Positions 1-64,000 of a stretch of 64,000 nt of DNA are shown here, piece by piece (positions within the stretch are counted from its first letter, which is position 1; each line of letters starts with the position of its first letter). Where the stretch lies: the NCBI RefSeq assembly GCF_018139145.2, contig NW_026114224.1:434001-498000 (forward strand), in the 5' to 3' direction. The translations under genes and the position numbers were made by a program. The DNA is from Gymnogyps californianus. Taxonomy: Eukaryota; Chordata; Aves; Accipitriformes; Cathartidae. The notes under the pieces are model-generated. The model made no database searches, had not been told where the DNA came from, and worked only from the letters and a program-made list of their open reading frames with translations.

Positions 1-515
1 GAGGAAATGTGCCCAGCCACAGCCGGCCACCGGCTGGGCAGCAGTCCCTGTGCCAGCCCGTCCCCCCAGCCCGCCCCCGTGGGTGAGTGCCCCGGGGGGT
101 GGAGGGGAGGTGGAGGTGGGGATCTGCCAGACCCATGCTGGCCGACCACAACTTGCCAGGTTGAATCCTCCAGGCAGACTGCGTGGGCCCCACCCGTTTA
201 CCTCTTAATGATTTCATGCCCTCTTGAACTCTCTCTTCAAAGTTCTTTTCAACTTTCCCTTACTGTACGTTTTGGCTATCGGTCTTGTGCCGATATTTAG
301 CCTTAGATGGAATGTACCACCTGCTTTGGGCTGCATTCCCAAGCAACCAACTCCGAGAAGCCCTGGGCCTGGTGTGCCGGGGGGCCGCTACCGGCCTCAC
401 ACTGTCCAGGGGCTGTGGCCTCGATCACAAGGACTTGGGTCCCCCGAGAGCGCTGCCAGGGAGGGGGGCTTCTGTACACCACGTCACATGCCCTACTGTG
501 GGGCAGGGATTTGGT

Positions 516-558
<43 letters not shown>

Positions 559-630
559 CGTTAATTGCTTTTCCTCCACTGACTAATAGGCTTAAATTCA
601 GCAGGTTGCCACATCTGATCTGAGGTTGCA
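1..630 (-). pseudogene. 28S rRNA 5' portion, decayed
   Basis: Read on the minus strand this is the start of vertebrate 28S rRNA. The conserved 5' end lies near 630 and the first core blocks follow through 540-590. The block around 224-350 covers the conserved stretch that precedes the D2 expansion, and D2-like sequence runs to the window edge. Many CpG positions of the functional gene appear here as TG or CA, and other core positions differ. Functional 28S tolerates almost no change in these blocks, so this is a non-functional copy. It is collinear with ITS2 and 5.8S to its right, so it came from a whole rDNA unit and not from a processed RNA. Confidence 0.9.
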
Positions 631-1340
631 AGCCCAAATGCACCGCGAGCGCTGCTGCGGTCTCACGCTGCCCAGCCGCCCTCCACCACACAGCGGAGGG
701 CGCGTGCAGGAAAGCCCCAGCCTGGAGATGGCCCAACACACATCAGACGCACCCGTAGATGGCCCTCAGGGATGATGGCCAGGGGCAACGGCCGGGTGGG
801 CACCCGGGCGGGACAGCGGAGGGCGGGTGGGTGGATGGTAAAATGGCGACCACACGTGCAGTTGCCACCGCCACCACCCCCAGGTCCCTGCTGCTGCCGC
901 CTGGAGTGTGGCGGGGGTTCAGGGAGAAATGGAGGGGGGGCGACAGGGATGACCCCCGTCCCTGGCACGCACGTGCGCGTGCGGCAGCATGACACGGTAC
1001 CACCGTGGTACCCACCCACAGACAGCCACCCACGTAGGAGGCCTGGGGCAAGGCCCGCACCTCCCCCACCACCACTGTGACAGGCCCAACCGGCCTGACA
1101 AACCCTGGTGGCCCCGGTGGGACAAGCTCCACCCAGTGGGCGCTCCAGGAGCAGGGAGCTTCGGAGTGCTCCCCGAGTCTCGATTTAAGGGGATGAAGGC
1201 CCTTGGCTGACACCACTGGGCTACGGGGAACTGCTCCCCGGCCTGGGGCCGCACATGGGCCTGCGAGGCAGCCCAGCTGCACCGCTGTGGCTGCCACCCT
1301 GCTGTGAGGTGAGGGGCGGTGGCCCAGCCAGTGGTTGATC
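631..1340 (-). other. ITS2-like spacer of the rDNA copy
   Basis: About 710 bp of very GC-rich sequence sit exactly between the 28S 5' end and the 5.8S 3' end, which is the place of ITS2. Spacers evolve too fast to confirm by eye, so the call rests on position and composition. Open frames here come from GC richness and are not genes. Confidence 0.75.
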
Positions 1341-1388
1341 AAGGGATGCTCAGACAGGCGTAGCCCCAGGAGGAACCCGGGGCTGCAA

Positions 1389-1431
<43 letters not shown>

Positions 1432-1497
1432 TCAATTCTCGCAGCTAGCTGCGTTCTTCATCAACCCACAAGCTGAGTGATCCACCACCAAGAGTTG
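1341..1497 (-). pseudogene. 5.8S rRNA, full length but decayed
   Basis: The minus strand holds a full 157-nt 5.8S rRNA from its 5' end (1497) to its 3' end (1341). The core around 1395-1460 is almost unchanged. Differences from the vertebrate sequence concentrate at CpG sites: the segment at 1461-1497 has CG changed to CA or TG several times, and the 3' end also carries changes. The length is exact, so no indel has fixed. The CpG decay suggests a copy that left the homogenised rDNA array and was methylated. Confidence 0.95.
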
Positions 1498-1830
1498 TCT
1501 GGCTTTTGGCTCTGCCCCGTGTGCCACCGGCTGCCAGTCTTTGCCCTGCCCCGCAGGGAACAGCTTTACCCCTCGTGCCAGTCGCCAATGGCTGCCGGAG
1601 CCTGCCGGTGGCTCTGCCTCTCCGTACCCCCCAGCCCCTCAGACACACTGGGCTGGCTTGTCTGGCAAGCGCCGGGGCACGGCTGTGTCAAACAGCTGGA
1701 AAGAGAGCCAGACCGCTTGGGGAAACCGCCATGATGACCGCCCAGTGCCCCACTTCGCCGGCCAAGCTGCAGGCGTTGCAGCCGCTCGCTAGCGCTGCTC
1801 CAGAGACCAGTCACCACTCGCTCCTATAGT
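1498..1830 (-). other. probable ITS1 remnant
   Basis: GC-rich sequence immediately upstream of 5.8S on the minus strand, where ITS1 belongs. I could not find the 18S 3' end. The rDNA copy therefore seems to break within ITS1, somewhere between about 1800 and 2040, where composition becomes AT-richer. Confidence 0.45.
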
Positions 1831-3104
1831 ACGGACTGGCACGTCCCCACCCCCAGCATGCTTCGAGAGCGGCGCCTCTGCCCACCAGGGAGGCACGCCA
1901 ACAATGCCAACTTTTACAACGATGTAACTGGAGGCAGTGAAAAACAGCAACCCCTTCGGCAGCTCCAAGGAAGTGGTGGGGACAACAGGTCTACCCCTCA
2001 GCCCTGGAAATGCAGCTAAATCCTGCTGGAGCCGGGTAGACTTGGCCACCCTTTTCATTCTTAATCTGTTTAGTTCATGCTTTATTGATGCTATATAGCA
2101 CGAATTGTTTAAAACCAAATGTCATTTGATACTAAGTCAAAAGCCTCCCAAAGATCTAAGCCTATTACATCTGGACAGTTCCCTTTATCAAAAAAATCTG
2201 TAATCTCATCACAGAGTAAAATCAGGTTTGCTTGACAAGCCCTGTTTTCCATAAAAACAGATTGATTTGCCTAGTTGTATTCCCTTCTTTAATTCTTCAG
2301 AGAAGAGATTCTGTATGGAGATTTCTACAACATTGTCCTGGATTGATGTTACATATCCCTTTCAGTCTGCTTGCATTTTTGCAACATTGGCAAGACATTA
2401 CTACCGTTGGAGGCTGCTGGGCTGGCTGTGCTGCTCTGAGATGACAGAAGAATTAATTTCTCAGAAAACTGGTCTTGCAGTTCAATTCCGGTGCTGTATC
2501 CTCAAACAAAACGAGGCTGCTACATTTGAGGAACATGGGTGGAAATCTCACCTGCCATCCCAAAGTTACGCTGTGGTATTTCTTCACTTTTTGTCACTTT
2601 CCTCGAGCTTGGTAAATCTTTTGCGGTGTCTGAAGCAAAGGCCCATAGCTTCTTCCTGTTTGTAACAGTGGATGTCTGGGTCTTCACAGGTTGGCTTGTT
2701 GTGGGGCACCACTTGTACCCTGGATTTCCCTTCATAAATGCATCCTTGTACTAGAAAAGGAAAGGAAAATTACCAGTCATTGCAGTCATGACATTATACT
2801 ATCCACAGGGCAATACAGTGCACTGCTTGTAAGAGGATTTAATACAGTAAATAATCCTTAAATATCTTGATTTTTTAACAATTTAATCACATGCTTAGAG
2901 CCTGACTGCCAACAAAATCTAACAAGAAGAAATATTAAGATAAGTAGAGCTGTATTTAAAAAACTGGAGTTTCTCTTTCCTCTCCTGAGAGTTTATCACC
3001 CAGAGCAGGCTGAAGTTCTAATCCTGCAAACTGCTCCCCAGTGCTTGTATGCTCACTCTGGGAAACAAAGACAGTTATTTGAATTCCTTTGGAGGTACTG
3101 TCTT
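1831..3104. other. unassigned intergenic sequence
   Basis: AT-richer than the rDNA copy to its left. I see no gene, RNA or repeat family that I can name. Confidence 0.5.
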
Positions 3105-4490
3105 TGTTTACTTTCTAGTTTGAATGAAATGAAAACAAACATTTAGCCATAAATGCAGCATGACGCTCCTTACCTTGCACTCATTCTTCTCTAATAGTTC
3201 TGTACCTTAGAATATTTGAGTATATTCTTTCCCAAACCAGACTCTGAAAATAAACCACTACCAGTATCACCTCATCGTCAGTAACTTCTGATACATCATC
3301 CCACTGTTCCTTCCAAAATGTACCATGCTGCACGGCTGCACAAAATAAACTGGGACTATTTAAAACTTTCTTTGGCCTGGAGCACACAGTACACATCTTG
3401 CAGTTGTTTGCTATATTCTTGGTATGAGGCAGCAAAATGAACGCAGCCAAGCTACACATAGGGGGGTTGGGGGAAAAGGTCTGGATCCTAGACAGTGTGG
3501 GGGGTAGGGGGAAGGATGGGAACCTATTTTGTCCTCAGAATGCAACAGTGATGTTTTCCAAATACCTTGCTGACCAGACCAAAACAAGATTTTTGAACAT
3601 TAACAGCAATAAAAAGAGCACATTTCAGTATTTTAAATGTGTTGCTGTGCAAGATGGAGAATGGACGAATCAGAGGAACGTGCCACGCAGTCCAGCTGCA
3701 TATGTCCGCCTAACAACTGATGGGGCTGGCTGCTGTGGGAGGCTACCCAGTAAGGACCAGTGCCAACTGCAGGGAGGAGGAACCTAATACCTTCCCATGC
3801 ACTCAGTAGCTCTCGATGGCAGCAAACGACCAGAAGAGCTGTTTATCCTGAAGTACATGGCAGGGCAGCTGCAGGAAGTTTCTTCTGTGACTGCACATGT
3901 TCCAACCCACCCAGCTGTCATCAGTCCCTGTTATGGCACAGAGAAACACCTCTGTTTCATGCACATGCCTGCACAGAAACACACGCAGAGGGAAAAAATC
4001 TCCTTGGGTATCACATACAGAAATAGCACTGAAAACCTTGTCCTCTGATAGAGTCACTGCAGTGTTTTCCCAGATCAATAAACAGCATGCCTTGGGGCAG
4101 GATCACCATCGCATGTGTATCGCTTGCTTTCACTTCCATCTCAATCTATCAGCTTGCACTTGCTACCTCCAGACTGTAGCAAGGATAAAAACGATTCAGT
4201 TTACAAGAAGCACAGCACCATGTGAACCCGCTGCGTGAAGTCCTGTATTTATAGAAATGGCTATAAAGAATATAGCCATAATAGTCTGCAGGGACCACTG
4301 ACCTACATACATGCTGTATTTTTCTGAACAGGGCCTATGTATTAAATCTGCAAACTAAGGACTGCAACACCTCTCACCTTGCCCCTTTTCTCTTTCCCTC
4401 AGTTTGGTGTTGGAGCTCATTTCACCGTGAAGGTACGCCACAAAAATAGCCTCACAGAGGGAAAGGAAGGGGAGAAGATAAGGGAAGAGG
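3105..4490. repeat. left arm of inverted repeat
   Basis: The reverse complement of this segment reappears at 21296-22690. Matching runs include the stretches at 3190-3440, 3560-3660, 3800-4080 and 4380-4480. By eye the clearest 290 bp are about 94 percent identical, with a few small indels. The arm ends at the start of the ERVL fragment at 4492. Open frames exist in both arms, but differences between them are mostly amino-acid changing, so I do not call a gene. Confidence 0.9.
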
Positions 4491-4491
4491 T

Positions 4492-4892
4492 GTGTCCTGG
4501 TTTCGACTGGGATAGAGTTAATTTTCTTCTTAGTAGCTGGGACAGTGCTGTGTTTTAGAAGGAATTCTAATTTAGAAGGAATTCTAATCCATTTTTACCA
4601 AAAGCGAGTGGAGAATCCTATGACCAGCACTAGAGGGGCCCTGCCTCCAGCCAGGTGGAGAAGAGAGGCAACTGGGTTTACTGGACTGTGCGGATCCAAT
4701 GGCCTGGCACATCAGATCCACAGGAGTATAAAGCTCTAGTAGACACCGGTGCACAGTGTACCCTAATGCTATAAAGGGGTAGAACGTATTTGTATTTCTG
4801 GGGTGACAGAGGGATCTCAACAGCTAACTGTATTGGAGGCTGAAATAAGCCTAACTGGGAATGAGTGGCAAAAGCACCCTATTTGACTGACC
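4492..4892 (+). mobile_element. ERVL-like fragment: LTR start plus protease region
   Basis: Positions 4497-4560 match the 5' end of the avian LTR family seen complete at 35527-36118. The sequence then jumps to coding remnants. A retroviral aspartic protease active-site block (DTGA) is encoded near 4740-4755, and a second block at 4797-4885 is nearly identical to 30675-30770. LTR and protease are joined by a deletion. The element runs into the assembly gap, so its 3' extent is unknown. Confidence 0.7.
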
Positions 4893-5392
4893 NNNNNNNN
4901 NNNNNNNNNNNNNNNNNNNNNNNNNNNNNNNNNNNNNNNNNNNNNNNNNNNNNNNNNNNNNNNNNNNNNNNNNNNNNNNNNNNNNNNNNNNNNNNNNNNN
5001 NNNNNNNNNNNNNNNNNNNNNNNNNNNNNNNNNNNNNNNNNNNNNNNNNNNNNNNNNNNNNNNNNNNNNNNNNNNNNNNNNNNNNNNNNNNNNNNNNNNN
5101 NNNNNNNNNNNNNNNNNNNNNNNNNNNNNNNNNNNNNNNNNNNNNNNNNNNNNNNNNNNNNNNNNNNNNNNNNNNNNNNNNNNNNNNNNNNNNNNNNNNN
5201 NNNNNNNNNNNNNNNNNNNNNNNNNNNNNNNNNNNNNNNNNNNNNNNNNNNNNNNNNNNNNNNNNNNNNNNNNNNNNNNNNNNNNNNNNNNNNNNNNNNN
5301 NNNNNNNNNNNNNNNNNNNNNNNNNNNNNNNNNNNNNNNNNNNNNNNNNNNNNNNNNNNNNNNNNNNNNNNNNNNNNNNNNNNNNNNNNNNN
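4893..5392. other. assembly gap (500 N)
   Basis: Exactly 500 undetermined bases. Long open frames across it are artefacts. Confidence 1.
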
Positions 5393-5579
5393 GCCACCAA
5401 CCACCCAGGCTGCTGTGAGCGTGTCACTGCACACATGCAACAGCACACCGCACCCACCCCCCCCCCCCACTTCATGTGACCCAGCGCATTATGACAAAAG
5501 GCCCGCATCACGTGGGCATGGCAGCCCCCGCCCTCTTCATCCTAACACCAAGCACCCCATAGGGGAGGAGGGGCTCGTC

Positions 5580-6030
5580 TGCCCTGGGCTTGTCACCCCA
5601 GGCTGCTGGTGTCCCTGCTGTCCCCCTGGCCTGTCACCGCCCAGTGTCCTGTCACCCTCCAGGCCTCTCACTGCCTGGTGTCCCTGTTGTCACACCCCGA
5701 GCCTGTCACTGCCCAGTGTCCTTCCACCCCCTGGGCCTGTGGTGTCCCTCCTGTCACCCCCCGGGCCTGTCACTGCCCGGTGTCCTGTCACCCCCCAGGT
5801 CTGTGGTACCCCTCCTGTCACTCCCTGGGCCTGTCACTGCCCAGTGTCCTGGCAACCCCTGGGCCTGTGGTGTCCCTCCTGTCACCCCCCAGGCCTTCAC
5901 CACCCAGCATCACCTCCCGTCAGCCCCTGGGCCTCTGGTGGCTCTCCCAACAGCCCTGGGCCCATCACCGCCCAATGTCCTGTCACCCCCCCCAGCCTGT
6001 CACCACCCACTGTCCCCTCCTCTCAGCAGC
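5580..6030. repeat. C-rich minisatellite
   Basis: Degenerate tandem copies of a unit built on CCTGTCACTGCCCAGTGTCC followed by CTGTCACCCCC-like sequence, with period roughly 30-60 bp and variable. A C-run at 5456-5468 lies just outside. Open frames in all plus frames reflect the repeat and do not indicate coding. Confidence 0.7.
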
Positions 6031-6049
6031 CAGACAGGGCAAGAGAGTC

Positions 6050-6699
6050 TGGGGAGATGCAGCAGGCTTTGCCATGTGGCGCTCGGCTGCCCACGCCACA
6101 GGGCCAGCGAAGGGAGGGGACATCTCAGTGTGTTTGAGTGTATCTTGGTGCATTTATGGAAAGGTCAGTCAAAGAAGCCAATGACCATTTATGTTTATTG
6201 CTATAAACCAATGTACTTCCCACCTGTGGCACACCCACAGTTGCTTGAACTCTGGAGAGGAGGACTACAAAGGAAGGAAGGAACTTGAGGTTCATTTAGC
6301 CTTCATTTAGGTTTAGCGTTAGGAGGTGCCCCAGGACAATATTTCTTGCTTTCTCAATCATCACAGCCGCTGCTGCAACAGCCCTAGCACATGAAATCAG
6401 GCCTTGAATTAGGAGGTCTAGTTCTGCTGAGTAATATGCTACAGCTTGCAGATGTTTCTGGGCCAACTGACTATTCCTTTCTGTTCATGTAGATATAATA
6501 CAAAAGGCTTCTTGTAGCCTGGCAGGGCTAATGAGTGAGCTTCCACGACTGCTTAGTTTAGATCTTTAAATGCCTTTTGGGTTTCCGCAGTCAGGAAACC
6601 CTTTTGATTTCAGTGCTGTCCTCTACACCCAAGGGATAGTTAGTTTTGCTATTTGTGTCTGTTCGGTTTTCCTGTTAATAGCGATTTGGAAGCCTAGGT
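6050..6699. other. unassigned, probably ERV-flanking or decayed env
   Basis: No recognisable gene. It leads into the env remnant that starts near 6700 and may be a more decayed part of the same element. Confidence 0.3.
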
Positions 6700-7980
6700 T
6701 TTAATATGGTAGCCTTGTCTATACGCCTGTGGTGGAATATGGATTATATATATTCATTCCATAATTTGGCCATCGCCACAGTCCAAACTACAGCAGCAGA
6801 GGCAAATAAGCCCGACTGTTGGATATACATTAAAAGCCCATCCTCTACCAGAAATCAACTCTCCTGGGTATCTGTCCCATTGAATTCTCAGTGGTACAAG
6901 GACGGGCATCTATGTTATGAATTTTCACTGAAGAAAGGAAGCGTACCACCCTTCCACCAAGAAGAGTTTGTCTCTAGTCTAAAAGGGGACCCCTAGGTAT
7001 GCTTGAAGAGCAAACCTATTGACAAAGTTACTCTGTAGGGGCTGGGAACTGGAAATGCCAATAGAGCCTTAAATTAATAGAATGGATGGAAATGGACAAT
7101 TCAGATCTTAGGACCATACCGATGAAAAAGGGAATCTTATGCCTGGAACGTTCCATAGATCTGTTCCTATGCCTAATGGCAATCAGTATTCCTCCACAGA
7201 TTTTTCCAAAACCTTACTATATACCACATCCACTGAGAGTGGAAGGGAGATTCTCCAGAAGCCCTTACATAAAACCTATTCTAATAAGCCATCACACTGT
7301 AGACTTCTTCCTGGACAGAGTATATCAGGCCCTGCAGAGTCTGAGACAATGTGGATATTCGCAGATAGATTAACTTGGTATTCTGCAGGAAGCCATAATC
7401 AAACTAAAGATAATGTTAAAAGTTTGGTTGCTACTACAGGCCTATAGTATCCTCATTGCTCTGAGTCATCTACTCTGGGTCCGAACCTTACTGGTTTTCC
7501 TAAACAACCAAATCCGGCACATGCTAACCCTTTTACAGGAAATAATGAAACCGCAGATAGTATTACAGCCCTAAAGGAAGAAATCAAATTATTATCACAA
7601 ATGGTAATATAGAATCGATTAGCCGTAGACCATCTTTTAGAAATACAGGGCAGAGTATGTGCATTATTGAATAATAGCTGTTGGGTTTTTTATGTAAATG
7701 AAGAGCAGAAAAATGAAACTGATAGAAACAGGATAAAGACTCACTTAAAAATATTACATGAAGTAAAGCAGGGATCTCCCCTAAATCTAGCCACCCAAGT
7801 AGGTGGCTAACCTCTTGGCTCCCAGACTTAGGTAGAGAACTGCGAACTAAAAGGAGCTGGGTTGCTGTATTCACTCTCTTGTTTTGCTTTGTAATTATAT
7901 GTGTGTGTTTACAGTATTATATTACCTTATGCTCCACTTACGACTTAAATAATTAATAGTATAGTGTGACCCTGACAGTC
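6700..7980 (+). pseudogene. class I ERV env, heavily broken
   Basis: A gammaretroviral-type envelope gene with many stops and frame changes. The SU part near 6790-6850 encodes the CWxx motif context (asparagine-lysine-proline-aspartate, then CWIY), where the CWxC covalent-link motif would be, with its second cysteine lost. The TM part at about 7613-7700 encodes the leucine-rich immunosuppressive-domain region followed by C-x6-C, with tryptophan where the third cysteine of CX6CC is expected. A hydrophobic anchor near 7855-7930 follows. It is directly followed by a polypurine tract and a 3' LTR, so it is the 3' end of a provirus whose gag-pol side is missing. Confidence 0.75.
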
Positions 7981-7998
7981 AAAAAAAAAAGGAGGGAC
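7981..7998 (+). other. polypurine tract
   Basis: Ten A followed by GGAGGGAC, directly before the TG of the LTR. This is the expected plus-strand primer site of the provirus. Confidence 0.8.
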
Positions 7999-8581
7999 TG
8001 TTAGAAAAATCTCATTCCCTAACTATTGTACCAATTTGTCTTGAGAGTATGAAATCGTATGAACTTTCTGAAGATACATATAGTTTACATTGTATACTGC
8101 ACAGTCATGGTTCAGTCAGCATGAATAAAGGACCCCAGCTCATTGCAAGGGAGAAGGACAGCCCCCACCCTGAAGAAGAAAGGATACCCCTGGACTACCC
8201 AGATCACGCCAGCATCCCAGCCCCTCCAACACCTTTGTGAAACCCTCTCCTTATCTGGCATTAGAGATAAGGAACTGCAGCAAGACTGACTCCAGGGACG
8301 TCTAGATCAAGAAAGCAGCAGATAGATGACGATGCCACAGAACTAGAGTTGCTTTGCAAAACAGCAGTATATGTGTGTGTCAAATAGCAATTGGTCAAAT
8401 CATCTTGTACCTGAATGCTTGAAAGGTCTAAAAACCATGTGTAAAACTGCATTTGGGGTGCCCCAGTTTGATTGGGACACCTCATGTGCATGAATAGAGC
8501 ATGTAATTCTTGTGATTCTATACTTTGTCTCCTAGCCTCTCTCCTCGGACGGCACGGGCCAGTTGCAAAATTTGCGTGACA
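7999..8581 (+). mobile_element. 3' LTR of class I ERV
   Basis: It starts TG right after the polypurine tract and can be ended at CA (8580-8581), giving about 583 bp, typical for gammaretrovirus-like LTRs. No matching 5' LTR is present in the window, so I could not test a target duplication. Confidence 0.7.
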
Positions 8582-10165
8582 ATATCCCTCTCCCCATTCT
8601 GAAAATTATCCTCGAAGGCCGAGAATTGCCCCTAGGGGTAGGCCCAGAAGCCTACCGTTCAGCAGTGCACACTTTACCTCCATCATCGTGCTGTCCTCCT
8701 AGGAAATGATTGTTCAGGAAGGACTCCCACTGAAACCATAACTCGAATAGGACTGCCACAAGAATAGGAGAGCGATGCATCCTCCTCTCCTATGCAAGAT
8801 GCTCCCCCTTTCGACCCCAGTAATACTTTAGGAGTATGGTTTACAGATAGAAGATATAAGATCTACTATACACTGCTTCTAGACTGAAGGCTGACAGCAG
8901 TGTATAAGGATAGTCCTTCCTGGACATCTCACTCCTGGGCAGAAATCCTAGAGACTTCCTTTAAGGACAGAAATCCAAAGAGCTACAATAAGCTTTGTAA
9001 AACAAGCACAGCAAAGAAAAAGCAAGCAAACAAACAAAAAAATGACACCTGAGGCACCAATGAGGAACAAAAGCTCTCTCATTAAGTCCACTACCCCTCA
9101 CAAAACAGACAAGTGGCTTAAAGAGATTCCTGCAAAGAAACCACGGATGGAAGATAACCCTGATAACTCCAGCACAAGTGACCAACATGGAAACGGCAGC
9201 GCTCACCCTTCTCCTGCTCCTCCTCCAAGCTCTTCACCAGCCACATGAAGAGGCAAAACCAAGGATGATCGAATTAGATCTAAGAAGAAATTGCCCCCCC
9301 CAAATTCAAAATGATCAAGAAGTCTATATGAAATACGGATTCACATCCACTGTCATGGATGATGAACCTCGCCCTAAGCACACGTCGCGCCTTGAGATAG
9401 GAGCTAAGGGCTGCATGAAGTCACCACCATGAGCAGACATTCAAACCCGAAGCATCCGGAACACGCAGACAAACCTCCACCATTTTTTCACCAATGTTTC
9501 AAGTCACGCGATACTCAGTCCAGGACATACGAAATGTCACTAAACTTAACGATAGCAGCCTCTTTGCAGGTTTCTTACTCAAAAGCAAGAACCAAAAAGC
9601 CACGTACCCTTGGGGAAACCCTTGTCCTTCTGTGAGGCTGGTGTCTTCCCACAGCAGGAGAAGACCATGAATTTGGAAGTTTGCATAAATTCAGAAGTAC
9701 ACTTAGTCTTCTGGCAGTCATTACCTATCGGCCAGAAGTCCTCTCACCCCTCCCCAGAACTGCCCGTTAGTCGCCTGGCAGTCATTCTACATGAACCACA
9801 AGTCCTCCATACCTACCGACTCACCAGAAATGAGTTGGACGGCACCCGAAGTGACAGTGCCTGACCTGCAGTTGACATATTAGACCAGAAATGACGACTT
9901 CAAGACAGAAAATATTACACAATCCACCACAACAGCAAAAAAACCAACTAGAATAAACATCGTACAAACCCTAAAAAGGCAAACAAGCTGAAAAAAAGGA
10001 CTCTCCACAAAAAAAGACCACCCAGAACACAAGATAAGGTAAAAATAACATAACCTCAGGAACCCACAGATTCTGTGCATAAAAGCAAGACGCTTTAATC
10101 CTAACTCACTTAACCTCTGGCATACCCCTGTCACCCCACAACCCTAGCACATTGCAGCCCTAAGA
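8582..10165 (+). other. unassigned, possibly decayed retroviral pol/env debris
   Basis: Short broken frames hint at retroviral origin. A WFTD-like block near 8840 resembles an RNase H start. A leucine-rich leader-like peptide is encoded from 9187 (METAALTLLLLLLQ). Another frame (9425-9665) carries two N-glycosylation-like sites. None is long enough for a family call. I keep it as unassigned. Confidence 0.25.
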
Positions 10166-10416
10166 TATAAAAAAATGGAACACAAACTCGCTGGGGGTCT
10201 CTGCCAGGGCCTTCAGGTGGCCTCAGATCTCAAACATCATAACTTCAAAGTGGGAGTGAGACAGAGCCACCAGGACATCACCAGCATCCATTTTCACACC
10301 CTGAAAAAGTGCTTGGGTTAAACACTCCCAGGGAGAAAGGCTGAGGCACTCGGAGACTTTGAACTGGCCAGCCATGACCACTGGGCTTCAGCTCATCATT
10401 TCTGTGCCAGAGCCAC

Positions 10417-10450
10417 CAGGTATGAGCTCAGGTATGAGCTCAGGTATGAG
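10417..10450. repeat. 12-bp tandem repeat, 2.8 copies
   Basis: CAGGTATGAGCT repeated head to tail, immediately before the pyrimidine-rich tract. Confidence 0.9.
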
Positions 10451-11250
10451 TTTTCTTTCTCCACATCTCTCTCCCCTGCTCCCTGTCCTTCTCTTTTTTC
10501 TATTGCTGTCTCCTGCTTCCTGGCCTTATTTTTCCTCTCTTTCCTGCAGCCTGTCCCCTCTTTCCTGCCTGCATCCCCTGCTCAGCTGGCTGGGCCTTTT
10601 CTCTTCTCTCTGGGCCTCCACCCTGCTCCCCATCCCCTTTTGCTCTTCCTCCATCTCCATCCTGGAGGCCATTGCTGTTCTGTCCTTCTCTGCCTCCTTG
10701 TCCTGATCTGCATCCCTCTGTTTCTCAGTCTCTTGGGATTGTTTCCCATCTTTCCCTTGCTCTGTCTCCTGCTCTCTGTCATTCCCTCTCCCTTTCTCTC
10801 TCCTCTTCCATTTTCCTCTCACCCTCACCCTTCTCTCCCTCTGTCCGGCTCTCGGTCCCATTTCTCTGTCACTCCACTCTCCTCGTGCCTTTTCTGTCTC
10901 TCTGCCCCCCCATCCCACTCTCATCCTGCCTGTGTCTGACCGTCTCGCTGTCCTCCTTCCTGCCAGTCGTCTTCTCTCTGTGTGCCTCTGTCCTGCTGCT
11001 TATCACTATTTTTCCCGCTGCATTCCGCTGTCCCCTTCCCCTCCATCTCTTTCCAACTCTATCCCTGTGCCAGCTCCTCACCAGCATTTTTCCTTCCTCC
11101 ACTCCCTGCCCAGCTCTGTCTGTGTTCTCCTCGTCCCTCTGGTCATCTCCCGTCCCTCAGTTCAGCTCCCATCCATCTCCTGCCATCTCACTGCCCTTTT
11201 CCACCCCTCTCTGCTGATCTGTCCCCCTCTCCTCATCCTCCCTCCACCAG
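10451..11250. repeat. pyrimidine-rich tract, about 800 bp
   Basis: The plus strand is overwhelmingly C and T with degenerate CTCTGTCC, CCCTGTC and TTCTCTC motifs. Such tracts can form triplex (H-DNA) structures. The long open frames on both strands (TC-rich Ser/Leu/Pro and GA-rich Arg/Glu/Lys) are products of composition. Confidence 0.8.
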
Positions 11251-11670
11251 GTCTCTGGGGCCAGGGCCGGTGGAGCCTCAGGGAGGCGGCCATGGGGCCT
11301 GCGGGGGGACGGGGTCTAGCCTGGGAAACGGTGTCCCCGCAGGGTCAGACCGCAGGAAGGAGCGCCCCATGGCATGCCGGGAGCTGTAGTCCTGGGGCAC
11401 GGGGCTGCCAGGCAGCCATGTTGGTCTTCGGAGATGTAGTCTGTGCTCCAGCTGCAGCCTGGCTGAGGTGAGGACTGGCCTGCCTGTGAGGCCAGCAAGG
11501 CTTTTGGGTTAGCTCTTTTGGGGTAGCTCTAAGCTGGAGCCGGGCCCGGCCGGGGTAGTCCCGGCAGTGACCTGAGAGCTGGGGAGGGGAAGGAGATGGA
11601 GACAGACCACCCCCTGGGCACAGGCACTGGGCACCCCGACTCCCAGAGCCCCCCTGAGCCACCCCAGCCT
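11251..11670. promoter_or_regulatory. GC-rich, CpG-containing promoter-like patch
   Basis: GC-rich with many CpGs, flanked by AT-richer DNA, and containing a ZNF143-type SBS motif at 11372-11391. This is the composition of a vertebrate CpG-island promoter. I cannot assign a transcript: no clear first exon with a donor stands out on either strand. Confidence 0.35.
11372..11391 (-). promoter_or_regulatory. ZNF143/THAP11 (SBS)-like motif
   Basis: The minus strand reads GACTACAGCTCCCGGCATGC, close to the ACTACAA-TTCCCAGCATGC promoter element bound by ZNF143. It lies inside the CpG-rich patch. Confidence 0.5.
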
Positions 11671-11877
11671 TTTTAGTTACTACGATAATAGGAGTAGTGC
11701 ATTTTTCTGTTAACACTTACAGGGCTTTCACTACAACTGCCCTGTTCAGGGACTGGGAATATTCAGGTGCCTTGGAAAACTACCAGCCAGATGATGATTG
11801 TTCAAGCCTTGTTCCCCTTGCTAGAAAACACTTCATTTTTAAATACATCCTTGCATGGGCAAGATCCAGGCAATCGG

Positions 11878-12141
11878 TGTGGGTAACTAGGGTCTGGCGG
11901 CCGGAAGATATCGCGCTGTACGGGAAATAGGGCCCCTCTCCGGATAGCCAATCGTGTTTAGCCTATGACGTAAGCAGACGGAAGTGATGCTGTAAACCCA
12001 AGCTATATAATGTCGTGCTATCTACTAATAAACGCCATTTGCCGTCCGCCACATTGGTGTCTGTGAGCAGATGGCCCGAGCGGCCTAGGGTTGGTCGCCG
12101 TGCCGTTCCTGAACCAGGTCGCCATGCCAACGAAGGCAACA
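11878..12141 (+). promoter_or_regulatory. 5' LTR (264 bp)
   Basis: Begins TGTGGG and ends AACA. It contains CCAAT (11948-11952), a CRE-like TGACGTAA (11966-11973), a TATA box TATATAA (12004-12010) and AATAAA (12027-12032). With transcription starting about 25-30 bp after the TATA box, the poly(A) signal falls just before or at the U3/R border. It would then be mostly absent from the 5' end of the transcript and present only at the 3' end. The start site is inferred. Confidence 0.9.
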
Positions 12142-12143
12142 AG

Positions 12144-12161
12144 TGGTGCCGAAACCCGGGA
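12144..12161 (+). other. primer-binding site matching tRNA-Phe
   Basis: TGGTGCCGAAACCCGGGA, two bases after the LTR. It is the complement of the 3' 18 nt of vertebrate tRNA-Phe (acceptor stem starting GCCGAAA). Exogenous alpharetroviruses use tRNA-Trp, so this is a distinguishing trait. Confidence 0.9.
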
Positions 12162-12243
12162 AATTCGCCTGGAATCGGGTGAACGGCGGCCGGAGCGGCA
12201 GGTCCAGCCCAGCGGGGAGGACGCTCCCGGACCAACAAGGAGG

Positions 12244-14394
12244 ATGGAAGCCCTTGTGAAGGTCGTATCACAATTACATAAGCAGTGGGGTATTGATTGT
12301 AAACCCAAAGATTTTACTCTCGCTGTTGCGAGGCTTTTGCAAATTAAGGTCATTGACCAGCCGGTGGATATTCTCCACCCTGAAGTGTGGGATAAGTGCA
12401 CAAAAGCGTTAGCCGAGGAGACAATGTCCTCGGGTTGTGGGAAAAACCTTAAATCGTGGGGGAAAGTCGTACAGGCCCTGCAGAAGGCCATACAAGAGCA
12501 GGAGACCTGGATGGCGGCGAGGGACTGTTTGTTGGTCACCCCGAAAGTGGGAATCGGGGCAGCCACACAGACTTTGCACCCCCCAGACAATGACGTTTCT
12601 GCTAAGCCCAAAGATCTGCAAGAAGGTGACACGTCCCCTCAATCCCTGAACCCCGACCCGCTTACGGAGGGACAGAAACGAGCTAAATCCTTCTGGGGTG
12701 GGTTAGCCGAAGAGGCCAGGGGTGCTGCGGAAAAATCGGAGTCTGGGGAAACCGGGGTTAGACCACCGCCATATGCGCCTCAAAATGGCGCTGAGCACAA
12801 AGGGGAAAGGCGGAGCGAAGATGCCTTTGTCGGGAGCGGGGAGGAAGCGCTAGCACTAATAAGCACACGCCAATGGGAAGGAGAGGGGAACGTGAGCGAA
12901 GGGCGGGAAGCCAATCAGAAGAACTGCCCTCACAAGGTAAACACCCCGCCGAACAGAAGGCGGGGCGGACCAAGCAGGCGAGATGAACCAAAAGGGAGGG
13001 AATGGCCCGCCCGCAAGGGGAGCGGGTGGGGCCGGAACCCGACAAAAAAGTACCGGAAACCGGAAGTAACCAGTCAGTCGAGTTCCGGCTCCGGATCAGA
13101 CACTAGCTGGGACGAGTGGCTCGCAGCCGATTCAAACTCAGAGGAAGGAGACATGGAGATAAACAAAGCTAAGAACCAAAACATCCCCGTTCAAATTAAA
13201 GAGGAATCGCGAGGAGAAATCCCTCTCACGGACTGGAGGAAAATAAAGATTGCGTGCGCCGATTGGGCCCCATCGGCCGCGCTAGCGTTCCCGGTCCGGG
13301 TGACGGATGGGGGACAGAGGGTCCACTCGCCAATAAACCCCAAGGACATACAAGCGATTGTTAAGGCGATCGCGGATAAAGGCCTCAATTCTGCCATGGT
13401 CTCCACCCTCATAGATGGTGTCTTTGGGGGAGACGATATGCTCCCGTTCGATATAAAACAAACTTGTAGACTGCTCTTTGACGGAGCAGGAATGATCGTT
13501 TTTAAACAAGAATGGGAGGATAACTGCGCAAGGCAACTGGCCCAAGTAGCTGGAGCGGATCATCCACTGCATGGCTCCAGCCTGCAGCGGTTAATGGGCA
13601 CAGATCCCGTAATGATTACCCCCCAGGCGCAAGCACAGGGCCTGCGAGCCCATGAAGTTATGGCAACTACTCGTGCGGCCAGAGAAGCTATCCGCACAGC
13701 TTCTAGAGTTGTCGCCAAGCCATCGCCATGGTCCACAATAAAACAAAGTGAAAGTGAGAGCTTTACACAATTTGTAGATCGTCTCCAAGCAGCGGTCGAC
13801 TCCTCGGCCCTGCCGGCGGAGGCAAAAGGCCCGGTCGTAGCAGAGTGTTTACGTCAGCAGTGTAATTCGACAACCAAAGAAATTCTGCGATCACTACCGG
13901 TGGGATCAAGCATCGCGGACATGATTAAACATGTCGTAAAGGAAGAGCATCTAGCTCCGATTCAAGCGGCTGTCTGTACCGCAATAGCTAACGTGATGGC
14001 ATGTTTCAAATGTGGCCAGGTGGGCCACCTTGCGACAAACTGCCCTCGATCGGGGGACCTACCAACAGCGCTTCCCCCGCGCCAGAACCGACCCAGAGGA
14101 ACGTGTTGGGCCTGTGGTAAGAAAGGACATTTTGCTAAGGACTGTAGATCTAAAACTCAGGGAAACGGGAGGGGGAGAGGGCACCTGGGCCGCGCACAGC
14201 CCTCTCCCACTTGGGACGTGAGGCGGCCCAATTATGCCAATCCCGGATGGGGCGAAGCACTCCCGAACCCGCTGCCCCCTCGAGCAGCGACCACCTTTAT
14301 GGTTCCACCGACGACCCAGCCGAACCTGTCCCCACCTCAGGAACGGCAAGGACCACCCCTTGGAGGCGAGACCCCAGGGTGGCCCTGGCAGTAA
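12244..14394 (+). CDS. gag: ERV Gag polyprotein (alpharetrovirus-like)
   Basis: 716 residues, uninterrupted. I chose the ATG at 12244 because the following MEALVKVVSQ matches the N-terminus of alpharetroviral matrix; an earlier in-frame ATG (12124) lies in the LTR. Matrix-like sequence comes first. A late-domain PPPY is at residues 174-177, within a long polar, Gly/Ser/Lys-rich region. The capsid follows, with a major homology region near 501-520 (Q, E, F and R in the usual spacing). Two CCHC zinc knuckles lie at 587-600 and 621-634. The stop at 14392-14394 overlaps pro by 229 nt in a different frame. It assembles virus particles and packages RNA. With no frame lesion it could still be translated, but expression is unknown. 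Confidence 0.95.
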   Translation: MEALVKVVSQLHKQWGIDCKPKDFTLAVARLLQIKVIDQPVDILHPEVWDKCTKALAEETMSSGCGKNLKSWGKVVQALQKAIQEQETWMAARDCLLVTPKVGIGAATQTLHPPDNDVSAKPKDLQEGDTSPQSLNPDPLTEGQKRAKSFWGGLAEEARGAAEKSESGETGVRPPPYAPQNGAEHKGERRSEDAFVGSGEEALALISTRQWEGEGNVSEGREANQKNCPHKVNTPPNRRRGGPSRRDEPKGREWPARKGSGWGRNPTKKYRKPEVTSQSSSGSGSDTSWDEWLAADSNSEEGDMEINKAKNQNIPVQIKEESRGEIPLTDWRKIKIACADWAPSAALAFPVRVTDGGQRVHSPINPKDIQAIVKAIADKGLNSAMVSTLIDGVFGGDDMLPFDIKQTCRLLFDGAGMIVFKQEWEDNCARQLAQVAGADHPLHGSSLQRLMGTDPVMITPQAQAQGLRAHEVMATTRAAREAIRTASRVVAKPSPWSTIKQSESESFTQFVDRLQAAVDSSALPAEAKGPVVAECLRQQCNSTTKEILRSLPVGSSIADMIKHVVKEEHLAPIQAAVCTAIANVMACFKCGQVGHLATNCPRSGDLPTALPPRQNRPRGTCWACGKKGHFAKDCRSKTQGNGRGRGHLGRAQPSPTWDVRRPNYANPGWGEALPNPLPPRAATTFMVPPTTQPNLSPPQERQGPPLGGETPGWPWQ
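14160..14208 (+). promoter_or_regulatory. gag-pro -1 frameshift signal
   Basis: A GGGAAAC heptamer at 14160-14166 lies in gag frame as G GGA AAC, right after the zinc-knuckle codons. Six bases later a perfect 10-bp GC-rich stem forms between 14173-14182 and 14199-14208 with a 16-nt loop. Slippery site, spacing and stem all fit a functional -1 site. The pro frame is open from 14166. GGGAAAC is a known gag-pro site of betaretroviruses, whereas in avian sarcoma/leukosis viruses pro lies in the gag frame. Confidence 0.9.
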
Positions 14395-14741
14395 AATGCG
14401 ATAATCCGCCAGTGGTGTGTGGGATCTGTTCCCTCTACAATACCTTAAACGGCACCACCATTAGTGTCCCCTTTTTGATCGATACCGGAGCAGATGTTAC
14501 AGTTATCCCTGAAACAAACTGGCCCCCGTGTTGGAAATTAGAAAACGCCCCCTTGGTGGGTGGAGTCGGGGGATTAACCCAGGCTCGGAAGAGTGCTCAA
14601 TTAGTAGCAATCACGCTTCACACTGAAAAAGGACCAGAGAAAACCATCACCCTCTTTCCATATGTCATGTCAGGAGTCCCACCCCTGTTGGGAAGGGACG
14701 CTCTAACCCTATTAAAAGCCAGGGTGACAAATTTACCGTAA
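14166..14741 (+). CDS. pro: ERV aspartic protease (pro)
   Basis: 191 codons, read by -1 frameshift from gag and ending in TAA at 14739-14741. The catalytic DTGAD block is at 14481-14495, preceded by FLI and followed by VTVIP. The C-terminal LLGRDAL block typical of retropepsins is near 14687-14707. The region before about 14380 overlaps gag and is Pro/Ser-rich; it is probably a linker removed by cleavage. No dUTPase domain is seen, unlike many betaretroviral pro frames. The enzyme cleaves Gag and Gag-Pro-Pol. Having its own frame in an otherwise alpharetrovirus-like backbone is a mixed trait. Confidence 0.92.
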   Translation, partial: REGERAPGPRTALSHLGREAAQLCQSRMGRSTPEPAAPSSSDHLYGSTDDPAEPVPTSGTARTTPWRRDPRVALAVKCDNPPVVCGICSLYNTLNGTTISVPFLIDTGADVTVIPETNWPPCWKLENAPLVGGVGGLTQARKSAQLVAITLHTEKGPEKTITLFPYVMSGVPPLLGRDALTLLKARVTNLP

Positions 14742-14821
14742 GGGCCACTGCCGTACACCCACTTCCACCAATTAAACTGACATGGAAATCGTCCGACCCA
14801 GTGTGGGTCGAGCAGTGGCCC
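14729..14821 (+). promoter_or_regulatory. pro-pol -1 frameshift signal
   Basis: AAATTTA at 14729-14735 lies in pro frame as A AAT TTA and is followed by CCG and the pro stop. Six bases after the heptamer a 10-bp stem can form between 14742-14751 and 14812-14821, enclosing 60 nt. AAATTTA followed by a long stem enclosing a large loop is the arrangement at the avian sarcoma/leukosis virus frameshift, where the loop joins a pseudoknot. The pol frame is open across the whole element. Confidence 0.92.
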
Positions 14822-17338
14822 CTGTCGAAGCCTCGAATGAATGCCCTTCTCGAGATAATTGACCGCGAACTACAACGAGGTCATATAGAACCTTCCACTA
14901 GCCCATGGAACACCCCAGTTTTTGTAATACCCAAACGAACCGGCGAGGGGTTCCGCCTCCTCCACGACCTGCGTGAAGTAAATAAGAGGATTCAACCAAT
15001 GGGTCCCGTCCAAACGATGTTACCCATGAACTCTATGATACCGGAAGGGCAACCTTGTGCTGTCCTTGATATTAAAGACTGTTTTTTCTCGATACCTCTG
15101 CATGATGAGGACAAGGAGCGGTTTGCTTTTTCTGTTGTGTTTCCAAACAGCCAACGCCCCAACTTACGTTTCCAGTGGAAGGTGCTGCCTCAAGGAATGA
15201 TTAACTCGCCTACTATCTGCCAAATTGCGGTGGATCGGGCGTTGACACCGGTCCGGCGCAGTGATCCGACCGCGACCATCATTCAATACATGGACGATAT
15301 CTTAATCGCCGCGCCGTCGGGAAGTCAGGTGGACCAGCTAGTGTCAACAGTCTCGGAAATTCTGAAAACAAACGGGTTCGAAATCGCGAGCACGAAAATT
15401 AAAAAAGGACCTTGTGTAAGCTTTTTAGGAGTAGGGATCACAAGTTCTTACATAACCCCTCCCCAAATAAAAATCCGTCGACACATCAAAACGCTCCATG
15501 ATATGCAACAGTTAGTGGGGTCCTTACAATGGCTCTGCAACATTGTCCTGATCCCTCCTGAAGTCATGGCCCCCCTGTACGATCTTCTAAAAGGAAAAAA
15601 CCCATGGGAACAAAAAACTCTGATGACAGAAGCAACGGACTCTCTTAATTTTATCGAGCAACAGGTATCATCAAGCACGCTCGCCAGATGGAACCCAAAT
15701 TTACCACTCGATCTGTATGTACATTTCACGGAGGGGGGAGGAGTAGGGGCACTAGCCCAGGGGCCCCCTGACAAAGCTCAACCGATACAATGGGTAGTCC
15801 TGGGAAAACTGTCACGTGCATTTTCTCCAGGAATCGAGTGCCTTGGCAACCTCATTATGAAAGGCAGAAAACTCGCCCTGAGACATCTGGGAATCGAACC
15901 CGCCAGGATATACCTACCCTTCCGCAAGCAACTCCCAACGCAATCAGTGGCGATGTCAGAGCATTTAGCCATAGCTCTCACTGGATTTGGCGGAGAAGTC
16001 CGGTATGCTACAAAACCCCCCTGGACTCAAACGCTGACAATCGTCGACATCGACCTCCCACGGAAGATCATGGATCGGCCCCAACGGGGACCAACAGTCT
16101 TCACAGATGCATCCTCAACAACCTCAACCGCGGTGGCAGTGTGGCAGTCGGGCGGAGAATGGCACTGCATTAAAATGACCGATTATGCGCTTTCGGTCCA
16201 GCAGTTAGAAGCGATGGCCGTAGTACTGGCGTGTGGACTGTTCCCAACGGAACACCTCAACATAGTAACCGACTCAATGTTCATGGCCAAGCTTTGCTTA
16301 GCCATGTCAGGGCCCGGCGTGTCAACATCCACAGCAGCGCTCATACTAGAAGAAGCGCTTTTCTCCCGAAAGGGCACCGTATCGGTCATCCACGTCAACA
16401 GCCACGACCCAATCAAAGGGTTTTTCCAAACCGGCAACGACAAAGCAGATGCCGCTGCAAAAGGGCTGTGGACGCTAAGAGATGCCCGCCAGCTACATGA
16501 GTCTCTTCACATCGGAACTAAAGCGCTAGCAAAGAAATGCAGGGTCTCAATCACTGACGCAAAACACATAGTAGCCACGTGCCCCCACTGTCAGAAAGCA
16601 CCACTGTGGTCCAGTGGAGTCAACCCCAGAGGCCTTAAGGCCTCCGAAGTGTGGCAGACGGATTTCACGCTCTGTCAGTTACTGAAACCTCGAGCATGGC
16701 TAGCAGTAACCGTAGATACATATAGCGGAGTGATCGTAGCCACACAACACCTTAAAACCAGCTCCAAAGCGACCATCCAACACTGGTTGACGGTCATGGC
16801 CTGGCTTGGCGTCCCTAATCAGATCAAAACAGACAACGGTCCGAACTTCACTTCTAAATCCGTCCAGGCATTTGTTTTGAAATGGGGCATCACCCTGATA
16901 CATGGCATTCCATATAATAGCACAGGACAAGCTATAGTTGAACGAGCAAATCAAACTCTGAAATCTAAATTAGAGGTGTTGGCAAAAACAGAAGGTTTTG
17001 CCAACGCCGTTCCCCCGGGAGACCAAGCACGCCTGCTAGCGACCGCTCTTTTAGCGCTAAACCAGTTCCCTAGGGGAGAAGAGAGTAATAGCCCCACCCA
17101 AAAACATTGGGCCACTCGAGCACTAGAAGAAGGCCCATTAATTATAATCAAAAATGAGCTGGGAGAATGGGAGCGAGGGTGGAGGCTAGTCCTGACAGGG
17201 CGAGGATATGCCGCTGTCAGAAAAGATGGCAAAGTTAAGTGGTGTCCGCTTAAATCTATTAAACCGGACCTCCAGAATAAAACTAATGAAAACTGTGAGT
17301 TTTTCTCCACAGGACCAGATTATCGGACGCCCTCGTAA
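14735..17338 (+). CDS. pol: ERV Pol: reverse transcriptase, RNase H, integrase
   Basis: 867 codons after the frameshift, uninterrupted to TAA at 17336-17338. The RT active-site YMDD is at residues 185-188 (15287-15298), preceded by the LPQGM block. RNase H shows D458 in TDAS, then glutamate in QQLEAMA, aspartate in VTDS and aspartate in NDKAD, the full catalytic set. Integrase has an HHCC zinc site (H-x3-H near 587, then CPHC) and the D,D-35-E triad at D643, D700 and E736, with exactly 35 residues between the last two. Its closest look is alpharetroviral. It copies the RNA genome and inserts the DNA. Its last about 50 bp overlap the possible env start. Confidence 0.95.
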   Translation, partial: TVRATAVHPLPPIKLTWKSSDPVWVEQWPLSKPRMNALLEIIDRELQRGHIEPSTSPWNTPVFVIPKRTGEGFRLLHDLREVNKRIQPMGPVQTMLPMNSMIPEGQPCAVLDIKDCFFSIPLHDEDKERFAFSVVFPNSQRPNLRFQWKVLPQGMINSPTICQIAVDRALTPVRRSDPTATIIQYMDDILIAAPSGSQVDQLVSTVSEILKTNGFEIASTKIKKGPCVSFLGVGITSSYITPPQIKIRRHIKTLHDMQQLVGSLQWLCNIVLIPPEVMAPLYDLLKGKNPWEQKTLMTEATDSLNFIEQQVSSSTLARWNPNLPLDLYVHFTEGGGVGALAQGPPDKAQPIQWVVLGKLSRAFSPGIECLGNLIMKGRKLALRHLGIEPARIYLPFRKQLPTQSVAMSEHLAIALTGFGGEVRYATKPPWTQTLTIVDIDLPRKIMDRPQRGPTVFTDASSTTSTAVAVWQSGGEWHCIKMTDYALSVQQLEAMAVVLACGLFPTEHLNIVTDSMFMAKLCLAMSGPGVSTSTAALILEEALFSRKGTVSVIHVNSHDPIKGFFQTGNDKADAAAKGLWTLRDARQLHESLHIGTKALAKKCRVSITDAKHIVATCPHCQKAPLWSSGVNPRGLKASEVWQTDFTLCQLLKPRAWLAVTVDTYSGVIVATQHLKTSSKATIQHWLTVMAWLGVPNQIKTDNGPNFTSKSVQAFVLKWGITLIHGIPYNSTGQAIVERANQTLKSKLEVLAKTEGFANAVPPGDQARLLATALLALNQFPRGEESNSPTQKHWATRALEEGPLIIIKNELGEWERGWRLVLTGRGYAAVRKDGKVKWCPLKSIKPDLQNKTNENCEFFSTGPDYRTPS

Positions 17339-19241
17339 CCCGTATGGCCCAGTGATAAGAAAGGATGACAAACCGACGAACATCCCAACTGCACCTGGGA
17401 GTTCAGCGTTGGCGCAATCTGATCAACGGCGAGATAGCCCCCGTGGGGGGCGGCTACGACACCTTTGTGTCATCTTGATTTCAGGGCTTGTCATCATAAG
17501 ACAGGTAGGATCAGAGCACCATCCCCATCAGCCATTCAGATGGATCCTACTAGACCCTACACGCGAGGATACAGTGATCATGGAAAACACTACTGCAGGT
17601 GCCCCGACTTTTACAATAACAATTGGCGACTTATTCCCCACGGTCGGAGGACCTAAATCCAAATCATTATGGGGAACATACTGGTGCCCCAATTCAAACC
17701 CTGGAATGAGTTATTGCCATTATCCAGGATACGGGTTTTGTGGATATTGGGGATGTGAGACCATTGTAACAAGTGATAGGTGGAAGCCAAAGAAAAATGA
17801 CGAATTTTTGCGGGTGACATGGTGGCCAAAAAAGTGTTCACATCCAAAATTTGCGAGCGACGGAATGGTGTATTAAAAAGGTACTTGCACCCATTTGAAT
17901 TTAGAAATCCTACAACCGACCAACATGGGTTGGACTGTGGGAAAATTTTGGTCAGTATTCATTCACAAAGCTTTTACAGATATGGGAACAGTGATACAAA
18001 TTATTAGGCTCCCACCGCAAACACCCCAAGCAATCGGGCCAAACCTAGTTCTTAACCCACGCATGCCCACACCCACACAAATCTCTACATCCACACAAAC
18101 ATCTACACCCTTACTACATGATGCCACAACCAATACCGCGCTTACAAATAATGCCGCCCCCGCAGCGACACGCACCACCAAAATTCCCGACGGAAATCCT
18201 CTCTGGAAAATGATGCAAGCCAGCTACCGCGCGTTGAACAAAACTAACCCAAATCTTACGGAGCACTGTTGGCTATGCTACGGAATAAAACCACCCTTCT
18301 ATGAAGCTGTAGGAGTAAGTGACCCACCCATACGGTCGAATGATCCAAATCCGGCCCAGTGTATATGGGGCATAGAAAAGCAGGGAATTACATTAGCGCA
18401 TGTGGCGGGAAGTGGCGTGTGTATAGGCAACGTCCCAAGGCACAAAGAACGACTCTGTATCGATAAGACACAAGATAAAACCCCTGCAAAATGGTTAATA
18501 CCGGCCAACAACACCAAGTGGGTTTGTTCTATCATGGGAGTTACACCCTGTTTGTCGCTAACGAACTTTGATGAATCCTCAGAATATTGTGTCCAGGTAT
18601 CTATAGTCCCTAAAATCTTTTACCATTCCGAAGACTTTGTCTACGATTCACAGATTACCCCAGAACATCATCTGTCAAAACGAGAACCCTTTACAGCACT
18701 GACAATAGCTACTCTAATGATCATGGGAGGTGCGGGAATAGGTACAGGAGTAGCGTCCTTGGTACATCAGAGTAAAGAATTTAGTGCCTTGAGGATGGCA
18801 GTAGATGAAGACCTGGCTAGAATTGAACAATCCATAAGCGCATTAGAAACATCAATCAGATCATTATCCGAAGTAGTGTTACAAAATCGAAGGGGATTAG
18901 ACCTGATGTTCTTGCAACAAGGGGGGGTATGTGCTGCATTAAGAGAAGAGTGTTGTGTATATGCAGACCACACCGGAATAGTTAGAGACACTATGGCCAA
19001 ACTGCGGGAAGGATTGGAAAAACGGAAAAGGGAACGAGAAGCACAACAAAGTTGGTTTGCATCATGGTTTAACCATTCTCCATGGCTGACTACCCTGATC
19101 TCTACCTTGGCAGGACCAGTCGCGATGGTCCTAATAGCATTGATCTTCGGACCCTGCATATTAAATAGGCTCGTGTCGTTTGTTAGGAGCCGGCTTGATA
19201 AGGTTAACATCATGTTGATAGAACGCCAACAACTGCTTTAA
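17286..19241 (+). pseudogene. env: ERV env, gammaretroviral type, one in-frame stop
   Basis: One frame runs from 17208 through 19241 with a single stop, TAA at 17874-17876. SU contains a GYWGCE block near 17740 and a CWLC motif at 18267-18278, the disulfide-isomerase-like site of gammaretroviral SU. A basic cleavage site (LSKR) ends at 18683, then a fusion peptide rich in Ala/Gly/Ile. The immunosuppressive-domain region is followed by an intact CX6CC at 18930-18956. A membrane anchor lies near 19083-19165 with a tail of about 25 residues. The start is uncertain: a splice acceptor (TTTTTCTCCACAG) ends at 17312, and the only ATG before the hydrophobic leader in this frame lies upstream of it. 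A second frame starting at ATG 17366 stops before the leader's end, which hints at a further frame lesion. Confidence 0.88.
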
Positions 19242-19608
19242 GGGTCATCCGCTTTCGTATTGTTTTGTTCACAATTCCCTTCAGCTATCCCCAGGTACAC
19301 TCCATTGCAACCAGTTACCCCCTAACCTCCACCCGTTTACTGTGCCTTGTGTTTTTTATTCAAATTTATAACATATACTTTTTAAAATTGTTATTTTCTA
19401 ACTAATTTAGAAATGTCTTTGTCTAGTGTGTCTTATGTTTGTTATCATAAGATTTGATATTTACATTTTTTAATTGAAGTTAAAGCTAATTAAGGTTGAG
19501 TCTTATAGTTGTGTCTTAGAAACAAATCTCAGAGTCAAGTACTGACATTGAGTCTTAAACCTAAGCATTAACATTTTATACTTTATATTAGCCTATTTAC
19601 TTAAACAT
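19242..19608 (+). other. AT-rich env-LTR interval of the provirus
   Basis: About 370 bp without a frame, clearly more AT-rich than the coding region. It includes a small hairpin-capable CTTATG...CATAAG near 19432-19451. This position holds RNA export elements in several simple retroviruses (CTE of betaretroviruses, DR of avian ones). I cannot identify such an element by eye. Confidence 0.5.
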
Positions 19609-19623
19609 AGGGAGGGGGGGAAA
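19609..19623 (+). other. polypurine tract
   Basis: An uninterrupted A/G run of 15 bases ending in GGGGGGGAAA and abutting the 3' LTR TG. It is the plus-strand DNA primer site of the provirus. Confidence 0.9.
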
Positions 19624-19887
19624 TGTGGGCAACTAGGGTCTGGCGGCTGGAAGATATCGCGCTGTACGGGAAATAGGGCCCCTCTCCGGATAGCCAATCG
19701 TGTTTAGCCTATGACGTAAGCAGACGGAAGTGATGCTGTAAACCCAAGCTATATAATGTCGTGCTATCTACTAATAAACGCCATTTGCCGTCCGCCACAT
19801 TGGTGTCTGTGAGCAGATGGCCCGAGCGGCCTAGGGTTGGTCGCCGTGCCGTTCCTGAACCAGGTCGCCACGCCAACGAAGGCAACA
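19624..19887 (+). promoter_or_regulatory. 3' LTR (264 bp)
   Basis: Same length as the 5' LTR, differing at three sites: near the start (T to C), in the GGCCGG/GGCTGG position, and near the 3' end (ATGCC/ACGCC). TATA box at 19750-19756 and AATAAA at 19773-19778. The AATCGG target duplicate follows. Confidence 0.95.
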
Positions 19888-19893
19888 AATCGG

Positions 19894-21295
19894 GATTGTT
19901 TCCATTAGGCAGCAGCCTGATGAATCCAGGCTGCTGCCGTTCAGTGGCAGAGCTGAACACTTCTCCCTGCAAGTGCTCGGCCAGTGGTTTCGCAGGTACA
20001 GTCAGCCCAACTGGGAGCTTGCTATCCTTGCTGTGCTGCTGCTTTGGCAACCGCCTCAGGGTAGGACGGGACAAATGTTCTGGCTTCCCGGCTGGAGTCT
20101 GGCAAGTTCACTGGGTGAGGTACGGACCGTAACATGTAATGCAAACCTTGCATCCTTCAGGAGTGAAAAACAGAGTGTACTATTTTCTGGGGATTTTTTT
20201 AGTTTTGGTTAGATCTCTGGGATTCATGTGACCTTTAATATAGCCAGTTGGTGGGATTTAAGCACACATTTAAAGTTAAGCACATGCTAACTGCTACCCA
20301 CTACCCTGAGGTGTAGCTGGAATCCACTTGTGAGCTCCTGTTCCTACCACACTGGAGAAAGCAAATCTTTTTTTGTTTGGTGATGAAAGCAACTCAGGGA
20401 GTTGCATTGAAGTGCAGCACCTTTTTTAACTTCAGGTCTAAAGTGGCACCGGTCCTACCACATAACACATCCTTCCGCAGGCTTTCACAAAACGGAAAGG
20501 ATTCATCAAACTGACCCCACAAACATATCCAGCGCTTTTTTGATCTTACCTGGAACGTCGGGACATGACCCTGCTGGGCCATCTCTGCCGCTCTGCATGC
20601 GAACCAAGGTGGTGTCTTTACATTCCAGGCTAAGGACTTACTTTTTTTTTTTAGTGACTTTAGAGATGTCCTTAGGCTGGCTGTGTTAAGTTGTTTTACT
20701 GCACAGTTGAATGGAGGAAAACAGTAAGCTCTGCTATTGCCTTTCTCGTTACTGTGTAGCTCATTTAAGTTACCTTCTCATGACCTGGCAAGCAGAAGCT
20801 ATCACTTCATTTTCAGCCTTGGTCTATATGCATTTTCGAAAACTGCTTCTTGGCCACTGTTTAACCTTTTACTTTGTTTTTTGTTTGTTTATCTTGAGTG
20901 TTGGAACTCTGAAAGGGGCCGATGAGTTGCCCTCCCTCAGTTTGGTCCCTCCCCTTTGGGGAGTGTGGTTAATGTTCACTTCTTGGCTTTGCAGAGGAGA
21001 GAGTCCATTAATACACGACCTCATTTGAATTGCTCCTGTTGGAAACCAGTGATTAAAAGCTTATTGCTGCCTCATCTTGCAAATGGCATGCGTTCTGGTT
21101 CTCATTTGATCGGCAGCCTGTTGGCTTGTCAAATTACTTGGTAGAACAATTCAATTACTCAAAGCAGCGATACTGATAAGAAGAGCTTACGTACTTCATT
21201 GCTAGTGATTCTGTGCTTTTCACTCTGCAGGCTGGAAACATGATTTGTGAGTGGGCTGTGGCTTTAACAAGGGAAGGCAAAGCTGCTTCTCTGTG
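19894..21295. other. intergenic, one weak exon candidate
   Basis: Mostly unassigned. On the minus strand an ATG at 20582 starts MAQQGHVPTFQ and runs into a good splice donor (CCAG then GTAAGA, 20545-20550). I do not recognise a gene starting this way and found no partner exon. Confidence 0.3.
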
Positions 21296-22690
21296 TATTT
21301 CCTTTCCACCTCTTCCCTTATCCCCTCCCTTTCCCTCTGTGAGGCTATTTTTGTGGTGTACCTTCACTAGTGAAATGAGCTCCCACAGCAAACTGAGGGA
21401 AGGAGAAAAGGGGCAAGGGGAGAGGTGTTTCAGTCCTTAGTTTGCAGATTTAACACATAGGCCCTGTTCAGAAAATACAGCATGTATGTGGGTCAGCAGT
21501 CCCTGCAGATTTTTATTCTTTATAGCCATTTCTATAAATATGGGAGTCACACAACGAGTTCACACGGTGCTGTGCTTCTTGTAAACTGAATCATTTTTAC
21601 CTTTGCTATGGTCTGGAGGTAGCAAGTGCCAGCTGACAGATTAAGATGGAAATGAAAGCCAGCGATACACATGCGATGGTGATCCTGCCCCAAGGCATGC
21701 TGTTTCTTGATCTGGGAAAACACTGCAATGACTCTATCAGAGGACAAGGTTTTCACTGCTCTTTCTGGATGTGATACCCAAGGAGGATTTTTCCCTCTAT
21801 GTGTGTTTCTGTGCAGGCATGTGCCTGAAACAGAGGTGTTTCTCTGTGCCGTAACGGGGACTGAGGACAGCTGGGTGGGTGGGAACATGTGCAATCACGG
21901 AAGAAGCTTCCTGCAGCTGCCCTGCCATGTACTTCAGGAGAAAACAGCTCTTCTGGTCATTTGCCACCATCGAGAGCTACCGAGTGCATGGGAAGGTACT
22001 GGGTTCCTCCTCCCTGCAGTCGGCCCTGGTCCTTACTGGGTAGCCACCTACAGCAGCCAGTGCTGTACACCCGTATCAATTGTTAGACGGACATCTGCAG
22101 CTGGAATGTGTGGCACGTTCCTCTGATTCGTCCATTCTCCACCTTGCACAGCAACACATTTAAAATACTGAAATGTGCTCTTTTTATTGCTGTTAACGTT
22201 CAAAAATCTTGTTTTGGTCTGGTCAGCAAGGTATTTGGAAAACAGCACTGTTGCGTTTTGAGAATAAAATAGGTTCCCATCCTTCCCCCTACCCCCCACA
22301 CTCTGTAGGTTCCAGACCTTTTCCCTCAGCCCTCCTATGTGTAGCTTGGCTTCATTTGTTTTGCTGCCTCATACCAAGAATATAGCAACCAACTGCGACG
22401 TGTGCTGTGTGCTCCAGGCCAAAGAAAGTTTTAGATGGTCCCAGTTTATTTTATGCAGCCATGCAGCATGGTACATTTTGGAAGGAACACTGCGATGATG
22501 TATCAGAAGTTACTGACGATGAGGTGATCCTGGTAGTGGTTTATTTTCAGTGTCTGGTTTGGGAAAGAATATACTCAAATATTCTAAGATACAGAACTAT
22601 TAGAGAAAAATGAGTGCAAGCTAAAGAGCATCATGCTACATTTATTGCTAAATGTATGTTTTCATTTCATTCAAACTAGAAAGTAAACAG
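21296..22690. repeat. right arm of inverted repeat
   Basis: Reverse complement of 3105-4490, with small indels. It ends near 22690 at the stretch matching the left arm's outer edge around 3105-3120. Sequence beyond both outer edges is unrelated. Confidence 0.9.
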
Positions 22691-22702
22691 ATTGTTTAAT
22701 CA

Positions 22703-22905
22703 TCTCCCCCCACCCCTCCAGGGGCTTTCTCAGCTCTGGGCCCTTCCCAAGGACAGCCCCACAGGGTGGGTGCAGTCAGCATTGGAGGAAAGAACAGGCA
22801 GCAGCCACAACAGTCAGCACTGCGGGAAAGCTGGGACCCGGGAGAGCTTCCCAGGCTCCCCAATCCCAGACTAGTCCCGTGTGTGTGAGACAGTGCCCAG
22901 AAGAG
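22703..22905 (+). repeat. duplicated segment A, copy 1
   Basis: About 200 bp matching 61803-62005 in the same orientation, roughly 90 percent identical by eye. Both start at CCAGGGGCTTTCTCAGCTCTGG and end at CAGTGCCCAGAAGAGTG. With segment B it suggests a partial copy of the ARHGAP20-like locus at the right end of the window. Confidence 0.85.
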
Positions 22906-24085
22906 TGCTTTTGTATCCCTTTTCCCAAAATGTTAAATTTCCCTTAAAGCATTAACCACTGGACCCACTGTTTCTCACTGGACTGCAAAATATCCAAAAG
23001 ATACTTTTGTAAATGTCTCTGATTTCCTGCATTTTTCCTGAAAAAGGCAGGTTTTTAACTCTCTTAATCGCTTCTATTTTAATCAAGACATTGCTCAGTA
23101 TCAACACTTAAACCAGACACATGCAATCAAAAGCTGACTTGGGATCCTTGTTTTGTGATCTGGAGGGCCTTGCACACAAACTTGTCCCTGGCTGCATTGG
23201 CCACTTGGTGGGTGAAGGTCATGGGTAACAGGGCAGGATTCCTTTCTGGTGCTCCTCCAGCCCTGTATGCCAAGGATAAAACCCTAACATCCAACTGTGA
23301 TCAAGCCTTAATACCCAAGTGTGCTGCTCCATGGACATGAGTATTCCTGCCTAAGCTCACTACACATTTCATTTCTATGTGGCTCTTGGCAAGATACGAA
23401 TGGCTCTTCAGTGCTAGTGGTTCCTCCCCTCTTTCAGTAAAAATGGCAAATTTTCTTCCTTTTGGACCTTCCTTGGACCTGCCTTAATTAGCAGAGCATT
23501 CAAGGTGTCCTGATGCGTCTTGGCGACCGAAAGCTGGAACAGCATGTGGACCAGAGACATTCCCACAGCTTGGCTGGTGTCCACCAAGAGGAGTCTGTCT
23601 TTAGCCACAATGGTCATTCCCAGGGAAAACAGCTTGTTTTATTGACCAGGACCCTACAGGGAGAATAGAAGAGCAGGAATGCAGACACATTTGCCACAAG
23701 TCCAGTGGAGCAGGTTGCTCAAACGCAGACCACTGACTTTCTCTATGCTGCTGGGCCTGTGGGGATGGTCTGGGGACAAAGGATTAAACCTGAATTACCT
23801 ACCTGAAATACAGCTATCGCTAGCCTCGGTGCAAGTGGACCAAGGAGCTGGTCCTGAAAACCATCAATTCAGGACACGGAAAGTTTAGCAACTATGGCTA
23901 TTCTGGAATAGGCTGTGCCATGTGCATCCATTTCTATGAACAACTCTTCTCCTATAGCTGAAAAGGAGTTTGACATCTTGCTCATGGCTAAAGGAGGATG
24001 CTGGCCTCGAATGGTGGCTGAGGCTTGGGGCTTGCAGTGCCTATGACCAGCTATGCCCACAGAGTGACAGAGGAAAGAGCGGCAC
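22906..24085. other. unassigned sequence between duplicated segments
   Basis: No counterpart in the 62-kb copy. The minus strand at 23617-23414 holds a 67-codon open stretch that I do not recognise. A 26-bp piece at about 23490-23515 recurs inverted near 25674-25700. Confidence 0.3.
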
Positions 24086-24235
24086 TGGGAGGAGGCAGGG
24101 TCTGGCTGAGCAGTGCTGCCCTGGCACCAGCACCAGCACCCCGCTTCCCAGCCTTGCTTGCGCCAGCTGGCCTGTGTCCTTGGCATCAGCCAGTCCCGTG
24201 CACTGTGACAGTCCTCCTGGCCCGGGCAACCTCAT
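24086..24235 (+). repeat. duplicated segment B, copy 1
   Basis: About 150 bp matching 62845-63000 in the same orientation, including the shared GGGAGGAGGCAGGGTCTGG. CpG sites kept in the 62-kb copy are often TG or CA here, so this copy has decayed more. The match stops near 24235. Confidence 0.85.
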
Positions 24236-24300
24236 CAACTCTAGTGGGAATCTCCCTCCTGCTCTGGAATAAGCCTCATCTCTGCTCCTAGTCCTTGCAG

Positions 24301-24427
24301 GTTGAATTCATTTTGCTTGATTGTCACTGTGAAGAGCTGGCAGTGCAGATGATGAAGGTGGAAGAAAAAATCCTCAGAGCAATTCCTGAAACATATTTCT
24401 GGCAGAAAAACAAACCTGTTCTTTCGG
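24301..24427 (+). CDS. candidate RasGEF/RalGDS-like exon
   Basis: A pyrimidine-rich acceptor ending CCTTGCAG at 24300 is followed by an open exon of 127 bp and a possible donor (CGG then GTATCT). The peptide contains EELAVQMMKVEEKILRAIP and then YFW. That resembles the start of the catalytic RasGEF (Cdc25) domain of Ral guanine nucleotide dissociation stimulator-like proteins, where an E-[IL]-A-x-Q-[LM]-T helix leads to an IxPxE-F motif. If real, it would activate a Ras-family GTPase by nucleotide exchange. No second exon is recognisable nearby, so it may be a lone or dead exon. Confidence 0.4.
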
Positions 24428-27400
24428 GTATCTGCTCTGAGCTCATCAGGATCAGGATTTCACACCCAGGGGCCATAGAAACAGACAAAGAGCAAAATCA
24501 CTGCCCATGCCTCCACCAACTTGCAATAGAAGCACTGCAACATTTACAAATCCTTCACATTCCTGCAGAATTTAAAAACCCTTTAATTGCAAGCCTTCGG
24601 GAAGACCCAGTGATGATCACAAGTCCCTGGTGCTCTGCTGCTGCACATTTGAACTCCCATCGCTCTCAGGGACTGCCTCTTGGCAATCTGGCAGAGTGAA
24701 GAGCCAGCGAGACCTGATGGGAGCAGCCCCGTGGGATCACCTCTAGGAGATCACAGATGCTGCAAGGCTGAACTATTGAAATGAAATATTGAAATCTTCC
24801 CTTTTGGAGAGGAACAGAATGTGCAGTCACTCAAAGGGCTCAATTCTTCTCACACGCTGCTTTGCCCAGCTAGCTGAACTGGTGCAGCCCGTGGGGGGAA
24901 CTGGGAAGAACAAACACCTGCCATTTTTACCCAGCAACTCCCCTGACTCTCTTACAGACTCCAGGCCCTGCTGCGTTCCCAAAGATAGAACTGGATGCTT
25001 ACAAAAACAGAGCTCCCAGGTACTCTATGGGAACCCAAAATGACCTTGGAGGAGACAAGACTGCAAAACCAGGGCCAGAAGACTACTGCACAGGAAGGGT
25101 AAGGCAGCCTGCCATCTGCTCCTTTGCTCCCTTTCCAAAGCCATCCCTTAAGCATCTCCCCCTTCCACTGGGGCTTCTGAGAACTAAGGAGTGTCTTACT
25201 GGAGTGACAAGCTGCAGGACAGCAGTCCTGCTCCCTTCCCTTGTCCTAACCCTGAGCAGAGGAAAGGCAAGAACACATCTTTTCCTTTCCACTCTCTCAG
25301 CCATTAAATGTTATGGGTTCATACATTGCAAGCTCTTCAGGAGAACACACTTCAGAAGGGACAAGCAGACACAGGTCCCTGCCTTCGCAATGCCAGGAAG
25401 ATGAACTTGGAGGGAAGGCGAATCTAGCAAAGTCTGGCTGGAGCTAGACGTCCTCTGGACTTGGAGGGAGTTCCAGCTGTAATGGGCCTTTCACATCAGC
25501 TGTAATGGGCATTTCAGTCTATTTGCTGTTGAAAACAAATTTTTTGTTTTACCGTCCTTAAAAAAAACCCAAAACAACTTAAGGGATGTCTTTTACCTCT
25601 TCCTAAACTGTTTTTCTCTTTTCTTCACATTCCTCCCAAAAAAAAGAAGGAAATGCCAAAGAATAACAGCACCAGGACACCTTGAATGCTCTGCTAATAC
25701 TTGAGGTTTCCAACAAGTGTGCCATGGGAATAGGTGCAGTGAGCTGGAAGCTGCAAGGCACACATACAGCAGCGTGCGATGAGGAATGGCCAATGCACAT
25801 CAGCACACTTGTTCTGGCAGCCAGCCGTTGCTGCCGACAAGTCTGCTCGCTCAGGACGCTGACCCTGCACTGCACCCACACCCAGCCCTGACCAAAACGG
25901 GACAGAGAGAGAGAGGCAGAATGACCGTCCAGAAATGGCATTTGGCTCAGGGGGACCTGCAGGGCAACAGGCACCCAAACTGATAACAAGTGCCCATGGT
26001 CACCTTTTTCTCCTTGTCCCCTCCCAGGTGATGCTGATCAAGCCCCAGGCACCTGCAGCCACATTTTGAGTCCGCCATTCATTGTACACAACTCCCCTGA
26101 TACTGGATGTCTGATATGCATTTAATAAAACAAGGTACTCCCAGAGATTTTTTTCTTTACCTTGAGACATGGGGAGGGGGTTTGTGTGGGTGAGGAAGAT
26201 CTGCTTTCTCTGTTTAATTTTTATGCCTCAGCAAAAACACTGCAAGATTCAGACTGGAGGAGAGCACTGAAATCAAAAGGGGAAGCGATGCAGACAGCTC
26301 TAACCACACATTTTCACCTGATTGCCTTAAACAAAACCAGGTTGGGATCCTGCTTGCTCACTTTGTGATCCTGATTGCTCACTTTGCCCTGGAATAGTCT
26401 CATTACTCATCCAACACCTACTGCGCACCTGGCTGAGGACAGATACAATTCAAACAGAGAGCAATCAGAGCTAAACACTGCACCACAAAAGCAGTTGGGT
26501 CCTTCCCTGCACGCTCTCAGCAGAGAGCAGAGCATCCTGGGGACAGGTCAGGAAAAATAATCATTAATTCATATTTGAAAAGGTGATAGATAGTAGTGCA
26601 GACAGGATTTTTCATGGGTGGTAAGGGATATTTTGATAGGCAAGTTTGCAATGATGTGGCTTTAATACACAGTTAGGTAGTTATGATGCTGGACAGGAAC
26701 ACTTCTATTGTGGTCACTTATCCTACATAGTTGTAGGATGTTCTTTGACCGGAGACAGGTTTCAAGTGTCAGACCGGGGTCAATTGGCACGCTGCCCAAA
26801 GCACTCTTGCACTGAACAAGCTCGTAGAAGGTAGTGCGTTTGCATTTGTTAGACCTTTCTCTTAGGATACATGCTGGGAGACACAGCCAAGTGTCTGTAG
26901 GGGAAATTGGTGACTTGCACATCGAAGCCTTTGTTCCAGCCCCATGCTAATGTCTGATGTCAGTGAACCCTGCACAAACAGTGCACAGGCACAACCTGGA
27001 AACACAGGCAGCAGGAGCCCAAGACAAGAGCGTGGAGAAATGCCCAGAGCAGGAGAAGGGTGCGCAGTGCCCACAGGCTTCTGCTGTTGGCCAGAGGGCA
27101 GCAAGTGCCAATGCTGCCTCCAGCTGTGCAGCTGCTCCTGGGTGGCCATCGGACGGGGCAGCTCTCACACACCAAGGGAAGAGCCTCTCACAGCTCCACT
27201 TCATCTCCTCTTTCAGCATCCAGGTCCAAACTCAAGACATTTGACAATACCCACTGCCTCAGGCACCCCTGGGATAGAGACATCTCACTTGAGGTTCAAG
27301 CACGTTTGGCTTCTACGTTTCAGTTTTAAACTCCTGAGCTTAATAGGAATTATTTAAATATTTTTATACATATGTTCAAGATCTAGAGGAATTCAGATGA

Positions 27401-28010
27401 TCAGGGAAAAAGAATTACAAATTGGAAAAGGGTTCCTGAAAGTTTCCTTTGCAAAGAAAGGGCAAAGGCCAATCAAGGCTGGATGAACGGGGGGACTGTT
27501 CAGAGCCCAGACCAACACAGGCAGACGCTGAAGGCTGTCTCCCCTCCCTGCAGTAGCTGAGCTGCATGGAAAAGCCTGTTTCAAAACAGCCAAGGAAAGA
27601 AGGGCACAAGGAGTGACTCTGTCCTGAGCAAAGCACACTCTGCTCCACTCCCCCTCCACTGTCCTGGCGCTCAGCCCAGGCTGCTCTGCTCAGCTGCACG
27701 CTTGCTTGTGATGTGAAAGGGAAATTCAAATTGTAACCACTTAGTGGTGGTAATTTGTGACCAGGGGATGAGCTGGCATGGAGGGCGAGAAGCGGTTAAG
27801 CAGGCTGGGAGCAGGAAGGCCAGAGCCAGAAGGACTCCATGTCAGGGAGGGAAGTTTCCCTGGCTGAGGAGGTGAGAAGCTCAGCAGTTCTCCTTGTCCT
27901 GTAGCCATGGTGCAATGGGGGCGCTCAGGGGGCACCTTTGGTCAGCAGAGCTGGCGCTGGGGCATGGACCCAACGCTGGGCTGAGGTGCCCTGTGGTCGT
28001 GCCCACCACC
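24428..28010. other. intergenic, no supported gene
   Basis: About 3.6 kb of mixed composition. Small tandem duplications occur at 25476-25517 (CAGCTGTAATGGGC twice) and 26341-26385 (TGATCCTG...GCTCACTTTG twice). A TATAAAAGG at 28026-28034 looks like a TATA box, but nothing downstream is convincing. Confidence 0.4.
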
Positions 28011-30590
28011 TGTGCTGGTACCAGTGTATAAAAGGAATCGGCTCATGGAGCATCTTCGCAGACTCCTTGCAGAACTGCTTATGGCAGTAGGACTCAATGA
28101 CACAGACAGCAGCAACGCTGCAGTGGTGCCAGTATCAGTGGGATGTAAAACAGTAACAAGGAGCTTTCTTTGGAGCTGTGAATATATTGGCTCTTTTTTC
28201 TCCCTTTTTTGTATGGATTTTTTTTTTGGTCATTTCTTTTCTGCCACTTCCTTGTGAACCCATGAGCCTCAAATGAAGTAGGGGAGCAGAAAAAGTTTTG
28301 CTGCAAAAAGAGGTTTGTGTCCATGTCCCCCCCCTCCCAGGTCTGTCCTTCTCCCAGGGATCAGTGCTGCCTTCTGCATGGGGCTGTGTCCGTGAGTCCT
28401 GCAGGGACCCATCTGTCCTGGCTCCCCTGCCAAAGGGCTGCTTCCTCCGGGGAAGGGGACAGGAGAGTCACTCCCCACCATTGCCTGCCCCACTGGTGGT
28501 TACTCGGCCCTGGGGATGGCTCGGTACCCTTTGGGGCTCGCCGGCTCTGATTTTGGGCTCAGCAGGGCTTTTGCACCTCTTGGGTGCTGTTTCCCAGTGC
28601 CCCCTGTGCTCTCTCCCCCTCCCACACAAGCACAGAGAGGTTCTGGAGAAATGGCTTTTAATGGAAAAAATTAGAGCAAAGCTGTCATCAAAGCAACTAT
28701 ATTGACACCCCCCCCCGCCCTCAGCCCCCACCCCCAGTCCCTCTCATCCTGCAGCCTGGCCTAATCCCACCCTCCTGCCCCAGTGCTGGCTGCGGGAGCC
28801 TTGTGCTTGCTGCCTGGTGTTGAACACGAGCTCCACTGCCGCTTTTTCCCCAGCTTTTCCAGCCTGCTGCTGCCTGCCAGCATCCCAGCGGGGTCCCCAA
28901 GGGCTTGGCTGTGGGGGATGGCAGAGTGGCCAAGGGCAATGTCATTACCCCTGGTGATGTCACCCCCAGGGGGATGTATCTGCCCAGGTTGGTGGGGAGA
29001 TCCATGGGGTCATCGATGCCCGGCAGGATGTCACTGCCTGGGGGGATGTCAACATCCATGGGGACCTCTGAGCCTTGGGGGATGTCACTGCCCTGAGGTG
29101 CTCCCATGAGGGTGGCCATGCTGGAGATGCTGAGCTTTGTGATCTGCCCCGTGACATGGCAGTAGCTGTTGAGGGACAGCGGCAGCATCCAGGGGGCTGG
29201 GACCACCTCTCTCCCCTGATGGTTGCAATTCTGGACCAGTTGCTGTTGGCCCTGGGGGGTCCAGGGGGCTGCCGAGGCCAGGGGGAGCCCGCAGCTCCAT
29301 GGGCCCCACAGGACAGTGCCTGGTGGAAAAGCGGAGCTGTGGCCACGCACGAAGGTGGCCAGTGGAGGCAGGCTGGCATTCCTCCACTCGCAGGCAATGC
29401 GGGGGTCAAAGCAGCCGCCACACAGAGCCATCTGCAGACCTGCATGGGCGAGCAGGAGCCATGCAGGGCCAGGGGACCATTCTGGGGCACCCACTGAGCC
29501 GACCCCGACTGCTGACGCCCTCCAACTATGCACCAGGCATGTCGGGAGCTTGTGGCTGGGGTGCTCCCCACGTGGTGAGCTGCTGTGCCGATGAGACAGG
29601 GTTTTAAACTGGGGAGAAAACTTGCTCATAGGAGGTGAAAGGGGAGAGACGGCCCCAAGTGATCAGGGAATTCACCCAGGCTTGCTAACCTCCTGTGCCA
29701 AAACTGCCGGGAGGATGGGGCTGCTGGGGATGCTGTGGTGCCAGGGTGCAAGGGGGTTTGGGGGTGCTGAAGGTGCCTGGGCGCTGGGTGTACCGGGGGT
29801 GCAGAGGGTGCTAGGAGAATGGGGGGAATGGGGGTGCTAGCTTACCAGGTCAGTCAGGGGTACCATACCTGCTGCGGGTACTCAGGGTGCCAGTGGTGCC
29901 ACTGCTGCTGGGGGTGTCCAGGCTGTGGGGAAGAGGGTCTTAAACTCTGGCATCGAACGCAGGAATGTCCCACCTCCTCGCCGAGTCACCTCCTGTCTTT
30001 TTGGAGGCTGTTAGATGACATGTGACAAACGAAGTTGCACATCAAGCAAAACATTACTAAAAAAAGCTGTGGAAGAGTAACTTATTCAGTTCAGAAAAAA
30101 GGTTGGACAATGCCATGTACAAACCACCACCCTTACACACAGGGAAAGCTCGAGAAGTTAGATGTGGTACAAAATAACAACAAACAATGGCTCTTCACTT
30201 CAGTCTTCTATACGTTCAGGTTAGTTCTTTTAGTCAGACACAGAAATCAGAAGTGATTTCTTCCTCTTTTGCTGAAGTAGACTTTTAAGTAGGTATTGCT
30301 AAAGATTGCAAAAACAATGAAAAAAATTTTAAGCAGGTACTTTCATCCTCACAAGATATATATCATTGAAGTGTTTCTCATACTAAATTATCTTCTCAAC
30401 TCTAAAGGGTCCCCCTTTTCTCTGCTCCAAGGTAAACGTCCAAACTATTTATGGGTTTTCAGAGTAAGGAACACGTAATTCGGTACTCAGAGCTATGGAG
30501 AATGGAGAACATTTAAAAAACACTATAAAGGCAAATAAAATAAAGAGCAAACATTAACGGGAAAACCTGGGAGCAGAATGAGAAACACCA
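28011..30590. other. GC-rich stretch, no recognised gene
   Basis: Positions 28700-29960 are GC-rich. The minus strand is open from 29629 to 28721 (302 codons) with Pro-Gly-Ser-Asp-Ile-like repeats at about 28950-29100. I recognise no family, and GC richness makes long open frames likely. Degenerate GGGTGCT repeats lie at 29755-29835. Positions 30030-30590 are AT-rich and featureless. Confidence 0.3.
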
Positions 30591-30596
30591 CTGTCC

Positions 30597-31375
30597 TGGT
30601 TTCAGCTGGGATAGAGTTAATTTTCTTCTTAGCAGCTGGTACAGTGCTGTGTTTTGGATTTAGTGTGAGAGTAATACTTCTGGGGTGACAGGGGGATCTC
30701 AACAGCTAACTTTATTGGAGGCTGAAATAAGCCCAACTGGGAATGAGTGGCAGAAACACCCCATTGTGACGGGCCCAGAGGCTCCATGCATCCTTGGCAT
30801 AGATTATCTCAGGAGAGGGTATTTCAAGGACCCAAAAGGGTACCAGTGGGCCTTTGGTATAGCTGCCTTGGAGATGGAGGGAATTGAACAGTTGTCCACC
30901 TTGCTTAGTCTCTTGGAGGACACTGTGGTTGTGGGGTTGCTGAGGGTTGAAGAACAACAGGTGCCAATCGCTACCACAACGGTGCACCAGTGGCAATATT
31001 GCACCAACCAAGACTCTCTTACTCCCAGCCATACGCTGATTCGTCGACTGGAGAGCTAAGGGGTGATCAGCAGGGCTCGCTCACCCTTTAACAGCCCCAT
31101 ATGGCCAGTGTGAAAGTCTAACGGAGAACAGAGACTAACAGTAGAATATCGTGGCCTGAATGAAGTCACGCCGCCGCTGAGTGCAGCCATACCAAACATG
31201 CTAGAACTTCAATACAAACTGGAGTCAAAGGCAGCCAAGTGGTACGCCACAATTGATACTGCTAATGCATTTTTCTCAATCCCTTTGGCAGCAGAGTGCC
31301 AGCCACAGTTTGCTTTCACTTGGAGGGGCGTCCAGTACACCTGGAATCGACTGCCCCGGGGTGGAAACACAGCCC
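30597..31375 (+). mobile_element. ERVL-like fragment: LTR start, protease end, RT start
   Basis: Positions 30597-30675 match the first 80 bp of the LTR family at 35527-36118. The sequence then jumps to the C-terminal protease region (about 30685-31060, with LGIDYLRRGYF) and, after small lesions, to the RT N-terminus at 31130-31370 (VEYRGLNEVTP; then YATIDTANAFFSIPL, whose D is the first RT catalytic aspartate). It is broken by stops near 31060-31130 and cut by the LTR at 31376. The protease part overlaps the fragment at 4797-4885. Confidence 0.75.
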
Positions 31376-31879
31376 TGTTATAAGTTTGAGGTCCAATAAT
31401 TGAAATGGAACCAGTCCGATTATTTAAATCAATTTATTTGAGCAAGCAGCAGTAAGCAAAACAGCGCTGGGCAGCCGGGGAGTTTCCACTCTACCAACGG
31501 CGCGCGCAAAATGGAGAAGGGTTCCCTTACTTATACAGTCTCTAGTCCCTGCTTCCATGCTGGCTGGTATCGTTTGCGTTGTGTGTGCGCCTGCGCCGGC
31601 AGTTGCTAGGTGGTCGTAATCTGCCTCCTGGGGGTTGCTGGGATGAAGGCCAAAGTCTTCCTCAGCTGCCTTCTAGGTGACTTAGGTCCCGCTCATGTTC
31701 TTGTGAAATCGCCTTTTCTTTTATCCGTTACTCAGTTGTTTCTTCTACCGAATATTTGGCTGTCCCTACCCCCACATGTCTTTAGATAACTAAGGAATGT
31801 TTCAATACTTGCAAGCGGACCCCCACATGTCTTTGGATAACTAAGGAATGTTTCAACACTTGCAAGCGATTTTCCCACA
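31376..31879 (-). mobile_element. probable solo LTR, inserted in the ERVL fragment
   Basis: On the minus strand: a U3 with a tandemly repeated block of about 50 bp (31769-31868 in plus coordinates), a TATA-like TATAAG at about 31527-31532, and AATAAA at about 31430-31435, ending at TG/CA-type termini. It interrupts the ERVL RT. I found no clean target duplication, so the 5' boundary is approximate. Confidence 0.55.
31769..31868. repeat. 50-bp tandem duplication in LTR U3
   Basis: Two head-to-tail copies of the block starting CCCCCACATGTCTTTRGATA, differing at two or three positions. Duplicated U3 blocks are commonly enhancers. Confidence 0.8.
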
Positions 31880-34539
31880 ATGTTTGTGGGTATACATCAG
31901 CGAAAAAAAAAAACCAACAAAACTTTCCACATGTCTTATACAAGCAAGATTTGATTAACAAACTCAGGGTTCTACTTATCACAGAGCTGAGGGACAGTGG
32001 GCACAGCACTGCTACAGAAACCTTCTGCTGGTGATTTGTGGGTTGAGGCCTGCACGTAAAGGAGGTACTGTCATCTCTGTGAGGAAGAAAATACCCTCCT
32101 GATCACTGCAACACTCTCAGTCACAGCCCACACTCCATTTGTTAGAGAGGCACAAAAGAAATCCATTCATTGCCCCTGACACTCAAACGGCTTAAACATG
32201 GACCCGACTGGAGTTTTCCCTCTCCTCTTGCAGAAGGGGATAAGGAGCCACCAACAACCACAGCAGATCCAGCGTCTGTGTCTCCAAACCCCACTGGAGA
32301 ACACACTCTGCACTTGCTTCTTGCAGAGACGCCACTTGCTCAGCAGTGGGTGAACGGGTGTGAGCCAGGCAATACAGAAAACAGTAAAAGCAGGGGCAAG
32401 CCAGTGGTATTGGTCAATACCTGGTGCTCCTGCTGTCCCAGAGTCTAGAAAATGGAGCAGCCAGAGCATACAGGTGTATCTGAGTGTAAAGATGAAAAGT
32501 AAAAAGAAAAAAAGCTTGGGGAATCTAAAGGTCTAGTTAAAACAACAGCTCCTGTCTTAATCCACAAAGACCCTGACAATGTTTCCTTTGGTCCGACAAG
32601 GTGGAATAAAAAAGGGGAAAAAAAAAAAGGGAAAAAAAAAAGAAAAAAGAAGCCAAGAATATTATGCGGAACAGCTTCTATTCCAAGTTTTTGTAACTTG
32701 TAGACAAATGCAGATGCCACTGCAGATGCACATACCATTGCAACTACCATTGTAGATGTAGATACCATTTCAGATACCATTTCAGATGCAGGTATCATTA
32801 CAGATTAAGATACCATGGCAGAGGCAGAGGCCACTGTAGATGAAGACACCGTTGGAGGTAGCGTTGCACACACCATTATGCCAAACTTTTTATATGCCAA
32901 CATTTTTTGTAACTTGCAGCCAGGTTCTGTCCTCCCCAAAATCTTCTTCTCCGTCTTCTCCACCATCTCCTTCTGCCATCAGCCACAGAAGGAAGTCTGT
33001 CTCAATTACTTGAGTAATTTGACCGGAAGAAGGCAAGAAAATGAGTTCTTGTATGAAGGATGAAGGGCAGGAACTTGGGAGTCATTTTCATTTTGTTACA
33101 ATCATTAGGGATGACCACCCTTGCTAATAGAGATCCCTTTGCAAGAACTAAATAACATCTCTTAGGAGAAGTTAGCTGGTTTAACTCTTGACAATTTTCT
33201 GACTTTCCCCAAGTTTATGGAGCTGGGCCAGAGCCCCCTCAACCTCAGGAATCGCTCTGGAGTTAAGCAACAATAACATCAAGTTTCTAATGTTGACCCA
33301 TTTCTGCCTCGCTCTGGTAATCCTTAATAAAGATGCAGAAAGACTCTCAAATGTGACCTCTTTGTCTGACCAGCCAAAAGACATTTTTTACAATACGGAT
33401 TCCTCCTCCATGCTCTACTTGTGCTAACCAGCCACTTCATTCACAGGAATGAAAGCAGCTCTTCTCAGGGAAAAAACCCAAAACACAACATAGCCCCTCA
33501 AAACCCCCCAAACCCAAGAAAACTACAGATTACCAGAAATGTTAGTTTTCAAACTGGCACTGTTTGAAAACAAAAACACTCTGCCCAGCCACAAATGTAA
33601 AGGAATAGGTAAATTAAGTTTCCCTTTAGTACATACAACTAAGAAAACAAGACTGTCAATTGTGGTTTGTGGTTATTGTGCATGTGACATTGCTATGTTC
33701 ACACACGAGAAGAGGACTAAAACCCTATGAAGCTCTCTTAACTGGGTCAGAGGAATAGTCAGTCTCACCAAGATTGTTCCAGACTGTCTCAACAAGATGG
33801 GCCGCAAAATGCTGAACAAATGCCCCAGCTGCAGTTTTCTCAGAGGTGCCCTCCTGTTTCTGCAGCACTTGCACCTGCTGGCGTTCGCAAGACAAGACAA
33901 TGCTGTGTATAAAAACTCAGCCTCTTGCTGGTACATCTTTGTCCTGGATTTGGAAGAATGACCACAACATGCAACTCATCAATCCACATAAAATCAAGGA
34001 CGTCAGTATTTGCATTATCCAGCCCCTCCAGTCTCTGTGTATGGGGGGAAAAAAAAAATTCCCCCAAACCATGTTCCTACGAGGAAGGGTTTGAAAGCAG
34101 TCTCGTATTCAACCTATAGAGTAGCAAAACTCCCACGGACTAGAGGGAAACGTCTTCCTTGGTGCAGCAGTTTTCTTTGTCGTAAGTCTGTAAAGCAAGC
34201 GTCTTATGACCGGCCCAACTAACCCTCTCCTGCTGCCTTAGCATGCACTAATCTAATGACACATTGCTGCGTTGGGCTTACAGATAAAGATGACGGTTAG
34301 CCTTGGGACAAGCTGACAGTTTTCCCGGATTTTCTGCACTTCTCAGCATTCGTGCTTTATATCCTGTTTGTTATAAGTAAAGATTGAAAAAAGAAATGGA
34401 TTAGGTTGATGAATGGTGAATAATTATGATTATGAAAGTGGATAATTATTATTATAATGGTGACAATTTTTTAATTATAAATAAGATTATTCTACTCTAA
34501 ATAAATACCATTATAAAGAAAAAGGCTTGCCTTTTCTCT
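31880..34539. other. intergenic with one degenerate tandem repeat
   Basis: Positions 32700-32870 carry imperfect repeats of ACCATTTCAGAT/GATGCCACTGCA type (12-18 bp). A poly-A/G run is at 32609-32650. A minus-strand open stretch at 33384-33181 encodes a helical, leucine-rich peptide that I do not recognise. Positions 34380-34520 are very AT-rich. Confidence 0.4.
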
Positions 34540-34690
34540 TGACTGCTGATGGGGTGGGATTCACAGTCTTGAGGGCTATGGTTCAGGTGAAGAGTAGAGT
34601 CAGGACCCTGAACTTTAGGAGAGAAAACTTTCAGTTGTTTAAGGAATTAGTGGATGGGACCCCCTGGGACACTGCCCTCAGGGACAAAGA
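34540..34690 (+). mobile_element. CR1 LINE ORF2 fragment
   Basis: The plus frame encodes RTLNFRRENFQLFKELVDG and TPWDTALRDKE, the conserved linker between endonuclease and reverse transcriptase in avian CR1 ORF2. It is truncated at both ends; the purine satellite starts right after ...CTCAGGGACAAAGA. Confidence 0.8.
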
Positions 34691-35526
34691 AGAAACAGGA
34701 AGTAACAGGAGGCAATGGGAGACAACAGGAGGAAGAGGAGGAGGAGGCAATAGGGGGCAACCGGAGGAGGAGGAGGCAGCAGGAGGCAACAGGAGAAGGA
34801 AGCAACAAAAGACAACAACAGGAGTAGGAGGAAAAGGAGGAAGAAGCAGAGGAGGAAGAAGCAGAAGAAGAGGACAAGGAGGAAGAGGCAACAGGGGGCA
34901 ACAAGAGGTGACAGAATTGTGAGGAGGAGGAGACAACAGGAGGCAACTGGAGGTGTAGGTGGAGGGGGCTAAAGAAGGCAACAGGAGGAGGAGGCAACAG
35001 CAGGCAAGAGGAAGGGGAGGAAGCATAGAGGGAGGAGACAGAGGAGGGGGAATTGGAATAGGAGGAGGAAGCAGAGGAAGAGTACAAGGCAACAAGAGGA
35101 GAGAGGAGGAGGAGGAGGCAACAGGAAGCAAAAAAAGGGGCAACAGAAAGGAACACAAGGCAAGAGGAATAGGAGGAGGAGGCAAAAGGAGGCAACAGGA
35201 TTCAACAGGAGGCAACAGAAGGAGGAAGAGAAGGCAACAGGAAGCAACAGGAGGAAACACGGGGAGGAAGAAGAGCACAAAACAGGAGGCCACAGGAGGC
35301 AACAGGAGGAGGAGGCAAAAGGAGGCAAGAGGGGGCAGCAGGAGGAAGGAGGAGCAGGAGGAAGAAGAGGAAGAGAAGGAGGCAACTGGAAGAAACAGGA
35401 GACAACAGAAGGGGGCAAAGGAGGCAACAGAAGGCAATAGGAGGCAACAGGAGGAAGAGAAGGAGAAGGAGGAAAAAGAGGAGGAGGAGGCAACAGGAAG
35501 AAACAGGAGTGAACAGGAAGAAGCAA
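34691..35526. repeat. purine-rich satellite, array 1a
   Basis: The plus strand is almost wholly A and G plus the recurrent block GGAGGCAACAGGAGG, in degenerate tandem order. The long minus-strand frame rich in Leu/Pro/Ser/Cys is an effect of the repeat. It continues at 36119 after an LTR insertion. Confidence 0.9.
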
Positions 35527-36118
35527 TGTTGTGGTTTGAGCTGGCCGGCAACTAAGCACCACGCAGCCGCTCCCCCCTCCCCCTCCCAGTGGGATGGGCA
35601 GGAGGATCGGGGAAAAAAAAGTAAAACTCATGGGTTGAGATAAGAACAGTTTAATAACTAAAGGAAAATAAAATATAATACTACCTAACAGTAATAAAAA
35701 TATAATAACTGTAATGAAAAGGAATATGACAAAAAAAAAGGCGAAATAAAACCCAAGAAAAGACAAGTGATGCACAATTCAGTTGCTCACCACCCGCTGA
35801 CCAATGCCCGAGCAGTGATCTGCCCCTCCTGGCCAACTCCCCCCGGTTTAAATACTGAGCATGACATTCTATGGTGTGGAATATCCCTTTGGCTAGTTCA
35901 GGTCAGCTGTCCTGGCCATGCTCCCTCCCAGCTTCTTGCACACCTGCTTGCTGGCAGAGCATGGGAAACTGAAAAGTCCTTGACTTAAGATAAGCGCTAC
36001 TTAGCAACAACTAAAACATCAGTGTGGTATCAACATTATTCTCACACTAAATCCAAGACACAGCACTGTACCAGGTACTAAGAAGAAAATTAACTCTATC
36101 CCAGCTGAAACCAGGACA
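35527..36118 (-). mobile_element. solo LTR (avian ERVL-like family) in the satellite
   Basis: 592 bp. On the minus strand it runs from TGTCCTGGTTTCAGC at 36118 to ACCACAACA at 35527. The satellite resumes on both sides; the flanking 5-mers AGCAA (35522-35526) and GGCAA (36119-36123) are a near-match target duplication. Related copies are at 42547-43149 and, truncated, at 4492 and 30597. Confidence 0.9.
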
Positions 36119-36350
36119 GGCAACAAAAGGCAACAGGAAGAGGAAGAGGAGGAGAAAGCAGAGGAGGTACAGGAAGAGGAGGAGGAGACAACAGGAGGGA
36201 ACTGGAGGAGGAGGAGACAAGAGGAGGCAACTGAAGGAAACAGGAGTTGTATTATAGGAGGTAAAAGGTGGCAACAGGAGGAAGAGGGAACAGGAGGCAG
36301 GAGGAGGAGGAGGCAACAGGAAGAGGAGGAGGCAAAAGGAGGCCACAGGA
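36119..36350. repeat. purine-rich satellite, array 1b
   Basis: Continuation of array 1a with the same GGCAACAGGAGG units, ending near 36350. Confidence 0.9.
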
Positions 36351-36843
36351 GCAAAAATCCCTATTTATGACAGTCAACAGAAATGGGGTGACCTGCCCCT
36401 GGCCTGCTGACATGAAACGCCGGCCTCAAGCTGTCAGAACTCTTGCTGGTGACCCTTGGGGTAGCAGCAGGAATGCTTTGGCATTTGCACAGCTCACAGC
36501 CCAGGACAGCTGCGTCTGTGATCTCCACAAGGTTTTCATCCTGCTTTCGCAGACCAATCCAAGCTGTGATAGAAGAGCTTTGGTTCTCCCTGTCTCCCAA
36601 ACCAAGCTAGAAATGGCGTTATCACCATCGAGCTCCTGTGGGATATAAAGAAAACCTGTGAGGCAGCAGTTGTGTCCCGCTGCGTAGGCTTTGAACTAGT
36701 CCCGGTGAAAAAGCTGACCAGCAGATTGTCACTGGAGGACACTCAGGGTTTCCCAGCATTCACTTACCTGGGGGGAAGTCTGCTTTGACGGCCTGTGCAA
36801 CCAAACAGTGCCAACTCAGCTGATAAATACGCATTAAGCCTGC
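36351..36843. other. unassigned sequence
   Basis: No repeat or gene recognised. Confidence 0.3.
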
Positions 36844-37081
36844 TTGTACAGGAGGTTCACATGTACAAATATTCAAAAGTGAATGGTAACAGGTGATATC
36901 ATGGCCAAAGCCAATAGGTTATGTAGATTGTAAAAATGAAGATGTGAGTAGCCGAGAGGCACCTTTATGGCCAGCAATAAAAAGGGGTTTTTAGCTAGCA
37001 TGAACTTCTGCTGCCTTTTTTCTAGTACCCACGCACAAACTAGAAGAGAAGAAAAATGCAAGCAAATCCCTTTCAGTAACA
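36844..37081 (+). mobile_element. possible 5' LTR remnant of class I ERV
   Basis: It ends CAGTAACA just before a primer-site-like TGGCGACACAGATGGCAC (37085-37102), which resembles the primer site of the provirus at 45698. It contains CAATAAAAAG near 36977. The 5' boundary is uncertain. Confidence 0.4.
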
Positions 37082-37084
37082 ATT

Positions 37085-38420
37085 TGGCGACACAGATGGC
37101 ACTCTGCGGGTTCCCGACCTGGTGAGCGTGGCTACTGCATATGACACAGCTGGCACTGGGTGAGCTCACCTGATTGTCCTTGCAGGATCTGCATTCACCG
37201 GGAAGGCACTAAAAGTGAGGGCAGCAGAAGTCATGGAGGGGCCTCAATAGGTAAGGTAAAACAGAGTTCGCCACCGGCAGAAATTCTGGGAAAGTGGAAG
37301 AAAATTGACAGTACTTCAGGACTCAGCAAAGCTCAAGCTATAGTTCTCTGTCAGGATGAGTGACCAGCTGGGACTCAAGAGGAGATGCGCTCTGAGCACT
37401 GGCCCCTGCAAGGTTCATTTGATACGAGCAAGCTGACCTTCCTGCGTCAACGCTTGGAAGATCGGAACCTTCAGCAAATGGACTACTGGTTTCTCTGGGA
37501 TAACTGGGCTTTTAAACGACCAGGAGGATACAGGGATTCGGCTAAGACAAGACAGACGCTACTGCAGCAAATGCTGGCAGACTCGAGTCTAAACTCGACC
37601 CCTGCTCTGCTTCACCCTGTGCCTGTGCATGCTGCTCCTCAGACCCTACGCTGTACCCACCACTTCCTCCTGAAAATCACGCTCCTGCATTGCAAGCTCC
37701 TAGAATTGGGATGGTGATGGCTAATCCAGCTGCAGGAATGCCTGTGGCAGCAGGACAGTAACCATGCTCTCCAATATTACATCCCTGTATTTATTGGCCA
37801 TGGGCTCCCAGAGATTTGACTCAATGGGCACACCAGATGCCCCAGGTTTGAGAGGACCCGGAAAAGGCTGCCCAACTATTCTCCACACTCTTAGAGGGAC
37901 ATCACCCCTGTTGGGGGGAATGTTCAAGTGCTGTTGCAGCAAATATTTTGGTCAGGAGATAGAGACCAGATATTGGAAAAAGACAGAGAATTAGCGAATC
38001 GTGATGGAAACAGCCAGCCTTGGCCAGGAGCAGACCCGAACTGGGATTAGAAGAATGCAAATGACCGAGCTGCCTGTGAAACAGCTTGCCATAATCTGGT
38101 CCTGGCAATAAAGACTGCAGGAAAAACTGGTGGTAACTGGGAAAGAGTTCAGGAAGTGAGGCAAAGATCAGATGAACGCCCAAGCGACTTTTGGAATCAC
38201 TTGTGGCGAGCATTATTGCGCTATGGAGGAATGACTCACGATGATTTTAATGACAAAATGGCGGTGAGTGTATTCGCTCAACAGGCAGTCCCAGACATTC
38301 CTAAATTCTTTGTAGAGCATGCTCCAGGATGGGAGGGGGAAATCTACAAACGATACTGTCTCTGGCAGCATATGTATATGATGGTAGGTCAGAGACAGAA
38401 AAGACAGAAATGAAGGAATG
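37085..38420 (+). pseudogene. class I ERV leader and gag, broken
   Basis: After the primer site and a leader, frames encode a gammaretrovirus-like Gag in pieces. A matrix-like part is at about 37190-37600. The clearest part, near 38150-38400, is the C-terminal capsid (QRSDERPSDFWNHLWRALLR, then a VPDIPKFFVEHAPGWEG block). The latter block is matched in the provirus at 46840-46890. Stops and frame changes are frequent. No zinc knuckle, protease or pol follows; CR1 starts near 38463. Confidence 0.65.
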
Positions 38421-38462
38421 AAGAAAGAGAGAGGAAGTGAATATGTTGGCAGGAAGGAATAA

Positions 38463-38886
38463 GAGTGACGTCTCCCCTGAATCTCCTTTTCTCCAGGCTA
38501 AACAACCCCAATTCCCTCAGCCGCTCCTCATAGGACTTGTTCTCCAGACCCTTCACCAGCTTCATTGCTCTTCTTTGGACACACTCCAGCACCTCAATGT
38601 CTTTCTTGTAGTGGGGGGCCCAAACTGAACACAGTATTTGAGGTGCGACCTCACCAGTGCTGACTACAGGGGGATGATCAGTTCCCTTGTCCTGCTGGCC
38701 ACATTATTTCTGATACAAGCCAGGATGCTGTTGGCCGCCTTGGCCACCCGGGCACACTGCCAGCTCATATTCAGCTGGCTGTCAACCAACACCCCCAGGT
38801 CCTTTTCTGCTGGGCAGCTTTCCAGCCACTCTTCCCCAAGCCTGTAGCATTGCATGGCATTGTTGTGACCCAAGTGCAGGAACCGG
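38463..38886 (-). mobile_element. CR1 LINE 3' end
   Basis: Minus-strand CR1: the RT C-terminal region ([19 protein letters not shown]) is encoded at about 38870-38780. The 3' part includes the conserved GGCTGAGGGAATTGGGGTTG at about 38503-38522. 5'-truncated, as is usual for CR1. Confidence 0.95.
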
Positions 38887-40200
38887 TAGCCTTGACGTCA
38901 TGCCTGGTGGAGTAGCTGAAAGAGCAGGCGCAGTCACCTGTCTTCTGCAAGTGCTTGTGAGGTCACTGCTGGTTGTGTAGCTCATACGGCAGGTGCGGGA
39001 AACCTGACTTGTGTAGGTGTTTAGGTCACTGCTTCCTTAGTTCCCGATAGGGCAGGTATGGGAACCTGGCTTGTGCAAATGCTTGAGATGTCACTGTTGG
39101 CTTAGTACCTGATTGGGCAGGAGTGAGAACCTAGCTAGTGCAAGTGCTTGTGACATCACTTGTGACACAATTCCTGATTGGGCAGGTGCAGGAACCTGGC
39201 TTCTGCAGGTGCTTGTGATGTCACTTATGACACAGTTCCTGATTGGTCAGGAGCAGGATCCTGGCTTGTGCAGGTGTTTAAGTCATTGCTGGCTTAGTAC
39301 CTGATAGGGCAGGTGCAGAAAACTGGCTTCTGCAGGTGCTTGTGATGTCATTTATGGCACAGTTCCTGATAGGGCAGGCATGGGAACCTGGCTTGTGGAG
39401 GTGTTTATGTCACTGGTGGTGGGAATGTTGATCGGTCATTGAATGGAACCTGGTCGAGCCCTTGCTTCTGATGTCACAAATGGATGAGTATCTGATAAGG
39501 CAGGCACAGGAACCTGGCTTGTGTAGGTGCTTGTGATGTCACTTATGGCACAGCTCCTGATTGGGCAGGCATGTGAACCAGACTAAAGCTGGTGTTTTGA
39601 TGTCACTGGTGGCTGTGTACCTCATATGGCAGGCTCTGGAACCAGGTTTCTGCTGGTGTTTATGTCACTTGTGGCGGGAACGTTGATTGGGCATTGAATG
39701 GAACCTGATCAAGAACTTGCTGGTGATGTCAGAAGTGGATGAGTAGCTGATATGGGAGGCACAGGAACCTGGCTTGTGCAGGTTCTTTTGATGTCACTTG
39801 TGGCACAGTTCCTCATAGGGCAGGCACAGAAACTTGCTTTGTGCACGTGCTTGTGAGGTCACTGGTGTCTGAGCAGCTGATTGGACAGGCACGGGAACCT
39901 GGCTTGTGCACGTTTATGTCACTGGTGGGGGGAACGCTGATAGGGCATTGAATGGAACCTGGTCGTGCAGTGGGTTATGATGTCATGCCTGGCAGAGTAG
40001 TTGATAGAGCATGCATTGGAACCAGGCTAATGCTGGTGCTTTGATGTCACTGGTGGCTGTGTAGCGCATATGGCAGGTGTGGGAACCTGGTGTGTGCAGG
40101 TTCACGTGATGTCACTTGTAACTTAATAGTTGCCAGCACAGGCGTGGGAACCTGGCTTGTGCAGATGCTTGTGATGTCACTTGTGGCACAGTTCCTTGGT
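38875..40200. repeat. tandem satellite, unit about 66 bp
   Basis: Roughly 18-20 degenerate copies built on GGAACCTGGCTTGTGCAGG, then TGCTTGTGATGTCACTTATG, then GCACAGTTCCTGATTGGGCA. Some copies carry a variant with TTGAATGGAACCTGGTC. Nearly every unit contains TGATGTCA, and one has the intact CRE TGACGTCA (38893-38900). It abuts the CR1 5' truncation point. Confidence 0.88.
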
Positions 40201-40244
40201 AATAGGAGCCAACAGGGAAACACTGGAGAAGTAGCTCAAAGGAA

Positions 40245-40610
40245 TTAAGGTGTGTTCCTCTAAAAAGGTGACACGGCCGACAGCCCAGCTGAAGTGCCTC
40301 TAGACCAATGCATGCAGCATGGGCAACAAACTGGAGGAGCTGGAAGCCACCGTGCTGCTAGAACGCTATGACCTAGTTGCCATTACTGAAACTTGGTGGG
40401 ATGAATCCCATGTCTGGAGTGTGGCTATCAATGGCTACAGGCTGTTCAGAAGGGACAGGCGAGGAAGGAGGGGAGGAGGGGTTGTGCTCTATGTCAAGAA
40501 ATGGATAGATTGTGAAGAGCTGTCTCTGAAGAACAGCCACGAGCAGCTTGAAAGCTTATGGGTAAGAATTAGAGACAGAGCCAACAAAGGGAACCTTTCT
40601 GTCCTTACCT
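40245..40610 (+). mobile_element. CR1 LINE endonuclease fragment
   Basis: The plus frame from ATG 40319 encodes the start of the AP-type endonuclease of CR1 ORF2: MGNKLEELEATVLLERYDLV, then ITETWWDESH with the catalytic glutamate, then RRDRRGRRGGGVVLYVK. The preceding bases also match the CR1 5' region. Truncated after about 100 codons. Confidence 0.92.
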
Positions 40611-42114
40611 GCAGTCTTGCCCCATTCTTACCCACTCAGAAAGCTCCGACAAGGATTGTCTCACTTACTGCCTCAATCACAACTAACAGTCTCCTTAACA
40701 CGTACAGTTAATATGGCCTTTCATGACTTACCCTCTTTCCTCATGTTATTTCCCACCAAGTACCAAGATGACAGCTCTTAATTATATGTCCTGAGAGCAG
40801 CTTCCACTGACTGTCACCTGCTACACACCAACATGAACAGCACTGTCCTCTCCCCTGCCAGTCTCCATGCTCGGGAGGAGCTGTTCACACCCCTGGCAGC
40901 CAGCCTTGCTGCCTGCTGGGCTGCTCAAGACCATGAAAACTGTCACGCTACGGCTGTACCCACATCACTGTTCCTCATTCTGAGTGACACTGCCCGTTTC
41001 TGCGTATTCCCACCTGTCTGCAGCCCCCTGTTGCCTTCTGTCTCATAAGCATTTTGGAAAAGCACCCTTTTTTTTTCTGAATACCTGCTTTGACCTCACT
41101 ACAGGACAGGCCCAGAGTCCATGACTATGGCTAGTAAAGTCCGTAGCAATACAGCATTGTGCAGGGATGAAAAATACCCAGTAGTTCAGCTTGTTTCAAT
41201 CATTTAAGACAAGGCTTTTGGCTAGAACACAGTCGAGAAAATTTAAAACCAGAACTAACCTACACTCCCACCTTGATTGGCAGCTCTTTCTTCATCAGTT
41301 CTTTGAATTTCTTTCTTTCCTCAGGAGTACATAGCAAGACTTTCCTCATTAAAAGAAACAAGAAAGATCAGTCACAAATAGACAGAAAACCTGACATCCA
41401 CATACTTGCTGCCTACGCAGCAACTTTATCAAGGCCCTGCCTATGCACAAAAGATTAATGTACTGTTTTCCTACACAGGAAGCAACTAAGGATCAACTGA
41501 ATACAACCATCTGTGGCTACCTGTTTTCAGAAGAGGCACGTGCTGCTTCTGTTACCTATGAGAAAATGGATGCATGTTTTATTGTGAGAGGAAATCATTA
41601 ATTGGAAAGTCAGTTCGCGGCCTAATTTGCCTCTCTATGCATGTATCTAGTGAATAGCCCAGGAAACGTTAAAGAGGTGATTAGCAAAGCAAACCCAGGA
41701 CACCTCAATAGATCCTGTAACTACACGAGTCTGTCATCCTTTTCACCCCCAAGTTCCCAACGCACCAAGGCAGGAGCAGGCAGGGCAGTCGTGCGCTCAG
41801 GTCACACCATGGAGGAGAGAGCAGGAACAGCGTTCTGGCACCCAGGATTAGTAACAACAATTTCTGGTCTGAATTGGGGCTTGGTCAATGTGCAAGTACA
41901 GCACTGATCCAGATATGAAACTGAGGGTGCCACATACACTGTACCTTCTTCCATCGCCTCCTCTCGATGAATTGTTTTCCAGTCTCTTCCATCTCATTGC
42001 AGCTTAGATAGCTGCACTCTGGCTCAGGGCTGACTCGGGGAGCTTCTCAGTGCTTTAACTTTGCTTCGGGCTTGGTAGGAGCATGAGGCTTCATCTCTTT
42101 GGCTTGGCCGCCAG
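40611..42114. other. intergenic, no supported gene
   Basis: I see no recognisable repeat family or exon pair. Confidence 0.35.
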
Positions 42115-42252
42115 CAGAAGGTGGACAAGTGGCAGGTTCGCAAGTGGTTTGATGGAACTGAGCTTGTGCACCTCCCAGAGATTAAAATCAAACCAAAGAA
42201 AAAGCCCAGAGAAACTGTGTTAGAGAGTAGCAGAAAGAAACGTCAGGGCTGA
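42115..42252 (+). CDS. exon-like terminal frame, unrecognised
   Basis: A pyrimidine-rich stretch and acceptor (TTGGCCGCCAG, ending 42114) precede 45 codons ending in TGA. The peptide starts QKVDKWQVRKWFDGTELVHL, then a Lys-rich segment, and finishes SSRKKRQG. The charged, Trp-containing composition looks like a protein C-terminus, not random sequence. I do not recognise the family and found no upstream exon. It could be a relic last exon or a piece of a processed pseudogene. Confidence 0.3.
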   Translation, partial: QKVDKWQVRKWFDGTELVHLPEIKIKPKKKPRETVLESSRKKRQG

Positions 42253-42546
42253 CCAATGTTTAAGACACAGAGTTTGGCATTTTGGAGACTGGAGCCCCCA
42301 ACAGACTTGGGCTCTTTGAATGGAAACATTTTTTAGCTTTTGATCCTGACCTAAGTATTACAAACTGCCCCCATCTCTACTTTGCAGTTGCCCGAAGCGG
42401 TTTTTTTGTCCATGTCCAGTTCTCTTCCATGCTTGCAAAGTATGTTTAATCTGCAAAACAGTTAGTACTATAAACTGGCAACCAATGCCTCTTCTCTCAA
42501 AGACATGGAAACTGCAGTTAAAAACAACACAGATACCATGACAAGC

Positions 42547-42702
42547 TGTCGTGGTTTAACCCCAGCCGGCAACTAAGCACCATGCAGCCGCTCGCTCACT
42601 CCCCCCACCCAGTGGGATGGAGGAGAGAATCGAAAAAAAAAAAATAAACTTGTCGGTTGAGATAAAGACAGTTTAATACGACAGAAAGGAAAAAAAATAA
42701 TA

Positions 42703-42739
<37 letters not shown>

Positions 42740-43149
42740 AATAATAATACTAAAAGAATTAGAATATACAAAACAAGTGGTGCACAATGCAATTGCTCAC
42801 CACTCGCTGACCGATGCCCAGTTAGTTCCCGAGCAGCGATCCGCCCCTCCCAGCCAACTCCCTCCAGTTTATATACTGGGTATGACATCATATGGTATGA
42901 AATATTCCTTTGGCCAGTTTGGGTCAGCTGTCCTGGCTGTGTCCCCTCCCAACTTCTTGTGTCTCTCCAGCCTTCTTGCTGGCTGGGCATGAGAAGCTGA
43001 AAAATCCTGGACTTTTAGTATAAAGACTACTTAGCAACAACTGAAAACATCAGTGTGTTATCAACATTATTCTTCTACTACATCCAAAACACAGCACTGT
43101 ACCAGGTACTAGGAAGAAAATTAACTCTATCCCAGCTGAAACCAGGACA
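42547..43149 (-). mobile_element. 3' LTR (avian ERVL-like family)
   Basis: About 603 bp of the same family and strand as 35527-36118, from TGTCCTGG at 43149 down to ACGACA at 42547. An (AAT)n microsatellite has grown inside it at 42698-42750. Unlike the satellite copy, its upstream side keeps internal ERV sequence. Confidence 0.9.
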
Positions 43150-43480
43150 GTATCCACCCCTTATTCTATACCATCTATGCCATGTCCAGGTCCCACACTT
43201 TTTGATACATTTTCAATTAATCACCACCACTTTTCCTGTCTTTTGATACATATACACACACAGATATCATTCCCTTAGTCTATAGGCCTTCAAAATGTCC
43301 GTTTAAATGTCCCTTTAAAATGTTCGTTGAGTTCATTTAGTCCGTGACTTTGGGCTCCATCTGTCATAACAGTCTGTCTGGGCAGGAGGGATGGTGCAAA
43401 GTCTGCTCACTCTACTGGGCTTTCACTGCCTTCTGCAGAGCTTTCTGCTGTTAACATGCCAAACTTCCAAGCCCCTGGGT
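43150..43480 (-). mobile_element. ERVL internal 3' end with polypurine tract
   Basis: On the minus strand AGAATAAGGGGTGGATAC runs directly into the LTR TG, as a polypurine tract should. About 300 bp of non-coding internal sequence precede it. The 5' limit is uncertain. Confidence 0.55.
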
Positions 43481-44017
43481 TTCCAGAAGGCTTATTTTGG
43501 CTTGGACTAGAGTATCTGTTTACTCCTTCACCATCAAACCGTCGGAGACCTGAGCGTGCTCCTCACAGCTCCGTAGCACTGTACCCTGTGGGAAGTGAGG
43601 CTCAGGGTGAGCAGTGCTGCACAGATATGTGCTGGAAGGCAGCACAAAGGGAATATATATATGAGACTGGTGGGGGAAAGGTTGAGTATCGACACCAGGA
43701 AACATGATGCCAGTTCCTGTCTGCAGCAGGATCCAGCCAGCCGCAGTACTGAGCAGTGACTGTCTTTGGAGACCATGAGGCAACAGGTACCCCTCACTCC
43801 AAGGACTCACTCTAGATGACATCCCACTTCTCACATCTTTCCCCTCCTTTTCCCCTCCAGCTTTCCACAGGCTCTGGGAGCTGTCTTCTGAGGGTAAGAC
43901 AAGAAAAAGTACCCCTTGCTGAACCACCACTATTTCTTCCACCAAAACCACCCTGGGTTTGCATGTAAGGACATACAACTCTGTCAGCAGGTTACTCCTG
44001 TTCTGCTCCCTACATAC

Positions 44018-44140
44018 CCCTTTGATGACTTGAATGAAGTCTGCTCTCGGGATCTTCCTTGTGCCCATACCAGCCTCCTTGAAGAAGGCCACCATTGGCC
44101 ACTTCTGTTTGTGCAGGAGATTATGCAGCGTGACAAGAGC
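44018..44140 (-). CDS. candidate internal exon, degenerate EF-hand-like
   Basis: The minus strand shows a pyrimidine tract and acceptor (CATCCCAG), 123 bp open in phase 0, then a strong donor GTATGT. The 41 residues start ALVTLHNLLHKQKWPMVAFF and end IPRADFIQVIKG. A helix, a short loop, then I-P-x-x-D-F and a second helix follow the plan of an EF-hand, but the loop lacks most calcium-binding acids. An exact multiple of three with both splice sites argues for a real exon. I cannot name the gene; flanking exons are not evident. Confidence 0.42.
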
Positions 44141-45108
44141 CTGGGATGCACGAGGAAGGGGGAGGGAGCTACCCTTCCTCCAGGGCTGGCAGCTCTCTGG
44201 TGGTGAGCACTGGAAAAGGTTAGAAAGCACCCTGAGAGCACCCTTACTCAGAGTCACCATGCCAGGAGGTGTGACACCAGTTGGGTAAGGCAGCATAACT
44301 CTCCTGATCTGTTCTTCTCTCTCTTGTCTTCCCCTTCTCCAAGCAAGGAGAGAGAAGAAAGGACTTGGCAAATTGCAGAACAGACAGAACTCAATTAAAC
44401 AAAAAGTCATTTTCTCCTAGGACAGAAAGCAAAACACCCCAGAAGACAACAGCAACAGCAATAATAGGAAAGGGGGGGAGAGGAGCGCTTTCAAGGAAAA
44501 TACCTTCTGTCTAGGGTCGCTCGCTTTGGAGAGCAGCAGTCTATAGTTTCTACAATTCAAGGAGGCCAGACACTCTTCAGTGAGCCAGCAGAGGCTGCCA
44601 TGCTCATGATCACTAAGCCAGATCAGAGTCACCTGCAGGCAGTCTACCTTTGTTCCCTCCCACACCAAAGCACTGTCCAGAGCTCCTCCTCACTTCAGCT
44701 CACCACTGCATATGGGACACGGATTTTCACTTCTGGCCATAGGAGTATTTCAAGTCAGCAACTTCATAGCTAAGACTGTTGATCACCTCCAGGGCAGACA
44801 ATAGCAGGAATAAAATTCACGTGTGAGCTAGTGCCTGCACTTCTCAAAGCTTTACAAAGATTCAAATAGAAGGAAAAAAGTGCTTACTTAGAAACAAATG
44901 CATTATTTTCCAAGTTCTAGATGATTTGGGTGTATTAGTTGTATAGGGAGAGGGGAAAGCTGTCTCTTGGCTGTGTTTCTAAATTAAGTCAAAAGATAAC
45001 TGGTGCTCCAAGACATGGAAAAGCTTAACCCAGCATCTACTATGAAGACGTTGTTAGTAATAATCTTACTTGCTGCATTTATAGCCATTTCCGCCATCGG
45101 CTCAGGTT
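44141..45108. other. unassigned, possible introns of the exon at 44018
   Basis: Open minus-strand stretches exist (44668-44417) but no clear splice pair. The sequence ends at the class I provirus LTR. Confidence 0.3.
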
Positions 45109-45695
45109 TGTGAAAGGCAAGATGCTAACTGCACGATGACTTGCTTAGAAGAATGAACACTACCTGAGACTATGAGCTTTTATCTCAGGGCTGATGTGAC
45201 CCCAAGACCCAACCTAAGCCAGCTCTTGCCGGATGCCAAACACTGCACTGACACAAAACAACAGAAGACTTACCCTACAGTGAAACCAGGCGTATAACCA
45301 CGGCCAGAACCAACACCGACCAGAATCCAGCACAAACTCCCCCACCGGCACAGGACATCAGTTTAGACCAATGAAGATGAACAAACCACTGACCCTATGT
45401 CTGCACCACCTGCACGGGACAAGCACGTACCGATCCTGCATGGGACAAGTACATACCGATTACGCAAGCAATCGTGACTGATTAGCCCGCTCCTTAAAAT
45501 GAGTGATTTGATTGATCTACACAACTGTACTGTAACATACATAAACTCTGCTTTTCTCTCTACCAGGGTCCCCCATGCATTAGGCTGGGGCACCACTATG
45601 CACGTAGCTGAATTATAAAAGAATAAATCCCCTTGGTATTTCTATGCTAGGCATCCTTGCCTCCCTCCTTGGCCAGCAAAGAACTGACTTTTACA
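45109..45695 (+). promoter_or_regulatory. 5' LTR
   Basis: TG...CA termini. The poly(A) signal region GAATAAATCC is near 45622-45631. Pairs with 50199-50785. Confidence 0.88.
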
Positions 45696-45697
45696 GT

Positions 45698-45715
45698 TGG
45701 CAGCCCAGATGGGAC
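45698..45715 (+). other. primer-binding site
   Basis: TGGCAGCCCAGATGGGAC two bases after the LTR. Position and leading TGG fit a primer site; I could not name the tRNA. A splice donor (AAGAAG then GTGAGT) follows at 45787. Confidence 0.6.
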
Positions 45716-45866
45716 ACCACTGACTCACCCAATTCACCATGTTGCTACGCTCCCCTGTGATTCAACATCCCGCTGCCGGCAAGAAGGTGAGTTCACCTGG
45801 GAACTTGAATACAGGGGGTAGCGAGTGGAAGAACCGTTTTGGGGCATTAAAAGAGGTGCATTAATG

Positions 45867-47170
45867 ATGGGAGGAGGACTTAGTATAGTGAAGGGATCGT
45901 CCTTAGAAGACGTTCCAAAGGTGTGGCCAAAAATAGATGGAACTCACAGCCTCTTGACAAAAAGGGTGTTACAGTTATGCCAATTAAACTGGCCTGAAGT
46001 GACCTCCGTTGGAAATACAGACCAAGAGTAGCCCAAAATGGGTAGTCTGGATGAGGATAGACAGCAGGTTTTGCGTCTACAATTAGAGAACTGTTTCCCA
46101 GGACAGATGCATTATTTGTATATTTGGAATAATTATGCCTGGCAAAAGAAATCCCTCCCCTCCGCTCAACCGTCCAGGTTGGGCGAACGGGGACTTTTTA
46201 CAAACTAAACCCCCTCAATTTTCCCCCAACCCTAAGGACCCTGAATCTCCTATTGCACTGGAGATTCAGGCTCCTTTAAATCAAGTCGTAGTAGGACCTG
46301 GGCAGGTTCCCAGACATCTGACTTCAGGAACTGTTCAGGTTCCTTTTAGCTCTAATGATTTAATCTTATGGCAACAGCAGATGCCCAGGCTCAGAGATGA
46401 CCCAGAAAAGGTAGTCCACACTATTCAGGGTATCCTCAGAGCATATGATCACACTTGGGCAGACATCCAACAATTATTTGAATCAGAGTTTACCCCGGAT
46501 GGATGTATACAAATCCAGGAGCATAATCAAAGATGGGCTGCAGAAGCCGCTGGAAGAAGACCATGGTTGATGGCCGACCCAGGGTGGGATCATACTACAG
46601 AAGCAGGGAGGAACACCTTCAGACAATGTAGAGATAGACTTTTAGAATCCCTGGAGCAAGCAGGACGAAAAACAACAAATTGGAGTAAAGCGAGGGAATG
46701 TCGGCACAGATCGGCAGAGCACCCATCTGATTGCTATGCTTGATTAGCTACACAAATGAGAATGTACAGAGGGGTGAACCGTGAAAATGCTGAAAATCAA
46801 TCATTACTTGTTTCTCTTTTTGTCAACCAATCCGCTCCTGATATATGCAAATATTTTTCCAGACATGCTCCAGGATGGCAAGGGAAAGGAAGAGATGAAA
46901 TTGCTAGTATAGTGACTTTTGTCTTTAATGGCAGGGAAGATAAACAGGAGAAATTGAGGGAAAAAACAATGGGAGGAGAAAGTTCCCTTGCTAGCTGCAG
47001 CCCTTAGGGGTCCAGGACCCTTCTTCCCTAGAGGGAGGGACCAAGGGCAAGGACGCGGTAAACCACGAGGACTTTTTTCCCCTGAAATTTCCTGAGCTGA
47101 TTGCTGCAACTGTTGTAGGTGATTAGGACACTGGGAAGAAGATTGCCCCTATAAGCCCTGTTTTTCTCAG
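45867..47170 (+). pseudogene. gammaretrovirus-like gag, broken
   Basis: Starts MGGGLSIV (a myristoylation-type Met-Gly start at 45867), a short matrix frame ending at 46031. After a frame change a Pro-rich segment and capsid follow from 46135 (VPFSSNDLILWQQQMPRLRD typifies the gammaretroviral capsid N-terminus). Capsid continues in other frames to about 47000. One zinc knuckle (C-x2-C, GHWEEDC) is encoded near 47105-47150 with an internal stop. Several stops and shifts make it non-functional. Confidence 0.8.
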
Positions 47171-47379
47171 GCAGCACAAGCTATGCCCGGTTTAACCGTG
47201 ACTTCCGAATTCAATTCCCCTGCCCCTGCACAAGAACATAATGGTACCCAAGACTGACAATTACTGGGAACCTGTTATGCAGCAACCACGAGTAACACCC
47301 ACATGATTTTAAATACCGTAAACCCACAAGAGCTCCAACTGACCCTTCAGGTGTGTGGGGAGGGGAAGGTTACTTGTGC

Positions 47380-49440
47380 CCATTAGGTACAGGTGCTACA
47401 CATTTGACTCTAAACAAACGACCACAAAACATGAACACAGTGGGACAAAATTGTGTTTTGTCATGGGAATTGAAGGAATATCATGGGAATTGAAGGAAGA
47501 CCCCAAAACATACTCTTGTTAGAAGAGACGCCCCTTCAGGTAGGACCCCTATCAATTACACATCCTTTTATACTCTGCAAATTGCAGGCACATTTAAATT
47601 GTTCCCCCAGGACATGTGGCTCCAGATACCTTTCAAGAATTTATCTAAATTAGCTGTCCCATTACAGGAAAGCCCTAGAGACTTCACCCTACCAAAAGAG
47701 CTGCAAAAACTCTTGCCCCATATTTGGGGGTGGGATCCCACTGAAGTAGGACTCCTAAAATCCACAAAACCGGTTATCCTACGAACTAAAGAGGGTCCCC
47801 CACCTTCACTCAAATAATACTCATGATCTCATGAAGCCATTGAAGCGGTATCACTCCTAATCTAAAGCTTTTTATACCAAGCGATATTAGAAGAATGCCA
47901 ATCACCCTGTAACACCCCTATTCTACCCATTAACAAAAACCTAAAACAGGCCTAGACCTGTCTACCGATTTGTACAGGATCTAAGAAACATCAATGAGTG
48001 GGCAGAAATACCCCACCTAATAGTGCCTGATCCATCAAGTATTAGCACCTTAATCCCCCTAAATTCTATATTTTATACTCTAATTGATTTATGCGCAACA
48101 TTTTTTAAGCATCCCCATTCACCCAGATTCCCAATGTATTTTTGCCTTTACTTGGATTTCAGGGCAAGTTACTTGGACCCAATCACCTCAAGGATTTGCA
48201 GGATCGCCAACTATTTTTCTCAGATATTGCTCAAAGATTTATAAGAGATAACACTTCCAGGGCAATCTGTACTAGTACAATATGTTGATGACTTACTAAT
48301 AGCTTGTCCCAACTCCCATACATGCAAAATCGATACTCTAGCATTATTGACTGCATTGGCTGATAAAGGTCACAAAATTTCTACTTATAAACTCCAATTT
48401 TGTAAATAAAAAATGGCATATTTAGGATATACCTTAGAAGAAGGAACTCAGTTTTTATCCCTAGATCGTGTCCAAGCAATCCAAAATATTTCCCAGCCAC
48501 AAACTAAAAAGCAGATGCAAGTCTTTTGAGGAGCTGTAGGATTTTGTAGGCCATGGATGGCTGGTTTTGGAGAATTAGCAAAGCCAATCCTCAACAGTAC
48601 ACATCAAGATCAAGCAGAACCTTTGCAATGGAGTGTGGACCAGATGACTACCTCTGAAAAACTGAAACAAGCCTTATTGACAGCCCCTGCACTTGGCCTT
48701 CCAAATTATGATAAACCTTTTATCTTACACGTACACGAAAGAGAAGGAACCGTCTCTGGGGTACTGACACAAGAACTGGGGGGGCAGCCAAGGCCTGTAG
48801 CATATTACTCTATGCAATTAGATCCAGTCATATCAGGATCTATTCCTGGCATGCGAGCCATGGCTGCTGCAGCTGCTTTAATACACGAAGTGAAAATTAC
48901 AGTCCTAGGACACCCCCTAGAAGGGCAAATACCTCGTGAAATTGAAACAAGCGTGACAAATCACATAAATCAAGCTTTGTCATCTCAACACCCTCATAAA
49001 TATGAAGCAACCCTCTTAACAGCTGACAACATTACACTGAAACGTTGCAACACTTTAAATTCAGCTTCCTTACTTCCACTACCCCACAAAGGTCTTCCGC
49101 ATCACGATTGTATAGAAGTCATACAAGAATCTGGAAAAATAGGAGAAGACCTCCAAGATACCCCTCTTGCAAAGCCTAATTTGAATCTATACCTAAGTGG
49201 ACATGGCATCACGGGCTTTGCAGCTACAACAGAAAGTAAAGTGTTAATAAGCGACTAAGTGTTAATTAGCCCAGACTAAGTGCACAGCAGCCAAATTAAT
49301 TGCCATAACCGAAGCCTGTAAACTAGACACAGATAAATCAGTTAACATCTACACATACTTGCGATACCTCTTAGGAGTGTGCCATGCCACAGGAAAATTT
49401 GGAAACAAAGAGGTTTTATAACCTCAGCAAGAACACACAT
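47380..49440 (+). pseudogene. pro-RT-RNase H remnant, broken
   Basis: A protease active-site remnant (GTGATH where DTGA is expected) lies near 47388. RT follows with the YVDD catalytic motif near 48280 and many stops before it. A longer open piece (48557-49258) covers the RT thumb/connection and the start of RNase H. The RNase H end (AKLIAITEACKL region) is near 49290-49400. Integrase is absent: the sequence jumps to env. Confidence 0.8.
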
Positions 49441-49659
49441 TTTGAACAAAGAACAAATAAAAGGACTCGTACAAGCCTATTAGCCAGGGATGAACAAGTA
49501 ACACAATATATCCTAAATATTCAACAAACTATAAACCAAAATCAGAATCAGGCCCAACTGGCACAATCAGTACCACCAGAGGGATCATCACATATCTTTT
49601 CCCCAGCAGATAAAGTAGGGATACAGGTACTTAAACGGAGAAATATTTTGTCTCCAAAA

Positions 49660-50040
49660 TGAAAAGAACCCTCTCTTGTATTACCAACCTCTTCTTCTGT
49701 AATAAAGGTGGAGGTTAGAGATTCCTGGATTCATCACTCCCACGTAAAAAAAGGACCAGACAGCACAAACTGATCCTATGACAGAAACACCTAATTCGTA
49801 AAAATATGCCTTCACAAATAGTTATTCAGAACCGATTGGCCTTAAATTACTTTTTAGCAGCACAAGGTGGAGTCTGTGCCCTAATTAATACTAGCTGCTA
49901 CTTTTATGTCAATCAAAATCAAAGAATAAAGACAAATATTGAGCAAATTAAAACTCATTTGCAAGTCCTACATAAATTAGGACAAGAACCAACTTTTGAT
50001 GCTTTAAAATTGGCTAACATCAAGGTTTCGTAAATTGCTC
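49660..50040 (+). pseudogene. env TM remnant
   Basis: Encodes the ectodomain of gammaretroviral TM: NRLALNYFLAAQGGVCALI covers the immunosuppressive-domain region. A C-x6-C follows, with tyrosine in place of the third cysteine of CX6CC. It ends at TAA near 50033 after a helical segment; the anchor continues in another frame. SU is missing. It is related to the TM remnant at 7613-7700. Confidence 0.8.
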
Positions 50041-50185
50041 AATGGGCACAAAAACTTAGAATGATCTTAAAAATAATATTATTCACTTTTGTTGTCTTTT
50101 ATCTGAGTATTAAATGTGATCTTTCTCTTTGTAATACTGTAATTCCCAATTATTATATTAAGTAAAGAGGTCCTGACAGACTACA

Positions 50186-50198
50186 GAAGAGGAGGGTC
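50186..50198 (+). other. polypurine tract
   Basis: AGAAGAGGAGGGT directly before the 3' LTR TG. Confidence 0.75.
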
Positions 50199-50785
50199 TG
50201 TGAAAGGCAAGATGCTAACTGCAATACGACCGGCTTAGAAGAATGAACACTACCTGAGACTATGAGCTTTTACCTCGGGGCTGATGTGACCCCAAGACCC
50301 AACCTAAGCCAGCTCTTGCCGGATGCGAAACACTGCACTGACACAAAACAACAGAAGACTTACCCTACAGTGAAACCAGGCGTATAACCACGGCCAGAAC
50401 CAACACCGACCAGAATCCAGCACAAACTCCCCCACCGGCACAGGACATCAGTTTAGACCAATGAAGATGAACAAACCACTGACCCTATGTCTGCACCACC
50501 TGCACGGGACAAGCACGTACTGATCCTGCACGAGACGAGTACACACCGATTACGCGAGCAATCGTGACTGATTAGCCCACCCCTTAACACGAGTGATTCG
50601 ACTGGCCTACACAACTGTATTGTCACCTATATAAACTCTGCTTTCCTCTGTATTGGGGTCCCCCATGCATTAGGCTGGGGCACCACTATGCATGTAGCTG
50701 AATTATAAAAGAATAAATCCCCTTGGTAATTCTATGCTAAGCGTCCTTTCCTCTCTCCTCAGATGGCAAAGAACTGACTTTTAGA
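50199..50785 (+). promoter_or_regulatory. 3' LTR
   Basis: Same length as the 5' LTR. Differences cluster near the start and over the last 250 bp. It ends TTTTAGA where the 5' copy has TTTTACA; the purine satellite begins at the next base. Confidence 0.88.
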
Positions 50786-51612
50786 GGTAAAATGAGGAGG
50801 AGAAGACAACAGGCGGCAACAGGAGGTGGAGGGAGGAGAGGAGGAAGACGCAACAGGAGGTAATAGGAAGAAACAGGAAGATGAGGAGGGAACGTTAGGC
50901 AAAAGGAGGAGGAGGCAACAGGAGGCAACAGTAGGCAACAAGACGAGGAGGTGGAGGAGGAGGAAGAGGCAATGGGAAGAAAAAGGAGGACGAGAATGAG
51001 GCAACAAGACTTAAGAGGAGCAGGAGGATGAGGGAGAAGAGGAGGAGCAGGATGGAGGAGGAGGGGTAAGAGGAGGAGGAAGCAACAGGAGGATCAGAAG
51101 GCAAAAGGAGAAAGAGGAAACGGCCGACAAAAAGAGGAAAGAGGGGGAGGAGGCAACTGGAGGCAAGAGGAGGCAAAAGGATGCAGGAAGAGGTAAAAGG
51201 AAGTCAGAAAAGGTTACAGGAGGCAACAAGAGGCAACTGGAGGCATTAGGAGGGAACAGGAAGAAAGAGGAGGACGAGGAGAAGGCAACAGGAGGCAACA
51301 GTAGGAGAAGGAGTAAAAGGAAATGGGGAGCAGGAAGAGGAAGCAACAGGAAGAAATCAGGAGGAGTGGGAAACAGGACACAACAGGAGCAGGAGGAGGA
51401 GGCAACAAGAAAAAAATGGAGGAGGAGAAAACAGGAGGCAAAAGGAAGCAACGGGAGGAGGAGGCGGCAACAGGAGGTAAAAGAAGGAGGCGGGAACAAG
51501 AGGCAACAGGAGAGGGAGGAGGAAGAGGCAACAGGAGGCAAAAGAAGGAAAGAGGAAGACAAGAAGGAAGAGGAGGCAACAAGAGGCAACAGGAGGCAAC
51601 AGATAGAGGAGG
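50786..51612. repeat. purine-rich satellite, array 2
   Basis: Same family as 34691-36350: GGAGGCAACAGGAGG and relatives in degenerate tandem order for about 830 bp, on the same strand. It starts at the last base of the ERV LTR. Long frames on both strands are products of the repeat. Confidence 0.9.
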
Positions 51613-52607
51613 AACAATTCTGCATGTTAGTGGGTCCTGCGCACTACTGGTAATCTCACAGGAGGTCTGACATTGCCGGGAAATGTTCTTTCTCACTTTG
51701 TTAGCATCTCTGAACGAGTGAACATCCTGGGGCTGCAACATTTCCTTGGTTTCAGTAGAAACAAAGGAACCTCCCAAAGCCATTGCAAATCAATGCGCTC
51801 TGGGGCCTCTCTTTCTCCTCTCAGCTTTGCTTACGCTCTGGGATGGCCGTAATCCAGTTTTCCCAGTGTCATGGGTTTGCTCCCCCTTCTTGACCACTCT
51901 TCACATTTGCGCACAATTTCTTTTGCGCTTGCCCACCTTCACTCTCCGAGGCTTGCTAGTGCTGCTGCATGGAGGCTCTCTCTGACCCTTTGGGGGCAAG
52001 TCGTCCCACTGAACAGAACTCATGGGGCCGGATGGAGAGCACGTGGGGGAGCGCAGCTGTTTGACCAATTGCTCCTTTGAGCAACACGGACAAAAACCAT
52101 CCCTGCGTCAGGGAGCGCCGCCCCAGCTCTCCCTCCCCAGCCCAGCACCCACACCCCGAGGGGACAGAGTCAGGCCCTCTCAGGAGACACCTGAACCTCG
52201 CTCTCCCCCTTTGCCTTGTCTCCAGCATGGGCACCGCTTGCATGCCTCCCCTTTTCAGGACTTGTCTCCCACTTATGCCCCCCTGCAAGACTGCTCAGTA
52301 CCTGGACTCTTTTGAAAAAATTCATGTATTCTGGCGTGGTCGGCTTCCCCGGGGCTTGACAGCACTGCCAAGAAGCAGAGAAAGGTAAAGCCTCAGCGCG
52401 GCTCAGGCACAGAGGATGCAGAAGGACGGTGCAGGTTCCATCTAAGCCCGTGCCCGATCCGCCAGTGAATCCCTTTGGACCTCTGTCCCCCTCTGTTGTG
52501 CCTAGGGCCTCTAGGGACTCACGGTAAGCTCTGGGGTGCAGGTACTGAGGGAGGTACATCCTCCCGATCAAGAGTCACATTTCCCATCATCTACTAAGCG
52601 TGGTTCA
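51613..52607. other. unassigned sequence
   Basis: GC-rich in places; no exon pair or repeat recognised. Confidence 0.3.
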
Positions 52608-52975
52608 GATGGCCTCGTTCCCAAAATGGCAGAGTTCTGAAATTCCTGTGGTGGGTGTGAGTGGGAGTGTGTGGTGGGAGGTGAGCGATATCTCACTGCA
52701 TCCAGAGAGGGTTATGAGCGTCTCTCTGGCACGCTGATGGCAATAACCTCCACACGCTGGAAACGACATTCGTCCTCAGAGAGACGTTCCTGGCGTCTTC
52801 TACAACCCTTTCTCTGTACTGACAGTTTCAGGTTTGGCTGCTGACATCACGTGCAATAGCGGGCACCGGGGAAAGAGCCTGCAGGCTCACATACAGCACT
52901 GCGTATGGGAGTGCACAAGCACTCAGGTCAGCAGCCAGGCCGACTGGGTGATACGGGGTGCTCTGCACAGGAGGA
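52608..52975. repeat. duplicated segment C, copy 1
   Basis: Matches 56172-56482 in the same orientation, with many substitutions and small indels. Shared landmarks: GATGGCCTC near the start, GTTTGGCTGCTGACA, and GAAAGAGCCTGC/GAAGAGCCTGC. The second copy lies in an intron of the membrane-protein gene. The copies are split by the LTR at 53226. Confidence 0.75.
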
Positions 52976-53225
52976 GGAACGCTGGGACGAGCTGCTCGTA
53001 ATGCCCAGCAAGGCAGCCTAGAACGATGTATAAAGCCTTTTCTGCCTGGCTCCTGCACCCTTCAGTCACAACTGCAGAGCAGAGTTGCGATAAGACTGGC
53101 TTTGTGGTCTGTCCTTTGTGTCATCTGATGTGCTCTGAAAAGACCCTCGCAAGTCAGACTCCACGTCGGCGTATTGCGTTTGCGTGGCAAGGTTTTGGTA
53201 GCAGGGGGGCTACAGGGGTGGCTTC

Positions 53226-54330
53226 TGTGAGAAGCTGCTAGGAGCTTCCCCTATGTCCGATAAACTTAATGCCAGCGGGTTCCAAGACGGACCCGCCGCT
53301 GGCCAAGGCTGAGCCAATCAGCAACAGTAGTAGCGCCTCTGGGATAACATATTTAAGAAAGGGAAAAGAAGTTACAGGGGAGTAGCAGTTGCAGCCAGAG
53401 AGAGAGGAGTGAGAATATGTGAGAGGAACAACTCCGCAGACACCAAGGTCAGTGAAGAAGGAGGGGGAGGAGGTGCTCCTGGCACCGGAGCAGAGATTCC
53501 CCTGCAGCTCGTGGTGAAGACCACGGTGAGGCAGGCTGTCCCCCTGCAGCCCGTGGAGGTCCACGGTGGAGCAGATATCCACCTGCAGCCCGTGGAGGAC
53601 CCCACGCCGGAGCAGGGGGATGCCCGAAGGACGCTGTGACCCCATGGGAAGCCCATGCTGGAGCAGGCTCCTTGGCAGGACCTGCGGACCCGTGGCCCCG
53701 TGGAGAGAGGAGCCCATGCTGAAGCAGGTTTGCTGGCAGGACTTGTGACCCCGCGGGGGACCCACGCTGGAGCAGTCTGTTCCTGAAGGACTGCACCCCG
53801 TGGATGGGACCCATGCTGGAGCAGTTCGTGAAGAACTGTAGCCCGTGGGAAGGACTCACGTTGGAGAAGTTCGTGGAGGACTGTCTCCCATGGGAGGGAC
53901 CCCACGCTGGAGCAGGGGAAGAGTGTGAGGAGTCCTCCCCCTGAGGAGGAAGGAGCAGCAGAAACAGCGTGTGAAGAACTGACCCAAACCCCCATTCCCC
54001 GTCCCCCTGTGCCGCTCGGGGGGAGGAGGTAGAGAAAAATCAAGAGTAAAGTTAAGCCTGGGAAGAAGGGAGGGGTGGGGGGAAGGTGTGTTTAAGATTT
54101 GGTTTTATTTCTCATTATCCTGCTCTGATTTGACTAGTAATAAATTAAACTAATTTTTCCCCAAGTCGAGTCTGTTTTGCCTGTGACGGTAATTGGTGAG
54201 TGATCTCCCTGTCCTTATCTCGACCCACGTTTTATTTCGTTTTATTTTCTCTCCCCTGTCCAGTTGAGGAGGGGAGTGATAGAGCGGCTTTGGTGGGCAC
54301 CTGGCATCCAGCCAGGATCAACCCACCACA
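53226..54330 (+). mobile_element. solo LTR about 1.1 kb, with internal repeats
   Basis: A recognisable avian LTR type: TATTTAAG TATA-like box near 53350-53357, AATAAA at 54139-54144, and a 3' end reading CAACCCACCACA (54319-54330). The transcribed part (53500-53930) holds degenerate tandem blocks of CCCACGCTGGAGCAG and GCAGCCCGTGGAGGA. No internal viral sequence or clear target duplication is seen, so it is a solo LTR with an approximate left edge. Confidence 0.75.
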
Positions 54331-54930
54331 GTCGGCCTTAATGAGATCCACTGTATTTGGCCAGCACGACTTCAGATGTATTCCAAAGGTGTTCCTCCCC
54401 TTTGTTGACAGTCTGCAAAGCTTGACCTATTTCTTTTTACAGTATTATATTTCATTATACTCTGTTCCATTTTTAATGCAGGCCTGGTTACTAATATCAC
54501 ATTCCTTCCACTCCCTCTCCCACTCAGCCCCGCTCCAGCTTTCCGCTCATTTATCATCTCCAGGGTCTGCAGTGGGGAGCACTGCTCCAGCCCCACAGCC
54601 TCTGCCACCCCGCCGGCCCTCCTTGATGTGCTCAGCCACCGGATGGCCATCCTTCCCAGCACCTCCCTCCCTCCCTCTCTGTCCAGGCCATCCTGATTCA
54701 GGGCAGCATCCCAAGCAAGCTCAAGGACAATCCTTCGCACCTCAAGTCTCACCAGCACGTCCTCATTCTGGTGGATGAAAGCCTTGTTGACAGCCCCAGC
54801 TGGGAAACCAGGCTGATGCTGGACAAAGGGGTCCCTCACTGGAGTGCAGGTCTCTGACAGCTTCTCTCACAGATCCAGCGCTGGTCCCAGCTCTGTGCAT
54901 TATACCTCGACGGAAACGCCCAGAACAGCC
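54331..54930. other. unassigned, downstream of the membrane-protein gene
   Basis: The minus strand is open at 54839-54372 (155 codons), not recognised. It lies beyond the poly(A) signals of the gene to the right. Confidence 0.3.
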
Positions 54931-54959
54931 AAGGACTCACTGCTTTTGGCCAAATTATA

Positions 54960-54972
54960 TTTATTATTTATT
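54960..54972 (-). terminator. poly(A) signals of the membrane-protein gene
   Basis: Two AATAAA copies on the minus strand (54967-54972 and 54960-54965), the first directly after the stop codon. This supports 54973 as a true 3' coding end. Confidence 0.65.
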
Positions 54973-55351
54973 CTAAAAAGACTCATCTTCTGAAGTACAG
55001 TATCCCTGTTGGTACTGGTAGCAGGGACACCAGAAGGGGTTAGGCTGAGGCGAGTCCAAAGAAATCCAGGTGTCCAGTGAAGAGACACTGTCGGTGAGAG
55101 AGCAGCTGGGACAAGCGGGCAGAGGTGAGGGGTCTGCGCTCACGTTCCTGTACAGCTGGGCGAGCTCTGCTGCAAAAGGCCACGGTGATGGGCTGGAGCC
55201 GTTGCTGAAAATCTCATTTGCTTGGGCAACCTCCCCTTTTCTTGTTCCTTCTCCTGACTCTGCTTTGCCTTTGTCTCTAGTTTGATCTTCACTTTTCCAG
55301 GCAGAGTCAGTATCAGCTTGTCCCAGTGCTTCTTGGTCTCTCTGGGTCCTT
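54973..55351 (-). CDS. last exon: cytoplasmic tail
   Basis: Acceptor CATTTGTACAG, then 379 bp to TAG (54973-54975). It encodes a polar tail starting RTQRDQEALGQADTDSAW, with Ser/Pro-rich blocks, a Cys-Pro-Cys and a final TSEDESF. No ITAM, ITIM or death-domain motif is evident. Confidence 0.6.
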
Positions 55352-58300
55352 CTGTACAAATGGGTTTCAGAAAAGACTACTCACTGATAGGAATTAAGAG
55401 GCCAGTTAAAAAATCTTATAGCAGAAATCTCAGCACAGTACTGCCAGCAGCTGCCTTGGCACTCCAGGATACTCTAACTGCAAATACTTCATTGCCAACT
55501 GCAGCAATAAATAACTCTGGGGAAAAGCCAACTCACGGGTCTCTCTTCCTCAGCCGTGCAATGACTACGCAAGATACCACTATCCCAAGCAGCAGCACGC
55601 CCAAGGCTGATGCAGTCACTGGGATATAGTACTTGCGCAGCTCTTCACGACCAGCAGCCTCAGCCTTTTTCCCAGCATCTGCCCCTGGAGGAGAAGAGAC
55701 AATGCCACACGTTATTGTGCTCTGCACCATGGATAATCTCACAGTGTGTTTCACATGCCCAAGAGGTTTTCTTTTTCAGTGGCTGGTGCCTCTGGCTCTG
55801 GTGTCTTAGCACCAGAGGACAAGACGGACTGCTTAAACTTCTCGGGGAGAAGAGCCCGCATGCCAGCGAGCAGCTGCACCGGCGCTACCCCTGTCTGTTC
55901 CTCCGGGCTGCAGGCCAGGGCTGCGTGCTGGAGACCTGCGGTTCATCCCAGGAGAGCACTGCAGGGATAGAGCAGAAACGCTCCTGTTTTCCCAAGCAGA
56001 AATCGCCTGAGCACTCCCCTCCAGGACATCCTCGGGGCTGAGAGATGGGATCCAGCCCATGGGCTACTGCCTGGCTCCTGCGGTGCCACTTGCTTGTCAC
56101 CCCCGGCTCTGATGCACGCATTGGGGGAAGGCTGGCCCTGGGACAGCGTGGTGCAGGGCTGGGCTGTAGCCCTCAGATGGCCTCATTCCCAAAAGGGCAA
56201 AGTTCCTAAATTCCTGGGAACTGGGTGTGGCAGGAGGTGAGCAAGCTCTAACCGCATCCAGAGAGCTCTACGAGCGTCTCCCTGGCACGCTGCTGGCAAT
56301 AACTGCCACACACCAGAGAGGACGGTTGTCCTCAGAGAGCTGCTCCTGCCTTCTTCGACAACACCTTCCCTGCACTAACACTTCCAGGTTTGGCTGCTGA
56401 CAGGACGTGCAAGAGTGGGCTCTGGGGGAAGAGCCTGCGGGCACACAGTGATTCTGACTGGTGACACCGGGTGACCACGGGACAGCAATTACCTGGCGTG
56501 CCGGTTTCTTGCATTGCCTCTCTTTCTTCATCTGAGACTGGCACTCTGTGACTGCTTCCCTTCTGAAAGGCCTCCTTCTGCACAGTCTCACGGTTAGTCT
56601 CTTTAGAAAGCAAGCAGGACAATTAAATTACAAGTAACTGTTCCTTATCAGGAACACGACACCTTCAGGAGGCAATACTCTCCAAATACATTAATAAAGC
56701 TTAGAAACAAAGCCTGGGCTTTTGGGGGTGCACCTAGTCCAAACAATGTGTCATTCACAGAGCAAAAATTAAGCACAGGACACTCTTCACTTTACCAGTA
56801 CAGGCAGCAAAACCTGACATGCTGGGAAACCAGGAAATTGCATGTGATCTTCTTGTTCACATTACATGCAGTGCATTTTTGGCAAACTGCAAGGCAATGC
56901 TAAATTGCTTCCTTCAAAGAGGATGGGAAAAAGTCACATCCAGTTCAGCTGGGGAAAGAGCTCCTCTGAGAAGCACGTCCACCATGCCAGCTCCATCACA
57001 TGGGAAAGGTAACAGACACACACGGTGGACTGAACCCCAAGCTCTTGCAACCATGTTCTGGGCACTTTCACAAGCGGCAGTGAAGAGCCCACTGTCCCCC
57101 AAAACAAGAGGAAAACCACAGCCAAGTTTTCTGAAATGCAACTAGAAATGGAGAGCTAAACCACCCAAGACTGAATTAACTCAATGATCCACTCAAGGCC
57201 GCCTTCACGTTAGGTGTCCGGCCTCAAGCTCAGTGTCCAGCTCCAACCCACCCCTGACCCCAAAGTGTCACCGAGAGTCCTCAGACATCAAGGAGAGCAA
57301 CGGGGCTGGACCAGGCTCTGATCCCGGCCGGGGCATCGATCCTGCCTGCAGCCCAGGCAAAGCCTGCCAGTCCCAGCGACCAAAATCTGCCTGGGCATCG
57401 TCTCCGTCAGCCAAGGGCCCTCTCCCTCCAGTGACTGGCAGGGTGCTGGCCCTCTCATGGCTCATGAGCAATTAGCTCCTCCGCAAGTCCCTCACGCACT
57501 CCGGGAGCACCACCAACAGTCACACTCGTCCCACCACAGTTATCAGTCTGCAGGCTGAAAGTCAATCGCAAACACAAATACCTGCAGAATCAGCACCTGC
57601 ACCTGACTTCCAACATTAGGCAAGGGCAGCCAAGATTTCTTGGGACGTCATTCCTGCCTTGAACTTGCCCAGCTGCAAACTGGGCTGTGCATGAGCTGAA
57701 CACAAATTCAGCACACGTCAGTTCCTGACATCTGGATACCAGCATCTGTACAAAGCAGCTCTGACGAGTAATGGTACAACTGGGGCAGTAGCTGCCCCTG
57801 GGACTCAGCTTGAACCACAACGGGCAGCAAAACGCTGTGCTGGAGCATCTCGGTGGCTCATCAGCCTACACAAGGCGTGAAATCGAGTGTCACTGCAGCA
57901 AGGCTCTGACTGGTCCCTTCCTGCTGTGTAGGCTACAGCACGTCCATACACGAATCTAAAACCTCAGCTTCCCAAGTCGTATGGTTAACAGAGCGAAACA
58001 CACTAACCAGGTGCTGCTTTCTCCAAGTCTTTCAGGATTTCCTTTGGAACCTCAGATACCTTTTGGGAATAGTTCCCTATTTTAGCTTTATCCTTTCCTC
58101 TTCGAGGACATTAACAGAAAGTATGAAGGTAAATGTCACGTGAATAAAATACTGAAAATGAGTGCTTATTCTGTGAAGTCAATACAGACTGACTACTCAC
58201 CCTTGGGGACTGACTACTCACCCTTGGGATGCCTGCTGGGATCCAGCCCAGGATCCAGCCGAGGAGCTGGAAAAGCTGGAAAAGCCCTCCCTCTGGCCAC

Positions 58301-59048
58301 ATCTGCAACCAAACACCCATGAGAAGTTACCATCATGGGTTCTGATCTACCTCGTCATAACTGAAGAGCAGAACATGTAAGGGGGTCACGTAATGACATG
58401 GCACACACGTGCAGGTCTGTATTCTCACACCTGCAGAGGCACCTGGCTGACATTTGGACTTGAGCTGGCAGCTCTCAAAGGAAGGAAAAAGCCATGACGT
58501 ACCAATGCGACCTCCCTGCGGGTCAGCCCTGGAACCCAGCCAGGAAGCTGGATAACCATCGCCTGCAGCCACATCTGTAAATGAACACAGGACAGAGCAG
58601 CTCCCGTGAAATATTTCAATAGACTTCTTCAGATCTGAATGACAGCGAATGCAGTTCAAACACGGGATTACTCAGAGCACTCCTCTCTCCCTCCCACTCA
58701 GGAGCGTCTTGCAAACATTTACCGGGTGCCTGCAGTGGCCACGAACCAGGCATGGAACTGTCGGAAAAAAGGACTCCCTGGAGCTCACACCAGCTCTAAG
58801 CTCAACCCCAACGTGCCTGCTGCCTTTGCAGCCCGCACTGGAAGCAGCACAGGCTCAGCAAGGCTGGCAAAGACAGCTTTGCAAGGCAGAGTGCCCCAGG
58901 GCACATCACTGAGCCACACCCATTCCCTCTCTGCTCTTCTGCATGCCCAAGCATCAGCCAAGAAAGGAGTAAGCTAAATTTCACATGAACAGAAAATTAA
59001 AATGGAAGTGCTCATTCGCTGAAGGGACTTACCTGTGGATCGCCTGAG
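54973..59048 (-). CDS. gene for unrecognised single-pass membrane protein (spliced, 5' end in gap)
   Basis: At least six minus-strand exons join in frame: gap-59033, 58574-58503, 58302-58222, 56600-56493, 55684-55537 and 55351-54973. The first four end in phase 1; 58574, 58302 and 56600 also begin in phase 1, so they are symmetric and can be skipped or duplicated without frame change. 55684 starts in phase 1 and ends in phase 2, and the last exon accepts phase 2. The two exons at 58.2-58.6 kb both start with Asp-Val-Ala and are Pro/Gly-rich, as in a stalk. One membrane segment follows, then a cytoplasmic tail of about 130 residues. This would be a type I surface protein. I do not recognise the family. 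A further exon may lie near 58060-58010 (ends GTTAGT, phase 1). Confidence 0.6.
55537..55684 (-). CDS. transmembrane exon
   Basis: Acceptor TTCTCCTCCAG, 148 bp, donor GTGAGT. It encodes a Lys/Glu-rich juxtamembrane part, a hydrophobic helix starting IPVTASALGVLLLGIVVSCV, and a basic stop-transfer ARLRKRD. This is the strongest exon of the model. Confidence 0.7.
56172..56482. repeat. duplicated segment C, copy 2
   Basis: Partner of 52608-52975; lies just downstream of the exon at 56493-56600 in gene orientation. Confidence 0.75.
56493..56600 (-). CDS. symmetric exon, charged linker
   Basis: Acceptor TTTCTAAAG, 108 bp, donor GTAATT; phase 1 at both ends. It encodes a polar segment starting TNRETVQKEAFQKGSSHR. 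The join to the membrane exon restores an in-frame glycine codon. Confidence 0.55.
58222..58302 (-). CDS. symmetric stalk exon A, with alternative donor
   Basis: Acceptor TTGGTTGCAG, 81 bp, donor GTGAGT at 58221-58216. It encodes Asp-Val-Ala then RGRAFPAFPAPRLDPG. A tandem duplication provides a second donor 21 bp farther (58200-58195) whose use would add seven codons in frame. Confidence 0.55.
58503..58574 (-). CDS. symmetric stalk exon B
   Basis: Acceptor ATTTACAG, 72 bp, donor GTACGT; phase 1 at both ends. It encodes Asp-Val-Ala then AGDGYPASWLGSRADPQ. It aligns with exon A at its start and Pro/Gly content, which suggests exon duplication. Confidence 0.55.
59033..59048 (-). CDS. partial stalk exon C, cut by gap
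   Basis: Donor GTAAGT preceded by CTCAGGCGATCCACAG in an open frame ending in phase 1 like exons A and B. The rest is in the gap. Confidence 0.4.
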
Positions 59049-59548
59049 NNNNNNNNNNNNNNNNNNNNNNNNNNNNNNNNNNNNNNNNNNNNNNNNNNNN
59101 NNNNNNNNNNNNNNNNNNNNNNNNNNNNNNNNNNNNNNNNNNNNNNNNNNNNNNNNNNNNNNNNNNNNNNNNNNNNNNNNNNNNNNNNNNNNNNNNNNNN
59201 NNNNNNNNNNNNNNNNNNNNNNNNNNNNNNNNNNNNNNNNNNNNNNNNNNNNNNNNNNNNNNNNNNNNNNNNNNNNNNNNNNNNNNNNNNNNNNNNNNNN
59301 NNNNNNNNNNNNNNNNNNNNNNNNNNNNNNNNNNNNNNNNNNNNNNNNNNNNNNNNNNNNNNNNNNNNNNNNNNNNNNNNNNNNNNNNNNNNNNNNNNNN
59401 NNNNNNNNNNNNNNNNNNNNNNNNNNNNNNNNNNNNNNNNNNNNNNNNNNNNNNNNNNNNNNNNNNNNNNNNNNNNNNNNNNNNNNNNNNNNNNNNNNNN
59501 NNNNNNNNNNNNNNNNNNNNNNNNNNNNNNNNNNNNNNNNNNNNNNNN
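59049..59548. other. assembly gap (500 N)
   Basis: Exactly 500 undetermined bases; it hides the 5' exons of the membrane-protein gene. Confidence 1.
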
Positions 59549-61370
59549 GCCTCCTCCCCAAGGATACTTCTCCCACCTCTGTCTCACAGGAGGGAAGGCA
59601 GAGCAAGTGGAGCCTGTTCGTCCTCCTTCCTGAGGTCAATGAGAGATGGCAGCAAATGGATCCCTTTCCGTACTGCTGTGCTCGAGTGGCTCCTGTAGCC
59701 CAAGAACAGCAGGAAAAATGCAGCCCATGAGGTCTCTGCCTGAGTAGGACAGATGGCCATCTAAATACTGCTCAGTGGCAAATGGCTTTCCAGCTAAGTG
59801 GAAGCTGCTCAAGAAATAACTCTCTTTTCATAACAGAGGAACATTATTTTTTTTGTCTAAAGGAAAATACACTGCGAAGAAACTTGTTATTAAAAAAAAA
59901 AACCAAACAAAACCTCTGAAAACCAAAGAAAACAAGGTCTCATGGTTGATGCACACTTGCACGGAGCAACTATTTCTTGCCAGGCACTTGTATCCTACAG
60001 GTATCATGGTTTGAGTGTGTGACTACCTGAGCTCCATGCTGGTGCATTCAAAGCTTTCTTGCTGATGCAGCTCACATCAGCAACAGTGGAGGAAATCAAC
60101 AGCCACAAAGGAAGAAAGAAAAAACTGAACTCTGAAGAAAGGAACAAGGTATAGAAAGAAGCAGGAGATGCTGATATTTCAGATCCTGCCTGTGTCTGAG
60201 CTTTTGAAATTCATAAGGACTCAGCTGACACTCTACAAACAAAAGTACATTTCCCTTCACTCAGTTTTTAAATTCGCCAGAGGTCACAGATGTTGCAAAC
60301 AGACAGTTCTTGGTATTAGCTCTGTTGTACATGGTGAATGCATACCGCACTCCCCACGCTTGTGCAAAAAATTGAACAGTCAAAGCAGAATCTAGTTATA
60401 CATTCCAGATATATCTACTGCTCGGTTCAATATATTCGTCACCTGGTATTGTTCCATAGCCGCTTTCATCAATAGACGTGAACAGTGCAATACACAATAA
60501 AGGTAAATTGGTATTCATATGGTTATGTAGATTTGATGACTCCCTAAGCAAACCGTCAATGGAAGTCCTCTGGAAGGGATGAGCTTCCACATTTCTCTCT
60601 CAGCAAACTGGCTGCAGATGGGGTCAGAACATTGCAGAGGCTGCCCCATTCCCAGGAGAAGCTGGGAACCTGCTTCAGCTGTTGCTCTGACTCGTAGGTT
60701 TTTCTGTGAAGTACGTACGTGCAGCTGCTGCAGGGGAGAAGCACCCAGCTGATACAGGACGTATGGATCTTGAAAGCTTGTCTGTTCTGTGGGATTTTGG
60801 AACATGTTGAAACGCTGGCTTTAATTGGGAATGAATGTAAACATTTGCTAGCACACTGAAGTGCTTCCATAGTCGGAGTCACTGCTTCGAGAAAACGGAG
60901 ATACTGAAATGCATGTGACAAGGAGGAGAAAAAGCTGTTGTTAATAACTCTCTGAGAAGCAGAAAACTGAAGGCTGGGGAATTGTGCATTCGGGCCTTGT
61001 TTACCTTGCCTTTCTGATTTGTGCCTGCTAAAGAAGGTGTAAGCTTCTGTTACTGTAATAAAAAGCAGCTGTTGTTTCAATTGCATACATTGATAGCTAC
61101 AGCAGTTAGTTACAGAGTTGCTAACAACCATACTCTGACACCCAAAGCACAACAGACTTGTTCTGAAGGCTTTATATGAATGTACAACTTTTAAATATGG
61201 CACTCCTTGAAAACATGGCTTGTTCAACAGTGGGTGAACTTGCTCCTGGCTGGTAAACTGCAGAGCACGAAGAGGTCAGGCTGCCAAAACCCGAGCTGGT
61301 GCTCTCGGAGAAAATGCCCATCGATTCTAAAAAGGCAAATGTGGCATGCTTTTGAAAACCTGGTCCACAG
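59549..61370. other. intergenic, no supported gene
   Basis: The minus strand is open from 61227 to 60556 (223 codons) but matches nothing I know and has no splice context. Confidence 0.35.
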
Positions 61371-61423
61371 CACAACACAACACAACACAACACAACACAA
61401 CACAACACAACACAACACAACAC
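61371..61423. repeat. (CACAA)n microsatellite, 10.6 copies
   Basis: A perfect pentanucleotide array. Octamer-like ATTTGCAT (about 61477-61484) and ATGTAAAT lie shortly after; they may be chance. Confidence 0.98.
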
Positions 61424-61802
61424 CACTGTTTTAAAATAGCATTAACACCACCATGAAGACGAACCCGGGTGGTGAATATTTGCATACAATCTCTGGGTGC
61501 ATAACAATTCGCTGCGGAGAAGGGACATGCTATTAATATAAACAACGATATGTAAATGAGCCTTCCCCTGTTTTCAATATCCCTGGGTACCTGAGACATT
61601 GGCTAGAGACCTACACGGCAGCCCCAGCCCCTGGAGTGGCGGCTGGAGGATGGGCAGGTCAAAGCACCCTGATGGGAGCCCTGCAGGGCCTCAGACGTTG
61701 GGCCAACGGGCACCTTCCCTTGTCACACAGAGCATCTCATGGGCTGGAAAAGGGATGCTCTGGAGGGTTTCGGGCAACCCTCTGGAGAAGAGCTTCTCCC
61801 CG

Positions 61803-62005
61803 CCCCTCTGCCAGGGGCTTTCTCAGCTCTGGGGCCCTTCCCAAGGACAGCCCCACCAGGTGGGCGCAGTCAGCATTGCAGGCAAGAACAGGCAGCAGCC
61901 ACAAGAGTCAGCACTGGGGGAAAGCTGGGACCCCGGAGAGCCTCCCAGGGTCCCCAGTGCCAGCCTAGCCCCGTGTGTGTGAGACAGTGCCCAGAAGAGT
62001 GGTTT
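61803..62005 (+). repeat. duplicated segment A, copy 2
   Basis: Partner of 22703-22905. Lies upstream of the ARHGAP20-like exons, probably intronic or upstream sequence of that gene. Confidence 0.85.
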
Positions 62006-62284
62006 TTTAATCTAGGCTGCCTACTAGCTAACGATCTATGCGAGAGTACAACCCGATCCGATGTCACACATAACATCAGCACTCTGAAGAGAGGTGACAT
62101 TCAAGTGAAAAATGAGACGGTTTGAACACCTTTTAATAGCTTGCAGGATTAAAAAGGGGAAGCGCTGTAGGTAGAATAAAAAAATAGGATTAAATAAAAG
62201 TCATTTTCTGAACCTTCTGTGACAAGTTCTGTCATGTCAAAGTGCACGTCTGCGACCCCCTGCGCTGCACTATGCGGGTCCTGT

Positions 62285-62736
62285 TCCCATTCAGTGATGT
62301 GGATGATGGGGCAGAGCGTACCCTCAGAGAGCTTGCAGATGGCCCGAAACTGGGAGGAGAGGCTCATGCGCCGGAGGGTCGTGCTGCCGAGCAGAGGGGC
62401 CTGGACAGGCTGGAGAAAGGGGCTGACAGGACCCGCATGCGGTTCGAGCAGGGGAAGAGCAAAGCCCTGCACCTGGGGAGGAACAGGCCCTTGCAGCAGG
62501 ACATGCTGGGGCACAGCCAGCCGGAAAGCAGCTGCGCAGACCCCTGGGGTCCCGGTGGACCCCAAGTTGACCACTTTGGAGCCAGCAAAGTGCCCTTGGG
62601 GCAAAGGCGGCTAACGGCATCCTGGGCTGCAGTAGGCAAAGCACTGGCAGCAGGTGGAGGGAGGTGATCCTTGCCCTCTGCTGTGTCCAGCTCTGGGCTC
62701 CCCCGTGCAAGAGAGACAGGGCCATACTGGAGAGAA
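62285..62736 (+). mobile_element. CR1 LINE 3' part
   Basis: Plus-strand CR1: the RT C-terminal region (DVDDGAERTLRELADG; LHLGRN near 62470) and the following conserved stretch to about 62736 (CAGCTCTGGGCTCCC...CATACTGGAGAGA). It is absent from the duplicated region at 22.9-24.1 kb. Confidence 0.9.
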
Positions 62737-62844
62737 CCCCCGCCCCAGGCCCCCCCCGCTCCCCCCCCAGTTTCCGTTGGGCTCGGAACGTTGGTGCGTT
62801 GGAGCCAACAGCCACCAGTGGCAGCAGGACGGAGCTGTGCTGGC

Positions 62845-63000
62845 ACGGAGCGGCGCTGGGAGGAGGCAGGGTCTGGCGGAGCAGCGCTGCCCGGGCACTG
62901 GCACCGGCACCCCGCTTCCCAGCCTCGCTCACGCCGGCTGGCCCGCGTCCTTGGCGTCAGCCAGCGCCGCGCACCGCGACGGTCCTCCTGGCCGGGGCGG
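62845..63000 (+). repeat. duplicated segment B, copy 2
   Basis: Partner of 24086-24235, CpG-rich here. Lies about 120 bp upstream of the first recognised exon. Confidence 0.85.
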
Positions 63001-63123
63001 GATGGGCCAGGCCAGCTGCTGCTGCGGCTCCAGGTGGGCTCCCCCCGCGGCTCGGGGACACGCGGGCACAGCCGGGCCCCGCCGCAGCAGCGTTGCTCAT
63101 GCCCAGCGCTCTCTGCTCTGCAG

Positions 63124-63243
63124 GGAGGCTCTCAGCGACGCCGAGCCGGTGCTGAGCACGGATGTGCGGCTGAGCCGGGGCCGCAAGAGGAGCGAGAGGC
63201 GCCTTCTCCTCCTCCAGGAGGAACTGGTCATCGCCAAGTTGCA
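63124..63243 (+). CDS. PH-domain exon, ARHGAP20-like Rho GTPase-activating protein
   Basis: Acceptor CTCTGCTCTGCAG, 120 bp, donor GTAAGA; starts and ends in phase 2. It encodes Leu-Ser-Asp then a basic [20 protein letters not shown]. The R-x-L-x-L-[FL]-x-[ED]-x-L-[LV]-I-A-K pattern is the strand pair of a PH domain as in ARHGAP20, where it binds lipids or Rap1 next to a RhoGAP domain. It is followed in phase by the next exon. Bird genomes carry multi-copy ARHGAP20/TAGAP-like genes; which member this is cannot be told here. Confidence 0.6.
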
Positions 63244-63448
63244 GTAAGACCCTCGGAGCCCAGCTGCCTTTCCCCCGTCCCTGGCCCTGGGAGCAGGGCA
63301 GGGACACCCTGGCCCCAGCCCCAGGCCCCGGCACCTTGGTGCTGGATGCACCACTGTCCGTCCCAACGGCCGGTGGGAGACAGGGCTCTGCCCGCGGCGA
63401 CCCCAAGGAGGCCACCTCCAGCTCCCTGCCTGCCTCTCCTCTCTGCAG

Positions 63449-63619
63449 ACGTGGCACCTCCGTGCGCCCACAGCTCCGCCTGGCCCTGGACCGGCTGTGG
63501 GTGCTGAGCGGCGGGACGGAGGCGGCGGGGGAGGAGGAAGAGGAGGAGGATGGCAGCGGCGAGGGCAGCAAGTCCCTCATCCTCGCCTGGCCCACCGGCT
63601 CCTGCCTTGCCACTTTCGA
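63449..63619 (+). CDS. second PH-domain exon, ARHGAP20-like
   Basis: Acceptor CTCTCTGCAG, 171 bp, donor GTGAGT; phase 2 at both ends, so it joins 63243 in frame. It encodes RGTSVRPQLRLALDRLWVLS, an acidic Glu-run expansion, then SLILAWPTGSCLATFE. The Trp-Pro-Thr-Gly block ending in an Ala-Thr-Phe strand is typical of the ARHGAP20 PH domain. The RhoGAP exons would lie to the right of the window. A possible next acceptor (CCCCTGCAG, ending 63914) leads into an open stretch that does not resemble the expected PH helix. Confidence 0.62.
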
Positions 63620-64000
63620 GTGAGTCGTGGTGCCCCGTCCCACGGCAGGGCTGGGCGGTGCGGCGCGGTGCTGGCCCCCGTCCTCTCTGGGGCGTGGCAG
63701 CTGCGGTGAGGGCTGGCAAGGGGCAGGAGAGGTTCCCAACCGTGCCCACGCCATCCTGTGAACGGGCTCTGCCCTCCGTGCAGAGCCTGGGCAGGGAGCG
63801 GGCAGCACGCCGGCAGGGAGGGAGGCAGGCCGGGTTGGCCGGGTGGGGCCTGAGGGGTGGGCATGCAGGCAGCTGGAACGAGAGGGATGGGGGGCATTTC
63901 TGCATCCCCTGCAGGTCCTCAGAAGGGAAGGCCAAAAGGAGGATGAGAGGGAGCCAGGGCTTGGGCAGCGCCTCTGTCCTGCCCCCCGGGGCTTCGTCCT

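What the first reader, a model, noticed from the sequence alone, without database searches (positions are those of the whole stretch)
14160..14821. Two stacked -1 frameshift signals, one beta-like and one alpha-like, each with a 6-nt spacer and a 10-bp stem
GGGAAAC (14160-14166) plus stem 14173-14182/14199-14208 leads from gag to pro. AAATTTA (14729-14735) plus stem 14742-14751/14812-14821 leads from pro to pol. Both heptamers are in the correct zero frame, and both downstream frames are open from the slip point. Avian sarcoma/leukosis viruses need only the second. So the element has a betaretrovirus-like layout with the alpharetroviral pro-pol signal retained. It implies Gag, Gag-Pro and Gag-Pro-Pol products, as in betaretroviruses.
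Basis: partly seen in the sequence, partly recalled or inferred. Interest (0 to 1): 0.85.

Follow-up and report, generated by a model that had tools for sequence, protein, structure and literature searches.

The report
Double frameshift in bird endogenous retrovirus
An old retrovirus copy in a bird genome carries two well-formed ribosome-slip signals that split its genes into three overlapping frames, as in mammalian betaretroviruses, although its proteins resemble chicken leukosis viruses; this mixed layout was largely noticed before, and the RNA details are a modest addition.

Summary
Of 521 canonical heptamers in the window (both strands) only these two have a 9-bp or longer stem at a 4-9 nt spacer. 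Among 17 copies found in the genome, the site-1 stem is paired in 17 of 17, GGGAAAC kept in 16 of 17, AAATTTA in 16 of 16 reaching it. The gag/pro split is not an indel artefact: 10 of 16 copies show it unbroken, and relatives keep each overlapping frame.

Additions: site 1 can form an H-type pseudoknot (second stem 14186-14193/14223-14230), its inner pairs better kept than its outermost; one stem-1 pair (14178-14203) covaries, inferred through codons.

The element fits published TgERV-F: CA, PR and IN nearest Rous sarcoma virus, gamma-type Env, no dUTPase. [quoted passage not shown] Here 13 of 24 beta-like loci also have GGGAAAC in the gag-to-pro frame. Frameshifting itself was not measured.

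The parts
11872..11877 (+). target-site duplication AATCGG, left copy (right copy 19888-19893)
11878..12141 (+). 5' LTR, 264 bp, 3 differences from the 3' LTR
12144..12161 (+). primer-binding site; fits tRNA-Phe by recall, host tRNA gene not found here
   Evidence: read; searches did not confirm the tRNA
12067..14394 (+). gag open frame (MA, p24 CA, two CCHC zinc knuckles; probable start ATG inside)
14160..14166 (+). gag-pro slippery heptamer GGGAAAC
14173..14182 (+). site 1 stem 1, 5' arm
14199..14208 (+). site 1 stem 1, 3' arm
14186..14193 (+). site 1 proposed pseudoknot stem 2, 5' arm (inner part better kept than outermost pair)
14223..14230 (+). site 1 proposed pseudoknot stem 2, 3' arm
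14154..14741 (+). pro open frame: about 78-codon overlap with gag, then protease; no dUTPase match
14167..14394 (+). dual-coding gag/pro overlap
14729..14735 (+). pro-pol slippery heptamer AAATTTA
14742..14751 (+). site 2 stem, 5' arm
14812..14821 (+). site 2 stem, 3' arm (in pol codes part of a QWPL stretch)
14627..17338 (+). pol open frame (RT with YMDD, RNase H, integrase)
17196..19241 (+). env reading frame, interrupted by one stop; the piece after the stop matches TLV_coat
19624..19887 (+). 3' LTR

Best explanation
The region is the gag-pro-pol junction of an endogenous retrovirus of the TgERV-F kind, a relative of alpharetroviruses. It has two programmed -1 frameshift sites in series. 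A minority of ribosomes slip on GGGAAAC, stimulated by a 10-bp stem that can be the first stem of a pseudoknot, and enter pro. A minority of those slip on AAATTTA before a large stem-loop and enter pol. The inferred products are Gag, Gag-Pro and Gag-Pro-Pol. Shown: sites, frames, conservation, coding in both overlapping frames. Inferred: slippage, its efficiency, the pseudoknot, the products.
For: Two of 521 heptamers meet the heptamer-plus-stem criterion, both in the required frame. Stem 1 paired in 17 of 17 copies; site-2 stem paired throughout in 14 of 16, one of these with a G-U. Heptamers 16 of 17 and 16 of 16. 10 of 16 copies spanning both sites have no frame-changing indel. 28 pro-frame relatives at 50-91% identity and 26 Gag-piece relatives, some from named birds; both frames kept across the overlap in the 5 and 9 proteins compared. 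Stem-1 pairs possible in 59 of 60 cells from 6 pro-frame rows (window plus 5) and 159 of 160 cells from 16 gag-frame rows (window plus 15); pair 14178-14203 must be G-C in 2 of 6 pro-frame rows and is A or C with T in 4 of 6. An 8-bp stem 2 is reached in 8 of 2000 shuffles. Capsid is nearest RSV capsid, protease nearest RSV/MAV among single-copy chains, integrase nearest avian sarcoma/RSV integrases. A sub-threshold match to Rfam RSV_RNA lies downstream (65.2 bits, cut-off 105).
Against: No measurement of frameshifting. Own-genome copies are too alike: 91 of 799 sites vary, so an unchanged 20-nt stem has roughly a 1 in 11 chance (my arithmetic). Stem 2 has one or two broken pairs in 7 of 17 copies, and its outermost pair is impossible in 11 of 16 gag-frame rows. 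The covarying pair rests on 2 proteins of unnamed contigs and could be one event; P0025 breaks pair 14181-14200 and P0037 pair 14177-14204. For stem 1, registers shifted by +2 (pro set) or +3 (gag set) do almost as well (58 of 60; 158 of 160). No site-2 pseudoknot beyond chance (202 of 500 shuffles). RT is nearest chain 7sr6, named 'Polymerase' (HERV-K RT by recall), with no row named RSV among the 60 shown of 198.
Confidence: 0.88

Rival explanations
1. The gag/pro frame difference is a decay artefact: an indel in one copy split an originally fused gag-pro frame, and GGGAAAC plus stem is coincidence.
For: Indels are common in dead copies (6 of 16 copies spanning both sites have frame-changing ones); one Zosterops gene model (P0060) has Gag tail and protease in one protein.
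Against: 10 of 16 copies spanning both sites show the same -1/-1 relation and the full-length pro frame is open in 10 copies. The Gag end GETPGWPWQ is shared by the window, a cuckoo protein (P0033, Phaenicophaeus) and 4 proteins of unnamed contigs.
Confidence: 0.03
2. Site 1 works with a plain 10-bp hairpin; the second stem is incidental.
For: Stem 2 is broken at one or two pairs in 7 of 17 copies, and its outer pair is not kept in 11 of 16 gag-frame rows. P0043 loses an inner pair.
Against: An 8-bp complement is rare in shuffles (8 of 2000). Pro-frame rows allow all 48 stem-2 cells, though this test is permissive; gag-frame rows allow 114 of 128 against 75-105 in shifted registers. Betaretroviral gag-pro sites with GGGAAAC are described as pseudoknots (PMC3835772, passages and table rows). 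Two of the three breaking changes lie in CpG and look like decay (inference).
Confidence: 0.35
3. The double-shift layout was gained secondarily, by recombination of an ALV-like gag-pro ancestor with a beta-like ERV, rather than retained from the class II ancestor.
For: Beta-like ERVs with the same heptamer coexist in this genome (13 of 24 loci); env of this family is itself described as recombinant (PMC10536682, passages).
Against: CA and PR on both sides of the junction are RSV-like, no dUTPase was found, and the sequence after the heptamer differs from that of the 4 beta-like loci printed.
Confidence: 0.2

Closest known systems
TgERV-F (Henzy et al. 2014, J Virol; not held, abstract recalled only)
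   Same: Alpha-like gag-pol with gamma-type env in birds (PMC10536682 passages; [quoted passage not shown] The PBS type implied by the name is recalled.
Avian leukosis / Rous sarcoma virus
   Same: AAATTTA heptamer before pol and a long downstream structure (PMC3835772 table rows); RSV-like CA, PR, IN.
   Different: ALV/RSV use a single frameshift (PMC3835772 passage) and gag and pro share one ORF (PMC10820513 passage); here gag-pro has its own shift. Env type differs too (TLV_coat match; avian gamma-type in alpharetroviruses per PMC3758190 passage).
Betaretroviruses (MPMV, SRV-1, JSRV, SMRV, HERV-K10)
   Same: GGGAAAC gag-pro site with pseudoknot and a second shift to pol (PMC3835772 passages and table rows).
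   Different: No dUTPase match in pro; stems longer (10 and up to 8 bp against 5-7 and 6-7), and 5 nt between the stems against 0-1.
Chicken alpha and alpha-beta ERVs (Jern 2005, PMC1224870)
   Same: Reported '-1/-1' pattern: gag-pro -1 in 4 of 6 scored alpha and 5 of 7 scored alpha-beta ERVs (sections 5 and 9 read).
   Different: That report scores frames by software and describes no slip sites or stems in the sections read.

Membership tests
Programmed -1 frameshift site | X XXY YYZ heptamer in the zero frame, spacer about 5-9 nt (recalled), stable downstream structure, open -1 frame | tested here: met
   for both sites; folding z -4.63 at site 2, only -1.66 for the site-1 hairpin piece
Programmed -1 frameshift site | Measured slippage | not testable with these tools
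   needs reporter or ribosome profiling
TgERV-F | RSV-like gag-pol proteins with gamma-type Env in a bird | tested here: met
   RT does not discriminate; bird host inferred from names of relatives
TgERV-F | tRNA-Phe primer-binding site (recalled) | tested here: inconclusive
   PBS read; no matching host tRNA gene found
TgERV-F | Sequence identity to the published element | not testable with these tools
   paper not held
Alpharetrovirus (ALV/RSV type) | gag and pro in one frame | tested here: not met
Alpharetrovirus (ALV/RSV type) | AAATTTA slip site before pol with downstream stem | tested here: met
   comparison PMC3835772
Betaretrovirus | gag, pro, pol in three frames linked by two -1 shifts | tested here: met
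   layout and sites; slippage itself not measured
Betaretrovirus | dUTPase in pro (and G-patch in mammalian members) | tested here: not met
   only RVP in pro; contrast, dUTPase in 2 of 2 beta-like pro ORFs tested

The most novel reading that the evidence does not exclude
Alpharetroviruses descend from a class II virus with two -1 frameshifts, and elements like this one keep that state; the ALV/RSV line later lost the gag-pro shift and so came to make protease in equal amount to Gag. A Zosterops relative (P0060), whose predicted protein runs from the Gag tail into the protease and does not fit GGGAAAC (GGGAAAA is not excluded), may be an independent case of the same loss.
Probability: 0.45. 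Interest if true: 0.5.

Novelty: new member of a known kind. Interest (0 to 1): 0.36.

Why it matters
RSV is unusual in making protease at the same level as Gag (recalled). A related lineage with protease behind its own frameshift suggests that the Gag:protease ratio changed within this part of the retroviral tree, and gives short RNA elements with which that change can be studied.

Tried and rejected
Decay-indel origin of the frame split: rejected on copies and relatives. Covariation from own-genome copies: none seen, they are too alike. Codon-position test of the overlap: variable sites are flat (10/9/10) against skewed in pro alone (12/3/22), which fits dual coding but also neutrality. Compensation at 14192-14224 in P0042 (A-U for G-C) was set aside because both changes could be CpG decay. 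Site-2 pseudoknot: nothing above chance. Two viral-contig scans found no relatives. tRNA-Phe confirmation failed. Eight paper searches: Henzy 2014 is not held, so I cannot say whether it already describes these two sites.

Rows dropped: of the 28 proteins, 5 reach through the stem-1 region in the pro frame and were used in the pair test; the rest start further down or, like P0011 and P0028, read another frame there. Of the 26, 14 were used, plus P0060; 12 were not (P0045 out of frame, P0049 left out at the redo, the others partial or not examined). One search's gag set contained only 2 of 17 intended rows because of alignment gaps and was redone. Of the 30 distant protease hits, 25 were read. 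One search misaligned the minus-strand copies and was redone.

Full report
Element. The finding lies in an LTR-bounded provirus: 264-bp LTRs at 11878-12141 and 19624-19887 with 3 differences, and a 6-bp duplication AATCGG on both sides. gag (12067-14394), pro (14154-14741) and pol (14627-17338) are open; env has one internal stop. Pfam finds Retro_M, p24 and two zinc knuckles in gag, only a retroviral protease in pro, and RT, RNase H and integrase in pol. The env piece after the stop matches TLV_coat. The window lies in a 1.24-Gb assembly; the named relatives of its Gag piece are birds.

The two sites. I scanned all 521 canonical heptamers on both strands of the window for a Watson-Crick stem of at least 9 bp starting 4-9 nt downstream with a loop of at most 70 nt. 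Two were found: these two. Each is also the only canonical heptamer in its ORF overlap. Site 2 folds with z -4.63. That helix, 14186-14193 with 14223-14230, joins the loop of stem 1 to sequence beyond it, so both can form together as an H-type pseudoknot (stem 1 10 bp, stem 2 8 bp, single-stranded links of 3, 5 and 14 nt). Shuffled loop and flank reach 8 pairs in 8 of 2000 trials.

Copies in the genome. The DNA search found 17 copies including the window, one of them partial. GGGAAAC is present in 16 of 17 (one GGGAAAT, a change in a CpG), AAATTTA in 16 of 16 that extend to it. Stem 1 has 10 of 10 pairs in 17 of 17 (two copies, L024 and L025, lack one G of a run at the spacer-stem border). Stem 2 has all 8 pairs in 10 of 17, counting L018, which carries a 3-nt insertion in the 5' arm. 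The site-2 stem is paired throughout in 14 of 16, once with a G-U. Ten of 16 copies spanning both sites carry no frame-changing indel between 14102 and 14900. Some copies look like near-duplicates (L002/L003, L024/L025), so these are not independent counts. With 91 variable sites in 799, an unchanged 20-nt stem is not by itself significant.

Relatives elsewhere. A protein search with the pro frame gave 28 relatives at 50-91% identity. One with a Gag piece gave 26, some named from birds. Those named birds whose proteins reach past the slip point are Phaenicophaeus (P0033), Haemorhous (P0038), Prinia (P0040), Turdus (P0042, P0043) and, diverging soon after, Strix (P0049). Across the overlap the pro frame is kept at 29 of 78 to 56 of 73 residues (5 proteins, all of unnamed contigs) and the gag frame at 40 of 77 to 66 of 77 (9 proteins). 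The Gag end GETPGWPWQ recurs in P0032, P0033, P0034, P0041 and P0046. So both frames are real and the split is not confined to this genome.

Covariation through codons. Stem-1 pairs are possible in 59 of 60 cells of 6 pro-frame rows and 159 of 160 cells of 16 gag-frame rows; shifted registers give 40-58 and 113-158, so some shifted registers come close. At 14178-14203, P0010 and P0025 must have G and C, while P0002, P0004, P0005 and P0012 have A or C and T (the window itself A-U). This is a compensatory change that alters the protein in the pro frame, but it rests on two unnamed contigs. For stem 2, all 48 pro-frame cells (a permissive test) and 114 of 128 gag-frame cells are possible, against 75-105 in shifted gag registers; 11 of the 14 failures are the outermost pair. 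The inner part is therefore the better-supported pseudoknot stem.

Neighbouring families. I read 25 of the 30 more distant protease hits; 24 have a protease motif. In 13 of these 24 a GGGAAAC sits with its zero frame in the zinc-knuckle frame and its -1 frame in the protease frame; in 3 of the 13 (L052, L053, L060) a stop lies between heptamer and the protease ORF. Eight of 24 carry a site-2-like 5' arm GGG[C/T]CACTG, and 6 have GGATTTT at the pro end. Two of two pro ORFs tested carry dUTPase. The gag-pro site is thus a common class II trait in this genome, and a stem arm like that of the 'alpha-like' pro-pol site occurs beyond alpharetrovirus-like elements. The 3' arm encodes part of a QWPL stretch in pol, so part of its conservation may be protein-driven.

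Affiliation. Integrase: best chain 7jn3 279 bits (RSV by recall), the chain named RSV integrase 1c0m 216, best other 3jca 140 (MMTV by recall). Capsid scores 89 with RSV p27 against 44 for HERV-K. Protease scores 50-51 with 1bai, 1mvp and 2rsp (MAV and RSV); only 203-residue tandem HIV dimers score more, up to 62, by matching twice. RT is nearest chain 7sr6 and does not discriminate. A sub-threshold Rfam match to RSV_RNA lies at 14841-15132 (65.2 bits, cut-off 105); it lies within pol coding sequence and many of its pairs are broken.

Prior knowledge. PMC3835772 (passages and table rows) gives one shift for alpharetroviruses and two for betaretroviruses, GGGAAAC for several betaretroviruses and AAATTTA for ALV/RSV. 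PMC1224870 (passages, and sections 5 and 9) reports a '-1/-1' pattern in intermediate beta-like chicken and reptile ERVs and, deviating from expectation, in chicken alpha ERVs. [quoted passage not shown] PMC10536682 (passages) describes TgERV-F. The original TgERV-F paper was not held, so whether it prints these two sites is unknown to me.

Verdict. A conserved double -1 frameshift layout in a known kind of bird ERV. The details added here are the likely pseudoknot, one inferred compensatory pair, and the spread of the gag-pro site through class II ERVs of the same genome. Slippage itself remains to be measured.

Noticed in passing
window 14841-15132: Sub-threshold Rfam match to RSV_RNA, the Rous sarcoma virus RNA stability element (65.2 bits, cut-off 105, E 4.4e-17), just after the pro-pol junction; many pairs broken, so probably sequence kinship in pol.
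   Followed up: no
P0060 (Zosterops borbonicus protein, no window coordinates): A relative whose Gag tail and protease are in one predicted protein and whose residues do not fit GGGAAAC; possible loss of the gag-pro shift, or a gene-model join.
   Followed up: partly
G000 loci L034, L036, L037, L044, L047, L049, L062, L063: Beta-like ERVs of the same genome carry a stem arm GGG[C/T]CACTG much like the one at this element's pro-pol site; six of them have a GGATTTT heptamer at the pro end.
   Followed up: partly
window 17196-19241: Gamma-type env reading frame with a CX6CC motif (seen by eye) and one internal stop.
   Followed up: no
G000:C80 22272-23072 and 34241-35041: Two very similar copies of the element about 12 kb apart on one contig, each 99% identical to the window copy over the 801-base query; may be a duplication.
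   Followed up: no
G000 contigs C362, C536, C272, C281: Further exact matches to the primer-site complement with no Rfam or tRNA match; possibly other copies lacking the pro region.
   Followed up: no
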